Position numbers and translations under genes: made by a program | Assembly: GCF_019218285.1 (NCBI RefSeq) | Contig: NZ_JAHUZG010000003.1 | Span: 620,001-684,000 of the forward strand | Source: Antarctobacter sediminis | GTDB lineage: Bacteria > Pseudomonadota > Alphaproteobacteria > Rhodobacterales > Rhodobacteraceae | DNA: 64,000 nt | Direction: 5' to 3' | Notes under the pieces: model-generated | What the model was told of the DNA's origin: nothing | What the model saw: the letters and a program-made list of their open reading frames with translations, nothing else | Database searches by the model: none | Part shown: positions 1 through 64,000 of the stretch, piece by piece | How the letters are laid out: the number at the start of each line of letters is the position of its first letter | Numbering within the stretch: the stretch's first letter is position 1

Positions 1-354
1 ATCGGCCAGTTCCAGCGCGTCCACGTCCCACTCCGTCGCGATCTGGTCGGGATCGGCCAGCCCGGCATAGGGGTCTTCGGGAGCTTCGCGCGCCATGGCG
101 ACGGCGCGGGCGGCCATTTCGGCCATCGCCTCGGGGCGGATGTCCGACCCGGAAATCGAGGCGCTGCGCTGGCCAAGGAAGACCCGCAGGCTCAGGTCGC
201 GGTATTCCGCGCGCTCTGCCTGTTCCAAAACGCCGCCGCGCACATCGATGGATTGGGCCGCCGCTTCGACCGCCAGGGCATCGGCGGCATCGGCACCCGC
301 CTTGCGGGCGGCATCAAGCAGGGCATTGGCAAGGGTCTGGGGCGTATCGGACAT
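1..354 (-). CDS. pmbA: PmbA/TldE-type metalloprotease subunit, N-terminal part
   Basis: This holds the first 118 residues of a gene that continues beyond the left edge. In the known family, PmbA (TldE) pairs with TldD to form a cytoplasmic zinc metalloprotease that trims modified peptide precursors such as microcin B17 and degrades antitoxins; the zinc site lies on TldD. The protein begins MSDTPQTLANALLDAARKAG. It shows the family blocks DVRGGVLEQAER (about residues 37-48) and APEDPYAGLADP (about 91-102), both typical of the PmbA N-terminal domain. The start at 354 is the only ATG that gives the expected N-terminus. The next gene, at 434-1183, is on the same strand and would be read first. 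TldD itself is not excluded without the C-terminus, but the N-terminal blocks favour PmbA. Confidence 0.85.
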   Translation of the reverse strand, partial: MSDTPQTLANALLDAARKAGADAADALAVEAAAQSIDVRGGVLEQAERAEYRDLSLRVFLGQRSASISGSDIRPEAMAEMAARAVAMAREAPEDPYAGLADPDQIATEWDVDALELAD

Positions 355-433
355 GGGGGCCTCGGAATTGCTGTCCTCCCGAGGTAAGCCGCTCTGCTGG
401 CAGAGGCAAGGCTGAGCGCTTGTCCTGGCGCGG

Positions 434-1183
434 CTAGGGCAGGGCTTTCGTCACGGCCACGATCGGCCCCATTCGCCGCCCCAGATCCGCACGGCCCAGT
501 TCGGGCGCATAAAGCCGCGAGATATTGCCGTCGAGAAACAGCGCGTTGGGCAGTTTCAGCGCATCGCGAAAGAAGCGTGCGAATTCATGGAAGGTCACCG
601 TGTTTTGCGAGATCGCAAAGACCGCCCGCCGCCCGTCCGCCGAGGTGCCGACCCCGTTTCGAATATAGCGCGAGCTGCTGTTCGGCAGGAACCGGGGATG
701 CAGCGCCCCGTCGATCACCAGCATCGGCCCGGACTGGGTGGCAAAGTCACAACGCGGCGCGCTGGCAAGGAAATCGCGCGTTTCGACCACCTTGGCCCAC
801 CCTTGCCCGATGCAGAAGATCCCGTTCGGCAGCAGCCCGAAATTGCCTTTGGACGGACCAGAGAGCACGCGCATCTCTTCGTTTCCGTCCTCGACGTAAT
901 AGCCCACGGGGGACCGGTCTTCGTGGTACATGCCCGCATTCATGGCAAAAAGCAGGTCCTGTCCCTGGTCAGCCAGCTCGGATTTCAGCACGCTGAAATG
1001 ACCGTAGGGCTGCCCGTCGCCGTCGGTGCGGAACAACCGCAGGTCTTCCTTGCCGGGATCGACCTCGCAGATCACATAGGAATTGCCGTCATGATCCATG
1101 TCGCGACAGCTGACCGCGCGGGCGGGTGGCGCAATGGTCAGCGCCACGGTCAAAAGGGCAAGGCAGGCGGCAAGTCGGCGCAT
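434..1183 (-). CDS. Phosphodiester glycosidase family protein (DUF2233), secreted
   Basis: This 249-residue protein matches the DUF2233/NAGPA-like fold, a family named after the mammalian enzyme that uncovers mannose-6-phosphate; bacterial substrates are mostly unknown. A signal peptide is visible (MRRLAACLALLTVALTIAPPARA), so the product is probably periplasmic. Recognisable blocks are FAMNAGMYHEDRSPVGYYVEDG (about residues 75-96), NFGLLPNGIFCIG and LFLDGNISRLYAPE near the C-terminus. The frame stays open upstream to 1255, but the ATG at 1183 starts directly at the signal peptide and sits 4 bases after the rbfA stop, so the two genes are probably co-transcribed. The biological substrate cannot be read from the sequence. 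Confidence 0.8.
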   Translation of the reverse strand: MRRLAACLALLTVALTIAPPARAVSCRDMDHDGNSYVICEVDPGKEDLRLFRTDGDGQPYGHFSVLKSELADQGQDLLFAMNAGMYHEDRSPVGYYVEDGNEEMRVLSGPSKGNFGLLPNGIFCIGQGWAKVVETRDFLASAPRCDFATQSGPMLVIDGALHPRFLPNSSSRYIRNGVGTSADGRRAVFAISQNTVTFHEFARFFRDALKLPNALFLDGNISRLYAPELGRADLGRRMGPIVAVTKALP

Positions 1184-1187
1184 CGGC

Positions 1188-1583
1188 TCAGTCGTCGAGA
1201 TCGCGCCGCACGGCTTCGTCGGCGAACAGACGGCGCGCGTCGTCGAGGTGGTCAAAGGTCTCGTCCAGACGGAACCGCAGCTCAGGCGCGAATTTCAGCG
1301 TCAGATTGCGCGACACAGCGCGGCGCAGTTCCGAACGATTGCGGTGCAGCAGGTCGAACATGTCATCCTGTTTTTCGCCGCCCAGTGGCACGACATAGGC
1401 TGTCGCCACCCTGAGATCGGGCGATACGCGCACCTCGCCCACGGTGATCGAAAGCCGGTTCAGCTCTGGATCGTGGATATCCCCGCGCTGCAACACCTCT
1501 GACAGTGTGCGGCGGATCAGTTCTGCCACTCTCAGCTGGCGTTGGCTGGGGCCCGAGCCCTCTTGGAATCTGTTACGTGCCAT
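1188..1583 (-). CDS. rbfA: 30S ribosome-binding factor RbfA
   Basis: A 131-residue RbfA, the KH-fold factor that binds the 30S subunit and assists maturation of the 16S rRNA 5' end, important at low temperature. The N-terminus (SQRQLRVAELIRRTLSEVLQRG) and the block VSPDLRVATAYVVPLGG match the family, and the length is normal for alphaproteobacteria. The C-terminus ends in acidic residues (AVRRDLDD). The gene is divergent from dapB, with 113 bases between the two start codons, and is followed 4 bases later by the DUF2233 gene on the same strand. Confidence 0.95.
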   Translation of the reverse strand: MARNRFQEGSGPSQRQLRVAELIRRTLSEVLQRGDIHDPELNRLSITVGEVRVSPDLRVATAYVVPLGGEKQDDMFDLLHRNRSELRRAVSRNLTLKFAPELRFRLDETFDHLDDARRLFADEAVRRDLDD

Positions 1584-1696
1584 GGGTCAAGACTTAGTCC
1601 TGCCGCGCCGGTTTGCCAAGCGCCCGCGCGGGGGCGTGCAATTGCCCGCGAGGGGCGGTAACAGGGGCGCAAGAGATGCGCAAAGGAGCGGGGACG

Positions 1697-2506
1697 ATGG
1701 AGGATTACGGCGTAGTGGTGACCGGCGTGTCGGGCCGGATGGGGCAGATGCTGGTGCGGCAGGTCACGGCGCATGAACGGTTGCATCTGTGCGGCGCGCT
1801 GGAACGGCCCGGGCACCCTTGGGTCGGTCAGGATCTTGGACTTGCCATGGGCGGCGCGGCGCTGGGCGTCATGGTGTCTGACGATCCGCTGGAGGCATTT
1901 GCCCGCGCCCATGCCGTGATCGACTTTACCTCGCCCGCGGCCACCGTGGCTTTTGCGGAACTGGCGGCGCAGGCGCGTGTGGTACATGTGATCGGCACCA
2001 CCGGGCTGGCCGAGGACGACCTAGAAAAGATCGCGCTGGCGGCACGTCATGCGGTGGTCGTGCGTGCCGGAAACATGAGCCTTGGCGTCAATCTGCTGAC
2101 CACGGTCACGCGTCAGGTGGCGGCGGCGCTGGACGAGGATTGGGACATCGAGATCGTCGAGGCGCATCACAACCAGAAAGTCGATGCGCCCTCAGGCACT
2201 GCGCTGATGCTGGGCGAGGCGGCGGCCGAAGGCCGTGGCGTGTCGCTGGCGGATGTGTCTGACCGTGGCCGCGACGGCATCACCGGTGCCCGCAAGAAAG
2301 GCGATATCGGCTTTCACGCCATTCGCGGCGGCGATGTCGTTGGCGAGCACGAGGTGATCTTTGCCGCCGCCGGAGAGCGGATCGTCATCAAGCATATCGC
2401 TTCGGACCGGGCGCTGTTTGCGCGAGGCGCGCTTAAGGCCGCGCTTTGGGGGCAGGGCAAGGGACCGGGCGAATACGACATGCTGGATGTTCTGGGTCTG
2501 AAATAA
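1697..2506 (+). CDS. dapB: 4-hydroxy-tetrahydrodipicolinate reductase DapB
   Basis: DapB reduces 4-hydroxy-tetrahydrodipicolinate with NAD(P)H in the lysine/meso-diaminopimelate pathway, in the cytoplasm. The 269-residue protein begins with a Rossmann motif, [11 protein letters not shown], and carries the family signature [13 protein letters not shown] with the catalytic HH and Lys. IGTTGL and [17 protein letters not shown] are also present. An in-frame ATG lies at 1676, but the ATG at 1697 gives the standard N-terminus and has an AAAGGAG ribosome-binding site at 1681-1687. The preceding enzyme of the pathway, dapA, is in the same window at 11759-12634 but is not linked to it. A strong hairpin begins immediately after the stop. 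Confidence 0.96.
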
Positions 2507-2582
2507 CCCCGCGCCCCCGCCCCGGTCAGAGCGACGCCCCACCCGCCCACCCGCGCGCCCTGCCCGAAACGGGGGCGCGGGG
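2507..2582 (+). terminator. Gene-end hairpin with G-quadruplex-type loop
   Basis: CCCCGCGCCCCCG (2507-2519) pairs perfectly with CGGGGGCGCGGGG (2570-2582), giving a 13-bp stem that starts on the base after the dapB stop. The 50-base loop contains CCCCACCCGCCCACCC (2537-2552), whose complement has four G-runs of three or more separated by single bases. The same 16 bases sit in the loop of the hairpin at 37611-37667, whose stem is unrelated. There is no T-run, so it may stabilise the mRNA 3' end or need Rho rather than act as a classical terminator. Confidence 0.7.
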
Positions 2583-2612
2583 GCGTGGTTCGGCTGAGGG
2601 TGTCGGCCGGCG

Positions 2613-2807
2613 TCAGAAGTCGATGGCGATGCCCTTCTTTTCCCAGTCGCCGTAACGCACCGGATCGGGGCCGTCGCGGCCGCCCAGTTCCTTGGGCAGG
2701 GCCTGCGCCGCGGCCTCGGCCTTGGCGCGGCGCTCCGCGGCCTCGGCCAGCGCGCGCTGCGCGGCGGGGGGAAGATCCTGTTTCGGCGTATCGGGCGTGT
2801 CGGACAT
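2613..2807 (-). CDS. DUF1674 / SDHAF4-like succinate dehydrogenase assembly factor
   Basis: A 64-residue protein whose C-terminus reads GGRDGPDPVRYGDWEKKGIA followed by IDF, the diagnostic end of the DUF1674/SDHAF4 family. In mitochondria SDHAF4 binds flavinylated SdhA and promotes assembly of succinate dehydrogenase; bacterial members are assumed to do the same. The N-terminal half is Ala/Glu-rich and probably helical. The open frame runs far upstream on this strand through rsmB, but that part is antisense shadow; MSDTPDTPKQ at 2807 is the plausible start. It is convergent with dapB and divergent from rsmB. No succinate dehydrogenase genes are in the window. Confidence 0.8.
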   Translation of the reverse strand: MSDTPDTPKQDLPPAAQRALAEAAERRAKAEAAAQALPKELGGRDGPDPVRYGDWEKKGIAIDF

Positions 2808-2894
2808 GGGCTTTCCTCGTCTGATGGGGCTTGATATACGCCCGCCGGTCTCATGGGCAACCCCGCCCGCCTGACGCCTCATCGGAGAGAACCC

Positions 2895-4142
2895 ATGTCC
2901 AAAGCCCCCAGCCCGGCCCGCCTTGCCGCTGTCGACCTGCTGGATCAGGTCACGGAACAGGGGCGTCCCCTGTCGGAAAACGACCGGCTGGAGGCGCTGG
3001 CCCCGGCGGACCGTGCCGCCGCGCAACGGCTGGCCTCGGATGTGTTGCGGGGGCTGGAGCGGGCCGACAAGATCCTGAAACCGCATCTGCGCAAGAAACC
3101 TGTACCGCGGGTGATGAACATCCTGCGTTTGGGCGCGGTCGAACTGTGCCAAGGTGGTGCCGCGCATGGCGTGGTTAGCGACTGTGTCGAGATTGCCGCA
3201 GCGGGCAAGCGCACGCAGGGCGCGCGCGGGCTGGTCAACGCGGTCCTGCGCAAGGTGGCCGAAGAGGGGCCGCAAGCCTGGGCAAAGCTGCGCATCCCAC
3301 GCCTGCCGCGCTGGCTGCGTGACCCGTTGGTGGCGGCCTGGGGGCCGCAGGCCGTGGCCAATATGGAACGGGTGCATTTCGAAGGCGCTCCCCTGGACCT
3401 GACGCCGAAACCGGGCGCGGATCTGTCGCCGCTGGAGGGGGAACTGCTGCCGACCGGATCGGTGCGCCTGCGGCAGGCGGGGCAGGTCAGCGCCTTGCCC
3501 GGGTTTGCCGAAGGCGACTGGTGGGTGCAGGACGCCGCCGCCGCCCTTCCGGCGCAACTGCTGGGGGATGTGCGGGGGCAGAAGGTGCTGGACATGTGTG
3601 CCGCGCCCGGTGGCAAGACCCTGCAACTGGCCGCCGCCGGGGCAGAGGTCACGGCGCTGGACCTGTCCGAGGCGCGACTGGCCCGGGTGAAGGAAAACCT
3701 CGCCCGCACCGGGCTGAGCGCGCAACTGGTGGCGGGCGACGCGATGGAACATCAGGGTCTTTATGACGCGATCCTGCTGGACGCGCCCTGTTCGGCCACG
3801 GGCACCATCCGCCGTCACCCCGATTTGCCCCATGCTCACGAAGGCGAACGCATCACCGAGCTGATCGGCCTGCAAGGGGCCATGCTGGACCATGCGCTGA
3901 GCCTGCTGAAACCCGGCGGGCGTCTGGTCTTTGCCACCTGTTCGCTGATCCCCGACGAAGGCGAATGCCATATTGACGAGGCGCTGGAACGCCATCCGGA
4001 CCTGAAGGTCATCGCGCCGGAATTTCCGTGGATCGAGGACCGCTGGCGCTCTGACGAGGGCGGGCTGCGCCTCCGGCCCGATTATTGGGCGGCCAAAGGC
4101 GGTATGGACGGTTTCTACATGGCGCTTTTGCAGCGCGGCTAA
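2895..4142 (+). CDS. rsmB: 16S rRNA (cytosine-967 C5)-methyltransferase, RsmB/NOL1-Nop2-Sun family
   Basis: A 415-residue SAM-dependent rRNA m5C methyltransferase. The N-terminal third (about residues 1-130) is a NusB-like RNA-binding domain. The catalytic domain shows the SAM loop VLDMCAAPGGKTLQLAA, the LDAPCSATGTIRRHPD motif with the first catalytic Cys, and FATCSLIPDEGE with the second. These two Cys residues define the family. The ATG at 2895 has GGAGAG just upstream and is preferred over 2853. It is followed by the heparinase-like gene and purH on the same strand, an order familiar from alphaproteobacteria. The exact target base is inferred from the family. Confidence 0.9.
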   Translation: MSKAPSPARLAAVDLLDQVTEQGRPLSENDRLEALAPADRAAAQRLASDVLRGLERADKILKPHLRKKPVPRVMNILRLGAVELCQGGAAHGVVSDCVEIAAAGKRTQGARGLVNAVLRKVAEEGPQAWAKLRIPRLPRWLRDPLVAAWGPQAVANMERVHFEGAPLDLTPKPGADLSPLEGELLPTGSVRLRQAGQVSALPGFAEGDWWVQDAAAALPAQLLGDVRGQKVLDMCAAPGGKTLQLAAAGAEVTALDLSEARLARVKENLARTGLSAQLVAGDAMEHQGLYDAILLDAPCSATGTIRRHPDLPHAHEGERITELIGLQGAMLDHALSLLKPGGRLVFATCSLIPDEGECHIDEALERHPDLKVIAPEFPWIEDRWRSDEGGLRLRPDYWAAKGGMDGFYMALLQRG

Positions 4143-4232
4143 CTCTGTGGTGACTTCCGCCCGGCGGGCATGTATCCTGTCGGCAACAAGCCCGAAACGG
4201 GCGACCCGAGGCAGTTTAGCAGAGCACCGGCC

Positions 4233-5981
4233 ATGTCCACGGCGCGAAATTGGCGGACCGCGCATGCGCGGATGATGAACCGTATGCAGGCACGCATGGC
4301 GGCCAGTAGCCGTCCGGCCGAAGGTTTCGTTTCACAACCCGAACCGCGCACCGTTGGCTTTTTCGCGCGTGGACGTCAGATGCTGGCGGGCAACCTGATG
4401 TTCGCAGGCCATCTTGTTCAGTCCGAGGGCCGGTCGATCTGGGCGATCGACGTGCCGGATTCTGCCTACGAGGAGGAAATTCACGGCTTTGGCTGGTTGG
4501 ATGACCTTGCGGCGGTGGGCGATACCAAGGCCCGCGCGCTGGCGCAGAAATGGCTGTGGGAGTGGATCCAGAGATATGGCCACGGACGCGGGCCGGGCTG
4601 GACGCCGGAACTGACCGGGCGGCGGGTGATCCGCTGGGTGCATCACGCGCTGTTCCTGCTGCGCGGGCGCAAGGCCGAGGACAGCGAGGCGTTTTACGCC
4701 GCGCTTGCGGCGCAGACCCGTTTCCTTGCCAAGCGCGCCCATGTGGCCGCGCCGGGCCTTCCGCGTTTCGAGGCGATGACCGGGCTGCTGTATGCCGGCC
4801 TTTCCTTGCAGGGGATGGAGGCGCATGTCGCCCCGGCGCGAGAGGCTCTGGGCAGCGATTGCGCGAAACAGGTCGACGAACAGGGCGGCATTCCAACCCG
4901 CAACCCCGAAGAACTGCTGGAAGTTTTCACCCTGCTGACCTGGGCACAGCAAACGCTGCACGAAGCGGACCTTGAGCCGGACCAGCGCCATGTCGAGGCG
5001 ATCGGGCGCATCGCGCCGACCCTGCGCACTCTGCGTCATGCCGATGGCGGCCTTGCGCGGTTTCACGGTGGCGGGCGCGGACTGGAGGGGCGGCTGGACC
5101 GGGCGCTTGCGGCCTCTGGCAACAAGAAACGGCAGGCCGAAGGGCTGGCAATGGGATTTGCGCGGCTGTCGGCGCTGCGCACCTCGGTGATCGTCGATGC
5201 GGCGCCGCCACCTTCGGGTGCGGCCTCGGCCCATGCGCACGCCTCGACATTGGCCTTTGAGCTCACCTCGGGACGACGGCCCTTGATCGTCAACTGCGGG
5301 TCCGGGGGCGGATTTGGCGAGGACTGGCGCCGCGCCGGACGGGCCACGCCATCGCATTCGACACTGTGCCTGCAAGGCTATTCCTCGGCCCGGTTGGGCG
5401 CGCCGCGCTGGCTTGGGGATGCGCGCCGTGAATTGCTAGAGGATGCGCCCCGGCATGTCCCCGTCCAGATGAGCCACCTGCCGGAATCGCTGCGGTTCGA
5501 AGGCGGGCATGATGGCTACGTCACCGTGCAGGGGCTGACGCATGCGCGCAGTCTCGAACTGTCGATGGACGGGCGTTCGTTGCGGGGCGAGGATTATCTG
5601 GTGGCTCTCGATGCGCCGTCCAAGAAACGTTTTGACCGCGCGATGGACACGATGAAGCTGGCTGGCTTGCCCTTCGAGGTCCGATTCCATTTGCACCCAG
5701 AGGTTGACGTGGCGCTGGATATGGGCGGCACGGCGGTGTCGATGGCGCTGCGATCCGGCGAAATCTGGGTGTTTCGCTTTGACGGCGCGGTGGAAATCGC
5801 GCTGGAACCCTCGGTTTACCTTGAAAAAGGGCGGCTTCAGCCGCGTGCGACGAAGCAGATCGTTTTATCCGGCCGCGCAATGCAGTATGCGACGCGCGTC
5901 CGCTGGTCGCTTGCCAAGGCGCAGGAGACGGCGCTGGCCGTCCGCGATCTTGTCCGCGACGAGGTGGATCTGACCGTCTGA
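4233..5981 (+). CDS. Heparinase II/III family protein
   Basis: A 582-residue protein of the heparinase II/III-like group. The N-terminal half should be an alpha-toroid (note the WIQRYG, RRVIRWVHHALFLL and LPRFEAMTGLLYAGL segments). The C-terminal half is the beta-sandwich Hepar_II_III domain, with LIVNCGSGG, ATPSHSTLCLQGYSSARLG and HDGYVTVQGLTHARSLELS. Members next to rsmB and purH are conserved in alphaproteobacteria, and the natural substrate is not established. No signal peptide is seen, which is unusual for a polysaccharide lyase and argues for an intracellular or non-lyase role. The start at 4233 (MSTARNWRT) is chosen by homology; neither it nor 4170 has a clear ribosome-binding site. 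Confidence 0.75.
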   Translation: MSTARNWRTAHARMMNRMQARMAASSRPAEGFVSQPEPRTVGFFARGRQMLAGNLMFAGHLVQSEGRSIWAIDVPDSAYEEEIHGFGWLDDLAAVGDTKARALAQKWLWEWIQRYGHGRGPGWTPELTGRRVIRWVHHALFLLRGRKAEDSEAFYAALAAQTRFLAKRAHVAAPGLPRFEAMTGLLYAGLSLQGMEAHVAPAREALGSDCAKQVDEQGGIPTRNPEELLEVFTLLTWAQQTLHEADLEPDQRHVEAIGRIAPTLRTLRHADGGLARFHGGGRGLEGRLDRALAASGNKKRQAEGLAMGFARLSALRTSVIVDAAPPPSGAASAHAHASTLAFELTSGRRPLIVNCGSGGGFGEDWRRAGRATPSHSTLCLQGYSSARLGAPRWLGDARRELLEDAPRHVPVQMSHLPESLRFEGGHDGYVTVQGLTHARSLELSMDGRSLRGEDYLVALDAPSKKRFDRAMDTMKLAGLPFEVRFHLHPEVDVALDMGGTAVSMALRSGEIWVFRFDGAVEIALEPSVYLEKGRLQPRATKQIVLSGRAMQYATRVRWSLAKAQETALAVRDLVRDEVDLTV

Positions 5982-6023
5982 ACGGTCACTTTCGCAACGA
6001 CTGACTTCCAAGGGGATTCCCGC

Positions 6024-7613
6024 ATGTCCGACCTTCAGCCCGTGCGCCGCGCGCTGCTTTCCGTATCTGACAAGACCGGCCTGATCGACCTCGGTCGCGC
6101 GCTGGCCGACAAAGGGATCGAACTGCTGTCGACGGGCGGATCGGCCAAGGCGCTGCGCGAGGCCGGGCTGGACGTGCGTGACGTGGCCGATCTGACCGGC
6201 TTTCCGGAAATGATGGATGGTCGGGTCAAGACGTTGCACCCCAAGGTGCACGGTGGCCTGCTGGCGCTGCGCGACAACGGGATGCACGTTGCCTCGATGG
6301 CGGAACACGGCATCGTGCCGATCGACCTGCTGGTGGTGAACCTCTACCCGTTCGAAGAGACCGTCGCCAAGGGTGCCGACTATGATACCTGCATCGAGAA
6401 CATCGACATTGGCGGCCCGGCCATGATCCGTGCGGCGGCCAAGAACCACGCCTTTGTCACCACGATCGTCGACGTCGAGGACTACGCCGCACTTCTGGCC
6501 GAGCTGGAGGCCAACGATGGCCAGATCTCGCTGGGCTTCCGCAAGAAACAAGCGCAGATCGCCTATGCCCGCACGGGCGCCTATGATGCCGCCGTCAGCA
6601 CATGGATGGCCGCCGCCATCGGCGAGGAAACCCCGCGCCGCCGGGTCTTTGCCGGGACGTTGTCGCAAAGCCTGCGCTACGGTGAAAACCCGCATCAGAA
6701 CGCGGCCTTCTACGTTGACGGATCGAACCGTCCCGGCGTCGCCACGGCGGAACAGCTTCAGGGCAAGGAGCTGAGCTATAACAACATCAACGACACCGAT
6801 GCGGCGTTCGAACTGGTATCGGAATTCCTGCCCGCCGACGGCCCGGCCTGTGCGATCATCAAACACGCAAACCCGTCGGGTGTGGCGCGCGGTGCCACCA
6901 TGAAAGAGGCCTATCAGAAGGCTTTTGATTGTGACCGCACCTCGGCTTTTGGCGGCATCGTGGCGCTGAACGGCGCGCTGGACGGCGAAACCGCCGAGGC
7001 GATTGCCGAGATCTTTACCGAGGTGGTCATCGCCCCGGCCATCCATCAGGACGCCAAGGACATCTTTGCAAAGAAAAAGAACCTGCGTCTGATCCTTGCC
7101 CCCGGTCTGGCCAACCCGGCCTCTGCCGGGCTGGCATGGCGGCAGGTGTCGGGCGGTCTGCTGGTGCAGGACCGCGACAACGGCGCACGCGCGCTGGAAG
7201 ATCTGAAGGTGGTGACCAAGATCGCCCCGACAGAGGCACAGATGCAGGATCTGCTGTTCGCGTGGAAAGTCGCCAAGCACGTCAAGTCCAACGCTATCGT
7301 CTACGTCAAGGACGGCGCCACGGTCGGGGTCGGCGCGGGCCAGATGAGCCGCGTCGATTCGGCCCTGATCGCCGCCAAGAAAGCCGAACGTATGGCCGAG
7401 TCGCTGGGCCTGCCGGCACCGCTGACGCAAGGCTCTGCCGTGGCTTCGGATGCGTTCTTTCCCTTCCCGGACGGTTTGATGGAAGCGGCTGCGGCAGGTG
7501 CGACCTGCGTGATCCAGCCGGGCGGCTCGATGCGTGACGACGAGGTGATCGCCGCCGCGGACGAGGCCGGGCTGGCCATGGTCTTTACCGGGATGCGCCA
7601 TTTCCGCCATTGA
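6024..7613 (+). CDS. purH: Bifunctional AICAR transformylase / IMP cyclohydrolase PurH
   Basis: PurH carries out the last two steps of de novo purine synthesis, formylating AICAR and cyclising FAICAR to IMP. The 529-residue length is standard. The N-terminal MGS-like IMP cyclohydrolase domain shows [16 protein letters not shown] and [18 protein letters not shown]. The transformylase domain shows [25 protein letters not shown] (with the catalytic Lys-His) and [11 protein letters not shown]. The ATG at 6024 follows AAGGGG by a normal spacing. It is the last gene of the rsmB-heparinase-purH run. Confidence 0.97.
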
Positions 7614-7817
7614 GGGGCAGGGGGGGCGTGCCGCGGCATGTATTCAGCATGCCCCCTTCGCCTGTGGCCACGGCGCTGGAGTATTTGGACCAAGAAGAAG
7701 CCTGCCGTTGGGCGCGTGATGGCAAAGCCGCTTGCGCGCCCCTATGTGGCTCACTAGGTCTGCGACCGAAAAACGCGGGAGGCGGTTCTGGCACAGTCTG
7801 CGAAACGAACAGGCGGA
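7614..7817. other. purH-lspA intergenic region
   Basis: This 204-base gap has no credible gene. GGGGGCGTGC (7622-7631) pairs with GCATGCCCCC (7647-7656) with one G:T pair, a possible gene-end hairpin for purH without a T-run. It also contains a 24-base repeat (listed separately). The lspA frame is open back to a stop at 7755-7757. Confidence 0.5.
7679..7702 (+). repeat. 24-base intergenic repeat, copy A
   Basis: GAGTATTTGGACCAAGAAGA followed by AGCC is repeated exactly, in inverse orientation, at 35100-35123. Both copies are in short intergenic gaps just downstream of + strand genes (purH here; the homocysteine methyltransferase there). I recall this string from many roseobacter intergenic regions, but I could not check that. 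Confidence 0.7.
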
Positions 7818-8288
7818 TTGAAACTGGTGTTCTGGGTGACGCTGGTGATCTTTCTGCTGGATCAGGTCACGAAATACCTTATCGTGCACGTGATGGGCTT
7901 GGGGAACAAGCTGTCGATCGAGGTTTTTCCGCCATTTCTGAATTTCCGCATGGCGTGGAATTACGGGGTGAATTTCGGGTTGTTTGCCGGTGATGCGGCG
8001 GCGACACGCTGGATCCTGATTTCGGTCGCTCTTGGCATCGTGCTGTTCGTGCTGGTCTGGATGCGCCGCGATCCGCCGGGGCGGATGGGGTTGATGTCTG
8101 CGGGGCTGCTGATCGGCGGCGCGCTGGGCAACGTGGTTGACCGGCTGGTTTATGGCGCGGTGGCCGATTTCCTGAACATGTCCTGTTGCGGCATCGACAA
8201 TCCCTTTGCCTTCAACGTGGCGGATATTGCGATTTTTGTCGGCGCCTTCGGGCTGATCCTTTTCCCGTCGCGCAAAAAGGCCCCGTGA
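7818..8288 (+). CDS. lspA: Lipoprotein signal peptidase II LspA
   Basis: A 156-residue polytopic membrane aspartyl protease that removes signal peptides from diacylglyceryl-modified prolipoproteins. It has four predicted membrane helices. The conserved blocks are FLLDQVTKY near the N-terminus, the NYGVNFGLF loop, GNVVDRLVYGAVADF with one catalytic Asp, and FNVADIAIFVGAF with the second. The start is TTG at 7818, because no ATG or GTG gives the family N-terminus; the only purine-rich stretch, AGGCGGA, abuts the start codon. A lipoprotein gene follows, which is a plausible client. Confidence 0.94.
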   Translation: MKLVFWVTLVIFLLDQVTKYLIVHVMGLGNKLSIEVFPPFLNFRMAWNYGVNFGLFAGDAAATRWILISVALGIVLFVLVWMRRDPPGRMGLMSAGLLIGGALGNVVDRLVYGAVADFLNMSCCGIDNPFAFNVADIAIFVGAFGLILFPSRKKAP

Positions 8289-8342
8289 CGCCGCCTGCCA
8301 GATGCGCTAAGGCTGGCGAAACTCGGAATCTGGAGGGAAGCG

Positions 8343-8867
8343 ATGCGGCGCGCGCATCTGGTTGCAATCCTTGGTCTTGCCGGTGTCGCGTCTTGCGCGG
8401 CGATCGATCGGGACAAACCCCTGCACGATCTGCGCACCAACAGTGTGCAGCCCGAGGAATTTGCCATCGTTCCGAACAAACCATTGCAGACGCCGGACAG
8501 TTATTCGGCGCTGCCTCCGCCCACGCCGGGTGGTGCTAACCGCACCGACCAGACGCCCAAGGCGGATGCCGTCGCGGCGCTTGGCGGCAATCCGGCGCGC
8601 CTTGTCGCGCGCGGTCAGGGCGTTCCGGCCGGTGATGGTGCGCTGATCCAGCGGGCCAGCCGGTTTGGCCGTGATCCGGGCGTGCGTCAGGAGCTGGCCG
8701 AAAAGGACGCGGCATTCCGCCGGTCCAAGTCGATTTTCAATTGGTCGATTGTGCCTGAGGACGACTATTACAAGGCGTACAAGCGCGAAACGCTGGATCC
8801 CTATCGCTGGCTGCGGGTCTATCGCAGGGCCGGGGCCAAGACGCCCGCCGCGCCGCCCGAGGAATAA
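8343..8867 (+). CDS. DUF3035 lipoprotein
   Basis: A 174-residue lipoprotein. The signal peptide MRRAHLVAILGLAGVASC ends in a lipobox with Cys18, so it is processed by LspA, encoded just upstream. The middle is rich in Pro, Ala and polar residues and is probably extended. The C-terminal region WSIVPEDDYYKAYKRETLDP matches the DUF3035 family, which sits between lspA and M16 peptidases in many Rhodobacterales. Its function is unknown; an envelope role is likely. GGAGGGAAG lies 4 bases before the ATG. A 98-base gap separates it from the M16 pair. Confidence 0.8.
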   Translation: MRRAHLVAILGLAGVASCAAIDRDKPLHDLRTNSVQPEEFAIVPNKPLQTPDSYSALPPPTPGGANRTDQTPKADAVAALGGNPARLVARGQGVPAGDGALIQRASRFGRDPGVRQELAEKDAAFRRSKSIFNWSIVPEDDYYKAYKRETLDPYRWLRVYRRAGAKTPAAPPEE

Positions 8868-8965
8868 TCGGCATCCCACGACAAGGTCACGAGACCGTAA
8901 TCCGGCTTGAAGTTGTCGTTATCCCGCGTACCTAATGCGTCATCCGAACAAACAGAGGATGCCGC

Positions 8966-10333
8966 ATGCGCCGACTGAGACTGCTTTTCGCCCTCACCCT
9001 CTCGATTGTCTCGCCGATCACGGTGTCCGCACAGGAAACCGGAAAAGTGACCAGTTTCGCGCTGGACAACGGCATGGACGTGGTCGTGATCGAAGATCAC
9101 CGCGCGCCGGTCGTGGTTCACATGGTCTGGTACCGCGCCGGATCGGCGGATGAGGAAAGGGGCGTGTCGGGTGTGGCGCATTTCCTCGAACATCTGCTGT
9201 TCAAGGGCACGGATACTCTGGCCCCCGGTGAATTCAGCGCCACGGTGGCGCTGAATGGCGGGACGGACAATGCCTTTACCAGCTTTGACACCACCGCCTA
9301 CCATCAGCGCGTGGCGGCGGACCGGCTTGGTCTGATGATGCGGATGGAGGCGGACCGCATGGTCAATCTCCGACTGTCCGAAGAGGACATCCTAACAGAA
9401 CGCGAAGTCATTATCGAAGAACGCAACCAGCGCGTCGAAAACAGCCCCGGTGCCCTGTTCCGGGAACAAAAAAGTGCGGCGCTGTACCTGAACCATCCCT
9501 ATGGCACGCCGGTCATCGGCTGGCGGCACGAGATGGAGCAGTTGGATCTGGACGATGCGCTGGCCTATTACCGCAAGTATTATGCGCCCAATAACGCGAT
9601 CCTGATCGTGGCCGGGGATGTCACTCCCGAAGAGGTGCGCGCGCTGGCCCAAGAGCATTACGCCCCGCTACCGCCCAACCCTGACCTCGTGCTGCCGCGC
9701 GTTCGGCCGCAAGAGCCGCCTCAGACCTCGGAGCGGCGCATGACCTACAACGACCCGCGCGTCGCACAGCCCTACATGACCCGCAGCTATATTGCGCCGG
9801 CGCGCCAGTCCGGTGCCCAGCAAGAGGCCGCCGCGCTTAGCCTGTTGGCGCAGGTTCTGGCCGGGGGGCAGACCTCGGTCCTGACGCAGCGCTTGCAGTT
9901 CGATACACGGGTGGCCGTCTATACCGACGCTTATTACGACAGCACCACACTGGACGTATCCAGCTTTAACCTTGTTGTGGTGCCCGCCGCAGGTGTCACG
10001 CTGGAAGAGGGGGAGGCCGCGCTGGACGGTGTGTTGGCCGATCTGATTGAAAACGGCATCGATCCGCAACAGCTTGACCGGATCAAGTTCCAGATCAAGG
10101 CACAGCAGATCTATGCACTGGACAACCCGGGCAGCATCGCGCGCCGCTATGGCAATGCGCTGACCACCGGGTTGACCGTCGAGGACGTTCAGGAATGGCC
10201 CGACGTTCTGCAAGCGGTCACGGGCGAAGAGATTATCGCCGCCGCGAAAAAGGTCTTTGACCGCCGCCAGTCCGTCACCGGTTACGTGATGGGAGCCCAG
10301 AAACAGGACCGTCTTCAGGAGGTGACCCAATGA
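8966..10333 (+). CDS. M16 family zinc metallopeptidase, catalytic partner
   Basis: A 455-residue periplasmic M16 (pitrilysin/processing-peptidase-like) protease with a signal peptide (about residues 1-22, ending VSAQ). The inverted zinc motif HFLEH is at residues 72-76, and the downstream acidic ligand is in LTEREVIIEERNQRVE. Length and two-domain organisation fit the bacterial half-size M16B type. These usually work as a pair with a non-catalytic subunit, here the overlapping next gene. The physiological substrate is unknown. GAGG precedes the ATG. Confidence 0.9.
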   Translation: MRRLRLLFALTLSIVSPITVSAQETGKVTSFALDNGMDVVVIEDHRAPVVVHMVWYRAGSADEERGVSGVAHFLEHLLFKGTDTLAPGEFSATVALNGGTDNAFTSFDTTAYHQRVAADRLGLMMRMEADRMVNLRLSEEDILTEREVIIEERNQRVENSPGALFREQKSAALYLNHPYGTPVIGWRHEMEQLDLDDALAYYRKYYAPNNAILIVAGDVTPEEVRALAQEHYAPLPPNPDLVLPRVRPQEPPQTSERRMTYNDPRVAQPYMTRSYIAPARQSGAQQEAAALSLLAQVLAGGQTSVLTQRLQFDTRVAVYTDAYYDSTTLDVSSFNLVVVPAAGVTLEEGEAALDGVLADLIENGIDPQQLDRIKFQIKAQQIYALDNPGSIARRYGNALTTGLTVEDVQEWPDVLQAVTGEEIIAAAKKVFDRRQSVTGYVMGAQKQDRLQEVTQ

Positions 10334-11649
10334 TCCGCCGTTTTATCCTGACCGTCGGCCTTATCTGTGCCGGTTTCTCTGTTCACGCTGCGGCCGAAAT
10401 CCAAGAGGTCGAAAGCCCCGGAGGTTTCAAGGCCTGGCTTGTCGAGGAACCTTCGATCCCCTTCGTTGCTCTGGAAATCCGGTTCCTTGGAGGTGCTTCG
10501 CTGGATGCGCCGGGTAAGCGCGGAGCCACCAACCTGATGGTCGGCCTGCTGGAAGAAGGGGCCGAAGATCTGGACGCCCGCGGGTTTGCCGAGGCGCGGG
10601 ACGGGCTTGCCGCGCAGTTCCGCTATGACGTGGGCGACGACACGGTGCGGATTTCGGCCAAGTTCCTGACCGAAACGCGGGACGAGGCTGTCGATCTGTT
10701 GCGGGCCTCGCTGGTCTCGCCGCGTTTTGACGAGGCAGACATCGACCGGGTCCGGGCGCAGGTGATTTCCGCCATCCGCTCGGATGCAACCGATCCCGAT
10801 GAGATCGTGGGGGATGCTTTCTATGGCCTTGTCTTTGGCGATCACCCCTATGGCACCAACCAGAATGGCACGCTGGACAGCGTGACCGCGTTGACCCGCG
10901 ATGACATCGTCGCAGCCCACCGTGCGGCCTTGGCGCAGGATCGCGTCTATGTCGCCGCCGCCGGGGACATCAGCGCCGAAGAACTGGGCGTGCTTTTGGA
11001 CAAACTGTTCCTTGGCCTGCCCGAAACAGGTGCGCCGCAGCCTGCCGATATCGAGGTTTCGACCACGTCCGGCGTGACCGTGGTTCCCTTTGACACGCCG
11101 CAGTCGGTGGCGATCTTCGGTCACAAGGGAATGAAGCGGGACGATCCCGATTTTTTTGCCGCCTATGTGCTGAACACGATTTTCGGCGGCGGCGGCTTCG
11201 AGGCGCGATTGATGAACGAGGTGCGCGAAAAACGCGGCCTGACCTATGGCGTCTATTCCTACCTCGCGCCGCGTGAACATGCAGAATTGATGCTGGGCCG
11301 CGTGGCTTCGGCCAACGACCGCATGGCCGAGACGATTCAGGTGATCCGCGACGAATGGGCAAAGATGGCCAGCGAAGGCGCCACACCCGAGGAACTGGAA
11401 CGCGCCAAGACCTACCTGACCGGGGCCTATCCCCTGCGTTTTGACGGCAATGCTCCGATTGCCAAGATCCTTGTGGGGATGCAGTTGGATGGCCTGTCGC
11501 CGGACTATGTCTTTACTCGTAACGACAAGATCGAGGCGGTCACGCTGGAGGACGTCAAGCGCGTGGCAGGTGAGCTGATGAAACCCGAGGAGCTGCGGTT
11601 CGTGGTCGTCGGTCAGCCCGAGGGTATTGAATCCACCGTGGGCCAATAG
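10330..11649 (+). CDS. M16 family peptidase-like protein, non-catalytic partner
   Basis: A 439-residue M16 homologue that overlaps the upstream protease by ATGA, so translation is coupled. It has a signal peptide (about residues 1-22). At the place of the zinc motif it reads GATNLMVGLLEEGAEDLDARGFA, with no HxxEH, so it should be catalytically inactive. It keeps the substrate-binding pair in EKRGLTYGVYSYLAPREHAE near the C-terminus, as expected for the partner subunit. The arrangement of an active plus an RxxxY-type inactive subunit matches the heterodimer seen in known M16B enzymes. Confidence 0.9.
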   Translation: MIRRFILTVGLICAGFSVHAAAEIQEVESPGGFKAWLVEEPSIPFVALEIRFLGGASLDAPGKRGATNLMVGLLEEGAEDLDARGFAEARDGLAAQFRYDVGDDTVRISAKFLTETRDEAVDLLRASLVSPRFDEADIDRVRAQVISAIRSDATDPDEIVGDAFYGLVFGDHPYGTNQNGTLDSVTALTRDDIVAAHRAALAQDRVYVAAAGDISAEELGVLLDKLFLGLPETGAPQPADIEVSTTSGVTVVPFDTPQSVAIFGHKGMKRDDPDFFAAYVLNTIFGGGGFEARLMNEVREKRGLTYGVYSYLAPREHAELMLGRVASANDRMAETIQVIRDEWAKMASEGATPEELERAKTYLTGAYPLRFDGNAPIAKILVGMQLDGLSPDYVFTRNDKIEAVTLEDVKRVAGELMKPEELRFVVVGQPEGIESTVGQ

Positions 11650-11675
11650 GCCCGACCATATCGGCAGACATGAAA

Positions 11676-11713
11676 AAGGGCCGGATCCCGTTTGGGGTCC
11701 GGCCCTTGTCTTT
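11676..11713 (+). terminator. Intrinsic terminator between convergent genes
   Basis: AAGGGCCGGATCCC (11676-11689) pairs with GGGGTCCGGCCCTT (11694-11707) around a four-base loop, followed by GTCTTT. On the other strand the stem is followed by TTT, so it can serve both the M16 operon and dapA. Confidence 0.88.
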
Positions 11714-11758
11714 AGGAGTGGGTGGGCGTGCTTTGGCCCGGCACCGGTCGTTTCTTCC

Positions 11759-12634
11759 TCAGCCGATCAGCCCAGCATGTGCCAGCGCCGCGTCCACTTT
11801 GGCCTTGGTGGCCTCGGTCAGCGGCACCAGCGGCAGGCGCACCTCTTCGGAACACAGGCCCAGTTTCGACATAGCGTATTTCGCGCCGCAAAGACCCGGC
11901 TCGGTGAAGATCGCGATATGCAGCGGCATCAGCTTGTCCTGAATTTCCAGCGCTTTGGCATAGTCGCCGGCAAGGCAGGCCTCTTGCAGCAGGGCGCAAA
12001 GCCGGGGGGCCACGTTCGCCGTGACCGAGATACAGCCAACGCCGCCCTGCGCGTTGAACCCATGCGCGGTGGCATCTTCGCCCGAGATTTGCAGAAAGTC
12101 CGTACCGCAGGTCAGGCGCTGTTGGCAGACACGGGCCAGATCGCCGGTGGCATCCTTGACGCCCACGATCCGCGGCAGCTTGGCCAGTTCGCCCATGGTC
12201 GCGGGCAACATGTCCACCACCGACCGGCCCGGGATGTTGTAGATCACGATCGGAATTTCGGCGCAGTCATGCACGGCGGTGAAATGCGCGATCATGCCCG
12301 CCTGTGTCGGCTTGTTGTAATAGGGCGTGACGACCAGCGCGCCATCGGCGCCGACCTTGGCGGCATATTCGGTGAAACGGATCGCTTCGTCGGTATTGTT
12401 CGAACCGGCCCCGGCGATGACCGGGATGCGGCCTGCAACGGCTTCGACCACGCAAGCAATGACCTCTTCGTGTTCACGATGGGTCAGCGTCGGGCTTTCG
12501 CCGGTGGTGCCCACCGGGACCAACCCGTGCGAACCTTCGGCGATGTGCCAGTCGACCAGCTTTTTGAGCGTGTCGAAATCCACGGCGCCGTCCTTGAACG
12601 GCGTGACCAGGGCAGGCATTGAACCTTTGAACAT
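11759..12634 (-). CDS. dapA: 4-hydroxy-tetrahydrodipicolinate synthase DapA
   Basis: DapA condenses pyruvate with aspartate semialdehyde in lysine/diaminopimelate synthesis. The 291-residue TIM barrel carries the Schiff-base Lys160 in GVKDATGD, Tyr132 in YNIPGR, and the GTTGES loop (residues 42-47). The N-terminus [13 protein letters not shown] is the standard one. The gene is convergent with the M16 operon and divergent from the lytic transglycosylase, with 145 bases between starts. dapB lies about 9 kb away in this window. Confidence 0.96.
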
Positions 12635-12779
12635 GACACGCTCCTTCTAATGTTCAGATCCGGTACGGCTTGCGGTGGAAACCCGCCGACCCCGCGACTA
12701 TGTGAGTTGCACGAGCCCGCTCCGGACGTATCCTTTGCAAGAAGCGTCTATTCCTTTTCATCACGGAAAAAGCAAGTCG

Positions 12780-14732
12780 ATGTCGCGTCTCCTTGCACTG
12801 TTGTTGCTGCTGATCACTACCCTTCCTGCCATGGCGCAGGAACGCGGGGCCGCATTGGCCAAGGCCATGGAGTCCATGCGCCAGGGAAACTGGGCTGCGG
12901 CCCGAATCGCCGCACGTGGCGACGGACAGGTGGCGGTGGACGTCATCCTTTGGCACGCGCTGCGCGCTGGGCGGGGCGATCACCGCGAGGTGTTGGATTT
13001 CCTGTCCCGCAATCCGGATTGGCCCGGCTTGCCCTATCTGCGCGAAAAAACCGAACCGGTGATGTCCGAGGCATCTCTGGAACAGATCCGCGGGTTCTTT
13101 GCCGACGATCTGCCACAAACCGGCAGCGGTGCGCTGTCGTTGGCGCGCGCGCATATGGCGGCGGGCAACGAAGGGGCTGCGCAGGCAGATATCGTTCTGG
13201 CGTGGCGCACGCTGACCATGACGTCGGACGAACGCCGCGCGTTTCTTGAAACATGGGGCGAGATCCTTGGCCCGCACCACGAGGCGCGGCTGGACATGGC
13301 CCTCTGGCAAGGCTGGAGCCGCGACGCAGGCCAGATGATGGGCCTTGTCGATGAAGGCTGGCAGGCACTCGCGCAGGCGCGCATCGCCCTGCGGACCTCG
13401 GCCCCCGGGGTCGACGCGCTGATCGCCAAAGTCCCCGAGGAATTGGCCGATCATCCCGGGCTTGCCTATGAACGGTTCCTTTGGCGTGTGCGCAAGCGAC
13501 GGACAGAAGATGCGATTGCCCTTCTGCGGGAGCAATCGGCCAGCCCGTCGGGTCTGGGCGAACCCTGGGCCTGGGCACCCGAACGCATAGATCTGGCCCG
13601 TGACCGGATGCGCGACGGTGCCTATGCTGAGGCCTATGAAATCGCGGCCAATCATTGGCTGGTCGATGGCAGCGACTATGCCGAACTGGAATGGATCGCG
13701 GGCTTTCTGGCGCTGCGTTACCTCGACCGCGCCGATCTGGCCGTGGCGCATTTCGAAAACTTCCGCGAGGCCGTGTGGACACCGATTTCCGTCGGGCGCG
13801 GCGGCTATTGGCTGGGCCGCGCCTACGAGGCTGCTGGCGAGGCGGAAAAGGCGAAAGACGCCTATGCGCTGGGTGCCAAGTACCAGACTTCTTTCTACGG
13901 GTTGCTCGCCGCCGAAAAGGCGGGTCTGCCGCCCGACCCGACGCTTTCGGGCAAGGAGGCTTTCCCCGATTGGCGCGAGGCCCCCTTTACCAAGTCCAGC
14001 GTTTTCGAGGCCGGTATTCTCTTGCTGGCCGCAGGTGAGGTGCCGCTCGGCGAACGTTTCCTGACCCATCTGGCCGAAGGGCTGGACCGTGAAGGCATGG
14101 GCCGTCTGGGCGCCATGCTGATGGAAATGAACCGCCCGCACATTCAGGTCATGCTGGGCAAGCGCGCCGCGCAATTCGGCATCGAATTGCCCGGTCCCTA
14201 TTACGCGCTGGACCCGCAGGTGACCGAAAGCGAATACCCGGTGCCCAAGGAACTGGTCCTGTCGATCGCGCGCCGCGAATCCGAATTCGACCCCGGCGTG
14301 ATCTCGGGCGCGGGGGCACGCGGCTACATGCAGTTGATGCCGGGCACGGCCAAGCTGGTCTCGGGGCAGCTTGGCATCGAATACGACCTTGACCGCCTGC
14401 TGACCGACCCGGCCTATAACGCGCGGCTGGGATCGCGCTATCTGGCAGGTCTGGCGGATCGTTTCGACGGCAACGCGGTGATGATGGCAGCAGGGTACAA
14501 CGCGGGGCCGGGACGGCCCATCGGTTGGATGGAACGGTTCGGTGACCCGCGCAAGGGCGACATCGACATCATCGACTGGATCGAGATGATCCCTTTTGAC
14601 GAAACCCGCAACTACGTCATGCGTGTGACGGAAAGCCTGCCGGTTTACCGCGCGCGGCTGGGCAAGCCGCCGCATCCGGTGCCCTTCAGTCAGGAACTGA
14701 CCGGCGGCACGCTGAAATCGACATTGCAGTAA
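12780..14732 (+). CDS. slt: Soluble lytic murein transglycosylase
   Basis: A 650-residue periplasmic Slt70-type lytic transglycosylase. The signal peptide is MSRLLALLLLLITTLPAMAQ. A long helical superhelix of TPR-like repeats fills about residues 20-480. The C-terminal SLT domain has the catalytic Glu in SIARRESEFDPGVIS, then GARGYMQLMPGTAK and AAGYNAGPGRP. It cleaves the MurNAc-GlcNAc bond with formation of 1,6-anhydro-MurNAc. The frame is open from 12675, but the ATG at 12780 begins directly at the signal peptide. Confidence 0.93.
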   Translation: MSRLLALLLLLITTLPAMAQERGAALAKAMESMRQGNWAAARIAARGDGQVAVDVILWHALRAGRGDHREVLDFLSRNPDWPGLPYLREKTEPVMSEASLEQIRGFFADDLPQTGSGALSLARAHMAAGNEGAAQADIVLAWRTLTMTSDERRAFLETWGEILGPHHEARLDMALWQGWSRDAGQMMGLVDEGWQALAQARIALRTSAPGVDALIAKVPEELADHPGLAYERFLWRVRKRRTEDAIALLREQSASPSGLGEPWAWAPERIDLARDRMRDGAYAEAYEIAANHWLVDGSDYAELEWIAGFLALRYLDRADLAVAHFENFREAVWTPISVGRGGYWLGRAYEAAGEAEKAKDAYALGAKYQTSFYGLLAAEKAGLPPDPTLSGKEAFPDWREAPFTKSSVFEAGILLLAAGEVPLGERFLTHLAEGLDREGMGRLGAMLMEMNRPHIQVMLGKRAAQFGIELPGPYYALDPQVTESEYPVPKELVLSIARRESEFDPGVISGAGARGYMQLMPGTAKLVSGQLGIEYDLDRLLTDPAYNARLGSRYLAGLADRFDGNAVMMAAGYNAGPGRPIGWMERFGDPRKGDIDIIDWIEMIPFDETRNYVMRVTESLPVYRARLGKPPHPVPFSQELTGGTLKSTLQ

Positions 14733-14738
14733 GGGGGC

Positions 14739-15608
14739 TTAGCCTTCTTTCTGCCGTGCCCGCCACAGCGTGAACAGCCCTGCCGCCACGATCATGCCGG
14801 CGCCAAAGACCACGTTCCAGCGCAGCGTCTCGCCAAAGACGAACAGGCCCAGCGTGCTGGCAAAGACCAGTTGCAGGTAGGCAAAGGGCTGGACCGCGCT
14901 GGCCTCGGCCACCTCGTAGCAGCGGATCATCAGGTAATGCCCCGCCGCGCCGGTCAGGCACAAAAGCCCCATCCAGCCCCAATCCGTCAAAGTCATCGGC
15001 ACCCAGAACCAGATGCCGATGGCTGTGGCGAGGATCACGCCCGACACCCCGGTGTAGAAAAACGAGGTGGCCGAGGAATCGCCCCGCGCGACGTAGCGCG
15101 TCAGCAGCGCGTAAAGCGCGAACATCAGGGCTGCCACCAACGGGATCGCCGCATAGGGGGAGAACACGCCTCCCGAAGGTTGCAGAATGATGATGACGCC
15201 CACAAAGCCCACGGCGATGGCGGTCCAGCGGCGCCAGCCCACGTGTTCGCCCAGAACCGGCCCGGAAAGCGCCGCCACCAACAGCGGATAGGCGGCAAAG
15301 ACCGCGTGGCTTTCCACCAGCCCCAGGTAGACAAAGGCCAGAACCATCACGTTGATCTCGACCACCAGCAGCGCGCCGCGAAACACCTGCAACCAGGGAA
15401 AGGCGCTTTGCGCGGCGGCGCGCAGGCCTCCGGCCTTGCGGCCCGCGATGGTCAGGACAAAGGCCGCGAAGAACCAATAGCGGATCATGACCACCATCAT
15501 GACGTTGTATTCCGCCGCAAGGTGACGCGAGATTCCGTCCTGCAAGGCAAAGACGAAGGTTGTGGCCACCATGAGCCAGATGCCGAGGCGCGTGTTCTGC
15601 GTTGCCAT
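14739..15608 (-). CDS. EamA/DMT superfamily transporter
   Basis: A 289-residue membrane protein with ten predicted helices in two EamA repeats, the drug/metabolite transporter fold. The N-terminal MLVATTFVFALQDGISRHL-like opening (seen as MVATTFVFALQDGISRHL) and the helix LVFASTLGLFVFGETLRWNVV in repeat two are typical. Such proteins export amino acids or other metabolites; the substrate is not predictable. The C-terminus is a short basic tail (WRARQKEG). It is convergent with slt, leaving 6 bases between the stop codons. Confidence 0.85.
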   Translation of the reverse strand: MATQNTRLGIWLMVATTFVFALQDGISRHLAAEYNVMMVVMIRYWFFAAFVLTIAGRKAGGLRAAAQSAFPWLQVFRGALLVVEINVMVLAFVYLGLVESHAVFAAYPLLVAALSGPVLGEHVGWRRWTAIAVGFVGVIIILQPSGGVFSPYAAIPLVAALMFALYALLTRYVARGDSSATSFFYTGVSGVILATAIGIWFWVPMTLTDWGWMGLLCLTGAAGHYLMIRCYEVAEASAVQPFAYLQLVFASTLGLFVFGETLRWNVVFGAGMIVAAGLFTLWRARQKEG

Positions 15609-15657
15609 AGCTCTATGTCCGGGGTTTCGCCGCCTCGGGCGGCCCCGGCAAACGGGG

Positions 15658-16332
15658 TCAGCAGGAGGTCGGCGGTTTGAAGGCTGTCGTCATGTGACGC
15701 TTTCGGCCATATCCCGGCTGACGGGTGACCTCAAGCCCTGCGGCCTCCAGCGCGCGGCGCACATGGCCCGCTGCCGTATAGGTGGCCGCCGTGCCGCCGG
15801 GGGCCGTGTGGCGCGCGACCTCTGCCATCAGCGCCTCGTTCCACAGTTCGGGGTTCTTGGCCGGGGCAAAGCCATCAAGGAACCAGGCATCTGCCAGGCC
15901 CGGCCATTCGGGCAGGCGCTGGCGGGCGTCGCCCTCGATCATCTCGAACCGCAGGTCGGGCAAATCGAACCGCGCTGCCCCCCAATGCGGGGCCAGTTCC
16001 GCCGCAAGATCCGCGATTTCGGGGAACCCGCCCTGCGCGCGCACCATTTCCTCGGGCGTCAGGGGGTAGGCTTCGAAAGTGGTGAAATGCAGGACGCCGC
16101 TCTGCCCGCTGTCGCGCCATAGCCGCAGCGCCGCCAAAAGGTTCAGCCCGGTGCCGAACCCCAGTTCGGCAATGTGGAACCCGTCGCGGAACCGGGCCGG
16201 CAATCCGTTGCCGCTCAGGAACACATGGCCGGTTTCCGCCAGCCCGTTCTCAAGGCTGTAATAGGGGTCGTCAAACCGGGTCGAAACCGGGATCTCTCCC
16301 CGCCAGTCCAGGCCGTTGCTCTGGTCGCTCAT
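15658..16332 (-). CDS. mnmD: tRNA mnm5(s2)U34 methyltransferase MnmD
   Basis: A 224-residue protein equal to the N-terminal domain of MnmC (DUF752): the SAM-dependent methyltransferase that makes mnm5U34 from nm5U34 in tRNA. Visible blocks are RFRDGFHIAELGFGTGLNLL (the SAM site), LHFTTFEAYPLTPEEM and DAWFLDGFAPAKNPELWN, all family signatures. ATG 16332 (MSDQSNGL) is preferred over 16350. The FAD oxidoreductase encoded divergently 49 bases away resembles the other half of MnmC, so the two together may be a split MnmC. Confidence 0.88.
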   Translation of the reverse strand: MSDQSNGLDWRGEIPVSTRFDDPYYSLENGLAETGHVFLSGNGLPARFRDGFHIAELGFGTGLNLLAALRLWRDSGQSGVLHFTTFEAYPLTPEEMVRAQGGFPEIADLAAELAPHWGAARFDLPDLRFEMIEGDARQRLPEWPGLADAWFLDGFAPAKNPELWNEALMAEVARHTAPGGTAATYTAAGHVRRALEAAGLEVTRQPGYGRKRHMTTAFKPPTSC

Positions 16333-16381
16333 GGCATTTGTCCTTATCAACGGGGGCGAGTTCTGACGAGGAGAGCGGCCA

Positions 16382-17422
16382 ATGGCAAGCGTCGAGGTGA
16401 CGGTACGCGGGGCAGGGATCTTTGGGTTGTCCGTGGCCTGGGCCTGCGTTCGGCGGGGCGCCAGGGTGCGCGTGGTCGATCCTTTCGGGCCGGGGGCCGG
16501 GTCTTCTGGCGGCGTGGTCGGCGCGCTGGCGCCTCATGTGCCCGAGAACTGGAACGACAAGAAAGCCTTTCAACTGGACAGCCTGCTGATGGCCGAAGCC
16601 TTCTGGGCCGAGGTCGAGTCCACTGGCGGCGTCAGCCCGGGCTATGCCCGCACCGGGCGGTTACAGCCCTTGGCGGATGAGAATGCCGTCGCGCTGGCAC
16701 GGCAGCGGGCCAGCGGCGCGGCAGAGCTTTGGCAGGGCTGCGCAACATGGGAGGTGATCGCCTCTGAAGGGCTGCGGGGTCTTGCGCCGTCCAGCCCGAC
16801 GGGTCTTTTGATCCGGGACACGCTGACCGCCCGCATGTGCCCGCGCCGCGCCTGTGCCGCGCTTGTCGCCGCGTTGGAGGTGTCGGGAGCACATGTCGTG
16901 CCCGAGGCCGAAGATCAGGGCGCGGTGGTCTGGGCAACCGGCTGGCGCGGCCTTCTGGACCTGACCGAGGCGCTGGGCCGCAAGGTTGGCGATGGCGTCA
17001 AGGGACAGGCGGTGCTGTTGCGCTACCCGGCGCAGGAAGACCCGCAACTGTTCGTCGATGGGCTGCACATCGTCCCGCATGCCGACGGGACGGTGGCGGT
17101 TGGGTCGACCTCGGAACGCGACTTCGACGACCCGACAGCCACGGATGACCAGTGTCAGGCGCTGATCGACCGCGCCTATGCGGCGGTGCCCGCCCTGCAC
17201 GGCGCGACCGTGCTGGAACGCTGGGCCGGGGTGCGCCCGCGCGCGCGCTCCCGTGCGCCGCTGCTGGGCGCATGGCCGGGGCGCGAGGGGCATTTCGTTG
17301 CCAACGGCGGTTTCAAGATCGGCTTTGGCATGGCCCCCAAGGTGGGCGAGGTCATGGCCGACCTGATCCTTGACGGCCGCGACGGCATCCCCGCAGGCTT
17401 TTCCTTTGACGCGTTGCGCTGA
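16382..17422 (+). CDS. FAD-dependent oxidoreductase (DAO family), possible MnmC2 counterpart
   Basis: A 346-residue DAO-fold flavoprotein. The N-terminus VTVRGAGIFGLSVAWACVRR is a Rossmann FAD site, followed by PGAGSSGGVVGALAPHVPE. The C-terminal block AGVRPRARSRAPLLGAWPG and the ending FVANGGFKIGFGMAPKVGE are typical of DAO enzymes. The MnmC2 domain removes the carboxymethyl group of cmnm5U34; the divergent pairing with mnmD suggests that role. A general amino-acid oxidase cannot be excluded. Confidence 0.75.
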   Translation: MASVEVTVRGAGIFGLSVAWACVRRGARVRVVDPFGPGAGSSGGVVGALAPHVPENWNDKKAFQLDSLLMAEAFWAEVESTGGVSPGYARTGRLQPLADENAVALARQRASGAAELWQGCATWEVIASEGLRGLAPSSPTGLLIRDTLTARMCPRRACAALVAALEVSGAHVVPEAEDQGAVVWATGWRGLLDLTEALGRKVGDGVKGQAVLLRYPAQEDPQLFVDGLHIVPHADGTVAVGSTSERDFDDPTATDDQCQALIDRAYAAVPALHGATVLERWAGVRPRARSRAPLLGAWPGREGHFVANGGFKIGFGMAPKVGEVMADLILDGRDGIPAGFSFDALR

Positions 17423-17438
17423 AGGGGCGGATGTGAAA

Positions 17439-17470
17439 ACGGCTGCCGAACCATTTGGTCGGGCAGCCGT
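17439..17470 (-). terminator. Intrinsic terminator, maoC side
   Basis: ACGGCTGCC (17439-17447) pairs with GGCAGCCGT (17462-17470). On the minus strand the stem is followed by TTTTC, which fits the end of the maoC-family gene; it may also catch transcripts from the + strand oxidoreductase. Confidence 0.75.
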
Positions 17471-17508
17471 CAGTCGTGAGGAAGATCGGGCGCACCGGCC
17501 CGCGAAAC

Positions 17509-17952
17509 TCAGTCGAACTTGCGCGAGGGCGCCAGAACCTTGGCCTCGCCGATCAGCACCTTCTTGCCGTCCACCGCGCAATGGGTTTCCAGCGTCACGC
17601 GGCGCTTGGCATGGTCGATGTCGACCACTTTGACCTCGGCATAGACCACGTCGCCGGGGCGCACCGGCCCCAGAAACTTCAGCGTCTGGCCCATGTAGAC
17701 CGTTCCATGCCCGGGCAACTGCTCGCCGATCACGGCCGAGATCAGCCCGGCGGTCAGCATCCCGTGGGCGATCCGCCCCTCAAAGATGGTGTCCTGGGCA
17801 TAGTCATCGTCCAGATGCACCGGGTTCCGGTCGGTCGAGACCTCGGCAAACATCTCGATGTCCTGATCGGTTACCTGTTTGCGCAGGTAACGGGTCATCC
17901 CCATCTCGATGTCTTCGATGCAGATCGTGCCGCGGGGCATATTGTCCAACAT
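17509..17952 (-). CDS. MaoC family dehydratase
   Basis: A 147-residue hot-dog-fold hydratase. The R-specific hydratase signature is visible: DRNPVHLDDDYAQDTIFEGR followed by IAHGML, with the catalytic Asp and His. Such enzymes hydrate 2-enoyl-CoA to (R)-3-hydroxyacyl-CoA, or act in related acyl-CoA pathways. The ATG at 17952 (MLDNMPRGT) has GGAGGG at ideal distance; the frame also offers 17970. A short palindrome lies 58 bases upstream. The specific pathway is not indicated by the neighbours. Confidence 0.85.
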   Translation of the reverse strand: MLDNMPRGTICIEDIEMGMTRYLRKQVTDQDIEMFAEVSTDRNPVHLDDDYAQDTIFEGRIAHGMLTAGLISAVIGEQLPGHGTVYMGQTLKFLGPVRPGDVVYAEVKVVDIDHAKRRVTLETHCAVDGKKVLIGEAKVLAPSRKFD

Positions 17953-18009
17953 CCGGCCCTCCATTTGCAAACCGCCCGGTAATAAATGCGCAGTCGACCT
18001 GCGCTTTCG

Positions 18010-18022
18010 GTAATTTTATTAC
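18010..18022. promoter_or_regulatory. Palindrome upstream of maoC-family gene
   Basis: GTAAT-TTT-ATTAC is a 13-base inverted repeat in an AT-rich patch 58 bases upstream of the minus-strand start at 17952. It could be an operator or only promoter AT-richness. The regulator is unknown. Confidence 0.35.
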
Positions 18023-18056
18023 TTTGCGGTTGCAGCAAAGGCAAGCGAAATCTGCC

Positions 18057-18929
18057 TTACCTCAGCGTCCCAATGGTGAATGTCGGATTGATCATTTCCT
18101 TTTGGACATAGGCGTTTAGCGCATCCGGCTCTGGTTGGTGCGTCGTTTTGGTCTCTTCGCGGGCCAATCCGCCACTGATGAAGAGGGAATCGAGATCCTC
18201 TCCCATGGCGCCATCGATATCCGTATGCGGCCCGTCCCCCACGGCCAGGATTCCCGCGTCCTGCACGCCTTTGCGGTGCTCGGCCAGGCGGCGGCGGGCA
18301 AGGTCGTAGATCGGCGGATGCGGTTTGCCGAAATACAGGCTTTCGCCGCCCATCTCGGTATAAAGCTTTGCCAGCGCACCGGCGCACCATTCGCGCCGCT
18401 CCCCCCGGTCGACGACGATATCGGGGTTGGCGCAGAGCAGTTTCATGCCTTTTTGCTTGGCGTAAAGGAACTGCGGGCGGTTCACCTCGGGGTCGGCGTG
18501 CGGGTCGAAGGGCCCGCAGCAGACGATGCCCTCGGCCTCGTCCAGTTCGACCTGTTCGATCTTGACTGGGTCGTCAATGATCTTGAGCGGTTCGAAAAAG
18601 CTCTGGTCGAAAGTCTGGCCCATGAACCAGACCTTGCGGCCCACCGCCCCGCGGAACATCGCGGACCGGGCGCTGTCGCCCGAGGTTGCGATATCGTCCC
18701 ATGCGTCGGTGGGCACACCAAAACGGTCCAGCTGCTTGGCCACTTCGGACCGCGCCCGCGGCGCGTTGGTGACAAGGATCACGCAGCCGCCGCGCTGGCG
18801 ATAGCCCTGCAACGCCTCGACAGCCGAGGGGATCGCCTGCACGCCATTGTGCACGCAGCCCCAGAGGTCGACGAACATGGCGTCGTAACGGTCGGAAATT
18901 TCGGAAAGGGCAGTGATGATCTGGGTCAT
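18057..18929 (-). CDS. TIGR01459 family HAD-IIA hydrolase
   Basis: A 290-residue HAD phosphatase of the NagD-like class IIA group. The N-terminal motif is FVDLWGCVHNG, where the second Asp of the usual DxD motif is replaced by Trp; as I recall, that is normal for the TIGR01459 subfamily. LVTNAPRAR is motif II, FGKPHPPIYD holds the motif III Lys, and VGDGPHTDIDGAMGEDLDS is motif IV. The substrate is unknown. It is followed on the same strand by the maoC-family gene, with a gap of about 100 bases between them. Confidence 0.85.
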   Translation of the reverse strand: MTQIITALSEISDRYDAMFVDLWGCVHNGVQAIPSAVEALQGYRQRGGCVILVTNAPRARSEVAKQLDRFGVPTDAWDDIATSGDSARSAMFRGAVGRKVWFMGQTFDQSFFEPLKIIDDPVKIEQVELDEAEGIVCCGPFDPHADPEVNRPQFLYAKQKGMKLLCANPDIVVDRGERREWCAGALAKLYTEMGGESLYFGKPHPPIYDLARRRLAEHRKGVQDAGILAVGDGPHTDIDGAMGEDLDSLFISGGLAREETKTTHQPEPDALNAYVQKEMINPTFTIGTLR

Positions 18930-19014
18930 GGGGCGGTCCTTGGCGCGCGAAAACTGCCCCGGTCATCCCACATAGACGGGCCGCTGGAAAGGCCCGCCAC
19001 CTGCCAGTGCCGTG

Positions 19015-19344
19015 TCAGGCCTGCTGGTTCATCCGCTCGACATAGGCGCGCATTTCCTCTGCATCCGAACGCGCCTCGCGCAAGCCATCCATCGCAGCCG
19101 AAAGTTCGGCCTCTGTCTGGGCCAGTTGGCTGGTCAGCTCGGCCTCGCGTTGTTGCAGGTAGGTGATGGCCTGATCGCGGGTCTCTTCTGCCTCGTGGAG
19201 TTCCTGGCTCATCTTTTCCAGTTGGTCCATGTCCGCCTGGGCCACGCGTTTGAACCGATGCACCAGCCAATGCGCGAACCATCCCAGAAGGAAGGCCACG
19301 AAAAGGATGGCTGCCGTCGTCACGATGAATTCGGTTCTATTCAT
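19015..19344 (-). CDS. Membrane-anchored coiled-coil protein
   Basis: A 109-residue protein with one N-terminal membrane helix (ILFVAFLLGWFAHWLVH, about residues 13-29). A long predicted coiled coil rich in Glu, Gln and Ala follows to the C-terminus. It resembles short inner-membrane or envelope adaptor proteins, but I do not recognise a named family. Its start overlaps the end of the large OmpA-family gene by 8 bases, so the two are almost certainly co-translated and may work together at the envelope. Confidence 0.65.
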   Translation of the reverse strand: MNRTEFIVTTAAILFVAFLLGWFAHWLVHRFKRVAQADMDQLEKMSQELHEAEETRDQAITYLQQREAELTSQLAQTEAELSAAMDGLREARSDAEEMRAYVERMNQQA

Positions 19345-21307
19345 CTTCTGTCCTTCTGCCCGCCGGAGGCCGGATCTTGCCCAGTTCCGGATTCACAACC
19401 ACGGGCGGCGTGTCCACCACCGGGGCGGCATCCGCAGCCGGGTCCGCGTCCGCAGGATCCGAATCGCCCGGGTCTTTCACTTCTTCGCCTTCTTCCGCCT
19501 CGGGTTTCAAGAGTTTGAATTCGATCCGGCGGTTGGCTTCGCGTCCGACCTCGGTGCCGTTGTCGGCGATCGGAAGTGTCTCGCCATAGCCTTTGGCGGT
19601 GTACGAGCGTGTCGGCACGCGCCGCATCCGCAGCGCGTCCAGAACCGCCTGCGCACGGTCACGGCTCAGTTCCTGATTCATGATCTCGCGGCCCTGGCTG
19701 TCGGTGTGACCGCCGATTTCCAGCGCGATGTCGCCGCATTGTTTCAGCAGGTCGGCCAGTTCGTCCATGATGTCGACCGCCGAGGCATCCAGCCGGGCAG
19801 AGCCGGGTTCAAAGGTGATCTTGCGGTCGCCAATGACCTCGACAATCATCGCCTCACATTCCTCGGGGGTGGGCAGGGCGGCAATCGGGTCCAGCGCTTC
19901 GACATATTCCACGTCGATGTCAAAGGCTGCGGCCTCTCCAAGTTTCGCAACCAGCAGGTCGGCGATTTGCGTGCTAGCGTCGGGGTTGCCGGTTTTGCCC
20001 GCAATGACCACACGGTCCGGTGTCACGGTCGCGGCGCCATTGGCCAGCATCGCCAGCGCATCAAGGCTGGCCAGAACCCGAACCGTCCAGTCCGCAGGCA
20101 GGCCCTCGGTCACGCGGGCGGCGGTATAGACGGTTTCCGAACTGAACAACGCGCGGGCAAAGCTGTCGGCCGTGACGCGTGCCTGTTCCGATCCCAGCCG
20201 CCCGCGCAGTTGCACCGCGCCTTCGGGGCTGAGCGTCGCGACGAAATCCGGGATGCCTTCGGGTTGGGCTTCGGGCGGTTTGGGAAGGTCGGCGTTCAGC
20301 GCGAACAGATCCGGCAGCGCAGCCTCCAGTTCGCCCACGATCCGATCAAACCGGGCCTGATTGGTGCCCTGCGCGGCAACAAGGGAAATATCGGCGTTGG
20401 AAAAGGTCAGCGTGCCCTGGCCCAGTTCCGCCAGCTTGGAGATGGAAATTTCCACCGCATCTGCCCAGCGGCGCGAGGGCACGCCCAGCCCAAGGCGGCA
20501 GGTGGCCTTGCCTTCGACACCGGCCTTGGCCGCGGCCGACAGGATGCGGGCGCGGGCTTCTTCGGTGTCCGCCGAACAGGCGGCAAAGCGTGCGCCCGCA
20601 TCATCGATGGTGAATCGCAAGGTAAACGGCGAGATGACCGGACGCGGGGCCGACAATTCCAGCGCAAGGCGCAGTGTTTCGGGTTTGCGCCGGGTCAGCG
20701 CGGTTTCCAGCCGGCTGCGGGCCTCTGCGCTTTCGGTCATCGCCTTGATCGACACTTCGCTTGCCGAGACCGAGATCTTGGATCGTGGCAGGTCTTTCAG
20801 GGCGGCAGAGGCAAAAAGCAGCGCATCGGCCCAGCCTTCGGGGGCGGGATAGTCAGCGGTTTCCAGCAGGTCCATGACCTCGGTCTCGCCTGCGGTCTTG
20901 CGCAGATCCTCGATCAGCGCCTTGCGCTTGGTGCTGGCGGGGACAAGCCCGATCACCGAAATGCCCGCGTCGTTGCGCAGGATCTCGACCGAGAAGCTGG
21001 GTGCCGCGATTTCCTCGGGTTCCTCGACCAGCATCTGGTCAATCACACGGCTGGTGTCCACAACCCGGCCAGCGGCGCTAAGGGCCTGAAACCGCGCGGC
21101 TTCGTCTGGGGCGGTCCCGAAAAGGAACACCTGCAAACCGTTGGTGTCGACCTCGGCCCATGTCAGGCCCTCGGCGTCCAGTTCTGACAGAACCCCGGTG
21201 AGTGAGGCGCGTTCAACCGCGCTGCCGGCGAAATTTGCAGTGACGAGGCTGAGGGCGCCTGCCGCGGCAAAGATGCCGCCTGTGATGAAGAACGAGGAGA
21301 GGCGCAT
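19337..21307 (-). CDS. Large OmpA family envelope protein
   Basis: A 656-residue protein with an N-terminal signal anchor (MRLSSFFITGGIFAAAGALS). The central 450 residues look like repeated BON-like modules (for example EVDTNGLQVFLFGTAPDEAA and SVEILRNDAGISVIGLVPA). The C-terminal OmpA peptidoglycan-binding domain (about residues 500-610) shows LEIGGHTDSQGREIMNQELS, RAQAVLDALRMRRV and GREANRRIEFKLL, including the diaminopimelate-binding Asp and Arg. A 45-residue acidic Pro/Asp/Ala tail ends the protein. It probably links the envelope to peptidoglycan. ATG 21307 is chosen because upstream sequence lacks a signal peptide. Confidence 0.85.
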   Translation of the reverse strand: MRLSSFFITGGIFAAAGALSLVTANFAGSAVERASLTGVLSELDAEGLTWAEVDTNGLQVFLFGTAPDEAARFQALSAAGRVVDTSRVIDQMLVEEPEEIAAPSFSVEILRNDAGISVIGLVPASTKRKALIEDLRKTAGETEVMDLLETADYPAPEGWADALLFASAALKDLPRSKISVSASEVSIKAMTESAEARSRLETALTRRKPETLRLALELSAPRPVISPFTLRFTIDDAGARFAACSADTEEARARILSAAAKAGVEGKATCRLGLGVPSRRWADAVEISISKLAELGQGTLTFSNADISLVAAQGTNQARFDRIVGELEAALPDLFALNADLPKPPEAQPEGIPDFVATLSPEGAVQLRGRLGSEQARVTADSFARALFSSETVYTAARVTEGLPADWTVRVLASLDALAMLANGAATVTPDRVVIAGKTGNPDASTQIADLLVAKLGEAAAFDIDVEYVEALDPIAALPTPEECEAMIVEVIGDRKITFEPGSARLDASAVDIMDELADLLKQCGDIALEIGGHTDSQGREIMNQELSRDRAQAVLDALRMRRVPTRSYTAKGYGETLPIADNGTEVGREANRRIEFKLLKPEAEEGEEVKDPGDSDPADADPAADAAPVVDTPPVVVNPELGKIRPPAGRRTEDE

Positions 21308-21367
21308 GGGCGCGTGTTTTTCCTTGTTGTTTTCAAGACAGATACGCAAGCCCGCCGGACGGTGCAA

Positions 21368-22333
21368 TCAGGCGATCAGCGCAACGGCGAAAAACAGCAC
21401 GGGCAGCAATCCGGCGTCGCGGTTGGATCGGAACAGCATCAGCAGTGTATCGGCATCGTCCATCTTCAACCGCCGCATCTGCCAGACCATGTGCCAGCCC
21501 ATCGCCCAAGGCCCCGCAATCATCAGGATCAGTGCCAGCAGGTTGCCGTCCGGCGCGGCCGCCACGATGGCCAGCCCCATCAGCACGACAGAGGCCACTA
21601 GGAAACGGCGCAGCCACTTCGGCGTGTCGTCACCAAACAGCCGGGCAGTGGATTTCACCCCGATCAGCGCGTCGTCTTCCTTGTCCTGATGGGCATAGAT
21701 CGTGTCATAGAACAGCGTCCACGCCATCCCGGCCAGATACAGCAGCACGGCCGGCAGCTCCAGTTTGCCGCTATGTGCCGTCCACGCCAGCAATGCACCC
21801 CAGTTGAAGGCGATGCCCAGAAAGATCTGCGGCCACCAGGTGAACCGCTTGGCAAAAGGATAGATCGCTACGGGCACCAGCGACACCACACCCAGCAGGA
21901 TGGCCATGGGAGGAAAGGTGACAAGGATCAGGCACCCCAGCAGGGATTGCAGCACCGCCCAGGCCAGCGCCTGTTTCGCGCTTACCTGTCCCGAAGGGAT
22001 CGGACGCGAGGCCGTCCGCGCGACAGAGCCGTCGAAATCGCGGTCGGTGATGTCGTTCCAGGTACAGCCCGCGCCGCGCATCAGCACCGCGCCGATGCCG
22101 CAGCCGGCAAAGATCCACAGGTCGAACCACCGCGCCTGCCCGTCGTGCAGGATCGACAGCAAAAGCCCCCACCAACAGGGCAGCAACAAAAGCCAAGTGC
22201 CGATTGGCCGGTCGGCCCGGCTTAGCCGCAGGTAGGGACGCGTCCATGCCGGGGCGTGGCGGTCGACCCAATTGCCGCTTACGGCGTCGCGGACCTGTCC
22301 ATCGGCCTCTGGTCTCTGATGCGTCTCGGACAT
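21368..22333 (-). CDS. ubiA: 4-hydroxybenzoate polyprenyltransferase UbiA
   Basis: A 321-residue integral membrane prenyltransferase of ubiquinone biosynthesis that attaches the polyprenyl chain to 4-hydroxybenzoate. Both Asp-rich motifs for Mg-pyrophosphate binding are present: NDITDRDFD (about residues 93-101) and DTIYAHQDKEDD (second half). Multiple membrane helices fit the family. The start at 22333 (MSETHQRPE) is 12 bases from the divergent rsmE start, so both promoters must overlap coding sequence or each other. Confidence 0.95.
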   Translation of the reverse strand: MSETHQRPEADGQVRDAVSGNWVDRHAPAWTRPYLRLSRADRPIGTWLLLLPCWWGLLLSILHDGQARWFDLWIFAGCGIGAVLMRGAGCTWNDITDRDFDGSVARTASRPIPSGQVSAKQALAWAVLQSLLGCLILVTFPPMAILLGVVSLVPVAIYPFAKRFTWWPQIFLGIAFNWGALLAWTAHSGKLELPAVLLYLAGMAWTLFYDTIYAHQDKEDDALIGVKSTARLFGDDTPKWLRRFLVASVVLMGLAIVAAAPDGNLLALILMIAGPWAMGWHMVWQMRRLKMDDADTLLMLFRSNRDAGLLPVLFFAVALIA

Positions 22334-22345
22334 ATGGTCCCCTCC

Positions 22346-23071
22346 ATGACGGTGACACCGAAAATCCGGCTCTTTGTAGAGCACCCCCTCGGCGAGGGAC
22401 AACAGGTGACCCTGTCGCGGGAACAGGCGCATTACCTCTTTGGCGTGATGCGGCTGACGACCGGCGCGCAGGTTACACTTTTCAATGGCCAGAGCGGGGC
22501 ATGGCGCGCCGAGGTGGTCGAGGCAGGCAAGCGTGGCGGCACCCTGTCATGCCTTGAACAGACGGCCCCGCAGAGGCAGCCGCCCGATCTCTGGCTGATG
22601 TTCGCGCCGATCAAGAAGGCCCGCACCGATTTCATCGTCGAAAAATCGGTCGAGATGGGCGCGCGCCGCATCCTGCCCGTGCAGACCGAATACACCAACT
22701 CCGAACGCATCCGGCAGGATCGGCTTCAAGCTCACGCAACCGAGGCCGCGGAACAATGCGGCGCTACTTTTGTCCCCGAAGTTACCGACCTGCATCGGCT
22801 TGACCGCCTGCTGGCCGACTGGCCGCAGGACCGTCACCTGATGTTCTGCGACGAATCCCGCGCCGGGAAGCCAGCCACCCTGCCGGCCACGCCCGGCCCA
22901 TGGGCGATTCTCATCGGGCCCGAGGGCGGCTTTTCCGAAATCGAACGCAACCGGCTGCATGCACTGCCCTTTGCCCACCCGGTCGCGCTTGGCCCGCGCA
23001 TTCTGCGCGCCGATACCGCCGCCGTGGCGGCGCTGACCCTCTGGCAGGACAAACTTGGAGACTGGCGATGA
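22346..23071 (+). CDS. rsmE: 16S rRNA (uracil-1498 N3)-methyltransferase RsmE
   Basis: A 241-residue SPOUT-class methyltransferase that methylates U1498 of 16S rRNA. The N-terminal PUA-like part starts KIRLFVEHPL. The SPOUT part has FAPIKKARTDFIVEKSVEMG, the C-terminal knot with WAILIGPEGGFSEIE, and LGPRILRADTAAVAAL, all hallmark blocks. ATG 22346 (MTVTPKIRLF) fits the family N-terminus; 22334 is in frame but would abut the ubiA start. Its stop overlaps the next start by ATGA. Confidence 0.94.
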   Translation: MTVTPKIRLFVEHPLGEGQQVTLSREQAHYLFGVMRLTTGAQVTLFNGQSGAWRAEVVEAGKRGGTLSCLEQTAPQRQPPDLWLMFAPIKKARTDFIVEKSVEMGARRILPVQTEYTNSERIRQDRLQAHATEAAEQCGATFVPEVTDLHRLDRLLADWPQDRHLMFCDESRAGKPATLPATPGPWAILIGPEGGFSEIERNRLHALPFAHPVALGPRILRADTAAVAALTLWQDKLGDWR

Positions 23072-23919
23072 TCCGCAAGGCCACATCCGCCGACATAGGA
23101 CCAATGGTTGCCTTCCTCGAAACCCACGTGGAAACCTCGATGTTCCTGCTGGGCAACCTCGAATCCCACGGCACCGACAACGCCACGCATCCGCATGGCA
23201 CCGCCTTTTTCCTGCGCGAAACCGGCGACGGCATCACGGGGATCTTCGGCTGCACCAATGGCGGATTCCTGATGTGCCAACTGCCCGGCCTGACCGTGAC
23301 AGAAGCGCAGACCTACGCCCATCTGCTCAAAGGCTACACGCTGCGCGGTATGACCGGCGACGCGCCGCAGGTTCAGACGGTTCTGGATGCGCTGCCGGTG
23401 GCCGAGGATGCATGGCAGATCAACCGGGTGGAGCCGCTTTACCGGATGGCGTTGGCCGGGTTGGAAAGCGCGTCGGATATCCGCGCGCCACAAGAGGACG
23501 ACACACCGCTGCTGGCCGAGTGGTTTGCCGCCTACATGCAGGAAACCGGTACCGCGCCCCCGGGCGATCTTGCCTCTGCTGCGGAAACCCGGGCGCGGGC
23601 ATCGGTCGGGTCCTCGCGGGTGCGGGTGATGACCGAAGAGGGCCAGCCGGTGGCCATGGCCGCGATCAATGCGCGGGCAGGTCAGGCAGTGCAGGTGGGC
23701 GGTGTCTATGTCCCGTCCGATTTGCGCCGCAAGGGCCGGGGCGGGCGTGTGGTGCGGGCATTGTTGGCCGAAGTCGCCGGTCAGGGCATTGAAACCGCGA
23801 TCCTTTTTGCGGCCTCCCCACAGGCGGCCCGCAGTTATGAAAACATCGGGTTCACCCGGGTTGGCGACTACCGCATCGCGATGCTGAACAGGCCCGTCAC
23901 TCTGGGAGACCCCAGATGA
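23068..23919 (+). CDS. GNAT family N-acetyltransferase
   Basis: A 283-residue protein with a C-terminal GNAT domain. The acetyl-CoA-binding core is visible as VQVGGVYVPSDLRRKGRGGR (pyrophosphate-loop type) and ILFAASPQAARSYENIGFTR. The N-terminal 130 residues (from MIRKATSADI) look like a second, degenerate GNAT fold. The substrate is unknown. It is coupled to rsmE upstream and to the membrane protein downstream by ATGA overlaps, so the three form one translational unit. Confidence 0.85.
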   Translation: MIRKATSADIGPMVAFLETHVETSMFLLGNLESHGTDNATHPHGTAFFLRETGDGITGIFGCTNGGFLMCQLPGLTVTEAQTYAHLLKGYTLRGMTGDAPQVQTVLDALPVAEDAWQINRVEPLYRMALAGLESASDIRAPQEDDTPLLAEWFAAYMQETGTAPPGDLASAAETRARASVGSSRVRVMTEEGQPVAMAAINARAGQAVQVGGVYVPSDLRRKGRGGRVVRALLAEVAGQGIETAILFAASPQAARSYENIGFTRVGDYRIAMLNRPVTLGDPR

Positions 23920-24440
23920 TCCGCCCCGAAGCGGCCAAGGCGCTGCGCCGCTGGCAAGAGGCGCTGATCGGTTTGGTCACGGTTTTCCTGGGCCTTTACT
24001 GGGGCTTTTTCACCGGTGGCGGGCTGCTGCACTGGATCGGCTATCTCGTCATCATCCTCGGCGTGGCGCTGACTGTGACCGGCATTCAGCGCGCCCGCTT
24101 TCGTCAGGGTGATGGCGGCCCCGGCGTGGTGCAGGTTGTCGAACGGCGCGTCAGCTATTTCGGCCCGCTGTCGGGGGGGATTGTCGACCTTGATGCCTTG
24201 CAGGCACTTAGCCTTGACCCGACCTCGGAGCCGCCGGTCTGGCTCTTGATGGCGCCGGGCCAGCCGCGCCTTGAAATCCCGCTGACCGCCAAGGGTGCGG
24301 ACCAGCTATTTGACGCCTTCGCCACCCTGCCGGGCATCCGCACCGAACACATGCTGCGCCAGATGCAAGAGGGGGCGGCTCACCCGGTTGTCATCTGGCG
24401 CGCGCCCTCTGTGCGCGATGCGGCGCGCCGGTTGCATTGA
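23916..24440 (+). CDS. Two-helix membrane protein, unknown function
   Basis: A 174-residue protein with two adjacent membrane helices near the N-terminus (about residues 17-35 and 38-56: LIGLVTVFLGLYWGFF, WIGYLVIILGVALTV). A soluble domain of about 110 residues follows, with VERRVSYFGPLSGGIVDLDA and LEIPLTAKGADQLFDAFA, which suggests a small PH-like beta-barrel. I recognise no named family. It is coupled by ATGA to the GNAT gene and lies 64 bases before gshA. Confidence 0.7.
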   Translation: MIRPEAAKALRRWQEALIGLVTVFLGLYWGFFTGGGLLHWIGYLVIILGVALTVTGIQRARFRQGDGGPGVVQVVERRVSYFGPLSGGIVDLDALQALSLDPTSEPPVWLLMAPGQPRLEIPLTAKGADQLFDAFATLPGIRTEHMLRQMQEGAAHPVVIWRAPSVRDAARRLH

Positions 24441-24504
24441 CACTCTGGCGGATAAGCGACAACAGGTTAAGTTCAAACGCGCGAGTGCAGACCGGGAGCC
24501 TTCG

Positions 24505-25875
24505 ATGTCCATTCCCCAATCCGGCGGCGGGCCGATCACGTCCATGGCCCAGCTGGCCGAATACCTCGCCTCCGGCTGCAAGCCGCGCGAGGACTGGCGC
24601 ATCGGCACCGAGCACGAGAAATTCGGCTATTGCAAGGACACGCTGAAACCGCTGCCCTATGATGGCGAGCGGTCGATCCGCGCCGTGCTCGAAGGCCTGC
24701 GTGACCGCCACGGCTGGGATCCGGTCAGTGAAGGCGGCCATATCATCGGCCTGACCAAAGACGGGGCCAACGTCAGTCTCGAACCGGGCGGCGCGCTGGA
24801 ACTCTCGGGTGCGCCTTTGGAAACCATCCACCAGACCTGTGACGAAGTGAATGAACACCTGCGGCAGGTCAAGGACATCGCCGACGAGATCGGCGTGGGT
24901 TTCATCGGGCTGGGCGCGGCGCCGATCTGGACGCATGAGGAAATGCCCCTCATGCCCAAGGGCCGCTACAAGCTCATGGATGCCTACATGGACAAGGTGG
25001 GCACCACCGGCAAACAGATGATGCGGCGCACCTGCACCGTGCAGGTGAACCTTGATTTCGCCTCCGAGGCCGACATGGTGCAGAAGATGCGCGTGGCGCT
25101 GGCGCTGTCGCCCGTGGCCACCGCGCTATTCGCCAATTCGCCCTTCTTCGAGGGCAAGCCCGTTGGCGTGAAATCCAAGCGGATGCAGATCTGGGAAACG
25201 CTGGACGATTCGCGCACCGGCATGTTGCCTTTTGTTTTCGAAGAAGGTTTCGGTTTTGAACGCTGGGTCGACTACGCGCTCGATGTGCCGATGTATTTCG
25301 TCTACCGCGATGGCGTCTACGTCGATGCGCTGGGCATGTCCTTCCGCGATTTCCTTGACGGCAAATTGCCGGCGCTGCCGGGTGAGACACCGACGTTGTC
25401 GGACTGGGCCGACCACCTGACAACCGCGTTCCCCGACGCGCGGATGAAGAAATACATCGAAATGCGCGGCGCCGATGGCGGCCCGTGGCGGCGGCTTTGC
25501 GCGCTGCCCGCGCTCTGGGTTGGCCTGATGTACGACCAATCGGCGCTGGACGCGGCATGGGATCTGGCCAAGGGCTGGGACGCCGAAACCCGCGAGGCGC
25601 TGCGCCTTGCCGCCACCCGCGACGGGCTTCAGGCGCAGGTGGGGGACATCAACATGCACGATCTCGCGCGGCAGGTGCTGGAAATCGCCGAAGCCGGGCT
25701 GGTGGCCCGTGGCCGCGAAGGGGCAGGGGGGCTTGTCCCGGACGAGACCCATTTCCTCAACGCGCTCAAGGAAAGCGTCGAGTCGGGCAAGGTGCCCTCG
25801 GACGAGTTGCTGGAGCATTACCATGGCGACTGGAACGGCGATCTCAGCAAGATCTACGCCCAGTATTCCTACTGA
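24505..25875 (+). CDS. gshA: Glutamate-cysteine ligase (plant/alphaproteobacterial type)
   Basis: A 456-residue gamma-glutamylcysteine synthetase of the type shared by plants and alphaproteobacteria; it makes the first glutathione intermediate from Glu, Cys and ATP. Recognisable blocks are WRIGTEHEKFGY, SLEPGGALELSGAPLETIHQ, TCTVQVNLDFASEADMV and RMKKYIEMRGADGGPWRR. The start at 24505 (MSIPQSGGGPI) gives the family N-terminus. A hairpin follows the stop. The convergent neighbour is a gamma-glutamyltransferase, which would break the same bond in glutathione. Confidence 0.95.
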   Translation: MSIPQSGGGPITSMAQLAEYLASGCKPREDWRIGTEHEKFGYCKDTLKPLPYDGERSIRAVLEGLRDRHGWDPVSEGGHIIGLTKDGANVSLEPGGALELSGAPLETIHQTCDEVNEHLRQVKDIADEIGVGFIGLGAAPIWTHEEMPLMPKGRYKLMDAYMDKVGTTGKQMMRRTCTVQVNLDFASEADMVQKMRVALALSPVATALFANSPFFEGKPVGVKSKRMQIWETLDDSRTGMLPFVFEEGFGFERWVDYALDVPMYFVYRDGVYVDALGMSFRDFLDGKLPALPGETPTLSDWADHLTTAFPDARMKKYIEMRGADGGPWRRLCALPALWVGLMYDQSALDAAWDLAKGWDAETREALRLAATRDGLQAQVGDINMHDLARQVLEIAEAGLVARGREGAGGLVPDETHFLNALKESVESGKVPSDELLEHYHGDWNGDLSKIYAQYSY

Positions 25876-25887
25876 GACCGGAGTGTT

Positions 25888-25960
25888 TGGTGCGCGTTCG
25901 TTGCGCACCATTCGCTGATTGGGCTTCTAGAGGTCTGCAGGGCCGTTCCCCGGCCCTTTG
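25888..25960. terminator. Two hairpins between gshA and gamma-glutamyltransferase
   Basis: TGGTGCGC (25888-25895) pairs with GCGCACCA (25903-25910). AGGGCC (25939-25944) pairs with GGCCCT (25952-25957), followed by TTG. They lie between convergent genes and probably end both transcripts. Confidence 0.65.
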
Positions 25961-26005
25961 ATCCTGCCATCTTCCGCAAGCCGTCCACGCGTAGGGCAGC
26001 CCGGA

Positions 26006-27583
26006 TCAATAGCCGATTGCGCAGCCATCCTTGCGCGGGTCCGAGGCGCCCTCCAGCACGCCATTTTCATGGATCATGATCGCCTGCGCGCCACCGATCG
26101 GGGCGCTGGGCACCTCAATGTCATGGCCCAACTCGGCCAGCGCGGCAAAGACCTCTTCATCATAGCCGCGCTCCAGCTTCAGTTTGCCATTCTCGGTAAA
26201 GCTGCGCGGCGCATCCAGCGCCGCCTGCGGGTCCATGCCGAAATCGATCATGTTGGTCAGCACCCGCGCGTGGCCATTGGGCTGATACTGCCCGCCCATG
26301 ACCCCGAAAGGCATGGTGACGCGGCCCTGTTCCATCAGGATCGCAGGAATGATCGTGTGCATCGGTCGTTTGCCGCCCGCCAGTTCGTTCGGATGCCCTT
26401 CTTGCAGGCTGAAACCCGCGCCCCGGTTCTGGAACAGGATGCCGAATTTCTCCGAGGCGATGCCCGAGCCAAAGCTGTTGAAGATCGAATAGATCAGCGA
26501 CACCGCCATGCGATCCCGATCCACCACGGTAATATAAATCGTCTCGCGGTGAACTTCTTCGGACAGCTTTTCGGGCGAAACCATTGCCCGCGCCGGATTG
26601 ATCAGTTCTGCCAGTCGCGCCGCGGTCTCGGGGCTTTGCAGGTGCTCCAGCCGGGTCATGTGATCGGGATCGGCAAGGAAGCGGTTGCGCGCGTCATAGG
26701 CCAGCTTGGCTGCCTCGGCCTCGATATGCGCACGCTGGGCTCCGAAAGGATCCATCGAGGCAAGGTCGAAATGCGACAGGATGTTCAGCAGCAGATGCGC
26801 GGTAACACCTTGGCCGTTGGGCGGATGTTCCAGCAGGTCGCGGCCCTTGTAGCTGCCAGAGATCGGGTCGCCGATGGTGCAGGCGGTAGCCGCGAAATCC
26901 TCCAACCGGTGCACGCCTCCGGCGGCCGTAAGCGCGGTGCACATGTCCTCTGCCACTTCGCCGCCGTAGAACCCGTCGCGCCCCTGCGCCGCGATGCGCC
27001 GCAGTACTTCGGCATTGCCAGGCAGCCGAAAGACATCGCCGGTCCGAGGCACAGCACCCTTGTTGAGGTAATGCGACCGGGCCGCGCCTTGCAGCCGGTC
27101 CTGGGCTTCGGCCCAGTCAAAGGCCACGCGCGGGGCCACGGGTATCCCGTCTTCCATCAGCCGGATCGCCGGTGCCAGGCTGTCTGCAAGGCCCAGCCGT
27201 CCCCAACGTTCCGACATGGTGCAAAAGGCATCGACAGCGCCGGGAATCGTCACCGCGCTGGCAGCAGCGACAGGAACGCTGTCATGCCCTTCGGTCCGCA
27301 AGGCTGCGGCGCTGGCCGCCGCGGGGGCCCGCCCCGAACCGTTCACCGCGATCACGTCGTCCCCGCCGGCGGGCGAGACCAGAGCAAAGCAATCGCCGCC
27401 AAGGCCAGTCATCGCGGGTTCGGCCGCGCCCAGAAGCACGGCGCCGGCCAATGCAGCATCCATCGCATTGCCGCCACGCTGGAGGATGTCGATCGCCGCC
27501 TGCGCGGCCAGCGGATGCGAGGTCGCGCAAAGGCCGTTCAGGGCCATAACGGCGGATCGCCCGGGTTTATGGAAATCGCGCAT
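26006..27583 (-). CDS. ggt: Gamma-glutamyltransferase family protein
   Basis: A 525-residue Ntn-hydrolase that should self-cleave into two chains. The family blocks are QRGGNAMDAALAGAVLLG, TGLGGDCFALV, NGQGVTAHLLLNIL and NSFGSGIASEKFGILFQNRG. The nucleophile Thr is probably the Thr of HRETIYITVVD, which aligns with the autocleavage site of the YwrD-like group. No signal peptide is visible, so this is a cytoplasmic member and may act on gamma-glutamyl compounds other than extracellular glutathione. GGGAGG lies 8 bases before the ATG. Two copies of a structured RNA element lie upstream on this strand. Confidence 0.88.
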   Translation of the reverse strand: MRDFHKPGRSAVMALNGLCATSHPLAAQAAIDILQRGGNAMDAALAGAVLLGAAEPAMTGLGGDCFALVSPAGGDDVIAVNGSGRAPAAASAAALRTEGHDSVPVAAASAVTIPGAVDAFCTMSERWGRLGLADSLAPAIRLMEDGIPVAPRVAFDWAEAQDRLQGAARSHYLNKGAVPRTGDVFRLPGNAEVLRRIAAQGRDGFYGGEVAEDMCTALTAAGGVHRLEDFAATACTIGDPISGSYKGRDLLEHPPNGQGVTAHLLLNILSHFDLASMDPFGAQRAHIEAEAAKLAYDARNRFLADPDHMTRLEHLQSPETAARLAELINPARAMVSPEKLSEEVHRETIYITVVDRDRMAVSLIYSIFNSFGSGIASEKFGILFQNRGAGFSLQEGHPNELAGGKRPMHTIIPAILMEQGRVTMPFGVMGGQYQPNGHARVLTNMIDFGMDPQAALDAPRSFTENGKLKLERGYDEEVFAALAELGHDIEVPSAPIGGAQAIMIHENGVLEGASDPRKDGCAIGY

Positions 27584-27654
27584 TGCTGTCTTGCCTCCCT
27601 CTCTTCCGGACCGAGCATAGTGTGGTGCGGTGCAGCGTCAATCGGGGGGGAAGT

Positions 27655-27772
27655 CCTCGACGCCACGCACTGGGTGGGGGCTGAAATCGCGCGGCGCCGA
27701 GGGAAGCCATATGCAGCTACCCTTGCAATATCCCGCGCAATCGGGGCGGAAATAAGGTGCCGGGCAGGTCAT
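27655..27772 (-). ncRNA. Candidate structured RNA element, copy 1
   Basis: Read on the minus strand, this 118-base element has a conserved block GGGTAGCTGCATATGGCTTC, then a 14-bp hairpin (plus-strand arms 27655-27668 and 27689-27702) with two G:U pairs that exist only on this strand, and a loop containing CAGCCCCCACCC. The loop is complementary to GGGTAGCTG upstream (CAGC with GCTG, ACCC with GGGT), so a pseudoknot is possible. It is 92/118 identical to copy 2 at 27836-27953. The 3' end is 71 bases before the gamma-glutamyltransferase start, so it may be a leader element or an independent sRNA. Confidence 0.7.
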
Positions 27773-27835
27773 ATCATGACGTGGTTTCCGCCTGGGTAAC
27801 CTTGGGCCTTGCGCAAATTGTCCGGGAAAACTGGG

Positions 27836-27953
27836 CCTCGGCGTCGCACACTGGGTGGGGGCTGAAAACATGCGACGCCGAGGGAAGCCATATGCAGCTA
27901 CCCTTTCTCTTTGCCCGGCAACCGGGGCGTAAATAGGGAAGGAAACAGGTGAT
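27836..27953 (-). ncRNA. Candidate structured RNA element, copy 2
   Basis: This is the second copy, 181 bases from copy 1 and aligned without gaps. Its hairpin (plus-strand arms 27836-27849 and 27870-27883) has 13 Watson-Crick pairs and one terminal G:U on the minus strand. Relative to copy 1, two stem positions changed on both sides (C-G to U-A, G-C to A-U) and three changed between G-C and G:U type pairs, so pairing is maintained. The 18-base loop core and a 30-base flanking block are identical in both copies. A CCCGG-TTG-CCGGG hairpin lies at its 5' end; copy 1 has a 4-bp equivalent. The 3' arm is followed by CCCAGTTTTCCC. Confidence 0.7.
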
Positions 27954-28010
27954 CCCGGGGCGGTTTGATGGCACCTCGAATTGCCGCGCTGAAGGTGGTG
28001 CGGATAGCAC

Positions 28011-28039
28011 AAAGGGCGGCGCATGGTGCGCCGCCCTTT
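28011..28039 (-). terminator. Strong hairpin terminator of the anti-sigma/STAS pair
   Basis: AAAGGGCGGCGCA (28011-28023) pairs perfectly with TGCGCCGCCCTTT (28027-28039) around TGG, 13 bp. It lies just after the stop of the minus-strand kinase gene and separates it from the RNA elements upstream of the gamma-glutamyltransferase gene. Confidence 0.8.
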
Positions 28040-28065
28040 GCCGGTCAGGATCATGGGTAAGACCG

Positions 28066-28515
28066 TCAGCCCAATGGTATGGTCAGTGTCAGGCGATTGC
28101 GGTCGCCATCATGGCTGTAGGCAAGGTTTTCCGAAAGCGACCGGATCAGGAACCAACCAAAGCCGCCTTCGGGTAGATCCTCGACCGCCACATCCAGATC
28201 CGCGGGCGCGCCTTCGGGGGTAGCCCCGTTCGGCATCGGGCGTCCGAAGTCGGTGAACTCGACCGCGAGCCGTTTCGGCGCAAAAGTGAGCTTGAGCAGG
28301 ATATCCCCGCCCGCGCGGTCCTCGTAGGCGTGTTCGACGATGTTGTTCAGCACTTCGGCAACGACAAGCTCCCAATTGCTGTCTGCCGCAGGGCTGCTGA
28401 CCTCATCCTTCAGCAGTCCATTGATCGCCTCCAAGGTCTTGCGCACGTCTTCCGGGGTGCTGTCCATCTGGCAGGAAATCAGAAATGTGCCATCCTCCAG
28501 CCGCTCCGCTCGCAT
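28066..28515 (-). CDS. RsbW-like anti-sigma factor / serine-protein kinase (HATPase_c_2)
   Basis: A 149-residue GHKL-fold ATPase. The N box is ELVVAEVLNNIVEHAYED (about residues 46-64) with the conserved Glu and Asn; a G1-type motif is FTDFGRPMPNG, and GGFGWFLIRSLSENLAY is the G2 region. In the known partner-switching scheme, such kinases bind a sigma factor or phosphorylate a STAS antagonist, here encoded 22 bases upstream. ATG 28515 is preferred because 28578 would overlap the STAS gene. The sigma factor controlled is not in the window. Confidence 0.85.
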   Translation of the reverse strand: MRAERLEDGTFLISCQMDSTPEDVRKTLEAINGLLKDEVSSPAADSNWELVVAEVLNNIVEHAYEDRAGGDILLKLTFAPKRLAVEFTDFGRPMPNGATPEGAPADLDVAVEDLPEGGFGWFLIRSLSENLAYSHDGDRNRLTLTIPLG

Positions 28516-28537
28516 CGTCAGTCGCTCCGCTCCGGGC

Positions 28538-28867
28538 TCAGGCGCTGGCCGCGGCTTCGACGGACGGGTGGATGGCAAAGATCGAATCCATCCGGGTCAT
28601 GCGAAACACCTTGTCGACGGCGGGGCTCAGTCCGGCCAGTTCCAGTTTGCCGTCCTTGGGCATCAGTTTCATCGCGGCGACGATGGCGCCAAGGCCGCTG
28701 GAATCGATGAACTCGACCTGATGCAGGTCCAGCACGTACCGGGGTTTCTCGTTTCCGAGCACCTCGCGCATGCGATCCTTGAACTGGATGGCCACCGCGG
28801 CGTCGATCCTGTTGGCGTCGACGGTGATGATATCCACTCCGGCCTGGTGATGCGTGGTCAATTGCAT
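28538..28867 (-). CDS. STAS domain anti-sigma factor antagonist
   Basis: A 109-residue STAS protein of the SpoIIAA/RsbV type. The core VLDLHQVEFIDSSGLGAIV holds the phospho-acceptor Ser (Ser56 or Ser57). The start at 28867 (MQLTTHHQAG) matches the family N-terminus. It is first in a two-gene operon with the RsbW-like kinase, so the pair should form a partner switch controlled by phosphorylation. The input phosphatase is not nearby. Confidence 0.88.
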   Translation of the reverse strand: MQLTTHHQAGVDIITVDANRIDAAVAIQFKDRMREVLGNEKPRYVLDLHQVEFIDSSGLGAIVAAMKLMPKDGKLELAGLSPAVDKVFRMTRMDSIFAIHPSVEAAASA

Positions 28868-28954
28868 GGCGTCCTCATAGTCATGGGTTGCAAGGACCCT
28901 AGACGCCAATCCTTACCATTCGGTATGCAAGTCCCGACAAAGGGAGGGATTCAC

Positions 28955-30127
28955 ATGGAATCTGTGGTGATCACCGGCGCGGCCCGGACACCGATGGGCG
29001 GCTTTCAGGGCGTATTTTCCGAGCAAAGCGCCAGCGCGCTGGGCGGGGCGGCGATCCGCGCCGCGCTGGCACAGGCCAATGGCCCGGCGGTCGACGAATT
29101 GCTGATGGGCTGCGTCTTGCCAGCGGGGCAGGGGCAGGCACCCGCACGTCAGGCCGGATTCGCCGCCGGGCTGGGCGAAGAGGTCCCCGCAACCACGCTG
29201 AACAAGATGTGCGGATCGGGCATGAAAGCCGCGATGGCCGCATGGGATCGGCTGGCGCTCGGCGATGCCGCAACCATCGTAGCGGGTGGCATGGAATCGA
29301 TGACGCAGGCACCGTACATGCTGCCCAAGATGCGCGGCGGCGCCCGCATCGGCCACGGTCAGGTTGTCGATCACATGTTCCTCGACGGGCTTGAGGATGC
29401 TTATGACAAGGGCCGCCTGATGGGCACCTTCGCCGAGGATTGCGCCGAGGCGTTCCAGTTCACCCGCGAAGCTCAGGACCAATACGCGCTGGCCTCGTTG
29501 TCCAATGCGCTGGACGCGGAACGCTCGGGGGCGTTCGACGGCGAAATCACGCCCGTCACCCTGCACATGCGCCACGGTGAAGAGGTCATCACCACCGATG
29601 AGCAGCCCGGCAAGGCGCGTCCGGAAAAGATTCCCATGCTCAAACCGGCCTTCCGCAAGGACGGCACGGTCACACCCGCCAATTCCTCGTCGATCTCCGA
29701 TGGCGCAGCCGCTTTGGTCCTGTCCACGCTCAGCGCCGCCGAAGCCTCCGGGACCACGCCGCGCGCGCGGATCCTTGGCCACGCCAGCCACGCGCAGGCG
29801 CCCTCGCTCTTCCCTACCGCACCCATCCCGGCGGCACAAAAGCTGCTCGACCGGATCGGCTGGAAAAAGGGCGATGTCGACCTCTGGGAAGTCAATGAGG
29901 CTTTCGCCGTTGTCCCCATGGCCTTCATGAAGGAAATGGGCCTGCCGCGCGACATCGTGAACGTCAACGGCGGTGCGTGCGCGCTGGGCCACCCGATTGG
30001 CGCTTCGGGCGCGCGGATCATCGTCACCCTGTTGAACGCACTGGAAAAACGCGGCCTCAAACGCGGCATCGCGGCGATCTGCATCGGCGGCGGCGAGGGT
30101 ACGGCCATCGCCATCGAGCGCATGTAG
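28955..30127 (+). CDS. Acetyl-CoA C-acetyltransferase (thiolase)
   Basis: A 390-residue biosynthetic-type thiolase that condenses two acetyl-CoA or cleaves acetoacetyl-CoA. The acylated Cys86 is in LNKMCGSGMKA, and the C-terminal catalytic block is NVNGGACALGHPIGASGAR with His and Cys. EVNEAFAVVP is also standard. AGGGAGG precedes the ATG at a good distance. It is divergent from the STAS operon with 87 bases between starts and has no other fatty-acid or PHB gene beside it, so the pathway (acetoacetate, PHB or ethylmalonyl) is open. Confidence 0.92.
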   Translation: MESVVITGAARTPMGGFQGVFSEQSASALGGAAIRAALAQANGPAVDELLMGCVLPAGQGQAPARQAGFAAGLGEEVPATTLNKMCGSGMKAAMAAWDRLALGDAATIVAGGMESMTQAPYMLPKMRGGARIGHGQVVDHMFLDGLEDAYDKGRLMGTFAEDCAEAFQFTREAQDQYALASLSNALDAERSGAFDGEITPVTLHMRHGEEVITTDEQPGKARPEKIPMLKPAFRKDGTVTPANSSSISDGAAALVLSTLSAAEASGTTPRARILGHASHAQAPSLFPTAPIPAAQKLLDRIGWKKGDVDLWEVNEAFAVVPMAFMKEMGLPRDIVNVNGGACALGHPIGASGARIIVTLLNALEKRGLKRGIAAICIGGGEGTAIAIERM

Positions 30128-30149
30128 CGCCCGGCCCTTCTTCTGTCTG

Positions 30150-30187
30150 AAAATATCCCGGGGGTCCGGGGGCAGCGCCCCCGGTCC
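30150..30187 (+). terminator. GC-rich gene-end hairpin, roseobacter-type repeat
   Basis: CCGGGGGC (30166-30173) pairs with GCCCCCGG (30177-30184) around AGC, preceded by AAAATATCCCGGGGGT. I recall this combined string as a frequent gene-end element in Rhodobacteraceae. It lies between the thiolase and the sulfoxide reductase. It lacks a clean T-run (TCCTGTCC). Confidence 0.65.
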
Positions 30188-30209
30188 TGTCCTTTCAGGA
30201 AAGCGTAAC

Positions 30210-30668
30210 ATGCCGATTGACTACCCGACCCTCGCCAAGACCATTGCCTCCCTGACCGAGGGCGAAACAGACGCTGTCGCGCTCATGGCCACCATTGCCT
30301 GCGAGGTGCACCATGCGGACGACCGGTTCGACTGGACCGGGTTCTACCGGGTCGTGGGGCCGGAACTGCTCAAGATCGGACCGTATCAGGGCGGGCACGG
30401 CTGTCTTGTCATTCCCTTTTCGCGCGGTGTCTGTGGTGCCTGCGCCCGCAGCGGGCAAGTGCAGCTTGTCGCCGATGTCGATGCTTTTCCCGGCCATATC
30501 GCCTGTGCCTCCTCCACGCGGTCGGAAATCGTCCTGCCCGTGCGCGACGGCAAGGGCCGCCTGATCGCCGTCTTCGACATCGACAGCGACCGTCCGGACG
30601 CTTTCACCGAAGAGGATGCGCAGCAGTTGCAAGCCATCCTCGATGCAAGCTTTCGCGACGCCCTCTAG
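30210..30668 (+). CDS. msrC: Free methionine-(R)-sulfoxide reductase (GAF domain)
   Basis: A 152-residue single GAF-domain enzyme that reduces free methionine-R-sulfoxide using thioredoxin. The signature blocks are IGPYQGGHGCLVIPFSRG with the first Cys, VCGACARSG, and VDAFPGHIACASSTRSEIV with the catalytic Cys. Length and Cys pattern match fRMsr (YebR). CAGGAAAG sits before the ATG. It is followed by an XRE-cupin regulator gene whose operator-like array fills the gap. Confidence 0.9.
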   Translation: MPIDYPTLAKTIASLTEGETDAVALMATIACEVHHADDRFDWTGFYRVVGPELLKIGPYQGGHGCLVIPFSRGVCGACARSGQVQLVADVDAFPGHIACASSTRSEIVLPVRDGKGRLIAVFDIDSDRPDAFTEEDAQQLQAILDASFRDAL

Positions 30669-30694
30669 GCCCGTCCGAAAAACTTTCCAAACAC

Positions 30695-30760
30695 CGTGAA
30701 AAAATGCTTTGAAATTTCACGCGCGCATGGCAGCGTGAAATTAGAACGCAATTTTTCACG
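30695..30760. promoter_or_regulatory. Four-half-site operator array (CGTGAAA/TTTCACG)
   Basis: Half-sites CGTGAAA 30695-30701, TTTCACG 30715-30721, CGTGAAA 30734-30740 and TTTCACG 30754-30760 alternate in orientation at steps of 20, 19 and 20 bases. The last ends 9 bases before the ATG of the XRE-cupin regulator, which suggests autoregulation. Regular two-turn spacing supports cooperative binding of dimers. No Shine-Dalgarno sequence is seen before the start. Confidence 0.75.
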
Positions 30761-30769
30761 ACTCGTCTC

Positions 30770-31339
30770 ATGTCGCATCCGCAACCCATGCCCAAGACGC
30801 TCGGCGCCGATCTGCGTGCGCTGCGCCGAACGCGCGGGCTGACGCTGCAACAGCTGGCAGATCGGCTGGGCCGCTCGGTGGGCTGGCTCAGTCAGGTGGA
30901 ACGCGACCTTTCCGATCCTTCGATCACCGATCTGCGCCACATGGCCGAGGCGCTTGATGTCTCGGTCTCCATGCTGGCCCGCCACGGCACGACCGCCGGG
31001 CCAGAGGCCGGTCGCATCGTCCGCAGGGATGCCCGTCGTCCGATCGGCGCCCGCATTCCCGGGTTGGCCGAGGAACTGCTCTCGCCCGATCTCACCGATG
31101 ATTTCGAAATGGTCCATTCCACCTTCGATCCCCATTCCGAGATCTCCGAACCTGTCAGCCGCCCGACGCAAGAGGTGGGCTATGTCATCTCGGGACGGCT
31201 TGACCTGATCCTGGACGAGGACCGTTTCACCATCCATCCCGGCGACAGTTTCCGCATCCGGGGCGAGCCGTTCCGCTGGGCAAACCCCTATGACGAACCC
31301 GCAGTGGCGATCTGGGTGATCGCCCCGCCGGTCTATTGA
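30770..31339 (+). CDS. XRE family regulator with C-terminal cupin
   Basis: A 189-residue transcription factor. The N-terminal helix-turn-helix (about residues 10-66) reads LGADLRALRRTRGLTLQQLA and GRSVGWLSQVERDLSDPS; the cupin_2 effector domain spans about residues 115-187 (VGYVISGRLDLILDEDRF, HPGDSFRIRGEPFRWANP). This architecture is used by PuuR-type and other small-molecule regulators. Four operator half-sites end 9 bases before its start. The C1/dimethylglycine genes follow directly and are the likely targets. No ribosome-binding site is visible, so the transcript may be leaderless; ATG 30788 is the alternative start. Confidence 0.85.
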   Translation: MSHPQPMPKTLGADLRALRRTRGLTLQQLADRLGRSVGWLSQVERDLSDPSITDLRHMAEALDVSVSMLARHGTTAGPEAGRIVRRDARRPIGARIPGLAEELLSPDLTDDFEMVHSTFDPHSEISEPVSRPTQEVGYVISGRLDLILDEDRFTIHPGDSFRIRGEPFRWANPYDEPAVAIWVIAPPVY

Positions 31340-31350
31340 CGGATAACTGC

Positions 31351-31722
31351 ATGACCAAGGGCCACTGCCTCTGCGGCGCCGTAACCTTCCAGACCGATGC
31401 CCGGCCACAAGGCCCCAGCATCTGCCATTGCGGCCAGTGCCGCCGCCAATCCGGCCACCTCTGGGCCTCGGCCTATGTCGCCAAGGACGCGCTGACCATC
31501 ACCGGTCCGGTCCGCTGGTTTGACAGCAGCCCCGAGGCCCAGCGCGGCTTTTGTCCCACCTGCGGCAGCTTTCTTTTTTGGCACGCCCATGCCGAGGGCA
31601 CCATCAGCTTTGCCCTCGGCGCGCTCGACACGCCCACGGGCATCACGCTCGAAAAGCACATCTTCACCGCCGACAAGGGCGATTACTACGACATCGCGGA
31701 TGATATTCCGCAACAGGATTGA
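31351..31722 (+). CDS. GFA family protein (glutathione-dependent formaldehyde-activating-like)
   Basis: A 123-residue zinc protein of the GFA/Mss4-like fold. The Cys pattern is CLCGAV, then CHCGQCRRQSG and CPTCGS, giving the structural and active-site zinc ligands. The founding member binds the formaldehyde-glutathione adduct; catalysis in vivo is debated. Its place 11 bases before dimethylglycine dehydrogenase-type genes, whose reactions can release formaldehyde, makes a formaldehyde role plausible. It begins 11 bases after the XRE-cupin stop. Confidence 0.82.
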   Translation: MTKGHCLCGAVTFQTDARPQGPSICHCGQCRRQSGHLWASAYVAKDALTITGPVRWFDSSPEAQRGFCPTCGSFLFWHAHAEGTISFALGALDTPTGITLEKHIFTADKGDYYDIADDIPQQD

Positions 31723-31733
31723 GGGAGGCGAAC

Positions 31734-34196
31734 ATGTCTGATTTTCCCACACAGGCCCGCGTGGTCATCATCGGCGGCGGTGTCGTCGGCACTTCGTCGC
31801 TCTATCACCTTGCCAAGAAGGGCTGGACCGATTGCGTCCTGCTGGAAAAGAACGAACTGACCGCAGGTTCAACCTGGCACGCCGCTGGCAACGTGCCGAC
31901 CTTCTCGACCTCCTGGTCGATCATGAACATGCAGCGTTATTCGACCGAGCTTTATGCCCGCCTTGGTGATGAGGTCGACTACCCGATGAACTACCACCAG
32001 TCCGGGTCGATCCGGCTGGCCCACAGCAAAGAGCGGATGCAGGAGTTTCAGCGCGCCTATTCCATGGGCCGCTACCAAGGCATCGAAATGGAGATCTGGA
32101 CCCCGGAAGAGGCCAAGGACCGCTATCCGTTCCTTGAAATCCATGACCTCGAAGGCGTGCTTTACGATCCCACCGACGGCGACATCGACCCGGCTCAGCT
32201 AACGCAGGCGCTGGCCAAGGGCGCGCGCGACATGGGACAAAAGATCCTGCGTTTTACCCCCGCCACCGGCGTCACCCAGACCGAAGACGGCTGGATCGTA
32301 CACACCGAAAAGGGCGACATCGCCTGTGACTACGTGGTGAACGCCGCTGGCTACTATGCGCAGCGTGTCGGCGAATGGTTCAAACCTTATGGTGGCCGGA
32401 CCGTCCCGATGATGGTCATGTCTCACCAGTATCTCCTAACCGAAGAAATCCCCGAGATCGAAGCCTGGTCCAAGGAACACGGCGGCAAGCTGCCGCTGCT
32501 GCGCGACGTGGACGTGTCCTATTACCTCCGGCAGGAAAAGCACGGCTTCAACCTCGGCCCGTACGAGCCCAACTGCAAGGGCCACTGGATGACCGAGGAT
32601 GACCAGATGCCCGAGGATTTCTCCTTCCAGCTCTGGAACGACGATCTTGACCGGATCGAGGATATCGTGGCCGACGCGATGGAACGCGTGCCGCTCATGG
32701 GAACCTCCGGCGTGGGCCGCGTCATAAACGGTCCCATCCCCTATGCCCCAGACGGCCTGCCCCTGATCGGCCCCATGCCCGGCGTGAAAAACGCTTTTGA
32801 GGCCTGCGTCTTTACCTTCGGCATCGCGCAGGGCGGCGGCGCGGGCAAGGTGCTGGCCGAATGGATCGTGGACGGCCAGACCGAATGGGACATGTGGGCC
32901 GTCGATCCCCGCCGCTACACCGATTACACCGATCAGGACTACTGCAATTTGAAAGGGATGGAGATCTACGGCAACGAATACGCCATGCACTTCCCCCACC
33001 ACGAATGGCCCGCCGCCCGCGACAAGAAACTGTCCCCGGTGCACGACCGGGTCAAGGCGCTGGGCGGCGTCATGGGCGCCTATAACGGCTGGGAGCGCGC
33101 CAACTGGTACGCCCGGCCCGGCGATGACACCTCGTTGGAGGCCACGCATACCTGGGGGCGCTCCGGCCCGTGGGAGCCGCGCCTGCGCGAGGAATGCGAG
33201 GCCGTGCGCGACGCCGCCGGCATCCTCGACCTGCCGGGTTTCTCCCGCTACCGCCTGCGGGGCGCGGGTGCAGCGGAATTCCTGCGCGGCCTCTGCACCG
33301 GCGGTATCCCCAAGGTGGGCCGCATCGGCCTGCTCTATTTCGCCGATGACCGGGGCCGCATCGTGACGGAAATGTCCGCCATGCGTCTGGGCGAGGATGA
33401 TTTCTTCCTCATCACCGCCGCCACCGCGCAATGGCATGATTTCGAATGGCTCCAGCGCCACCTGCCAAAGGACGCGGGCTTTACCCTCGTGGACATGACG
33501 CTCGATTTCTCCTGCCAGATCCTCACCGGCCCGAAATCGCGCGAGATCCTCGCCGCCGTCACCGATGCCGACCTGAGCCAGCCTTGGCTGAGCCATCAAT
33601 CCGCGCAGATCGCGGGCCATTGGGTGCAACTGGTCCGGGTCTCCTTCGCAGGCGAACTGGGCTGGGAGGTGCATTCCAAGGTTGCCGAAACCGCCAAGGT
33701 CTATGACGCGCTGATGGCGGCGGGCGCGGATCATGGCCTCAAACCCTTTGGCATGTACGCGCTGAACAGCCTGCGGATCGAAAAGGGCTATCGCGCTTGG
33801 AAAGGTGATCTGTCGACCGACTACACCCTCTTCGAAGGCGGTCTGGATCGTTTCGTGAAGCTCGACAAACCGCAGGACTTCCCCGGCAAAGCCGCCCTGA
33901 TGGCCGAGAAACAGCAAGGCGTGAAAAAACGTTTCGTGACCCTGATCGTTGACGCGGGCGAGGCCGACGCGCCCTATATGTCCACGCTGTCGCATGACGG
34001 GCAGGTCGTGGGTGAAACCACCTCCGGTGCATGGGGCTACCGCGTGAATGCCTCCATCGCGCTGGGCATGGTGCGCGCCGATCTTGCCGAACCTGGAACA
34101 GAACTGGAAATAGACATCTACGGCGAAAAATGCCGCGCGGTGGTGCAGCCGGATCAACCGCTTTGGGATCCGCAAAACGAAAGGTTGAAAGCATGA
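31734..34196 (+). CDS. Dimethylglycine/sarcosine dehydrogenase-like, FAD + GcvT fusion (1)
   Basis: An 820-residue protein. The N-terminal DAO domain begins VVIIGGGVVGTSSLYHLAKK; GSTWHAAGN contains the His that carries covalent FAD in dimethylglycine dehydrogenase. The C-terminal half, from about residue 430, is a GcvT-type folate-binding aminomethyltransferase with a C-terminal barrel (SFAGELGWEVHS, GMYALNSLRIEKGYRAWKGD). Known members oxidise N-methylated glycines and pass the methyl as methylene-THF. GAGGGAGG lies before the ATG. It overlaps the following homocysteine methyltransferase gene by ATGA. Confidence 0.85.
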   Translation: MSDFPTQARVVIIGGGVVGTSSLYHLAKKGWTDCVLLEKNELTAGSTWHAAGNVPTFSTSWSIMNMQRYSTELYARLGDEVDYPMNYHQSGSIRLAHSKERMQEFQRAYSMGRYQGIEMEIWTPEEAKDRYPFLEIHDLEGVLYDPTDGDIDPAQLTQALAKGARDMGQKILRFTPATGVTQTEDGWIVHTEKGDIACDYVVNAAGYYAQRVGEWFKPYGGRTVPMMVMSHQYLLTEEIPEIEAWSKEHGGKLPLLRDVDVSYYLRQEKHGFNLGPYEPNCKGHWMTEDDQMPEDFSFQLWNDDLDRIEDIVADAMERVPLMGTSGVGRVINGPIPYAPDGLPLIGPMPGVKNAFEACVFTFGIAQGGGAGKVLAEWIVDGQTEWDMWAVDPRRYTDYTDQDYCNLKGMEIYGNEYAMHFPHHEWPAARDKKLSPVHDRVKALGGVMGAYNGWERANWYARPGDDTSLEATHTWGRSGPWEPRLREECEAVRDAAGILDLPGFSRYRLRGAGAAEFLRGLCTGGIPKVGRIGLLYFADDRGRIVTEMSAMRLGEDDFFLITAATAQWHDFEWLQRHLPKDAGFTLVDMTLDFSCQILTGPKSREILAAVTDADLSQPWLSHQSAQIAGHWVQLVRVSFAGELGWEVHSKVAETAKVYDALMAAGADHGLKPFGMYALNSLRIEKGYRAWKGDLSTDYTLFEGGLDRFVKLDKPQDFPGKAALMAEKQQGVKKRFVTLIVDAGEADAPYMSTLSHDGQVVGETTSGAWGYRVNASIALGMVRADLAEPGTELEIDIYGEKCRAVVQPDQPLWDPQNERLKA

Positions 34197-35074
34197 CTGA
34201 GGTCACCCTGATGGACGGCGGCATGGGGCAATTGCTCCAGCACCGTTCCAAGCTGCCCGCGTCCAACATGTGGTCGGCCAAATCCATGCTGGAAGAGCCG
34301 GAACTGGTGCAGGATCTGCACGCGGAATATATCGCGGCGGGGGCCCAGACGATCACCATCAACGCCTATGCCGCGACACCCGAACGGCTCGAAGAGCGCG
34401 GCTTCGGCGATCAGTTCATTCCCCTGCAACAGGCTGCCATCGCTGCCGCCAAACGCGCGGTCGAGGCCTCGGGCCGCGATGTCAAGATCACCGGCTGCCT
34501 GCCGCCGCTCTTCAACTCCTACAATCCCGACCTCAACAAGGACGAGGCCTTCGCCCGCGACGTCTACAAACGCGTCGTCAAGGCGCAGGCCGAGGTTGAT
34601 ATTCACCTCGCCGAAACGCTGGGATCGCTGCTTGAGGTGCGCGCGGTGCTGGCCGCCTTCGAAGGTGAGGACAAACCCTGCTGGATCAGCGTCACCCTCG
34701 ATGACCGGGCGGACCCGCCCGCCCTGCGGTCGGGCGAACCGCTGTCCGAGGCCATAGCCCTGGCAAAAGCGGCGGGGGTCGACGCTTTCCTCGTCAATTG
34801 CTCCATGCCAGAGGTGCTCAGCAAGGCCATGCCACTGCTCAAGGCCTCCGGCCTGAAATTTGGCGCCTATGCCAACGGTTTCCACAGCGTGATCCCGCTG
34901 ACCAACGACAACGTGGTCATCGACACGCTCACCGCGCGCGAGGATCTTGGCCCGCAGGCCTATGCGGATTTCGTCGAAGGCTGGATCGCCGAGGGGGCAA
35001 CCATCGTCGGCGGCTGCTGCGAAACCGGGCCGGAACATATCGCGGAACTGTCGCGCCGGTTGCACCCGGGCTGA
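34193..35074 (+). CDS. Homocysteine S-methyltransferase family protein (BHMT-like)
   Basis: A 293-residue TIM-barrel methyltransferase. The zinc ligands are in FLVNCSMPEVL and VGGCCETGPEHI, as in betaine-homocysteine and S-methylmethionine methyltransferases. The N-terminus LMDGGMGQLLQ is typical. Coupled (ATGA) to a dimethylglycine dehydrogenase gene, it is most simply a betaine-homocysteine methyltransferase: betaine gives dimethylglycine, which the neighbours oxidise. The donor specificity (betaine, DMSP or another) is an inference from context. Confidence 0.85.
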   Translation: MTEVTLMDGGMGQLLQHRSKLPASNMWSAKSMLEEPELVQDLHAEYIAAGAQTITINAYAATPERLEERGFGDQFIPLQQAAIAAAKRAVEASGRDVKITGCLPPLFNSYNPDLNKDEAFARDVYKRVVKAQAEVDIHLAETLGSLLEVRAVLAAFEGEDKPCWISVTLDDRADPPALRSGEPLSEAIALAKAAGVDAFLVNCSMPEVLSKAMPLLKASGLKFGAYANGFHSVIPLTNDNVVIDTLTAREDLGPQAYADFVEGWIAEGATIVGGCCETGPEHIAELSRRLHPG

Positions 35075-35099
35075 CAGGTCCATCGCAAAGCCCCTCTTG

Positions 35100-35123
35100 G
35101 GCTTCTTCTTGGTCCAAATACTC
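35100..35123 (-). repeat. 24-base intergenic repeat, copy B
   Basis: This is the exact inverse copy of 7679-7702, in the 92-base gap between the homocysteine methyltransferase and the second dehydrogenase. Confidence 0.7.
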
Positions 35124-35166
35124 ACTTTTCCGCGCCGCCGCGCGCGCCTCGGCAGGAGGTTCCAGA

Positions 35167-37611
35167 ATGCCCCTTCCCACCAAAGCCCGCGCCGTCATCA
35201 TCGGCGGCGGTGTCATCGGCTGTTCCGTCGCCTATCATTTGACGAAACTCGGCTGGACCGATGTTGTTCTGCTGGAACGCAAGCAACTGACCTCAGGCAC
35301 CACGTGGCATGCCGCCGGGCTGATCGCCCAGCTGCGCGCCACGGCGAACATGACCAAACTGGCGAAATACAGCCAAGAGCTCTATGGCAACCTCGAGGCG
35401 GAAACAGGCGTCGCCACCGGGTTCAAGCGCGTCGGCTCGATCACCGTGGCGCTGACCGGGGAACGGCATGAGGAATTGCGCCGGCAGGCTGCCATGGCCC
35501 GCGCCTTCGGGGTCGAGATCGACGAGATCGACCTCTCCGAGATCAAGGCGAAATATTCCCATCTCAACACGGATGGCGTGGTCGGCGGCGTCTACCTGCC
35601 CAAGGACGGGCAGGGCGATCCGGCCAATATCGCGCTGGCCATGGCCAAGGGCGCGCGCATGGGCGGCGCCACGGTCGCCGAACGCACCAAAGCCACCGGC
35701 GTCACCACGAAGGGCGCGCGCATCACCCAGGTGCATTGGCAGGCCGAGGACGGCACATCCGGCACCATCGAGGCCGATCACGTGGTCAACTGCGCGGGCA
35801 TGTGGGGCCGCGAGGTGGGCCGGATGCTGGGCACCGACGTGCCGTTGCAGGCCTGCGAACACTTCTACATCGTGTCCGAGCCCATCGCGGGTTTGACCCA
35901 ACTGCCCGTCCTGCGGGTGCCCGATGAATGCGCCTATTACAAGGAAGACGCGGGCAAGATGATGCTGGGTGCGTTTGAGCCGGGCGCAAAACCCTGGGCG
36001 CTGAATGGCATCCCCAAGGATTTCGAGTTCGACCAACTGCCCGAGGATTTCGACCATTTCGAGCCGATCCTCGAAAAGGCCGTCAACCGGATGCCCATGC
36101 TGGGCGAGGCGGGCATTCACACTTTCTTCAACGGCCCGGAAAGTTTCACCCCCGACAATGCCTATTACATGGGCCTCTGTCCTGGGCGCGAAAACGTCTG
36201 GGTCGCGGCGGGTTTCAACTCCATCGGCATCCAGTCGGCGGGCGGCGCGGGCATGGCGCTCGCGCAATGGATGAACGACGGCGAAAAACCCTTTGATCTG
36301 GGGGATGTGGACATTGCCCGCGCGCAGGGGTTCCAGACCAACACCAGCTACCTCGCCTCGCGCGTGTCCGAAACGCTGGGCCTGCTCTATGACGACCATT
36401 TCCCCTACAAACAAAAGGTCACCGCCCGCGGTCTGCGCCGTTCGCCCTTCCATGACCGCTTGGCGGATCGTGGCGCGGTCTTTGGCGAACTGGCGGGCTG
36501 GGAGCGTGCGAACTGGTACGCGCGTGACGGACAGGAACGCGACTACCGCTATTCCTGGGGCCGCCAGAACTGGTTCGAAAACTCGGCCCAGGAACACCGT
36601 GCCATCCGTGAAAACGTCGGCATGTACGACATGTCCTCCTTCGGCAAGCTGCGGGTCGAAGGCCGCGACGCGGAGGCTTTTCTGAACCATGTCTGCGGCG
36701 CCGACATGTCCGTGCCCGTGGGCAAGATCGTCTACACCCAGTTCCTGAACCCGCGCGGCGGGATCGAGGCTGATGTGACCGTCACCCGCCTGTCGGACAC
36801 AGCCTATCTGGTCGTGACCCCCGCCGCGACGCGCCGTGCCGATGAAACCTGGCTGCGCCGTCATCTTGGCGACCGCAACGTGGTCATCACCGATGTGACG
36901 GCGGGTGAGGGCGTGCTGGCGGTCATGGGACCCAAGGCGCGCGAACTGCTGCAAGCGGTTTCGCCCAATGATTTCTCCAACGCCGTGAACCCATTTGGCA
37001 CCGCGCAAGAGATCGAGATCGGCATGGGCCGTGCCCGCGTCCATCGCGTCACCTACGTCGGTGAGCTGGGCTGGGAGGTCTATGTCAGCGCCGATATGGC
37101 AGGCCATGTCTTTGACACGCTCTGGCAGGCCGGGCAGGCGCATGGGCTGAAACTGGCGGGCATGCATGTCATGGACAGTTGCCGCGCCGAAAAGGCGTTC
37201 CGCCATTTCGGCCATGACATCACCTGCGAGGATCACGTGCTGGAGGCGGGGTTGGGCTTTGCGGTCAAGACTGCCAAGCCTCAGTTCATCGGCCGCGACG
37301 CGGTGCTGGCCAAGAAAGAGGCCGGGCTGGACAAACGCCTTGTGCAATTCCTGCTGAACGACCCGGAACCGCTGGTCTATCATAACGAGCCGATCCTGCG
37401 GGATGGGCAAATCGTCGGCTACCTGTCTTCGGGGGCCTATGGTCACACGCTGGGCGGGGCCGTGGGCCTTGGCTATGTGCCCTGTAAGGGCGAAAGCGCG
37501 GCGGATGTGCTTGCCTCAAGCTATGAGATCGACGTGGCCGGAACGCGGGTCAGGGCGACCCCCTCGCTGAAGCCGCTCTACGATCCGAAATCGGAACGGG
37601 TAAAGCTGTAG
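35167..37611 (+). CDS. Dimethylglycine/sarcosine dehydrogenase-like, FAD + GcvT fusion (2)
   Basis: An 814-residue paralogue of the protein at 31734. The FAD domain starts VIIGGGVIGCSVAYHLTKLG, with GTTWHAAGLIAQLRATANMT holding the flavin-linking His. The GcvT half (from about residue 430) contains YVGELGWEVYVS, AGMHVMDSCRAEKAFRHFGH and the C-terminal barrel. The AGLIAQLR variant is closer to sarcosine/dimethylglycine dehydrogenases than the AGNVPTF of the first copy, so the two may handle successive demethylations. AGGAGG precedes the ATG. A hairpin starts at its stop codon. Confidence 0.87.
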   Translation: MPLPTKARAVIIGGGVIGCSVAYHLTKLGWTDVVLLERKQLTSGTTWHAAGLIAQLRATANMTKLAKYSQELYGNLEAETGVATGFKRVGSITVALTGERHEELRRQAAMARAFGVEIDEIDLSEIKAKYSHLNTDGVVGGVYLPKDGQGDPANIALAMAKGARMGGATVAERTKATGVTTKGARITQVHWQAEDGTSGTIEADHVVNCAGMWGREVGRMLGTDVPLQACEHFYIVSEPIAGLTQLPVLRVPDECAYYKEDAGKMMLGAFEPGAKPWALNGIPKDFEFDQLPEDFDHFEPILEKAVNRMPMLGEAGIHTFFNGPESFTPDNAYYMGLCPGRENVWVAAGFNSIGIQSAGGAGMALAQWMNDGEKPFDLGDVDIARAQGFQTNTSYLASRVSETLGLLYDDHFPYKQKVTARGLRRSPFHDRLADRGAVFGELAGWERANWYARDGQERDYRYSWGRQNWFENSAQEHRAIRENVGMYDMSSFGKLRVEGRDAEAFLNHVCGADMSVPVGKIVYTQFLNPRGGIEADVTVTRLSDTAYLVVTPAATRRADETWLRRHLGDRNVVITDVTAGEGVLAVMGPKARELLQAVSPNDFSNAVNPFGTAQEIEIGMGRARVHRVTYVGELGWEVYVSADMAGHVFDTLWQAGQAHGLKLAGMHVMDSCRAEKAFRHFGHDITCEDHVLEAGLGFAVKTAKPQFIGRDAVLAKKEAGLDKRLVQFLLNDPEPLVYHNEPILRDGQIVGYLSSGAYGHTLGGAVGLGYVPCKGESAADVLASSYEIDVAGTRVRATPSLKPLYDPKSERVKL

Positions 37612-37667
37612 CCGGTTTGATCGGCACGGCCCCACCCGCCCACCCCTGCCGAGCCGATCAAACCGGC
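37611..37667 (+). terminator. Gene-end hairpin with G-quadruplex-type loop (second copy of loop)
   Basis: GCCGGTTTGATCGGC (37611-37625) pairs perfectly with GCCGATCAAACCGGC (37653-37667), 15 bp, starting on the last base of the stop codon. The 27-base loop contains CCCCACCCGCCCACCC (37630-37645), the same 16 bases as in the hairpin at 2507-2582, whose stem is unrelated. No T-run follows. Confidence 0.75.
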
Positions 37668-37707
37668 GGGGTTGCGTCCGTGGGCCTCTCTTGCCAAAGG
37701 GGGCGGC

Positions 37708-38355
37708 ATGGCCTCTGACTATGATCCCCCCACCGGCGAGATCCCGGTACTGCATGAAGACAGCGACCTGTTGGTGGTCGACAAGCCCGCAGGGCTGCTG
37801 TCGGTGCCCGGCAAGGGGCCGGACCTTGCCGATTGCCTGATTGCCCGGTTGGAACGGGCCTTTCCCACCGTGCGGTTGGTGCACAGGCTGGACCGCGACA
37901 CCAGCGGTGTCATGGTCTTTGCCCTGACGCCCCATGCGCAGCGCCACCTTGGCAACCAGTTCGAAACCCGCAAGACCAAAAAAACCTACCTCGCCCGACT
38001 GCACGGGCGGCTGACCCCCGCCACCGGCGAGGTGGACCTGCCGCTGATCGTCGACTGGCCCAATCGTCCGCGTCAAAAGGTCTGTCATGAAACCGGCAAA
38101 CCGGCGCTGACCGGCTGGAAGGTGCTGTCGGCGGATGACGATGAAACCCGAGTGCGCCTTTTCCCGCACACTGGCCGCAGCCACCAGTTGCGCGTGCACA
38201 CCTTGTCGCTTGGCCATCCGATCCTTGGCGATCCGCTATATGCGCCGGAAACGGCGGACCAGTATCCGCGCATGATGCTGCACGCCGAGGAACTGCGCCT
38301 CAACCATCCCGAGAATGGCAAAGGCATGAAATTCCGTGCGCCCGCGCCGTTTTAG
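37708..38355 (+). CDS. RluA family pseudouridine synthase
   Basis: A 215-residue pseudouridine synthase. The catalytic motif is LVHRLDRDTSGVMVFAL with the active-site Asp; other blocks are LLVVDKPAGLLSVPG at the start and HTGRSHQLRVHTLSLGHPIL near the end. The short length, without an S4 domain, fits the RluA/TruC-like group, but the target uridine in rRNA or tRNA cannot be assigned. The start at 37708 follows AAAGGGGGCGG. Confidence 0.9.
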   Translation: MASDYDPPTGEIPVLHEDSDLLVVDKPAGLLSVPGKGPDLADCLIARLERAFPTVRLVHRLDRDTSGVMVFALTPHAQRHLGNQFETRKTKKTYLARLHGRLTPATGEVDLPLIVDWPNRPRQKVCHETGKPALTGWKVLSADDDETRVRLFPHTGRSHQLRVHTLSLGHPILGDPLYAPETADQYPRMMLHAEELRLNHPENGKGMKFRAPAPF

Positions 38356-38742
38356 GGGCGGGTACCGGATTTTCTGGACGCAAGCGCCGCCGCGTTGAGC
38401 GCCTGAAATCGAGGTCCTGCTGCAGTCGACGGTGCAGCCGAGGCGCTTTCGATTTGACGCGGAAGGCTCGGCGGCAACTTCGGCTTAGAGCCCAAAACAA
38501 CCGCGCGGGTCGTACGACGTTTCGCAGTCGCAGCACGGGCGCGCCTGTCGTGGTTCGGCCCTGAGCTGCCGTTCGTGGACACCACAGCACAGGACCGGTG
38601 TCAGCCCATAGAGCTGACCTTGAATCGGTGGCTGACCGCTACGGCGCAGCGCTTCCCAGAGAGGACATTCGTCCATTGCTCAATATGATCAGATGGCTGA
38701 AGGTTGGCGGTGCGGATTCAGAAACCGCGCGGGGGAATGGTA
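38356..38742. other. Gene-poor left flank of the RES gene
   Basis: This 387-base stretch has no supported gene. Its first two thirds are GC-rich, with short spurious frames on the minus strand (for example 38352-38585). Base composition falls sharply from about 38680. A segment at 38564-38597 resembles one at 39962-39995 on the far side of the RES gene (AGCTGCCGTTC versus AGCTGACGTTC openings). This probably marks an old insertion or decayed DNA. Confidence 0.45.
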
Positions 38743-39828
38743 ATGTTTTCAATAATTCTTCGGAAGCTACGTGAACGACGGCTTGCTGGAAAGGTCATCG
38801 GCTGTTCAAAGTGCTTCGATGATATCGGGTTACGTAAAGTTGCGGAAGACTTTGGAGATAGTGCGTCCGGGTCTTGTCCGAACTGTGGTCTGTTGGACGG
38901 GGCTAAGCTTACTCGCAATGCTCTGGAACTTACTTGCAATGAATTTTTTGTTCGCGGTTCAGTATTTTCGGGCACAGGCTGGTTTGCGCCAATGCTCCAA
39001 TTTAATTATTCTGATAGGCCAATTGATGAGGTCGGGAGAGAAGCTCTACGAAAAGATATCAGGCTATTGTCTGAGGCCTTCGGGCTGAACATTTTCCTTT
39101 ACGGCCCTCCGTTGTGGATGTTTGGAAAGCCCGCTGAGGAAGATGGAAAGCAGCGTTGGGAAGCTTCTGACTACCAAAAAATCTGCGACTATCACGAAAA
39201 GCTCGAACTTGACAGCAATGCCACATTCTTTCGAGTCCAACGGAACATAGAATTCACGCCGGAGGATACACGATTTTGTTCTCCGCCAGAGAAGTTTAGG
39301 ACGGTAAACGGACGATTTGACTCTCCCAAGCTACCTGTCTTGTATTGTTCCTTTGACGTTGAGACTTGCCTTCATGAAAGCAGAGTCAGCCTTGAGGACG
39401 ACATTTTTGTTGCAACGATGCAACCGACAAAAACGCTACGCCTCTTGGACCTCACTTCGCCAAAGGTGGATTTTTATATCTCTCCCTTCGATGATCCTCG
39501 AATTTGGCTGAAAAGTCTGATCTACGATCATGACAGCTATGATTGTTGTCAACATTTGGCTTTGCACATTAGGTCGCTCGGATACGATGGTTTCGTTATT
39601 GAAAGCTATTTTCAGCAGGCCGCTCGCGCAAAGCACGCGAACCTATGCCTCTTTGACCGCCCGGTGGTTTCCGGGTCGGTTAGAGTCTTGGGGGTCAACA
39701 AAGTGATTCTTCACAACGTTTCGTATGAATTCGGTTTCGGCCCGGCCGTTTTCAGCAACGAACTTTTTGTTGACGAGGAGCAGTTGCTCACAGGCGACGA
39801 GATATCTCCAGCTGTTGAAACAGGATGA
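38743..39828 (+). CDS. HEPN/RES-type protein with N-terminal zinc ribbon and C-terminal RES domain
   Basis: A 361-residue protein. The N-terminus has a zinc-ribbon-like CSKCFDDIGLRKVAEDF with CPNCG, which I recognise as the start of the HEPN/RES N-terminal domain. The C-terminal RES domain (about residues 165-345) shows FFRVQRN, then GRFDSPKLPVLYCSFDVETC and LHES, supplying the Arg and Glu of the RES signature. RES toxins (as in Xre-RES modules) degrade NAD+. No antitoxin gene is adjacent, so it may be a conditionally activated defence effector. The gene is much more AT-rich than its neighbours (23 G/C of 60 at 39001-39060). ATG 38743 has GGGGG 7 bases upstream; 38737 is the alternative. Confidence 0.75.
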   Translation: MFSIILRKLRERRLAGKVIGCSKCFDDIGLRKVAEDFGDSASGSCPNCGLLDGAKLTRNALELTCNEFFVRGSVFSGTGWFAPMLQFNYSDRPIDEVGREALRKDIRLLSEAFGLNIFLYGPPLWMFGKPAEEDGKQRWEASDYQKICDYHEKLELDSNATFFRVQRNIEFTPEDTRFCSPPEKFRTVNGRFDSPKLPVLYCSFDVETCLHESRVSLEDDIFVATMQPTKTLRLLDLTSPKVDFYISPFDDPRIWLKSLIYDHDSYDCCQHLALHIRSLGYDGFVIESYFQQAARAKHANLCLFDRPVVSGSVRVLGVNKVILHNVSYEFGFGPAVFSNELFVDEEQLLTGDEISPAVETG

Positions 39829-40183
39829 TTGGTAAGAGTGATTGTGAAATCTGGTGAGCGTCAGCCTTTGCCACGATAAATCGTGCCAGTAGCGTCGAAC
39901 TGATCCGCGCCAGGTGCCGGACAGATCAATCCAGCTTTTGCGGTGTCTGCTTTCTGCGCTTAGCTGACGTTCTCGTAGTTCGCAGCGAACGACCGCTTCC
40001 CGCCTTCCTGCGAGACGCGTGGACGGGTGCAGCGAACACTGAGCAGGCGTGGCGACCGACAGCAAAGTCCCGCACAGCCGTCATTCCGGACACACCAGTC
40101 CAGAAGCCATTTTGACAAGGCCACGTCAGATCAGTGTCGTTTCACGAATGTCTTGCCACTCAGCAGCTCCATGAAATGCCAAA
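39829..40183. other. Gene-poor right flank of the RES gene
   Basis: There is no supported gene in this stretch. A small hairpin, CACGAT-AA-ATCGTG, lies at 39872-39885. Degenerate similarity to the left flank is seen around 39962-39995. I see no tRNA, integrase or direct-repeat boundary. Confidence 0.4.
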
Positions 40184-40209
40184 AAACGGGCCGCTTTCGA
40201 GGCCCGTTT
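40184..40209 (-). terminator. Intrinsic terminator of the aldehyde dehydrogenase gene
   Basis: AAACGGGCC (40184-40192) pairs with GGCCCGTTT (40201-40209). On the minus strand the stem runs into TTTTTT, 85 bases after the dehydrogenase stop. Confidence 0.85.
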
Positions 40210-40294
40210 CTTAAGCGTCGGTTAAAACGCCCCTGTAACCCGTTGATCTGGCATTCCCCCAAGCTGTCCGCGCGTGGACAAGGGGGGGGCTGGA

Positions 40295-41734
40295 TCACTC
40301 CGCGGCCCAGCCCGAAACGGCCTTGACCTCGACAAAGTCATGGATGCCCCAGCTGCCGCCCTCGCGGCCATTGCCGGACATCTTCATGCCGCCAAAAGGC
40401 GAGCCCGCGCCACGCCCTTCGCCGTTCATTTCCACCATGCCCGAGCGCAGCACCCGCGCCAGACGGTTGCGCCGCGCCCCGTCCTGGCTCTGAACGTAAT
40501 TGGTCAGACCATAGGGCGTGTCATTCGCGATCTGAATGGCCTCTTCCTCGGTTTCGAACTTGAGGATCGACAGCACCGGGCCAAAAATTTCTTCCTGCGC
40601 GATGGTCATGTCATTGGTGACGTCGGCAAAGACCGTGGGCCGCACGAAGAACCCCTTGTTGAACCCCTCGGGACGGCCGGGACCGCCCGCAACCAGCCGC
40701 GCGCCTTCCTCGATCCCCTTTTCGATCAGCCCCTGGATCTTTTCCCACTGGCTGCCGTTCACCACGGGGCCGATGTGGCGGCCTTCTTCCGAGGCCGGGC
40801 CGACGGTGACCTTGTCGGCCATGGCGGCGGCCTCTTCGACCACGCGGTCATAGACCGAGGCCTCGACCAGCATCCTGCTGGGGGCGTTACAGCTTTGTCC
40901 GGTGTTCTGCATCATGTGCAACACGCCGCGCTTGACCGCCTTTTCGTCCGCATCGGCAAAAACCAGGTTGGCGCCCTTGCCACCCAGTTCCAGATGCACG
41001 CGCTTGAGCGTATCCGCCGCCGCAATCGAGATCAGGCGCCCGGCGCGGGTCGAGCCGGTAAAGCTGACCATGTCCACGTCCGGATGCGAAGAAAGCTGCG
41101 AGCCGACGCCCGCACCGTCACCATTCACAAGGTTGAAAACACCCGGCGGCAGGTCGGCGGCTTCCATGATCTCGGCAAAGATCATCGCGTCCAGAGGGCT
41201 TTCCTCGGAGGGTTTCAGGACCATCGTGTTGCCCGCCACCAGCGCCGCGCCCACCTTGAGCGTGATCTGGTTCATCGGCCAGTTCCACGGCGTGATCAGC
41301 GCGCAGACGCCCACCGCCTCGTGGATGATCCGGTCATTGGGGGCGTGATCGCCCAGCGGTGCCTCCCATGGGAAATCCTTGGCGGCCTTGATAAAGTTCT
41401 TGAGGTGCCAGATCCCGGCACCCACCTGGCTGGACCGTGACATGTCGATGGGCGCGCCCATTTCCATGCTCATGGCCTGTGCCAGATCCTCGCCCCGGGC
41501 CTTGTAGGCGGCATAGATACGCTCCAGCGCGGCGATGCGATCCTCGACCGGAGTGGCCATCCAGCCGGGCAGAGCAGCCTTGGCTGCGGCCACGGCGGCA
41601 TTTGTGTCTTCCTCGCCGCCCAGCGAGATCACGGCGCAGGCTTCTTCGGTCGACGGGTCGATCACCTCATGGGCCTTGCCGGCCAGCGGAGCCACCCATG
41701 CACCATTGATGTAAAACTGGCGTTTCTCGATCAT
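40295..41734 (-). CDS. Aldehyde dehydrogenase family protein
   Basis: A 479-residue NAD(P)-dependent aldehyde dehydrogenase. The block ELGGKGANLVFADAD has the general-base Glu, and NTGQSCNAPSRMLVEASVYD has the nucleophilic Cys. ITPWNWPMNQITLKVGAAL and SFTGSTRAG are the NAD-binding motifs. The start at 41734 (MIEKRQFYINGAW) fits the family; the frame upstream is only open by chance. The substrate is unknown. It is divergent from the peroxiredoxin gene, with an Irr-box-like palindrome between them. Confidence 0.92.
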   Translation of the reverse strand: MIEKRQFYINGAWVAPLAGKAHEVIDPSTEEACAVISLGGEEDTNAAVAAAKAALPGWMATPVEDRIAALERIYAAYKARGEDLAQAMSMEMGAPIDMSRSSQVGAGIWHLKNFIKAAKDFPWEAPLGDHAPNDRIIHEAVGVCALITPWNWPMNQITLKVGAALVAGNTMVLKPSEESPLDAMIFAEIMEAADLPPGVFNLVNGDGAGVGSQLSSHPDVDMVSFTGSTRAGRLISIAAADTLKRVHLELGGKGANLVFADADEKAVKRGVLHMMQNTGQSCNAPSRMLVEASVYDRVVEEAAAMADKVTVGPASEEGRHIGPVVNGSQWEKIQGLIEKGIEEGARLVAGGPGRPEGFNKGFFVRPTVFADVTNDMTIAQEEIFGPVLSILKFETEEEAIQIANDTPYGLTNYVQSQDGARRNRLARVLRSGMVEMNGEGRGAGSPFGGMKMSGNGREGGSWGIHDFVEVKAVSGWAAE

Positions 41735-41859
41735 TGCACTCTCCTCGTTGTGCTGGCGCGCCGGGGTGTGTCGCACAGTTACCCGGCTGGCCGGTCGGGA
41801 ATTTTGCGGCACTCTGTCACCCCCTCGGGCAAGGCGCAAGGCGAGGCTTTACATCCATA

Positions 41860-41878
41860 GTTTAGAATGTATCTAAAC
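41860..41878. promoter_or_regulatory. Irr-box (ICE)-like palindrome
   Basis: GTTTAGA-ATGTA-TCTAAAC is a perfect 7-bp inverted repeat around 5 bases. Its core TTTAGAATGTATCTAAA differs by one base from the TTTAGAA-N3-TTCTAAA iron-control element I recall for alphaproteobacterial Irr. It lies 46 bases before the peroxiredoxin ATG and 125 bases before the divergent aldehyde dehydrogenase start. Confidence 0.6.
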
Positions 41879-41924
41879 AGGCATCGGTCAAATCCGAGTT
41901 TTTCGGACAGGAAAGGATTTTTTC

Positions 41925-42578
41925 ATGGCCCTGCGTATCAACGACGAGCTTCCCAACCTCACCGTCACCACCGACCTTGGCGAAGTGACTCTGCATGACT
42001 GGATCGGCGACAGCTGGGCGATCCTCTTTTCGCACCCCAAGGATTTCACCCCGGTCTGCACGACCGAATTCGGCGCCGTCGCACAACTGGCGGCCGAATG
42101 GGAAAAGCGCGGCACCAAGGTGATGGGTATTTCCGTCGATGGTGTCGACGAGCACAAACAGTGGAAGGGCGACATCGAAAAGACCGCAGGTTGCCCGGCG
42201 ACTTTCCCGATCATCGCGGATGAGGATCTGACCGTTTCCAAGGCGCTGGACATGCTGCCTGCCGAGGCATACCTGCCCGATGGTCGCACCGCCGCCGACA
42301 GCGCTTCGGTGCGTTCGGTCTTTATCATTGCGCCGAACAAGAAGGTGCAGCTGATGATGACCTACCCGATGTCGGTGGGCCGCAACTTTGCCGAGATCCT
42401 GCGCGCTCTGGACGGTCTGCAAGCCACTTATGGAACGCCGATCGCAACCCCGGCCAACTGGACCGTGGGCGAAGACGTGATCGTGGCGCTTTCGCTGAAC
42501 GACGAACAGGCCAAGGAGAAATTCGGCGAAGTGAACGCCGTGCTGCCCTACCTGCGCACCACCAAGATGCCGGCCTGA
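41925..42578 (+). CDS. 1-Cys peroxiredoxin (Prx6 class)
   Basis: A 217-residue peroxidase that reduces H2O2 and organic hydroperoxides. The peroxidatic Cys45 is in FTPVCTTEFG. The length and C-terminal extension (TPANWTVGEDVIVALSLND) are those of the Prx6/1-Cys group. The other visible Cys, in AGCPATFP, is not the resolving position of 2-Cys types. GGAAAGGA lies before the ATG. An Irr-like palindrome upstream suggests control by iron or haem status. A terminator follows at 42602. Confidence 0.93.
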   Translation: MALRINDELPNLTVTTDLGEVTLHDWIGDSWAILFSHPKDFTPVCTTEFGAVAQLAAEWEKRGTKVMGISVDGVDEHKQWKGDIEKTAGCPATFPIIADEDLTVSKALDMLPAEAYLPDGRTAADSASVRSVFIIAPNKKVQLMMTYPMSVGRNFAEILRALDGLQATYGTPIATPANWTVGEDVIVALSLNDEQAKEKFGEVNAVLPYLRTTKMPA

Positions 42579-42601
42579 TCCGCCACCCTTGTTGATTTTC
42601 G

Positions 42602-42633
42602 CGGGCGTCCCAACCGGGGCGCCCGTTTCGTTT
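42602..42633 (+). terminator. Intrinsic terminator of the peroxiredoxin gene
   Basis: CGGGCGTCCC (42602-42611) pairs with GGGGCGCCCG (42616-42625, one G:T), followed by TTTCGTTTT. Confidence 0.88.
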
Positions 42634-42696
42634 TGCAAGGGACGCTTGCCTGATCGCCCGCGGGGGCCTAATGGCGAAGGATCAGGAGGCGCGTTG

Positions 42697-43734
42697 ATGC
42701 GAGAGCCCTTTATCCTTGGCGGCCAAAGCGTCGCCCCCGGTACACGGCGAACGGTGGATCTGCCGGTGTCGGTTTTGTCCGATCACACTCCGGTAACGCT
42801 TTCGGCCCATGTGGTGCATGGACGGCGGCCCGGGCCGGTGATGTTCGTGTCGGCGGCCGTCCACGGGGACGAGGTCATCGGGGTCGAGATCGTGCGCCGC
42901 CTGCTGCGCGCCGCGCCCCTGTCGCGCATGTCAGGCACGCTGGTGGCGGTTCCTATCGTCAACTCTTTCGGCTTTATCAACCGGTCACGTTATTTGCCGG
43001 ACCGGCGGGACCTGAACCGCTGTTTCCCGGGATCGCCCGCAGGATCCCTGGCCGCGCGGCTGGCACATCTGTTCCTGACGGAAATCGTGATGCGCTGCGA
43101 CGTGGGGATCGACCTGCATTCGGCGGCCGTGGGCCGCACCAACCTGCCGCAGATCCGTCTGACGGCTGGCAACGCGCGGTTGCGCGAACTGGGGGCGGCC
43201 TTTGCCGCGCCGGTCACGATGATGTCCAAGACGCGCGAGAACTCGCTGCGGCTGGTCGCGCAGAACGCCGGGGTCGACGTTTTGCTTTACGAGGCGGGCG
43301 AGGGGCTGCGATTCGACGAACATGCCGCCCGGGCCGGTGTTGCCGGTATCCTGCGTGTCATGGCGCGGCTGGGCATGATCGCCGAACGCGGCGTTCCGCG
43401 TGCCCGGGTCGCCTCGGTGATTTGCGAGAAATCGTCTTGGGTGCGGGCCCCGTCGGGTGGTTTGTTGCGCACGCTGAAACGGCGTGGCGATTTTGTCGAG
43501 GCGGGGCAGGTGCTGGGTGTGGTGTCGGATCCCTTCGGTCAGCGCGAGGCCGAAGTTCTGGCCGAGGAAACCGGGATCCTTGTCGGGCGTTCGGACCTGC
43601 CAGTGGTCAACGAAGGGGACGCGCTGTTCCATATTGCCCAGCCGCTGGAGCCGAAAAAGGCCGAAGCCGCCGCCGAGCGGTTCGATGCCGAGCTGGATGC
43701 GCCGCCACTGTTTGATGAAGACGAGATTATCTGA
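42697..43734 (+). CDS. Succinylglutamate desuccinylase/aspartoacylase family protein
   Basis: A 345-residue zinc carboxypeptidase-fold deacylase. The zinc ligands are His and Glu in SAAVHGDEVIGVEIV and His in GIDLHSAAVGRTNLPQ; DRRDLNRCFPGSPAGS is the substrate-binding block. The last 110 residues look like a barrel-sandwich domain (GGLLRTLKRRGDFVEAGQVL), common in this group. Substrates are N-acylated amino acids or related amides; the specific one is unknown. CAGGAGG precedes the ATG at 42697. Confidence 0.88.
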   Translation: MREPFILGGQSVAPGTRRTVDLPVSVLSDHTPVTLSAHVVHGRRPGPVMFVSAAVHGDEVIGVEIVRRLLRAAPLSRMSGTLVAVPIVNSFGFINRSRYLPDRRDLNRCFPGSPAGSLAARLAHLFLTEIVMRCDVGIDLHSAAVGRTNLPQIRLTAGNARLRELGAAFAAPVTMMSKTRENSLRLVAQNAGVDVLLYEAGEGLRFDEHAARAGVAGILRVMARLGMIAERGVPRARVASVICEKSSWVRAPSGGLLRTLKRRGDFVEAGQVLGVVSDPFGQREAEVLAEETGILVGRSDLPVVNEGDALFHIAQPLEPKKAEAAAERFDAELDAPPLFDEDEII

Positions 43735-43744
43735 TTGATATAGC

Positions 43745-43772
43745 GCGATTTTCATCCCGAAAATCGCCGCCT
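43745..43772 (+). terminator. Gene-end hairpin
   Basis: GCGATTTTC (43745-43753) pairs perfectly with GAAAATCGC (43759-43767), 11 bases after the deacylase stop; only CGCCTTTAAA follows. Confidence 0.6.
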
Positions 43773-43837
43773 TTAAACCCGGTTGCGCGCAGGCCCCCGG
43801 CTTGGCAGTCTCGCCGGACCTGAAACCGGAGTCGCTC

Positions 43838-44626
43838 ATGCCCTTTACGCTCGCCACCTGGAACATCAACTCGGTCCGGCTGCGGGCGGGGCTGGTCGAG
43901 AAACTGCTGACCGAAGAGGCGCCCGATGTGCTGTGCTTGCAGGAATGCAAGTCGCCGGTCGCCAAGATCCCGCACGAGGTCTTTGCCGCGCTGGGCTATA
44001 CCCACATGGTTGCCCGGGGCGAAAAGGGATACAACGGCGTTGCGATCCTGTCCAAGCTGCCGATCGAAGACGCAGGTGACAAGGATTTCGCTGACCTCGG
44101 GCATGCCCGCCATGTGGCGGGGCGGCTGGAAAACGGCGTGACCATCCATAATTTCTATGTGCCAGCCGGCGGCGACGTGCCGGACCGCGAGAAAAACATC
44201 AAGTTCGGGCAAAAGCTGGATTACGTGGCCGGGATGCGCGATTGGTTCGCCTCGGAAAAGCCGCAGAAATCCGTGCTGGTCGGCGATCTGAACATCGCGC
44301 CGCTGGAAGATGACGTCTGGGACCACAAGAAGATGCTCAAGGTCATCTCGCACACCCCGGTCGAGGTCGAGGCGCTGGGCGCGGCGCAGGAAGCAGGCGA
44401 TTGGGTCGATGTGACCCGCAAGGACCTGCCGGTGGGCAAGCTGTACAGCTGGTGGTCCTACCGCGCGCGCGATTGGGACGCCGCCGACAAGGGACGGCGG
44501 CTGGATCACGTCTGGGCGACACCGGACATTGCCAATGCGACCCATTCCAGCCGCATCCTGCGCGCGGCGCGCGGTTGGGAAAAACCGTCGGACCACGCGC
44601 CGGTCTTTGCGACCTTCGATCTCTGA
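43838..44626 (+). CDS. xthA: Exodeoxyribonuclease III
   Basis: A 262-residue AP endonuclease/exonuclease of the ExoIII type, acting in base excision repair. Motifs seen are TWNINSVRLR, LCLQECKSP (catalytic Glu), GYNGVAILSK, VGDLNIAPLEDDVWD (Asp, Asn), GRRLDHVWAT and the final SDHAPVFATF with the catalytic His. The start at 43838 (MPFTLATWNINS) is standard. It stands alone upstream of cnoX. Confidence 0.95.
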   Translation: MPFTLATWNINSVRLRAGLVEKLLTEEAPDVLCLQECKSPVAKIPHEVFAALGYTHMVARGEKGYNGVAILSKLPIEDAGDKDFADLGHARHVAGRLENGVTIHNFYVPAGGDVPDREKNIKFGQKLDYVAGMRDWFASEKPQKSVLVGDLNIAPLEDDVWDHKKMLKVISHTPVEVEALGAAQEAGDWVDVTRKDLPVGKLYSWWSYRARDWDAADKGRRLDHVWATPDIANATHSSRILRAARGWEKPSDHAPVFATFDL

Positions 44627-44634
44627 GGCTGACG

Positions 44635-44650
44635 GGGCCGGGAACGGCCC
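44635..44650 (+). terminator. Short GC hairpin after xthA
   Basis: GGGCCG (44635-44640) pairs with CGGCCC (44645-44650) around GGAA, 8 bases after the xthA stop. There is no T-run, so the support is weak. Confidence 0.45.
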
Positions 44651-44753
44651 GACAATAGGGCGATGATGGGGGATGCGCGGTGCGCTCCCCTTGCATCATG
44701 AGGCTTGCTGCGCCATCTACGCCCAAAGACATATTCAACCGCATGAGGGTGAG

Positions 44754-45665
44754 ATGCTGGAACTGGGCACCGGCCAACCGGCCGCAGAGAATTTGGTCAA
44801 GGACATCTCGGAAGCCGAGTTCATGGCCGAGGTCGTGGACGGATCCGCCGAGGTTCCCGTAATCGTCGATTTCTGGGCGCCGTGGTGCGGCCCCTGCAAG
44901 ACGCTTGGCCCGATGCTCGAAGACGCCGTGAAGGCCGCCAAGGGCGCGGTGCGCATGGTCAAGGTCAACGTCGACGAGGCGCAGAACATCGCCGGCCAGT
45001 TGCGGATTCAGTCGATCCCGACGGTCTACGCCTTCTACAAGGGGCAGCCGCTGGACGGCTTCCAGGGCGCGCTTCCACAGTCCGAGCTGAATGCCTTTAT
45101 CGACCGGGTCGTGCAGGCTTCGGGCGGGGATGCCTCGGGCGGGCTGGATGACGCCGTGGCCGCCGCAGAAGAGATGCTGGAGCAGGGCGCAGCCGTCGAT
45201 GCGGCACAAACCTTTGCCGCGATCCTTGAAGAAGAGCCGAACCACGCAGCTGCCTACGGCGGCCTTGTGCGGGCGCATATTGCCATGGACGATCTGGATC
45301 AGGCCGAGGCCATCCTGAACGGTGCCCCTGCCGAAATTTCCAGCGCGCCCGAACTGGAAGCGGCCCACGCACAGCTGCAACTGGCGCGGCAGGCCGCCGA
45401 TGCCGGTCCGATTGCTGAGCTGACAGCAGCGGTCGAGTCCGATCCCGCGAACAATCAGGCGCGTTTCGATCTGGCGCAGGCCATCTACGCGGCAGGTGAT
45501 GCCGAAGGCGCGGTGGATCAGCTATTGGAAATCTTCCGCCGTGACCGCGAGTGGAATGACGGTGCCGCCAAGGCCCAGCTTTTCACCATCTTCGAGGCGC
45601 TCAAACCCAACGATCCGGTGGCCCTGAACGGGCGTCGAAAACTGAGCTCGATGATATTTGCCTGA
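44754..45665 (+). CDS. cnoX: CnoX/YbbN-type thioredoxin with TPR tail
   Basis: A 303-residue chaperedoxin. The thioredoxin domain (about residues 15-120) carries the active site WCGPC at 44-48 and RIQSIPTVYAFYKG with the cis-Pro. The rest is four TPR-like helical pairs (DDAVAAAEEMLEQG, AAYGGLVRAHIAMDDLDQAE). In E. coli CnoX protects substrates from oxidation and hands them to GroEL; there the active site is SxxC, whereas a full CxxC here suggests retained redox activity. GAGGGTGAG lies before the ATG. Confidence 0.9.
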   Translation: MLELGTGQPAAENLVKDISEAEFMAEVVDGSAEVPVIVDFWAPWCGPCKTLGPMLEDAVKAAKGAVRMVKVNVDEAQNIAGQLRIQSIPTVYAFYKGQPLDGFQGALPQSELNAFIDRVVQASGGDASGGLDDAVAAAEEMLEQGAAVDAAQTFAAILEEEPNHAAAYGGLVRAHIAMDDLDQAEAILNGAPAEISSAPELEAAHAQLQLARQAADAGPIAELTAAVESDPANNQARFDLAQAIYAAGDAEGAVDQLLEIFRRDREWNDGAAKAQLFTIFEALKPNDPVALNGRRKLSSMIFA

Positions 45666-45692
45666 CGGTCGGGGCAATCTACCTTGTCCGGT

Positions 45693-46334
45693 ATGACACG
45701 GCTCAAAGATCTGCCGGGCAAGATCCCGGTCTTTCCCTTGCCGGGGGCGCTGCTGCTTCCACGGGCGCGCCTCCCGCTTCACATATTCGAGCCGCGTTAC
45801 CTCGCGATGCTTGATGATTGCCTCAAGACCGATACGCGGCTGATCGGCATGGTGCAGCCGCATCATGTGCCCGGGCGCGAGGAAAAGGGGCTGCACCGGA
45901 TCGGTTGCGCCGGACGGGTCACGCAGTTCTCGGAAACCGAGGACGGGCGTTACATGATCACGCTGACCGGGATCTCGCGCTTCCGCATCACATCCGAGGT
46001 CGAAGGGTTTACACCCTACCGCCGCTGCGAGGTCAGTTGGGACGGGTTCGAACGCGATCAGCAAGGCGCGGAAAGCGATCCCACCTTTGACCGGGCGCAG
46101 TTCATGGCGCTGCTGGACCGTTTTTTCACGTCGAAAGAGCTGTCCGCAGATTGGGACACGCTGCAACAGGCGGATGATGAGTTGTTGCTCAATTCTCTGT
46201 CCATGCTGTTGGAGTTCAACCCGGAGGACAAGCAGGCGCTGCTGGAGGCCCCGTCGCTGAGCACGCGGCGCGAAACGCTTGTCACCCTGATCGAATACGC
46301 GCTGCGCGGCGGCGAAGAGGACCTGATACAATGA
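45693..46334 (+). CDS. Lon substrate-binding-domain protein
   Basis: A 213-residue protein made of a Lon N-terminal (substrate-binding) domain without ATPase or protease. The start [20 protein letters not shown] and [10 protein letters not shown] are diagnostic. Stand-alone members follow cnoX in many alphaproteobacteria; a role in protein quality control is assumed. Its stop overlaps the start of the Trm112-like gene by ATGA. Confidence 0.88.
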
Positions 46335-46507
46335 GCAACGAGATTGACCGGCGGATGCTTGAGGCGCTGATTTGCCCGGTAACGCAGACCGGCCTGCGCT
46401 ATGACTCGGACCGGCAGGAACTGGTCAGCAAGGCGGCCGGTCTGGCCTATCCGATCCGGGATGGCATCCCTGTCATGTTGCAGGACGAAGCGCGGCGGCT
46501 GGACTGA
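46331..46507 (+). CDS. Trm112-like protein (UPF0434)
   Basis: A 58-residue protein. It reads [20 protein letters not shown] near the start and [20 protein letters not shown] at the end, the UPF0434/Trm112 pattern. Only one of the usual zinc Cys residues is kept (ICPVT), so a zinc site is unlikely. Eukaryotic Trm112 activates methyltransferases; the bacterial role is unproven. It overlaps the Lon-domain gene by ATGA and ends 8 bases before the convergent protease gene. Confidence 0.85.
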
Positions 46508-46515
46508 ACCGTCCC

Positions 46516-48612
46516 CTAGGGCAAGAGCCGGCGCATGGCGTCCTGAGTGCTTGCCCCGATCCGTCCGTTCGCCGGGCCGCTGTAGATACCGCTTTCCGAC
46601 AGCTTGCGTTGCAGAGCCTTGGCCGTTTCGGATGACCATTCCGCGGGTGGGCGCGTAACAGGCCAATCGTTGCCCGCGCGCAGCGATTGGACATAGAGGT
46701 CCGCCGCTTTTTCAGGCGCTCGGTCCACGCCTCGGCCCGCCTCGTGCATCCAGGCGAGATTACCCATCGAGACAGCATCGCCAAGGTTCGCAGCCTTCTG
46801 GAACCAGAGCGCCGCCTCGTCATCGGCCTGCTCAGCACCGATGCCATGGAAGAACAGGCTACCCATGAGGCGCGTGGCCTCCGGGTGGTCATTGTCTGCG
46901 GCGGCACGGGCCCAGCGGATCGCCTGTTGGCTATCGCGCGGCAGGTCTTGGCCATCCACAAGCAGCAGGGCCAATTGGTATTGGGCTTCGCGGTTGCCCT
47001 GATGGGCTGCTTTTTCGAACCACGCGGCGGCGGCCCGTTCGGATTTTTCGACAAGGCGCCCTTCGAGATAGAGTTCGCCCAGTTGTTCCTGTGCGCCGTG
47101 ATAGCCAGAATTCGCGGCCTCGGTATACAGGCTCAACGCACGGGCGGGATCGGCTGTGGCCCCACGGCCCAGGTCATAGATAACGGCCAGACCGGTCTGG
47201 GCGATCGGATGTCCCTGCGCTGCGGCCTTTTCCAACCAGCGGCGCGCTTCGCTGGGATCGGCCTCGGTTCCCAGACCCCACAGCAGCGCCACGCCAAGGC
47301 CCGCTTGCCCGACTGCGTCGCCGGCATTGGCGGCGTTGCGATAGGCGGCCAACGCCTCGTCATAGCGTTCCGCCGCCGACAACGCCTCGGCCAGGAACGC
47401 GGTCAGGCGGGGGTGATCGGGAAAGCTCTCCAACGCGGTCATGCAGGCGGCTATGGCGGTTTCGGGCACGATGTCCTCAAAGACGATGCCCGGCGCAATC
47501 ATCGCTCCGGTGGCGCGATCAGGGTGGAACCGATCTCCGGCCAGACGGTCGCAGGCCTGCACATCGCCGTCACCTGCCATGCGCTGACCGAGCGTCGGTT
47601 CAGGGACGGGCGGCGGGGCGACCGGCTGCAAGGCCGCCAATAGGCGGGCCGCCGTGCGGGCGGCTGATGTCTCCGGTGCTTCGGCCACAAGGGTTTCCAG
47701 CGCAAGGCGGCGGGCGCCGTTGTCTTCGATCAGCAAGGCGTCTGACAGGCGCATCAGGGCGCGGCCCTCGTCGTCCGACAGGCCATCGTCGCGCTTGGCG
47801 GGCGACAGAACGGACGAGGCCGCGAGAATTGCGGCCATGGGAATGGCGTAGTTGACGCTGTTGTTGGCGGATCCGGCGTGGTGCAGCCCGACAACTTGCC
47901 GCGTTCCCGCATCGATCACCGGCGAGCCTGAGTTTCCCGGCATGGTGTCACAGGTATGCAAAAGCTTGTTGTCTGACAGGGCAGGCGCATTTGCGCGGCA
48001 TTGTTCGCGGCTGATGCGCTGCGCTTCGCCCATCGGGTGGCCGATGATCCAGTAGGGATCGTTGTCCTGCGGTGTGACAGCGGCCAGTTGCAGCGTGCCG
48101 AACGCGCGCCCCGGCATATCGCCAAGGATTCGTAGCAGCGTATAGTCCAGCGGCTTGGAGGTTTCGACCGGCACGGGATCGACGAGGAAGGAACTGGTGC
48201 CTTCTGTGACGCCCTCGCGGGTGTAGCCCATAACGAAACGGACCCCGACGATGGAACTCGCCTCGGCCCGCGGATCGTCGAGAATGCCGGGCACACAATG
48301 GTTGTTGGTCATCAGCAGGTCATCGTCGACAAGGAACGCGGTGCAGGGAAAAACACCCTTGTCCGTCGCCACGTCCAGCCGCCCGACAGAGCGCCCGATC
48401 CGGGCAAAGACGGACTGGCTCGAATAGGCAGAGATGAACTCGTTGTTATAGGCGCCAAAGGCGGCTTCGGGGACGGCATCGCTGGCGAACTGTTTGCGCG
48501 ACAGCACCGTCTTGCCAAAGCTGTCCAGATCGAATCCCAGCAGATGCTGCTCTGCCGTGGCGGGCAGGGCGGACAGGGTCAGGGCGGCAAATAAGGCAAC
48601 CGGGCGGCGCAT
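46516..48612 (-). CDS. Secreted trypsin-like protease with SEL1 repeats and peptidoglycan-binding end
   Basis: A 698-residue multidomain protein with a signal peptide (about residues 1-20). The protease domain (about 60-270) has the triad His105 in MTNNHCVPG, Asp156 in KPLDYTLLRI and Ser229 in MPGNSGSPVID. Six or so SEL1-like repeats occupy about 420-640 (DPSEARRWLEKAAAQGHPIA, DDEAALWFQKAANLGDAVSM). The C-terminal 45 residues (TAKALQRKLSESGIYSGPAN) form a peptidoglycan-binding-1-like end. It probably acts in the periplasm near the wall; the substrate is unknown. Confidence 0.88.
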   Translation of the reverse strand: MRRPVALFAALTLSALPATAEQHLLGFDLDSFGKTVLSRKQFASDAVPEAAFGAYNNEFISAYSSQSVFARIGRSVGRLDVATDKGVFPCTAFLVDDDLLMTNNHCVPGILDDPRAEASSIVGVRFVMGYTREGVTEGTSSFLVDPVPVETSKPLDYTLLRILGDMPGRAFGTLQLAAVTPQDNDPYWIIGHPMGEAQRISREQCRANAPALSDNKLLHTCDTMPGNSGSPVIDAGTRQVVGLHHAGSANNSVNYAIPMAAILAASSVLSPAKRDDGLSDDEGRALMRLSDALLIEDNGARRLALETLVAEAPETSAARTAARLLAALQPVAPPPVPEPTLGQRMAGDGDVQACDRLAGDRFHPDRATGAMIAPGIVFEDIVPETAIAACMTALESFPDHPRLTAFLAEALSAAERYDEALAAYRNAANAGDAVGQAGLGVALLWGLGTEADPSEARRWLEKAAAQGHPIAQTGLAVIYDLGRGATADPARALSLYTEAANSGYHGAQEQLGELYLEGRLVEKSERAAAAWFEKAAHQGNREAQYQLALLLVDGQDLPRDSQQAIRWARAAADNDHPEATRLMGSLFFHGIGAEQADDEAALWFQKAANLGDAVSMGNLAWMHEAGRGVDRAPEKAADLYVQSLRAGNDWPVTRPPAEWSSETAKALQRKLSESGIYSGPANGRIGASTQDAMRRLLP

Positions 48613-48697
48613 GGCGTTCTCCCTTGGGCGGGTGGTGCCATAAGCATATCAGGTTGACGTTGCGTTCGCCCCTGCGGTTTTCCCGACCCGGAGCCCG

Positions 48698-49669
48698 TCA
48701 GTCGATCGTAGAAACCGCCCGCGCCAGCACGGCGCTGTCGAGGTTCCCGCCCGAGATGGTGCAGATCACGGCGTCACCCGAAATCTCGTCTCCGTGGAAC
48801 AGGGCCGCCGCCAGCGCCACGGCACCGCCCGGTTCCGCCACCACCTTGAGATGGCGGAGTGCCAGCGCCATGGCCTTCAGGACTTCGTCGTCGCTGATAA
48901 CGATGCCGGGGCCGCACAGCCGCGAGACGATGGGAAAGGTAAGTTCGCCCGGGGTGGGGGTCAGGATGGCGTCGCAAAGGCCTCCGGCTTCGGCCGGATT
49001 GCTTTCGCGCTGGCCGGACCGCAGCGACCGGGCCGTGTCGTCGAACCCTTCTGGCTCGGCGGGGCGGACACGCAGACCGGGGGCCTTGGACTCGAGCGCC
49101 AGCGCGATCCCGGCGGTCAACCCGCCGCCGCCGCAGCACACCAGCACATCCGCCGTTGTCACTCCTTGTTCGGCGGCCTGTTCCGCGATCTCCAGCCCAC
49201 AGGTGCCTTGACCGGCGATGACCTGAGGTTCGTCATAGGGTTTCACAAGGGTCAGACCGCGGTCCTGAGCCAGCCTTGCGCCAATTTCTTCGCGGCTTTC
49301 GCGCCCGCGGTCATACAAGACAACCTCGACACCGTAGCTGCGGGTGCCCTCGATCTTGGCCGCAGGCGCGTCGGATGGCATCAGGATCACCGCCGGCACT
49401 CCAAGACGTTGCGCGGCCAGAGCGACTCCCTGCGCATGATTGCCCGAGGAGAAGGCGATCACGCCCTTGGCGCGCTGTTTCTCTGGCATCGCGGTCAGTG
49501 CAGACCATGCGCCGCGAAACTTGAAGCTGCCGGTGTGTTGCAAACATTCCGGTTTCACAAGGACACGGCGTCCCGCAAGCGCATCCAACGCGGGCGAAGA
49601 CAGCAGGGGCGTGCGGCGGGTGACGCCACGGGCGCGGTCGGCTGCGGCTTGGATCATGTCGATGTTCAT
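48698..49669 (-). CDS. Threonine/serine dehydratase (PLP fold type II)
   Basis: A 323-residue PLP enzyme. The PLP Lys50 is in HTGSFKFRGA; SSGNHAQGVALAAQ and CCGGGGLTAGIALA bind substrate and phosphate. There is no C-terminal ACT domain, so it is the catabolic-type threonine/serine dehydratase or a serine racemase rather than biosynthetic IlvA. The start at 49669 (MNIDMIQAAA) fits. It is divergent from the DUF1643 gene with 94 bases between starts. Confidence 0.87.
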   Translation of the reverse strand: MNIDMIQAAADRARGVTRRTPLLSSPALDALAGRRVLVKPECLQHTGSFKFRGAWSALTAMPEKQRAKGVIAFSSGNHAQGVALAAQRLGVPAVILMPSDAPAAKIEGTRSYGVEVVLYDRGRESREEIGARLAQDRGLTLVKPYDEPQVIAGQGTCGLEIAEQAAEQGVTTADVLVCCGGGGLTAGIALALESKAPGLRVRPAEPEGFDDTARSLRSGQRESNPAEAGGLCDAILTPTPGELTFPIVSRLCGPGIVISDDEVLKAMALALRHLKVVAEPGGAVALAAALFHGDEISGDAVICTISGGNLDSAVLARAVSTID

Positions 49670-49763
49670 GGGCGGGCTCCGTTTGTCGGGCGCAGGGGGC
49701 CGCAGGCCAGGCGGAATGTCAATCGCCCTTGAACCCCGGACAGGTGCGTTGCAGCTTGGCGCC

Positions 49764-50282
49764 ATGATCGAACGACATGCGGAAAAAGACGGAGAACGTA
49801 GTACGGCGTGGTATTCGCCCTGCGAAACCTACCGTTACGGGCTGCGCCGTGTTTGGGACGGGGACGCGGGCGAATTGCTGTTTGTCATGCTGAACCCGTC
49901 GACCGCCAGCGAGTTTCAGAACGACCCGACCATCGAACGCTGCCAGCGCCGGACCAAGGCGCTGGGATTTGGCGGGATGCGGATTGCCAACCTCTTTGCC
50001 TTTCGAGCCACGCGGCCAGAGGATTTGCGCCGGGCCGAAGATCCCGAAGGGCCGGAAAACGCCGATCTGCTGCGCGACTGGTCAACCAAGGCAGAGATGA
50101 CGCTTGCTGCATGGGGCGTTCATGGTGACCTGCACGATGCAGGGCCGCGCCTTGCGCCGCTGCTGGCAGGCCGGGTGTGTCACTTGGGCTTGACCAAGGC
50201 AGGCCATCCGCGCCATCCGCTGTACGTGGCCTATTCGGTCCGTCCCGAACCCTGGCCAGTGGAGTTGCGCTATGCCGCCTGA
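49764..50282 (+). CDS. DUF1643 protein
   Basis: A 172-residue protein with the DUF1643 signature: YRYGLRRVWDGDAGELLFVM, LNPSTASEFQNDPTIERCQR and GFGGMRIANLFAFRATRPEDL. The function is unknown. The ATG at 49764 begins MIERHAEKDG. It overlaps the DUF5665 gene by 11 bases, so the two are probably coupled. Confidence 0.85.
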   Translation: MIERHAEKDGERSTAWYSPCETYRYGLRRVWDGDAGELLFVMLNPSTASEFQNDPTIERCQRRTKALGFGGMRIANLFAFRATRPEDLRRAEDPEGPENADLLRDWSTKAEMTLAAWGVHGDLHDAGPRLAPLLAGRVCHLGLTKAGHPRHPLYVAYSVRPEPWPVELRYAA

Positions 50283-50595
50283 GACCGACAGCGAAGCCTT
50301 GCGCCAGGAGCTTGCCCGACTGGCCGAAGAGGTCGAGACCCTCAACCAGCATCGTTTTGTCCGCGTGCACAACAGCATCTGGCGGCTGGCCCTGTGGCAG
50401 TTCATTCGCGGGCTGGCTCTGGGTCTTGGGACGGCGGTCGGGGCGACGGCGCTGGTGTCCGCCCTTGTGATCCTCCTCAGCCAGATAGAGTTCGTTCCAA
50501 TCCTTGGCGACCTTGCCACCGCGATCATTGAAGAGATCGACAACAAGGTCAGCGAGAAGGTCGAGGAAATCGAAACGCGCGATCCCGCGGAGTAA
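50272..50595 (+). CDS. DUF5665 membrane protein
   Basis: A 107-residue protein. HRFVRVHNSIWRLALWQFIR and GLALGLGTAVGATALVSALV then ILLSQIEFVPILGD match DUF5665. One long hydrophobic segment (about 46-70) should cross the membrane, with a charged C-terminal helix (EEIDNKVSEKVEEIETRD) probably coiled. The function is unknown. Its start overlaps the DUF1643 gene. Confidence 0.82.
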   Translation: MPPETDSEALRQELARLAEEVETLNQHRFVRVHNSIWRLALWQFIRGLALGLGTAVGATALVSALVILLSQIEFVPILGDLATAIIEEIDNKVSEKVEEIETRDPAE

Positions 50596-50694
50596 GCCGG
50601 CCTTAACTTGGCGCATCGTAAGACTCTGGCGGTTCCGGGGGGCGGGGCATCCTGCTGCGGGGTGCTTGGTGGGGCTGCAAACAGGGCTTTGCCG

Positions 50695-51300
50695 ATGTAT
50701 TTACTGGCTGGACTGATGGGGCTGATGGCGCTGGGGTCGGTTGCGATCGTCAGTATCGGTGAGGATGAGGATCCGTTGCCGGAGGGCGCAAACGATGAGG
50801 GGGATGACATGTCGCCCGCATCGCTGGCCGATTTCCAATTTAGGATGGATGTGGATTGGGACGGCGACGCCGGGGTGCTGCCCGATGACGAGGTTCTGGA
50901 AGAGGGGCGCTCGTTGTTTGCCCGCATGGGATTGATCAATATGCCGGGGCTGGAACCCGTGGCCGAGCCGGATCCGATTGGACTGGCCCCCGGGGCCGAT
51001 CTGCTGGATCTGGACGCCTTTCGGGTGTCGGCCCAGACGGAGGAGGGGGGTGGCGGGCATACCAGTGCACCGCTGGACTTCGATGCGTCCGAGGATCAGC
51101 TGGTGATTGTCTACGACGACAGTCTGGACGCCCCCGAACCGGAACTGGATATGGCTCCCCGTCCGGACAATCCCGAGATGACGGACATCCGGCTTGGCGG
51201 CACGGTTCTGGCCAGTCTGCCCACGGCCGAGGCTCCACCGCTGGAGTCTATCGTGCTGGTGGGCGAAAGCGATGCGGCGGCGCTGGATCTGGCGGGCTGA
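50695..51300 (+). CDS. Acidic membrane-anchored or secreted protein, unknown
   Basis: A 201-residue protein with an N-terminal hydrophobic segment (MYLLAGLMGLMALGSVAIV). A strongly acidic, Pro-rich remainder follows without a recognised domain (GEDEDPLPEGANDEGDD, VIVYDDSLDAPEPELDMAP). I recall similar N-termini in roseobacter calcium-binding exoproteins, but no RTX nonapeptides are present. ATG 50695 is chosen because it starts at the hydrophobic segment; no strong ribosome-binding site is seen. Confidence 0.6.
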   Translation: MYLLAGLMGLMALGSVAIVSIGEDEDPLPEGANDEGDDMSPASLADFQFRMDVDWDGDAGVLPDDEVLEEGRSLFARMGLINMPGLEPVAEPDPIGLAPGADLLDLDAFRVSAQTEEGGGGHTSAPLDFDASEDQLVIVYDDSLDAPEPELDMAPRPDNPEMTDIRLGGTVLASLPTAEAPPLESIVLVGESDAAALDLAG

Positions 51301-51432
51301 TGCGGCTTTGCCTTGCCAAGCAAAGCGGAATCGCGTAACTGCGCGCATCCGCTGCGGCGGATTTCTCCACGGGCCTTGCTGGACGACATCCCGGCTTGTG
51401 CCATAACCCTTTGTAATCGAAAGGAGACCCCG

Positions 51433-51702
51433 ATGTCGATCACCGCGGAAGAAAAGAACCGTCTGATGAAGGAATATGCCACCAAAGAAGGCGACACCGG
51501 TTCGCCCGAAGTGCAGGTGGCCATCCTGACCTCGCGTATCACCACGCTGACCGAACACTTCAAGACCCACAAGAAGGACAACCACTCGCGTCGTGGCCTT
51601 CTGAAGCTGGTTGCTCAGCGCCGTAAGCTGCTGGACTACCTCAAGGGCAAAGAGGAAGCGCGCTACAAGACGCTGATCGGCCGTCTGGGCATCCGCCGCT
51701 AA
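51433..51702 (+). CDS. rpsO: 30S ribosomal protein S15
   Basis: An 89-residue S15, a primary 16S rRNA-binding protein of the central domain. The sequence [20 protein letters not shown] and [20 protein letters not shown] is unmistakable. AAGGAGA precedes the ATG. In many bacteria pnp follows directly; here a small gene and a reverse-strand antiporter are inserted before pnp. Confidence 0.98.
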
Positions 51703-51729
51703 GGCAGACAGCCCCGATCGAGGGACAGG

Positions 51730-51759
51730 CGCCCGTCTCCGCAAGGAGGCGGGCGTTTT
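51730..51759 (+). terminator. rpsO terminator
   Basis: CGCCCGTCTCC (51730-51740) pairs with GGAGGCGGGCG (51745-51755) around GCAA, followed by TTTT. Confidence 0.9.
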
Positions 51760-51803
51760 CCGTTTCTGGGGGCAGGGTGGTTATGGCCATGTCGAGATTT
51801 GTA

Positions 51804-51815
51804 ATGTTATAACAT
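51804..51815. promoter_or_regulatory. 12-base perfect palindrome ATGTTATAACAT
   Basis: This self-complementary sequence sits in an AT-rich promoter-like patch 29 bases before a small ORF and the DUF6525 gene. It recalls Zur-type operators (TGTTATA...), but with shortened spacing, so the regulator is uncertain. Confidence 0.4.
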
Positions 51816-51844
51816 AGCAATCTTGTCGTCAGGAGATCTCGCCC

Positions 51845-51931
51845 ATGCTTGCATTTGCGTCGCGCGGCTTTGACAGCCGCCCTGTTCCAACCCGGCTTTG
51901 CCTAGGTCGGGCCACGTGGGGATTGGCCTGA
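51845..51931 (+). CDS. Small ORF (28 codons), possible leader peptide of the DUF6525 gene
   Basis: ATG at 51845 is preceded by AGGAGA at 51831-51836 (8-base spacing), the best ribosome-binding site in this gap. The frame encodes MLAFASRGFDSRPVPTRLCL and eight more residues, then stops in TGATG, overlapping the DUF6525 start. The peptide is basic and has no known similarity. It may be a real leader that couples translation, since the DUF6525 start itself lacks a good site. Confidence 0.45.
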   Translation: MLAFASRGFDSRPVPTRLCLGRATWGLA

Positions 51932-52170
51932 TGTCGGGACGGAAGCGGAACGGAAATCTTGGGGCGGTGTCCCTGCGCAGACGCAACCGCAACCGGGACG
52001 CGATGCAGGCCTATGATGCATTGCCAGTGCACCTGCGTCGCTGGATGGCCGAGGCCGCGCTGCCGTGGTCGCCTGAATCCTGCCTCGCGATCTGGAACCG
52101 AGCCCGGGCACCGGAAGAGGCATTGGCCCGGTTGAACCGGGCCGAACGCGCCATGCTGGACAAGGTCTGA
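51931..52170 (+). CDS. DUF6525 family protein
   Basis: A 79-residue basic protein. It reads NGNLGAVSLRRRNRNRDAMQ, YDALPVHLRRWMAEAALPWS and PESCLAIWNRARA, the DUF6525 pattern found in Rhodobacterales. The function is unknown; the many Arg residues and small size suggest nucleic-acid or protein binding. Its ATG overlaps the stop of a 28-codon ORF. It is convergent with the antiporter gene (6 bases between stops). Confidence 0.75.
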   Translation: MSGRKRNGNLGAVSLRRRNRNRDAMQAYDALPVHLRRWMAEAALPWSPESCLAIWNRARAPEEALARLNRAERAMLDKV

Positions 52171-52176
52171 CGCCGG

Positions 52177-53448
52177 TCAGACCAGATCCGGTTCCCGCCC
52201 GACGCGATTGGCCAGCCGCCCGATGGTCAGCCCCTGCACGATGATCGAAAACACCACGATCACATAGGTCACCGTCAGGATCAGCGGCTTCCATTCGCTG
52301 TCCGGCAGAGACAGGGCCAGCGCGACGGAAATGCCGCCCTTCAGGCCGCCCCATGTCATGATTGGCATGACCCCCGGCGCAAAGCTGCGGAAGGGTTTCA
52401 GTATCATGATCGGCACGACAACCGCCGCCAGACGTCCGGTCAGCGCCAGCGCGATGCAAAGCACCCCGGTCACAAGCATGTCGGTTTCCAGTTGCACGGC
52501 AAAGATTTCAACCCCGATCAGCATGAACAGAACCGCGTTCAGGATCTCGTCCACCAGCACCCAGAACTTCTCGACATATTCGCGGGTCAGTTCGGACATG
52601 CCGTGTTTCGCCCCGATGTCTCCGATTAGCAGACCGGCGCAGACCGCGGCGATGGGTGCAGAGACATGCAGCGAGATGGCCAGTTCATAGCCGCCAAAGG
52701 CCAGCGCGAGCGTGATCAGCACCTCCAGCGCGTAGTCGTCGATGTGGCGCATGACCCGGAAGGTAAGCCAGCCCAGCACCAGCCCCAGGGCCGCGCCACC
52801 CAGCGCTTCTTGTGCAAATAATTGCAGCGCGTCCATCGCAGGGCTGGCATGTGCCGCATCACCATGTCCGTGTGACAGGGCCGGAAACGCCAGTCCGACC
52901 AGAACCAAAAAGACAACATAGCCCACGCCATCGTTGAACAGGCTTTCGCCCGCAACCTGCGTTTCCAGTGATTTGCGCAGCTTGGCCTCTTTCAGAACGC
53001 CCATGACCGCCACGGGGTCAGTGGGAGAGATCAGCGCGCCAAACACCAGGGCGATCAGCAGCGGCGCTCCCGTCAACCAGTGAAAGCCCAAACCGATAAC
53101 GGCGGTGGACAGGGCCACGCCGATTGTCGCCATCAACAGAACCGTGGGCCAGACCGCGCGCAGGTCAGACAGCTTGACGTGAAGCGCCCCCGCGAACAGC
53201 AGCAGCCCCAGCATGCCTTCCAGCAGCGCATCAGAGAAATCGATGCCGGTGACGATGCCTCGCAGGTCTTCGGCCAGTGTCAACGAGGGCACCAACCGGT
53301 CCAGTCCCAGCGCGGCCATCGACGCCACCAGCGCCACCACGAGAATGCCAATGGCCGAGGGCAGTTTGAGCACGAAGTAGTTGATCGCGCCAAAGACGGC
53401 GGCCAGCACGATGAGGAGAGAAGCAATTTGCAGAAGGGTCATGAGCAT
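52177..53448 (-). CDS. Cation:proton antiporter, CPA1 family
   Basis: A 423-residue membrane protein with about 12 helices. Hallmarks are GALISPTDPVAVMGVLKEA and VAGESLFNDGVGYVVFLVLV, containing the Asp pair of Na+/H+ exchangers, and TWGGLKGGISVALALSLP near the end. It should exchange Na+ (or K+) for H+ in the inner membrane. A His-rich stretch (LSHGHGDAAHASP) lies in a loop. The start could be 53448 or 53442 (second Met). It sits reversed between rpsO and pnp. Confidence 0.9.
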   Translation of the reverse strand: MLMTLLQIASLLIVLAAVFGAINYFVLKLPSAIGILVVALVASMAALGLDRLVPSLTLAEDLRGIVTGIDFSDALLEGMLGLLLFAGALHVKLSDLRAVWPTVLLMATIGVALSTAVIGLGFHWLTGAPLLIALVFGALISPTDPVAVMGVLKEAKLRKSLETQVAGESLFNDGVGYVVFLVLVGLAFPALSHGHGDAAHASPAMDALQLFAQEALGGAALGLVLGWLTFRVMRHIDDYALEVLITLALAFGGYELAISLHVSAPIAAVCAGLLIGDIGAKHGMSELTREYVEKFWVLVDEILNAVLFMLIGVEIFAVQLETDMLVTGVLCIALALTGRLAAVVVPIMILKPFRSFAPGVMPIMTWGGLKGGISVALALSLPDSEWKPLILTVTYVIVVFSIIVQGLTIGRLANRVGREPDLV

Positions 53449-53739
53449 GTCTTTTCGAAATCAATGCCACCCTGTAGCACGCCGCCCGGTTCCGGCAAAC
53501 GGCATGTGGGGCCGTGTTGCGGGCGATACGCGCCGGATATCGCCTGATTCTACTGCAATCGGGTGGCGCGGGACGCGGGTTTTTCTTTTCATTTCGGGGG
53601 AAACGCTGTATTGCGCGCGCATCTGAGACGTGACGCTTTGACCCCGGCGCATGGGATGATGAAGGGGTCGGCGGCAATGGGGCCGCCAGTCAAACGGAGG
53701 ACCCGAGAGGGCTCGGGAGCGCCTCCAAGAGGATAACTG
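53449..53739 (+). promoter_or_regulatory. pnp upstream region with leader hairpin
   Basis: The gap between the antiporter and pnp holds a leader structure at 53696-53726: GGAGG pairs with CCTCC outside, and CCCGAG (53702-53707) pairs with CTCGGG (53712-53717) inside, ending 13 bases before the pnp ATG. In E. coli a pnp leader hairpin is cut by RNase III and mediates autocontrol; this could be its equivalent. Nothing else is recognised here. Confidence 0.55.
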
Positions 53740-55878
53740 ATGTTCAACGAAGTTAAGAAGACGATGCAGTGGGGCGAGGAAACGCTCACACTGGAAACCG
53801 GCAAGGTTGCCCGCCAGGCGGATGGCACCGTGATTGCCACGCTGGGCGAAACCAGCGTCATGGCCAACGTGACCTTTGCCAAGCAGGCGAAGGAAGGCCA
53901 GGACTTCTTTCCCCTGACCGTCCACTACCAGGAAAAATACTACGCGGCGGGCAAGGTCCCGGGCGGTTTCTTCAAGCGTGAGGCGCGCCCCACCGAAAAA
54001 GAAACGCTGACCGCGCGCCTGATCGACCGCCCGATCCGTCCGTTGTTCGTGCCCGGCTTCAAAAACGAAGTTCTGGTGATGTGCACCGTGCTGTCGCACG
54101 ATCTGGTCAACGATCCCGACATCGTGGCGATGATCGCCGCCTCAGCCGCGCTGACCATCTCCGGCGCCCCCTTCCGCGGACCGATCGCCGGTGCCCGCGT
54201 CGGTTTCGAGGATGGCGAATACGTCCTGAACCCGACTGTCGAAGACATGGACCAGCTGCGCAACAATCCCGAGCAGCGTCTGGACCTTGTCGTCGCCGGC
54301 ACCAAGGACGCCGTGATGATGGTGGAATCGGAAGCTTACGAGCTGACCGAGGATGAGATGCTGGGCGCGGTTCTGTTCGCACATGAGCAGATCCAGCCGG
54401 TGATCGACCTGATCATCTCGCTGGCCGAAGACGCCGCGAAAGAGCCGTTCGACTTTACCCCGCCGGATTACTCCGAGCTGTTCGAAGTTGTCCGCGCCGC
54501 TGGCGAAGAAAAGATGAAGGCGGCTTACGCCATCTCGGACAAGCAAGAGCGTGTCGCAACCGTTGCCGCGGTCAAGGAAGAGATCAAGGCAGGCCTTACC
54601 GAAGAGCAACTGGCTGACGCCAACCTCGGCTCGGCGCTGAAAAAGCTGGAAAGCCAGGTGCTGCGCTCGGATGTGGTCAAGAACAAGCGCCGCATCGACG
54701 GCCGTGCGTTGGACCAGGTGCGTTCGATCGTGTCGGAAACCTCGGTTCTGCCCCGGACCCACGGTTCGGCCCTGTTCACCCGTGGTGAAACGCAGGCGCT
54801 GGTCGTGACCACGCTGGGCACCGGCGACGATGAGCAGATCATCGACGCGCTGCACGGCAACTACCGTTCGAACTTCCTGTTGCATTACAACTTCCCGCCG
54901 TATTCGGTTGGCGAGGTTGGCCGCGTGGGTTCGCCCGGCCGTCGTGAAATCGGTCACGGCAAGCTGGCATGGCGCGCGCTTCAGGCCGTTCTGCCCGCCG
55001 CAACCGATTTCCCCTATACCATCCGCGTGGTCTCCGAGATCACCGAATCCAACGGTTCGTCCTCCATGGCTTCGGTCTGTGGCGGCTCGTTGTCGATGAT
55101 GGATGCAGGTGTTCCGCTCAAGGCGCCGGTGGCCGGTGTGGCCATGGGCCTCGTGCTGGAAGAAGACGGTTCCTACGGCATCCTGACCGACATCCTTGGC
55201 GACGAGGATCACCTCGGCGACATGGACTTCAAAGTGGCAGGCACCGAGAACGGCATCACCTCGTTGCAGATGGACATCAAGGTCGCAGGCATCACGCCCG
55301 AGATCATGAAAACCGCCCTGGCTCAGGCCAAGGAAGGCCGGATGCACATCCTCGGCGAGATGTCCAAGGCCATCACCACCGCAGGTGAGTTCAGCGTCCA
55401 CGCGCCGCGCATCGAAACCATGCAGATCCCGACGGACAAGATCCGCGAAGTGATCGGTTCGGGCGGCAAGGTCATCCGCGAGATCGTGGAAACCTCGGGT
55501 GCCAAGGTCGACATCAACGACGACGGCATCATCAAGATCGCCTCGCCGGACGGTGAGTCCATCCAGAAGGCCTATGACATGATCTATTCGATCGTGGCAG
55601 AGCCGGAAGAGGGCAAAATCTACAAGGGCAAGGTCGTGAAGATCGTCGATTTCGGCGCCTTCGTGAACTTCTTTGGCAAGCGTGACGGCCTTGTGCACGT
55701 CTCGCAGATTGAAAACCGCCGCCTGAACCATCCTTCGGACGTTCTGAAGGAAGGCCAGGAAGTTTACGTCAAGCTGCTGGGCTTCGACGATCGCGGCAAG
55801 GTCCGTCTGGCCATGAAGATGGTCGACCAGGAGACCGGCGAAGAAGTCGTCAAGCAAAAGGAAGAAGCGGAGGAGTAA
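53740..55878 (+). CDS. pnp: Polyribonucleotide nucleotidyltransferase (PNPase)
   Basis: A 712-residue 3'-5' phosphorolytic exoribonuclease. Two RNase PH domains (about 1-215 and 310-530), the first with [20 protein letters not shown] and the second with [20 protein letters not shown], are joined by a helical linker. KH ([15 protein letters not shown], about 570) and S1 ([20 protein letters not shown]) domains follow. It ends in an acidic tail. GAGGA precedes the ATG, and an intrinsic terminator follows. Confidence 0.98.
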
Positions 55879-55901
55879 TCCGCATCTGTTCCTGACAGTC
55901 G

Positions 55902-55930
55902 AAAGGGCGCCTTTTGGGGCGCCCTTTTTT
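55902..55930 (+). terminator. pnp terminator
   Basis: AAAGGGCGCC (55902-55911) pairs with GGCGCCCTTT (55918-55927), followed by TTT. Confidence 0.9.
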
Positions 55931-55989
55931 GTGCCGCATCGGCCTAATGCTGGACGCTGGCACGGGCAGCGCGTAGGACCGGCAGCACC

Positions 55990-56343
55990 ATGCTGATCCT
56001 CGAAAACATCATCTCTGACCGCGGGTCGAAATACGCCGTGTCCGGTGGACCCTGCCGTTCTCCGGACGAGGCTGCGGCCTTTCTGAAAGAGCTCAAGCGG
56101 AACAAAAAGTTCGCCAAGGCCACGCATAACACTTGGGGCTGCCTGACGCAGGATGGCCCGATCAAGAACGACGACGGTGAAAGCGGGGCGGGCATGGTGA
56201 TCCTGCGTATGCTAGAGCGCGAGGATCTGCGCGACACGATTGTCGTGGTGACGCGCTGGTACGGTGGCAAGCACCTTGGGGGCGACCGCTTCCGCCATGT
56301 GCAGGAAGCGGTGCGCCAGTTCATCGAGGCGCGTGAGGGCTGA
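55990..56343 (+). CDS. IMPACT/YigZ-family (UPF0029) protein
   Basis: A 117-residue protein with only the N-terminal IMPACT domain. It shows THNTWGCLTQDGPIKNDDGE, SGAGMVILRMLE and VVVTRWYGGKHLGGDRFRHV, the conserved core. YigZ in E. coli is about 200 residues, with a second ferredoxin-like domain that is missing here; short forms occur in alphaproteobacteria. The function is unknown, though eukaryotic IMPACT binds the GCN1/ribosome system. Confidence 0.85.
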   Translation: MLILENIISDRGSKYAVSGGPCRSPDEAAAFLKELKRNKKFAKATHNTWGCLTQDGPIKNDDGESGAGMVILRMLEREDLRDTIVVVTRWYGGKHLGGDRFRHVQEAVRQFIEAREG

Positions 56344-56362
56344 CCTCTCCGCGCCGCAAGGC

Positions 56363-56791
56363 TCAGACGATTTCGGTTTCCACGTCGATATTGCCCTTGG
56401 TCGCGTTCGAATAGGGGCAGATGAAATGGCCGCGCTCGGCGATCTTTTCAGCCACGTCACGTTCGACACCCGGCATCGACACCGCCAGTTTCACCTTGAG
56501 GCCAAAACCACCGTCGCTGCGCGGGCCGATGCCCACATGCGCGGTCACCTTGGCGTCATCGGGCACGCTGCCCAGCTTTTCGCTCTGCGCGGCAAAGCGC
56601 ATCGCGCCAAGGTAGCAGGCGGCGTAACCGGTCGCGAACAGCTCTTCGGGGTTGTGCCCCTTGCCCGAGCCACCCAGTTCAGTGGGGCTGGTCATGGTCA
56701 CGGTCAGCATCCCCGAGGCCAGCCCGGCGCTGCCGTTGCGGCCACCGCCGGTTGCCCAGGCTTCGGTCCAGTATTTTGCGTCGACGCTCAT
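56363..56791 (-). CDS. ohr: Organic hydroperoxide resistance protein Ohr
   Basis: A 142-residue OsmC/Ohr-fold thiol peroxidase that reduces fatty-acid and peroxynitrite-type hydroperoxides with lipoyl donors. The two active Cys are in ATGYAACYLGAM (Cys59) and in FICPYSNATKGN (about Cys124); Arg in GGGRNGSAGL is the conserved active-site residue. ATG 56791 (MSVDAKYWTEAW) has AGGAG before it on this strand. It is divergent from ohrR with repeated operator-like sequences between them. Confidence 0.94.
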   Translation of the reverse strand: MSVDAKYWTEAWATGGGRNGSAGLASGMLTVTMTSPTELGGSGKGHNPEELFATGYAACYLGAMRFAAQSEKLGSVPDDAKVTAHVGIGPRSDGGFGLKVKLAVSMPGVERDVAEKIAERGHFICPYSNATKGNIDVETEIV

Positions 56792-56808
56792 GAGTTTCTC
56801 CTTTCGCG

Positions 56809-56893
56809 CAGGAATTGTTCCTGTGCGAAATATCTGGATCGCACACCCGGATGTCAACGCTTGCGAATTATTCCTGCACGATTTATTCCTGCG
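56809..56893. promoter_or_regulatory. Repeated OhrR-type operator sequences
   Basis: CAGGAA-TTG-TTCCTG (56809-56823) is an inverted repeat just before ohr. TTCCTGTGCG (56818-56827), TTCCTGCACG (56871-56880) and TTCCTGCG (56886-56893) are direct repeats, the last ending 2 bases before the ohrR ATG. This arrangement would let OhrR repress both genes. Confidence 0.65.
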
Positions 56894-56895
56894 TC

Positions 56896-57345
56896 ATGAC
56901 CAAGACCCTGTCCCCTTCGGAAATGCTCTGCTTTGCGCTGTATTCGGCGGGACACGCCATGCAGCAGGCATATAAACCCTTGCTGGACCCGATGGGCCTG
57001 ACCTATCCGCAATATCTTGTGCTGTCCGCGCTGTGGTCCGAAGATGACCGGACGCTGGGATCCCTTGCGGTGCAGATGCAACTGGCCTCGAACACGCTGA
57101 CGCCGCTGGTCAAGCGACTGGAGGCCAAGGGCCTGCTGACGCGGTTGCGCGATCCGCTGGACGAACGGCAGGTGCGGATCCGCCTGACGGAAGAGGGCAA
57201 TCGCCTTCGCGAGGCCAGCGAAGATGTGGCGCGCTGTTTTCTGGAGAGGTCCGGGCTGACCATGTCCGAGGCCGCGCGCCTGCGCGACGAAGTCATGACC
57301 CTGCGGGACAACCTGCGTGACGAGGCGGAGCTGCCCGGGGCCTGA
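56896..57345 (+). CDS. ohrR: MarR family organic-hydroperoxide sensor OhrR
   Basis: A 149-residue MarR-type repressor. The sensing Cys12 is in PSEMLCFALYSAGHAM, the diagnostic OhrR position. The winged helix shows LGSLAVQMQLASNTLTPLVK and LTRLRDPLDERQVRIRLTEE. Oxidation of Cys12 by organic peroxides releases DNA and induces ohr, which is encoded divergently. The start at 56896 is the only one that places Cys at residue 12; the upstream frame covers the operator. Confidence 0.94.
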   Translation: MTKTLSPSEMLCFALYSAGHAMQQAYKPLLDPMGLTYPQYLVLSALWSEDDRTLGSLAVQMQLASNTLTPLVKRLEAKGLLTRLRDPLDERQVRIRLTEEGNRLREASEDVARCFLERSGLTMSEAARLRDEVMTLRDNLRDEAELPGA

Positions 57346-57368
57346 GTGTCGACCCTTTTGACCAGCCA

Positions 57369-57470
57369 AAAAAAAGAGGCCGGGCAAAGTGCCCGGCCAG
57401 GTCCAACAGGGAGGTGCATGTGATGACCCGCACATGCAACGGGATCTCTTGAGCTTACCCTAAAAGCTGC
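57369..57470 (-). ncRNA. Candidate two-hairpin sRNA with anti-Shine-Dalgarno linker
   Basis: On the minus strand, TGCATGTG pairs with CACATGCA (plus-strand 57431-57438 and 57415-57422; 8 bp). A single-stranded linker containing CCTCCCT (57408-57414) follows, then a terminator hairpin GGCCGGGCA-CTT-TGCCCGGCC (57378-57398) and a run of nine T after TC. The nearest minus-strand gene stops at 57566, 95 bases upstream of this region, so it could be an independent sRNA or a processed 3' UTR of the CenR-like gene. The 5' end is not defined. Confidence 0.6.
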
Positions 57471-57565
57471 CAACGGCATAAAACTTTGATCTGGGTCAAG
57501 CTCTGCTATGGGCAGTCCTAGCGCGGGCTGCCCGATTTCCGCAATTCTACTTAAGTGCGGCGTGG

Positions 57566-58252
57566 TCAGCTTACCAGTCTGTAGCCGCCAGATTCCGTCA
57601 CAAGAAGTCGTGCATTCGACGGATCGGGTTCGATCTTTTGGCGCAGGCGGTAGATGTGGGTTTCCAGCGTGTGCGTTGTCACCCCGGCGTTGTAGCCCCA
57701 GACCTCGTGCAGCAGCGTGTCGCGTGGCACCACCCCCTCGGTCGAGCGGTAGAGGAACTTGAGAATATTTGTCTCTTTCTCGGTCAGGCGGATCTTGCGG
57801 TCATCTTCCGTCACCAGCATCTTCATCGCCGGTTTGAAGGTGTAGGGGCCAACAGAGAACACGGCATCCTCGGATTGTTCGTGCTGGCGCAATTGGGCAC
57901 GAATCCGGGCGAGCAGGACGGGAAACTTGAAAGGCTTGGTGACATAATCGTTGGCACCTGCGTCCAGACCAAGGATCGTGTCGGCATCGCTGTCGTGGCC
58001 GGTCAGCATGATGATTGGCGATTTGACGCCCTGCTTGCGCATCAGTCGGCACAGTTCGCGGCCGTCGGTATCTGGCAGGCCGACATCAAGGATGATCAGG
58101 TCATAGATCTGTTCCTTGATCCGCGCCATGGCGCTGGCACCTGCGTCTGCTTCGAACACTTCGAAGTCTTCCGTCATGACCAATTGTTCGGCCAGCGCTT
58201 CTCGCAGGTCTTCCTCGTCATCGACAAGAAGAATGTTTCGCAGTTGCGCCAT
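57566..58252 (-). CDS. OmpR-family response regulator (CenR-like)
   Basis: A 228-residue two-domain response regulator. The receiver has the acidic pair in LLVDDEEDL, the phospho-Asp in LIILDVGLPDTDG, Thr in MLTGHD and Lys in DYVTKPFKF. The winged-helix DNA-binding domain reads IRLTEKETNILKFLYRSTEG and VWGYNAGVTTHTLETHIYRL. The sequence resembles Caulobacter CenR, the essential envelope regulator, as I recall it; the exact orthology is not proven. No histidine kinase gene is adjacent. It is divergent from ribA with 147 bases between starts. Confidence 0.8.
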   Translation of the reverse strand: MAQLRNILLVDDEEDLREALAEQLVMTEDFEVFEADAGASAMARIKEQIYDLIILDVGLPDTDGRELCRLMRKQGVKSPIIMLTGHDSDADTILGLDAGANDYVTKPFKFPVLLARIRAQLRQHEQSEDAVFSVGPYTFKPAMKMLVTEDDRKIRLTEKETNILKFLYRSTEGVVPRDTLLHEVWGYNAGVTTHTLETHIYRLRQKIEPDPSNARLLVTESGGYRLVS

Positions 58253-58399
58253 GAGCCCGGTCCTCCGTGTTGCCTTTCCTGCCAGATGTGGACAGAGTGC
58301 GCCTCCGGCAAGATTTGCTGCAACGCGTTCACGTCCTCGTGTGCTGAGGCTTGAAATGTTACAGAAAGCCGGGGAGTTGACCAGCCGGAGAACAGATTT

Positions 58400-59482
58400 G
58401 TGGGACTGAGACCGGACCTAGTTGAAATACTTGCGCGGGCACGGGCGGACCTGCGTATGGGGGTTCCCGTCGGTTTGTGTATCGATGGCGGGCATGTGCT
58501 GGTGGCCTCTGCCGAAACCCTCTCCGAGGACCGGTTGCGCGCGCTTCAGGCTCTGGGGCCGATGGATCTGGCGCTGACGGACCGCCGGTCGGCAACGCTC
58601 AAGGCGAGGGCCTATGACGGCGACGTGGCCCGGATCATTGTCCCCGCGGATGCACGACTATCCTGGGTGCAGGATCTGTCTGACCCGGCCGATGATCTTG
58701 CCAATCCGATGAAGGGGCCATTGCAGACCCGGCGTGAAGGATCTGCGGCGGCGCATCGCCTTGCCCTGCAATTGTGCAAGGGCGCGCGGCTGTTGCCTGC
58801 GGCGCTTGTGGTCCCGGTTGCCCCGGGGATGGCCGTGTCCCAAGGCTTGCTGGAGGTCGAGGGCGCCGAAGCGGCGCCGTTATTGCAGGCCCTGCCGGAT
58901 CTGTCGCACGTGGTGTCGGCCCGTGTTCCCCTGCGGGCCGCCGAAAATGCCCGCCTGCATATCTTTCGCCCGGCGGACGGTTCGGAAGAGCATTACGCCA
59001 TCGAGATCGGGCGCCCGGATCGGGCGCGGCCCGTGTTGTCGCGCCTGCATTCTGCCTGTTTCACCGGTGACTTGCTGGGGTCGCTGAAATGCGATTGCGG
59101 GCCACAACTGAACGCTGCGCTGACCCAGATGGGTCAAGAGGGCGCGGGCGTGCTGTTGTACCTTCAACAAGAAGGGCGTGGCATCGGCCTTGCCAACAAG
59201 ATGCGTGCCTATGCCTTGCAGGATCAGGGGTTCGACACGGTCGAGGCCAACCACCGGCTGGGCTTTGAGGATGACGAACGGGATTTTCGTCTGGGTGCGG
59301 CGATCCTTGGCAAGCTGGGTTTTGACACGGTGCGCCTGATGACGAACAATCCGGCCAAGATGCGGATGATGGAAAGCTGTGGCATCGGTGTGTCCGAACG
59401 TGTCCCGCTCAAGGTTGGTGAAACTCCGTTCAACAGCCGCTATCTGGCTGTCAAAGCAGAGAAATCAGGGCATTTGCTGTAA
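58400..59482 (+). CDS. ribA: GTP cyclohydrolase II
   Basis: A 360-residue enzyme opening GTP for riboflavin synthesis. The catalytic domain (about residues 170-350) has zinc ligands Cys220, Cys231 and Cys233 in SACFTGDLLGSLKCDCGPQL, then YLQQEGRGIGLANKMRAYAL and VRLMTNNPAKMRMM. The first 165 residues resemble a degenerate DHBP-synthase-like extension without its catalytic motifs, a form common in Rhodobacterales. The start is GTG at 58400 with GGAG 9 bases upstream. Confidence 0.92.
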   Translation: MGLRPDLVEILARARADLRMGVPVGLCIDGGHVLVASAETLSEDRLRALQALGPMDLALTDRRSATLKARAYDGDVARIIVPADARLSWVQDLSDPADDLANPMKGPLQTRREGSAAAHRLALQLCKGARLLPAALVVPVAPGMAVSQGLLEVEGAEAAPLLQALPDLSHVVSARVPLRAAENARLHIFRPADGSEEHYAIEIGRPDRARPVLSRLHSACFTGDLLGSLKCDCGPQLNAALTQMGQEGAGVLLYLQQEGRGIGLANKMRAYALQDQGFDTVEANHRLGFEDDERDFRLGAAILGKLGFDTVRLMTNNPAKMRMMESCGIGVSERVPLKVGETPFNSRYLAVKAEKSGHLL

Positions 59483-59573
59483 CGGTCATACCGGCCACTC
59501 GGCTGACGTAGGGGGTGGCGCCGTTGTCAGGGCTGCCATGGGTTCCTAGCTAGGTGTCAAAGGAGAATGCCTG

Positions 59574-60575
59574 ATGCGTTATTCGCTGCTTGACCTGTCC
59601 CCCGTGCCCGAAGGCTCGACCGCTGCCGATGCGCTGCGCAACACCGGCGCGCTTGCCCGCCATGCCGAAGATTGGGGCTATCACCGGTATTGGATGGCGG
59701 AACACCACAACATGCCGGGGATCGCCTCTGCGGCGACCGCGGTTTTGATCGGCCATGTGGCGGGCCTGACCCGTCATATGCGCGTCGGGGCCGGGGGCAT
59801 CATGCTGCCCAACCATGCGCCGCTGGCCGTGGCCGAGGCGTTTGGCACGCTGGCCACATTGTATCCCGACCGGATCGACCTTGGGCTTGGCCGGGCGCCG
59901 GGCGGTGACCATGCGGTCATGCGGGCGCTGGGTGTTCAGCACGCGCGTGCCGAACGTTTCCACGAAGAAGTGGCAGAATTGCGCGATCTCATGGGGCCAC
60001 CAGACGAAAACCGCGCCGTTCGGGCCTTGCCCGGAGAGGGAACGGAGGTGCCGATCTGGATCCTCGGGTCGTCGCTGCACGGTGCGCAGGTGGCGGCGAT
60101 GCTGGGTCTGCCTTATGCCTTTGCCTCGCATTTCGCGCCGGCCATGCTGGGGCAGGCGTTGGAGGTCTACCGCCGCTATTTCAAACCTTCGGCCACGTTG
60201 AAACGTCCGCATGCCATGGTCGCGGTCAATGTCTTTGCCGCCGAGACGGAGGCAGAGGCGCGCCGACTGCGGACCACCATGCAGCAGGCGTTTTATCGGC
60301 TGCGCACGGGCGCTCCGGGCAAGCTGCCTGCGCCTGTCGATGATCTGTCGACAGTGGTGCCTGCCGGGGCGATGCCTGCGCTGGATGAGGCGTTGCGGAT
60401 CAGTGCGGTTGGCGATGCCGCTCAGGTCGAGACACAGATGCGCGAGATCATCGCCACCTATGCGCCGGACGAGGTGATCCTGACCGGGCAGATCCATGAT
60501 CACGGTGCCCGGTTGCGGTCCTTCGAAATTGCCGCCGATGTGATGCAGCGCATCCAGCGCGCCGAAGCGGCCTGA
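59574..60575 (+). CDS. LLM class flavin-dependent oxidoreductase
   Basis: A 333-residue luciferase-like monooxygenase (TIM barrel). [19 protein letters not shown] appears as [18 protein letters not shown], and [20 protein letters not shown] and [11 protein letters not shown] are the standard FMN-site blocks of the YhbW-like group. The substrate is unknown. AAAGGAGAA lies before the ATG. The L,D-transpeptidase gene begins 2 bases after the stop, so they are co-transcribed. Confidence 0.9.
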
Positions 60576-60577
60576 AA

Positions 60578-61093
60578 ATGCCAGCGCCGCGCGCCTCTGA
60601 CCTCGTATTGACACGGCTTGGGGTCCGGTTTGGCGGGCGGCTCTGGCCCTGTACGCTGGGTCGGGGCGGCGTGTCCACTGACAAGCGGGAAGGCGACGGT
60701 GCGACCCCTGCGGGGGTGCACCGTATCACCGGAATGCTGTACCGTCCCGACAGGATCGCGCCGCCGACACACTGGGCCGTGCCCATCGGTCCGTCTGACC
60801 TGTGGTCCGACGATCCGCGGCACGAAGATTATAACCTGATGGTCCGCGCGCCCTATGCGTGGAGCCATGAACGCCTGCGCCGTGCCGACCGACTGTATGA
60901 TCTGGTCCTGTTGACCGACTGGAACTGGCCTCGCGCGGAAAGGGGGCGGGGCTCTGCAATTTTCCTGCATCGCTGGCGTCGCGCCGGTTATCCGACCGAA
61001 GGGTGCATCGGTTTCCGTCCTGATCACCTTCAGAGGATCGCGGCAGCGATCACGCCGGAAACACGCCTGATCGTGCCCGATAATCTCGCCTAA
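60578..61093 (+). CDS. L,D-transpeptidase family protein
   Basis: A 171-residue YkuD-domain protein. The catalytic block is IFLHRWRRAGYPTEGCIGFR with His131 and nucleophile Cys143; GVSTDKREGDGATPAGVHRI is the N-terminal family block. L,D-transpeptidases cross-link meso-DAP residues or attach lipoproteins to peptidoglycan. No signal peptide is seen, which fits the small YafK/ErfK-less group of unclear location. It is encoded 2 bases after the LLM oxidoreductase. Confidence 0.85.
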   Translation: MPAPRASDLVLTRLGVRFGGRLWPCTLGRGGVSTDKREGDGATPAGVHRITGMLYRPDRIAPPTHWAVPIGPSDLWSDDPRHEDYNLMVRAPYAWSHERLRRADRLYDLVLLTDWNWPRAERGRGSAIFLHRWRRAGYPTEGCIGFRPDHLQRIAAAITPETRLIVPDNLA

Positions 61094-61383
61094 GGGTTGC
61101 GCTAACAGCGCTGAAACCCTCTGATAACGTGAATCTTTTTGGCCGCTTTCACCTGTCTTGGGCCGTCCGCCTTCTGACGCGTTGCAGTCGGACGGCCCGA
61201 ATCGTGCCAAATCACCGGCCATTTGCCCTGCAAGTCGCTGTTTTTCTGACCGTAAGTCACTGATTTGCGCATTGGTTACGCAGATTCCAGCGATTTGCTT
61301 GCAAGTATCGGGCGCACAGGCTTTAGTCTGGGGTCAACACAGCGGGAAAATCCGCGGAATACATAACAGACAGGGAGTCTGAC
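61094..61383 (+). promoter_or_regulatory. Upstream region of the polyamine-type ABC transporter
   Basis: This 290-base gap has no gene. GGGCCGTCCG (61160-61169) pairs perfectly with CGGACGGCCC (61189-61198), 10 bp with a 19-base loop and no T-run, perhaps ending the L,D-transpeptidase transcript. The remaining 180 bases, of mixed composition, should hold the transporter promoter; I see no convincing -35/-10 pair or riboswitch. Confidence 0.5.
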
Positions 61384-62487
<1,104 letters not shown>

Positions 62488-62601
62488 TCTGAATGCCGCT
62501 TGCCGCGTGGGGGTGTTTCACGGGGCAGGCGACCATGGGGCGAGGTTCGTACCCGTAACATCGCCTCGATCAAGATAACGGGTGTTTTTAGGGAGTATGA
62601 C

Positions 62602-63723
62602 ATGAAACTCACCAAGACTCTGCTGGCGACATCGGCCCTGACCGTTGCGGCAGCCGGTGCCTTTGCCGAAAGCCATGCCGACATGGCGATGGACATGACG
62701 CTGGTCAGCTGGGGCGGTGCCTATCAGGCGTCGCAGCAGAAGGCCTATGTCGAACCGTATCTGGCGATGAATTCGGGCGTGTCCGCAACCTGGGACGAAA
62801 GCTCGTCCGAGGCCGTCGCCAAGCTGCGCGCGATGAACGAAGCCAAGAACATCACCTGGGATCTGGTCGACGTCGAGGCAGCAGACGCCATCCGCCTGTG
62901 CGACGAAGGTCTGGCGATGGAAGTCGACCATGACGAGATCCTTGCCCCGGGTCCCGATGGCATGGACGCCTCGGATGACTTCGGCGACATGATCGTGTCC
63001 GATTGCTTTATCCCGCAGATCGTCTTCTCGACGACCTTTGGCTATCGCACCGATATGGTGCCCGAAGGCGTCGAACCGCCGACCGGTGCCTGCGACGTCT
63101 TTGACATGGAAAAATATCCGGGCAAGCGCGCGCTGAACAAGCAGCCGATCGCCAACATGGAATGGGCGCTGCTGTGTGACGGCGTGGCCTACGCAGACGT
63201 CTACGACGTGCTGGAAACCGAAGAAGGTCAGGAACGCGCGCTGGCGAAGCTGGACACCATCAAGGATCAGACGATCTGGTGGTCCTCCTCCTCCGAGCCG
63301 CCGCAGCTGCTGGCGGATGGCGAAGTCTTCATGGCATCGGCCTACAACGGTCGCCTGTTCTCGGCCATCGTCGAGCAGGGTCAGCCGATCGGCATGGCTT
63401 GGGACTGGCAGATGTTTGACCTTGACGGCTGGGTGATCCCCGAGGGCCTGCCCGAGGACCGTCTGGCGCGGGTTCTGGACTTTGTGAAGTTCGCCACCGA
63501 CACCCAGCGTCTGGCCGATCAGGCCAAGTACATCTCTTACGGTCCGGCGCGTGAAAGCTCGGCCCCGCTGGTGTCGACCCATGCCGAACTGGGCATCGAA
63601 ATGGCGCCGCACATGCCGACCGATCCCAACAACGCGAAGAACACCTTTGTGAACAACTACAACTGGTGGGCTGACTACCGCGACGATCTGGACGCCAAGT
63701 TCCAGGCGTGGCTGGCGCAGTAA
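62602..63723 (+). CDS. Periplasmic solute-binding protein, polyamine type (PotD-like)
   Basis: A 373-residue extracellular solute-binding protein. The signal peptide is MKLTKTLLATSALTVAAAGA, cleaved after AFA. The mature start MTLVSWGGAYQASQQKAYVE is typical of the PotD/spermidine-putrescine group, as are PPQLLADGEVFMASAYNGRL and WDWQMFDLDGWVIPEGL. The ligand is probably a polyamine, but binding residues were not mapped. AGGGAG lies before the ATG at 62602. Hairpins after the stop may stabilise this abundant message. Confidence 0.88.
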   Translation: MKLTKTLLATSALTVAAAGAFAESHADMAMDMTLVSWGGAYQASQQKAYVEPYLAMNSGVSATWDESSSEAVAKLRAMNEAKNITWDLVDVEAADAIRLCDEGLAMEVDHDEILAPGPDGMDASDDFGDMIVSDCFIPQIVFSTTFGYRTDMVPEGVEPPTGACDVFDMEKYPGKRALNKQPIANMEWALLCDGVAYADVYDVLETEEGQERALAKLDTIKDQTIWWSSSSEPPQLLADGEVFMASAYNGRLFSAIVEQGQPIGMAWDWQMFDLDGWVIPEGLPEDRLARVLDFVKFATDTQRLADQAKYISYGPARESSAPLVSTHAELGIEMAPHMPTDPNNAKNTFVNNYNWWADYRDDLDAKFQAWLAQ

Positions 63724-63736
63724 TGCCGGTCAGGGG

Positions 63737-63804
63737 CGCGGGGCCAGCCCCGCGTCCGTGATGCGAAAAATCGTCCGTGGCGGGCACTGCTTGCCCGCCA
63801 CGGA
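63737..63804 (+). terminator. Two strong hairpins after the solute-binding protein gene
   Basis: CGCGGGGC (63737-63744) pairs with GCCCCGCG (63747-63754). TCCGTGGCGGGCA (63774-63786) pairs perfectly with TGCCCGCCACGGA (63792-63804), 13 bp. No T-run follows, so they look more like mRNA-stabilising or attenuating structures than full terminators. Confidence 0.65.
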
Positions 63805-63836
63805 CCAACAAAGACTGGGGACGGGGACAGCACGAC

Positions 63837-64000
63837 ATGCCCAAGGGCTATATCATCGGCCATATCACGGTGAACGATCCGGAGGCCTACAAGGAGTATG
63901 TCGAGAAGGACACGCCGATCCTTCTGGGAATGGGCGCACGGCCCATCGTGCGCGGCGGACAGGCCGAGGTCGTCGAAGGCGAGGCCGAAGACCGCCATGT
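63837..64000 (+). CDS. DUF1330 family protein, N-terminal part
   Basis: The last 164 bases encode the first 54 residues of a small protein that runs off the right edge. MPKGYIIGHITVNDPEAYKE and ILLGMGARPIVRGGQAEVVE match the DUF1330 ferredoxin-like (dimeric alpha/beta barrel) family, usually about 95 residues. The function is unknown. It follows the solute-binding protein gene by 113 bases on the same strand. Confidence 0.85.
   Translation, partial: MPKGYIIGHITVNDPEAYKEYVEKDTPILLGMGARPIVRGGQAEVVEGEAEDRH

Follow-up and report, generated by a model that had tools for sequence, protein, structure and literature searches.

Tandem structured RNA elements upstream of a gamma-glutamyltransferase gene in Antarctobacter sediminis: a Rhodobacteraceae family of candidate ChvI-activated small RNAs

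The rsbV-rsbW-GGT locus and its two element copies

In the window, i.e., the whole stretch of 64,000 nucleotides that was analysed, an rsbV-like gene, an rsbW-like gene, two copies of a structured RNA element and a gamma-glutamyltransferase (GGT) gene follow each other in this order, all on the minus strand. The features of the locus are as follows, with the basis of each assignment in brackets.

28538..28909, minus strand: RsbV-like STAS protein (PF01740), a common upstream neighbour (Pfam and neighbour survey)
28066..28578, minus strand: RsbW-like HATPase (PF13581), a common upstream neighbour (Pfam and neighbour survey)
27917..27966, minus strand: phased promoter repeats of the distal copy (best weight-matrix match in 64 kb, score 21.9, window not used for training)
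27886..27901, minus strand: predicted RNA 5' end of the distal copy (G at 27901) and 5' mini-hairpin AGCUG/UGGCU (covariation; 5' end placed from the promoter)
27836..27883, minus strand: main stem-loop of the distal copy with the C-rich loop CAGCCCCCACCCAG (folding, copy comparison, covariation)
27736..27785, minus strand: phased promoter repeats of the proximal copy (second-best matrix match in the window, score 16.3)
27705..27720, minus strand: predicted RNA 5' end of the proximal copy (G at 27720) and 5' mini-hairpin (covariation; 5' end placed from the promoter)
27655..27702, minus strand: main stem-loop of the proximal copy with the C-rich loop (folding, copy comparison, covariation)
27614..27641, minus strand: sigma70-like GGT promoter TTGACG-16-TATGCT, downstream of the element (promoter scoring)
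26006..27583, minus strand: gamma-glutamyltransferase family gene (PF01019) (open reading frame and Pfam)

Two other features were noticed at the locus. Directly after the rsbW-like gene (28010-28040) lies an inverted repeat of 14 perfectly matched base pairs, with a loop of 3 nt and no long T run, which is probably the terminator of that gene. On the plus strand, a 613-codon open frame runs antisense to GGT (25958-27799), most likely as a by-product of GC-rich codon use.

An earlier note on this DNA had described 27655-27772 and 27836-27953 as gap-free copies with 92 of 118 positions identical and a period of 181, and re-reading of the sequence bore this out. Among the 15 stem pairs compared between the copies, ten are the same, two differ at both positions (C-G to U-A and G-C to A-U) and a further three at one position (G:U against G-C twice, C-G against U:G once), so that no pair is lost. 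The G:U pairs exist on the minus strand, which makes this the RNA strand, as had been claimed. On this strand each copy forms a stem of 14-15 bp with a loop of 18-20 nt; compared with shuffles, the hairpin stretches reach z values of -2.6 and -3.0, and a longer stretch folded with RNAfold is weak (z -1.5 and -1.7). Both copies do share an identical loop CAGCCCCCACCC and an identical block GGGTAGCTG, and the proximal stem lies 71 bases from the GGT start codon. Overall, the earlier observation was correct in every detail tested, as regards both the identity of the copies and the pair-keeping stem changes.

A covarying RNA family in Rhodobacteraceae

Syntenic loci were reached via GGT homologues, of which the best 80 of 270 relatives were kept. 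With a model built from 37 copies, the element is found upstream of GGT in 56 of these 80 GGT-chosen loci, which is far beyond chance, and with the window they make up 57 sources with 68 matches, two copies being present in 10 of the 57; one match, the antisense strand of the element in locus L009, was set aside. The element is at most about 300 bases from GGT in most loci and about 740 bases away in L051 and L053. As had been predicted, a covariance model recovered the element across the family: in a set of 296 Rhodobacteraceae genomes, with each genus represented once, 223 matched under strict filters, leaving 73 without a match. Two or three matches occur in about 76 of the positive genomes (hand count), and in the genome of the window itself both matches sit at the GGT locus. 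In a class-wide draw under strict filters, five of 387 genomes matched, all of them Rhodobacteraceae, the family of the window, the split by family being inexact with one non-matching family member named and 362 further non-matching genomes counted without names. Based on these matches, the tandem element is a member of a family common to most sampled Rhodobacteraceae genera and not a private duplication.

The comparison with Rfam 15 agrees with the earlier statement that the element belongs to no described RNA family. In the window and six other loci the element stays below the gathering score of every family, and at E values up to 5 only chance-level matches fall on it. The SorX family (RF02784), named singlet oxygen resistance RNA in Rfam, clearly matches the window at 57372-57444 on the minus strand (85.9 bits), and not at the tandem copies. 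No description of the RNA was found in the literature searched, the supplementary sRNA lists of R. sphaeroides lying outside its scope. PMC8625941 counts 79 sRNAs for R. sphaeroides, known and predicted ones together, of which 38 are orphan, and since this list sits in the supplement, the RNA may already have been detected among them without a name.

Homologues with covariation, a lack of which would have spoken against the earlier reading, were found in related genomes. Among 64 diverse copies compared with shuffled controls, 13 of the 14 pairs of the main stem show double changes; cells changed on both sides number 129, where shuffles average 34, the covariation score is 0.473 against 0.235, and 95.3% of cells hold standard pairs against 83.6%. 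Simply counting the pairs that have at least one double change, a cruder measure, gives 14 of 18 against 10.4 in shuffles, and sliding the pairing partners abolishes the covariation signal. The element has, in this respect, the conserved structure with compensatory change that marks an sRNA gene. While the stem varies, the loop CCCCCACCC is near-invariant in the 64 sequences, and its core CCCCCAC is nearly unchanged.

The second structural part is a 5' mini-hairpin, of at least 4 bp in 59 of the 64 homologues as compared with 10% of shuffles. Its fourth pair covaries (U-A 31, U-G 18, G-C 7, C-G 2, A-U 1, non-standard 5), and the divergent copies show it best, as UAGCG/CGCUA in L130, L131 and L133, AGCGGU/ACCGCU in L126 and CAGCAA/UUGCUG in L127. 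RNAalifold drew the mini-hairpin on the alignment of 37 sequences and not on that of 64, because it varies in length and is misplaced by MAFFT. The divergent copy in L126 (1501-1576) comes from genome G046, which we take to be R. sphaeroides (2.4.1-like); it has the loop UGUCCCCCACCC and lies between the rsbW-like and GGT genes.

These data also change the picture of the upstream block. A pseudoknot between CAGC of the loop and the upstream GCUG, as proposed before, does not receive support: the third of its pairs is broken in 17 of the 64 sequences and the fourth in 14, the first and second hardly vary and are thus uninformative, and the divergent copies lose CAGC yet keep the 5' mini-hairpin. 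As for the switch pairing of GGGTAGC with GGCTTCCC that had been thought conceivable, the AGCU/GGCU core stands and corresponds to the conserved 5' hairpin, while the GGG/CCC extension is not conserved. Judged by covariation, the block is better explained by a 5'-terminal mini-hairpin than by a pseudoknot.

It is very improbable that the element is a short coding gene or a mobile repeat and not an RNA, even though the window copies contain an ATG inside the 5' hairpin and are duplicated in tandem. Conservation of a protein frame in place of pairing, which the earlier note had named as damaging to its reading, is not seen over the 64 homologues: frames are open over the element in 2, 38 and 37 of the 64 sequences for the three frames, the distance from arm to loop takes all values from 34 to 41 and not multiples of three only, and an ATG occurs in the 5' hairpin region of just 14 sequences. 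A mobile repeat is also at odds with the position of both matches of the own genome at one locus.

The phased promoter and its candidate regulator

When the copies are anchored on GUAGC, conservation begins sharply at about -65, with C peaks at -59, -48, -37 and -26, A/T-rich steps between them and a box resembling a -10 element between -12 and -6 relative to the anchor. The promoter statistics cover only copies with at most one loop mismatch and GTAG[CG] in front (GTAAGC copies, e.g., were dropped), and for the statistics on 102 promoters and the weight matrix copies more than 80% alike were thinned. The autocorrelation of column information is 0.55 at a lag of 11, the next best value among lags 5-17 being 0.24. 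Three or four of the four phased CC are present in 42 of the 102 promoters, against at most one at control offsets of 2-5 bases, six at +1 and 38 at -1, the last because the same C runs still score. A weight matrix trained without the window placed its two promoters first and second in the 64 kb; the third site of the window scores 15.6 and the best of four shuffled windows 18.6, above the 16.3 of the proximal copy, so that the matrix alone is not specific. As far as sequence can tell, each copy has a promoter of its own, as an sRNA gene would.

With a phasing of 11 bp the half-sites all point to the same side of the helix, which is what regulators of the OmpR/PhoB family require. Direct repeats are described as typical of OmpR-family regulators, with TGA-N8-TGA as the motif of CenR in R. 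sphaeroides (PMC9275681). The ChvI consensus of S. meliloti is reported as N-GCC-N8-GCC (PMC9731502, citing Ratib 2018), and the phased repeats may offer a concrete candidate site model for ChvI in Rhodobacteraceae. The Caulobacter ChvI motif given in the same source, TTGC-N3-GCAA (PMC9731502), is unlike GCC-N8-GCC and calls for caution with this reading.

A ChvI orthologue (E below 1e-70) is present in 273 of the 296 Rhodobacteraceae genomes. In the own genome the protein that we take to be ChvI has 233 aa with Response_reg and Trans_reg_C domains and belongs to a row ChvI-ChvG-HprK-RapZ next to pckA, HprK being called by its Pfam model and the probable ChvI, ChvG, RapZ and pckA being named by sequence and gene order. 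The RNA is present in 222 of the 273 genomes with ChvI as compared with 1 of the 23 without it (Fisher p 5e-14, phylogeny being ignored and three of the 23 being counted from gaps in the genome numbering). The sole RNA-bearing genome below the cut-off, G156, has a partial ChvI match of 86% identity over residues 2-101 (contig C16, 23647-23946), which suggests that its chvI is broken or misassembled. A recheck of eight of the 23 genomes at low threshold found, besides G156, a C-terminal fragment of 63% identity in G087 and only distant paralogues in the rest, and a looser RNA search in three of the 23 (G020, G087 and G117) found none. ChvI is not sufficient for the RNA, since 51 genomes with ChvI gave no RNA match; many of them have a more divergent ChvI. 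The matrix site nearest to the start of chvI in the own genome scores only 8.7, within chance. Overall, the co-occurrence and the repeat spacing point to the envelope-stress regulator ChvI as the probable activator of the RNA, via GCC-N8-GCC.

Genomic homes, targets and relation to known small RNAs

The position of the element before GGT would fit a cis-acting leader or riboswitch, in which the hairpins lie in the GGT 5' untranslated region and control GGT. Besides the synteny in the 56 GGT-chosen loci, rsbV and rsbW are present in all of the best 30 loci chosen by the RNA (own genome included) and GGT in 27 of them, GGT turns up in 17 of another 30 loci, selected so as to cover multi-match genomes, and the element ends at a median of 76.5 nt from the GGT start (range 53-192, 52 loci). 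The few terminators on copies at GGT loci point in the same direction. However, the copies carry their own promoters, no expression platform was seen, and the sigma70-like GGT promoter of the window, scoring 9/12, begins 14 bases past the last stem base. Across 52 of the 56 loci (four were without a loop by the search pattern), the GGT promoter scores at least 8/12 in 19, against 7.8% of shuffles, and at least 9/12 in 11, against 1.5%; the same or a similar promoter is clear in near relatives of the window and weaker elsewhere. In addition, ten of the 30 further loci, several of them with terminators, lack both GGT and rsbV/W within the 3 kb examined, and in five loci (L085, L099, L111, L113 and L114) the RNA is accompanied by rsbV/W, with no GGT match in the stretch examined. 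The element is thus not in the leader of a GGT mRNA at all loci, given the GGT-less copies and the downstream GGT promoter in the clade of the window, and we regard control of GGT by a leader as improbable. Of the two possibilities raised earlier, a tandem leader or twin sRNAs, the own promoters, the separate GGT promoter and the GGT-less sister copies weaken the first, while the second is supported.

At seven of the ten loci without GGT and rsbV/W (L128, L130, L131, L133, L137, L139 and L140), and also in L149, an NlpC/P60 gene lies upstream of the RNA, as called from open reading frames, with Pfam run on two of these genes and a DUF2794 neighbour; none was seen upstream in L135, L136 and L138. 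Of the 11 copies in these ten loci, 8 carry an intrinsic terminator, against 1.4% of shuffles; it starts about 7-15 bases past the stem. L128, which shares a genome with L139 (G239, contig C25), has three tandem copies after the NlpC/P60 gene, each with its own intrinsic terminator. Judging from such loci, the complete unit appears as a promoter, a 5' hairpin, a C-loop hairpin and a terminator.

Overall, 20 of 121 copies have an intrinsic terminator, five of 60 in the GGT loci plus the window, and neither window copy has one, so that the proximal copy may read into GGT. A dual unit, overlapping with the explanation we prefer, would be an sRNA with a proximal copy that, in addition, is read through and released from a longer GGT transcript by processing. 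The terminator counts at GGT loci and elsewhere speak for it, as does a GGT promoter score below 8 in 33 of 52 loci, whereas the good GGT promoter in the window and its nearest relatives speaks against it; we give it a modest probability.

Exact complements of 12 bases of the loop were found in 23 of 31 genomes. In the 31 loci read by eye (L150-L179 and L181) these were the element itself or scattered sites, with no conserved target noticed. Pairing of the loop with targets, if any, hence probably relies on a site that is shorter or not fully complementary, or else the loop binds protein. The latter would make the RNA a decoy, its C-rich loop on a long stem titrating an RNA-binding protein with no pairing to mRNA. 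A near-invariant loop on a variable stem, tandem multiplication up to three copies and the fact that no conserved 12-base complement was noticed would suit such a role. We consider it rather unlikely, as there is no candidate protein and sRNA seeds just as typically are single-stranded loops that hardly vary.

The explanation we favour, with moderate confidence, is that each copy would be a separate sRNA gene, activated by ChvI, with a loop that pairs with targets in trans. An OmpR/PhoB-type regulator, with ChvI from the envelope-stress system ChvG-ChvI as the most likely candidate, would bind up to four GCC half-sites on one helix face just upstream of the -10 box and activate transcription. 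The predicted RNA would start at or near GUAGC and consist of a short 5' hairpin, a stem of 14-15 bp presenting the near-invariant single-stranded loop GCCCCCACCCAG and a pyrimidine-rich tail. The loop would most likely be a seed pairing with G-rich sites in target mRNAs, and the tandem copies may raise dosage or diverge. More tentatively, and with somewhat less than even confidence, we propose a Rhodobacteraceae-wide, often multi-copy sRNA regulon, in which ChvI acts via four phased half-sites and CCCCCACCC serves as the seed, with its main home at rsbVW-GGT and further homes including nlpC/P60. Seed, regulator and locus would each be open to a single deletion or point mutant.

Among known sRNAs, AbcR1/AbcR2 of the Rhizobiales, tandem trans-acting twins, resemble the element in arrangement; they find no support as its identity, the tandem-copy locus having no Rfam match. 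'Intergenic 134' of Paracoccus denitrificans, described as an RNA of 84 nt with high read counts and conserved in Rhodobacteraceae (PMC5107571), is alike by description only, as a small RNA conserved in this family. StsR (RSs0827) of R. sphaeroides comes from the same bacterial family and is described as an abundant, stress-induced sRNA of 72 nt with trans targets; unlike the ChvI control proposed here, it is reported to be controlled by RpoHI/RpoHII (PMC8307010). The element of G046 lies at 87 kb of a contig of 3,188,524 bases. With RSP_0847 near 2,597,500 (PMC9275681), an sRNA numbered after RSP_0827 should map elsewhere, and, going by this gene numbering, StsR probably maps to another place than the element. 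StsR is not supported as the identity of the RNA, in view of its RpoH control and its probable different map position.

The closest parallel is ChvR of Caulobacter crescentus, described as an RNA of 84 nt with its own promoter and several stem-loops, under ChvI-ChvG control, which represses a TonB-dependent receptor mRNA by base-pairing (PMC6237742). By description only, the element is alike in being a short alphaproteobacterial RNA with its own promoter, stem-loops and proposed ChvI control. It differs in place, the Rhodobacteraceae RNA being found at GGT or nlpC/P60 and ChvR beside recF (PMC6237742). The RNA is set apart from the families of Rfam 15, and ChvR and Intergenic 134 are likened to it by description. 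Comparable envelope-stress sRNAs are MicA and RybB of enterobacteria, and to our knowledge few are known outside enterobacteria and Caulobacter. If the proposal is true, an RNA present in roughly three out of four sampled genera of a marine-abundant bacterial family would form a family-wide regulon coupling envelope stress to mRNAs, as this lineage's counterpart of ChvR or of MicA/RybB.
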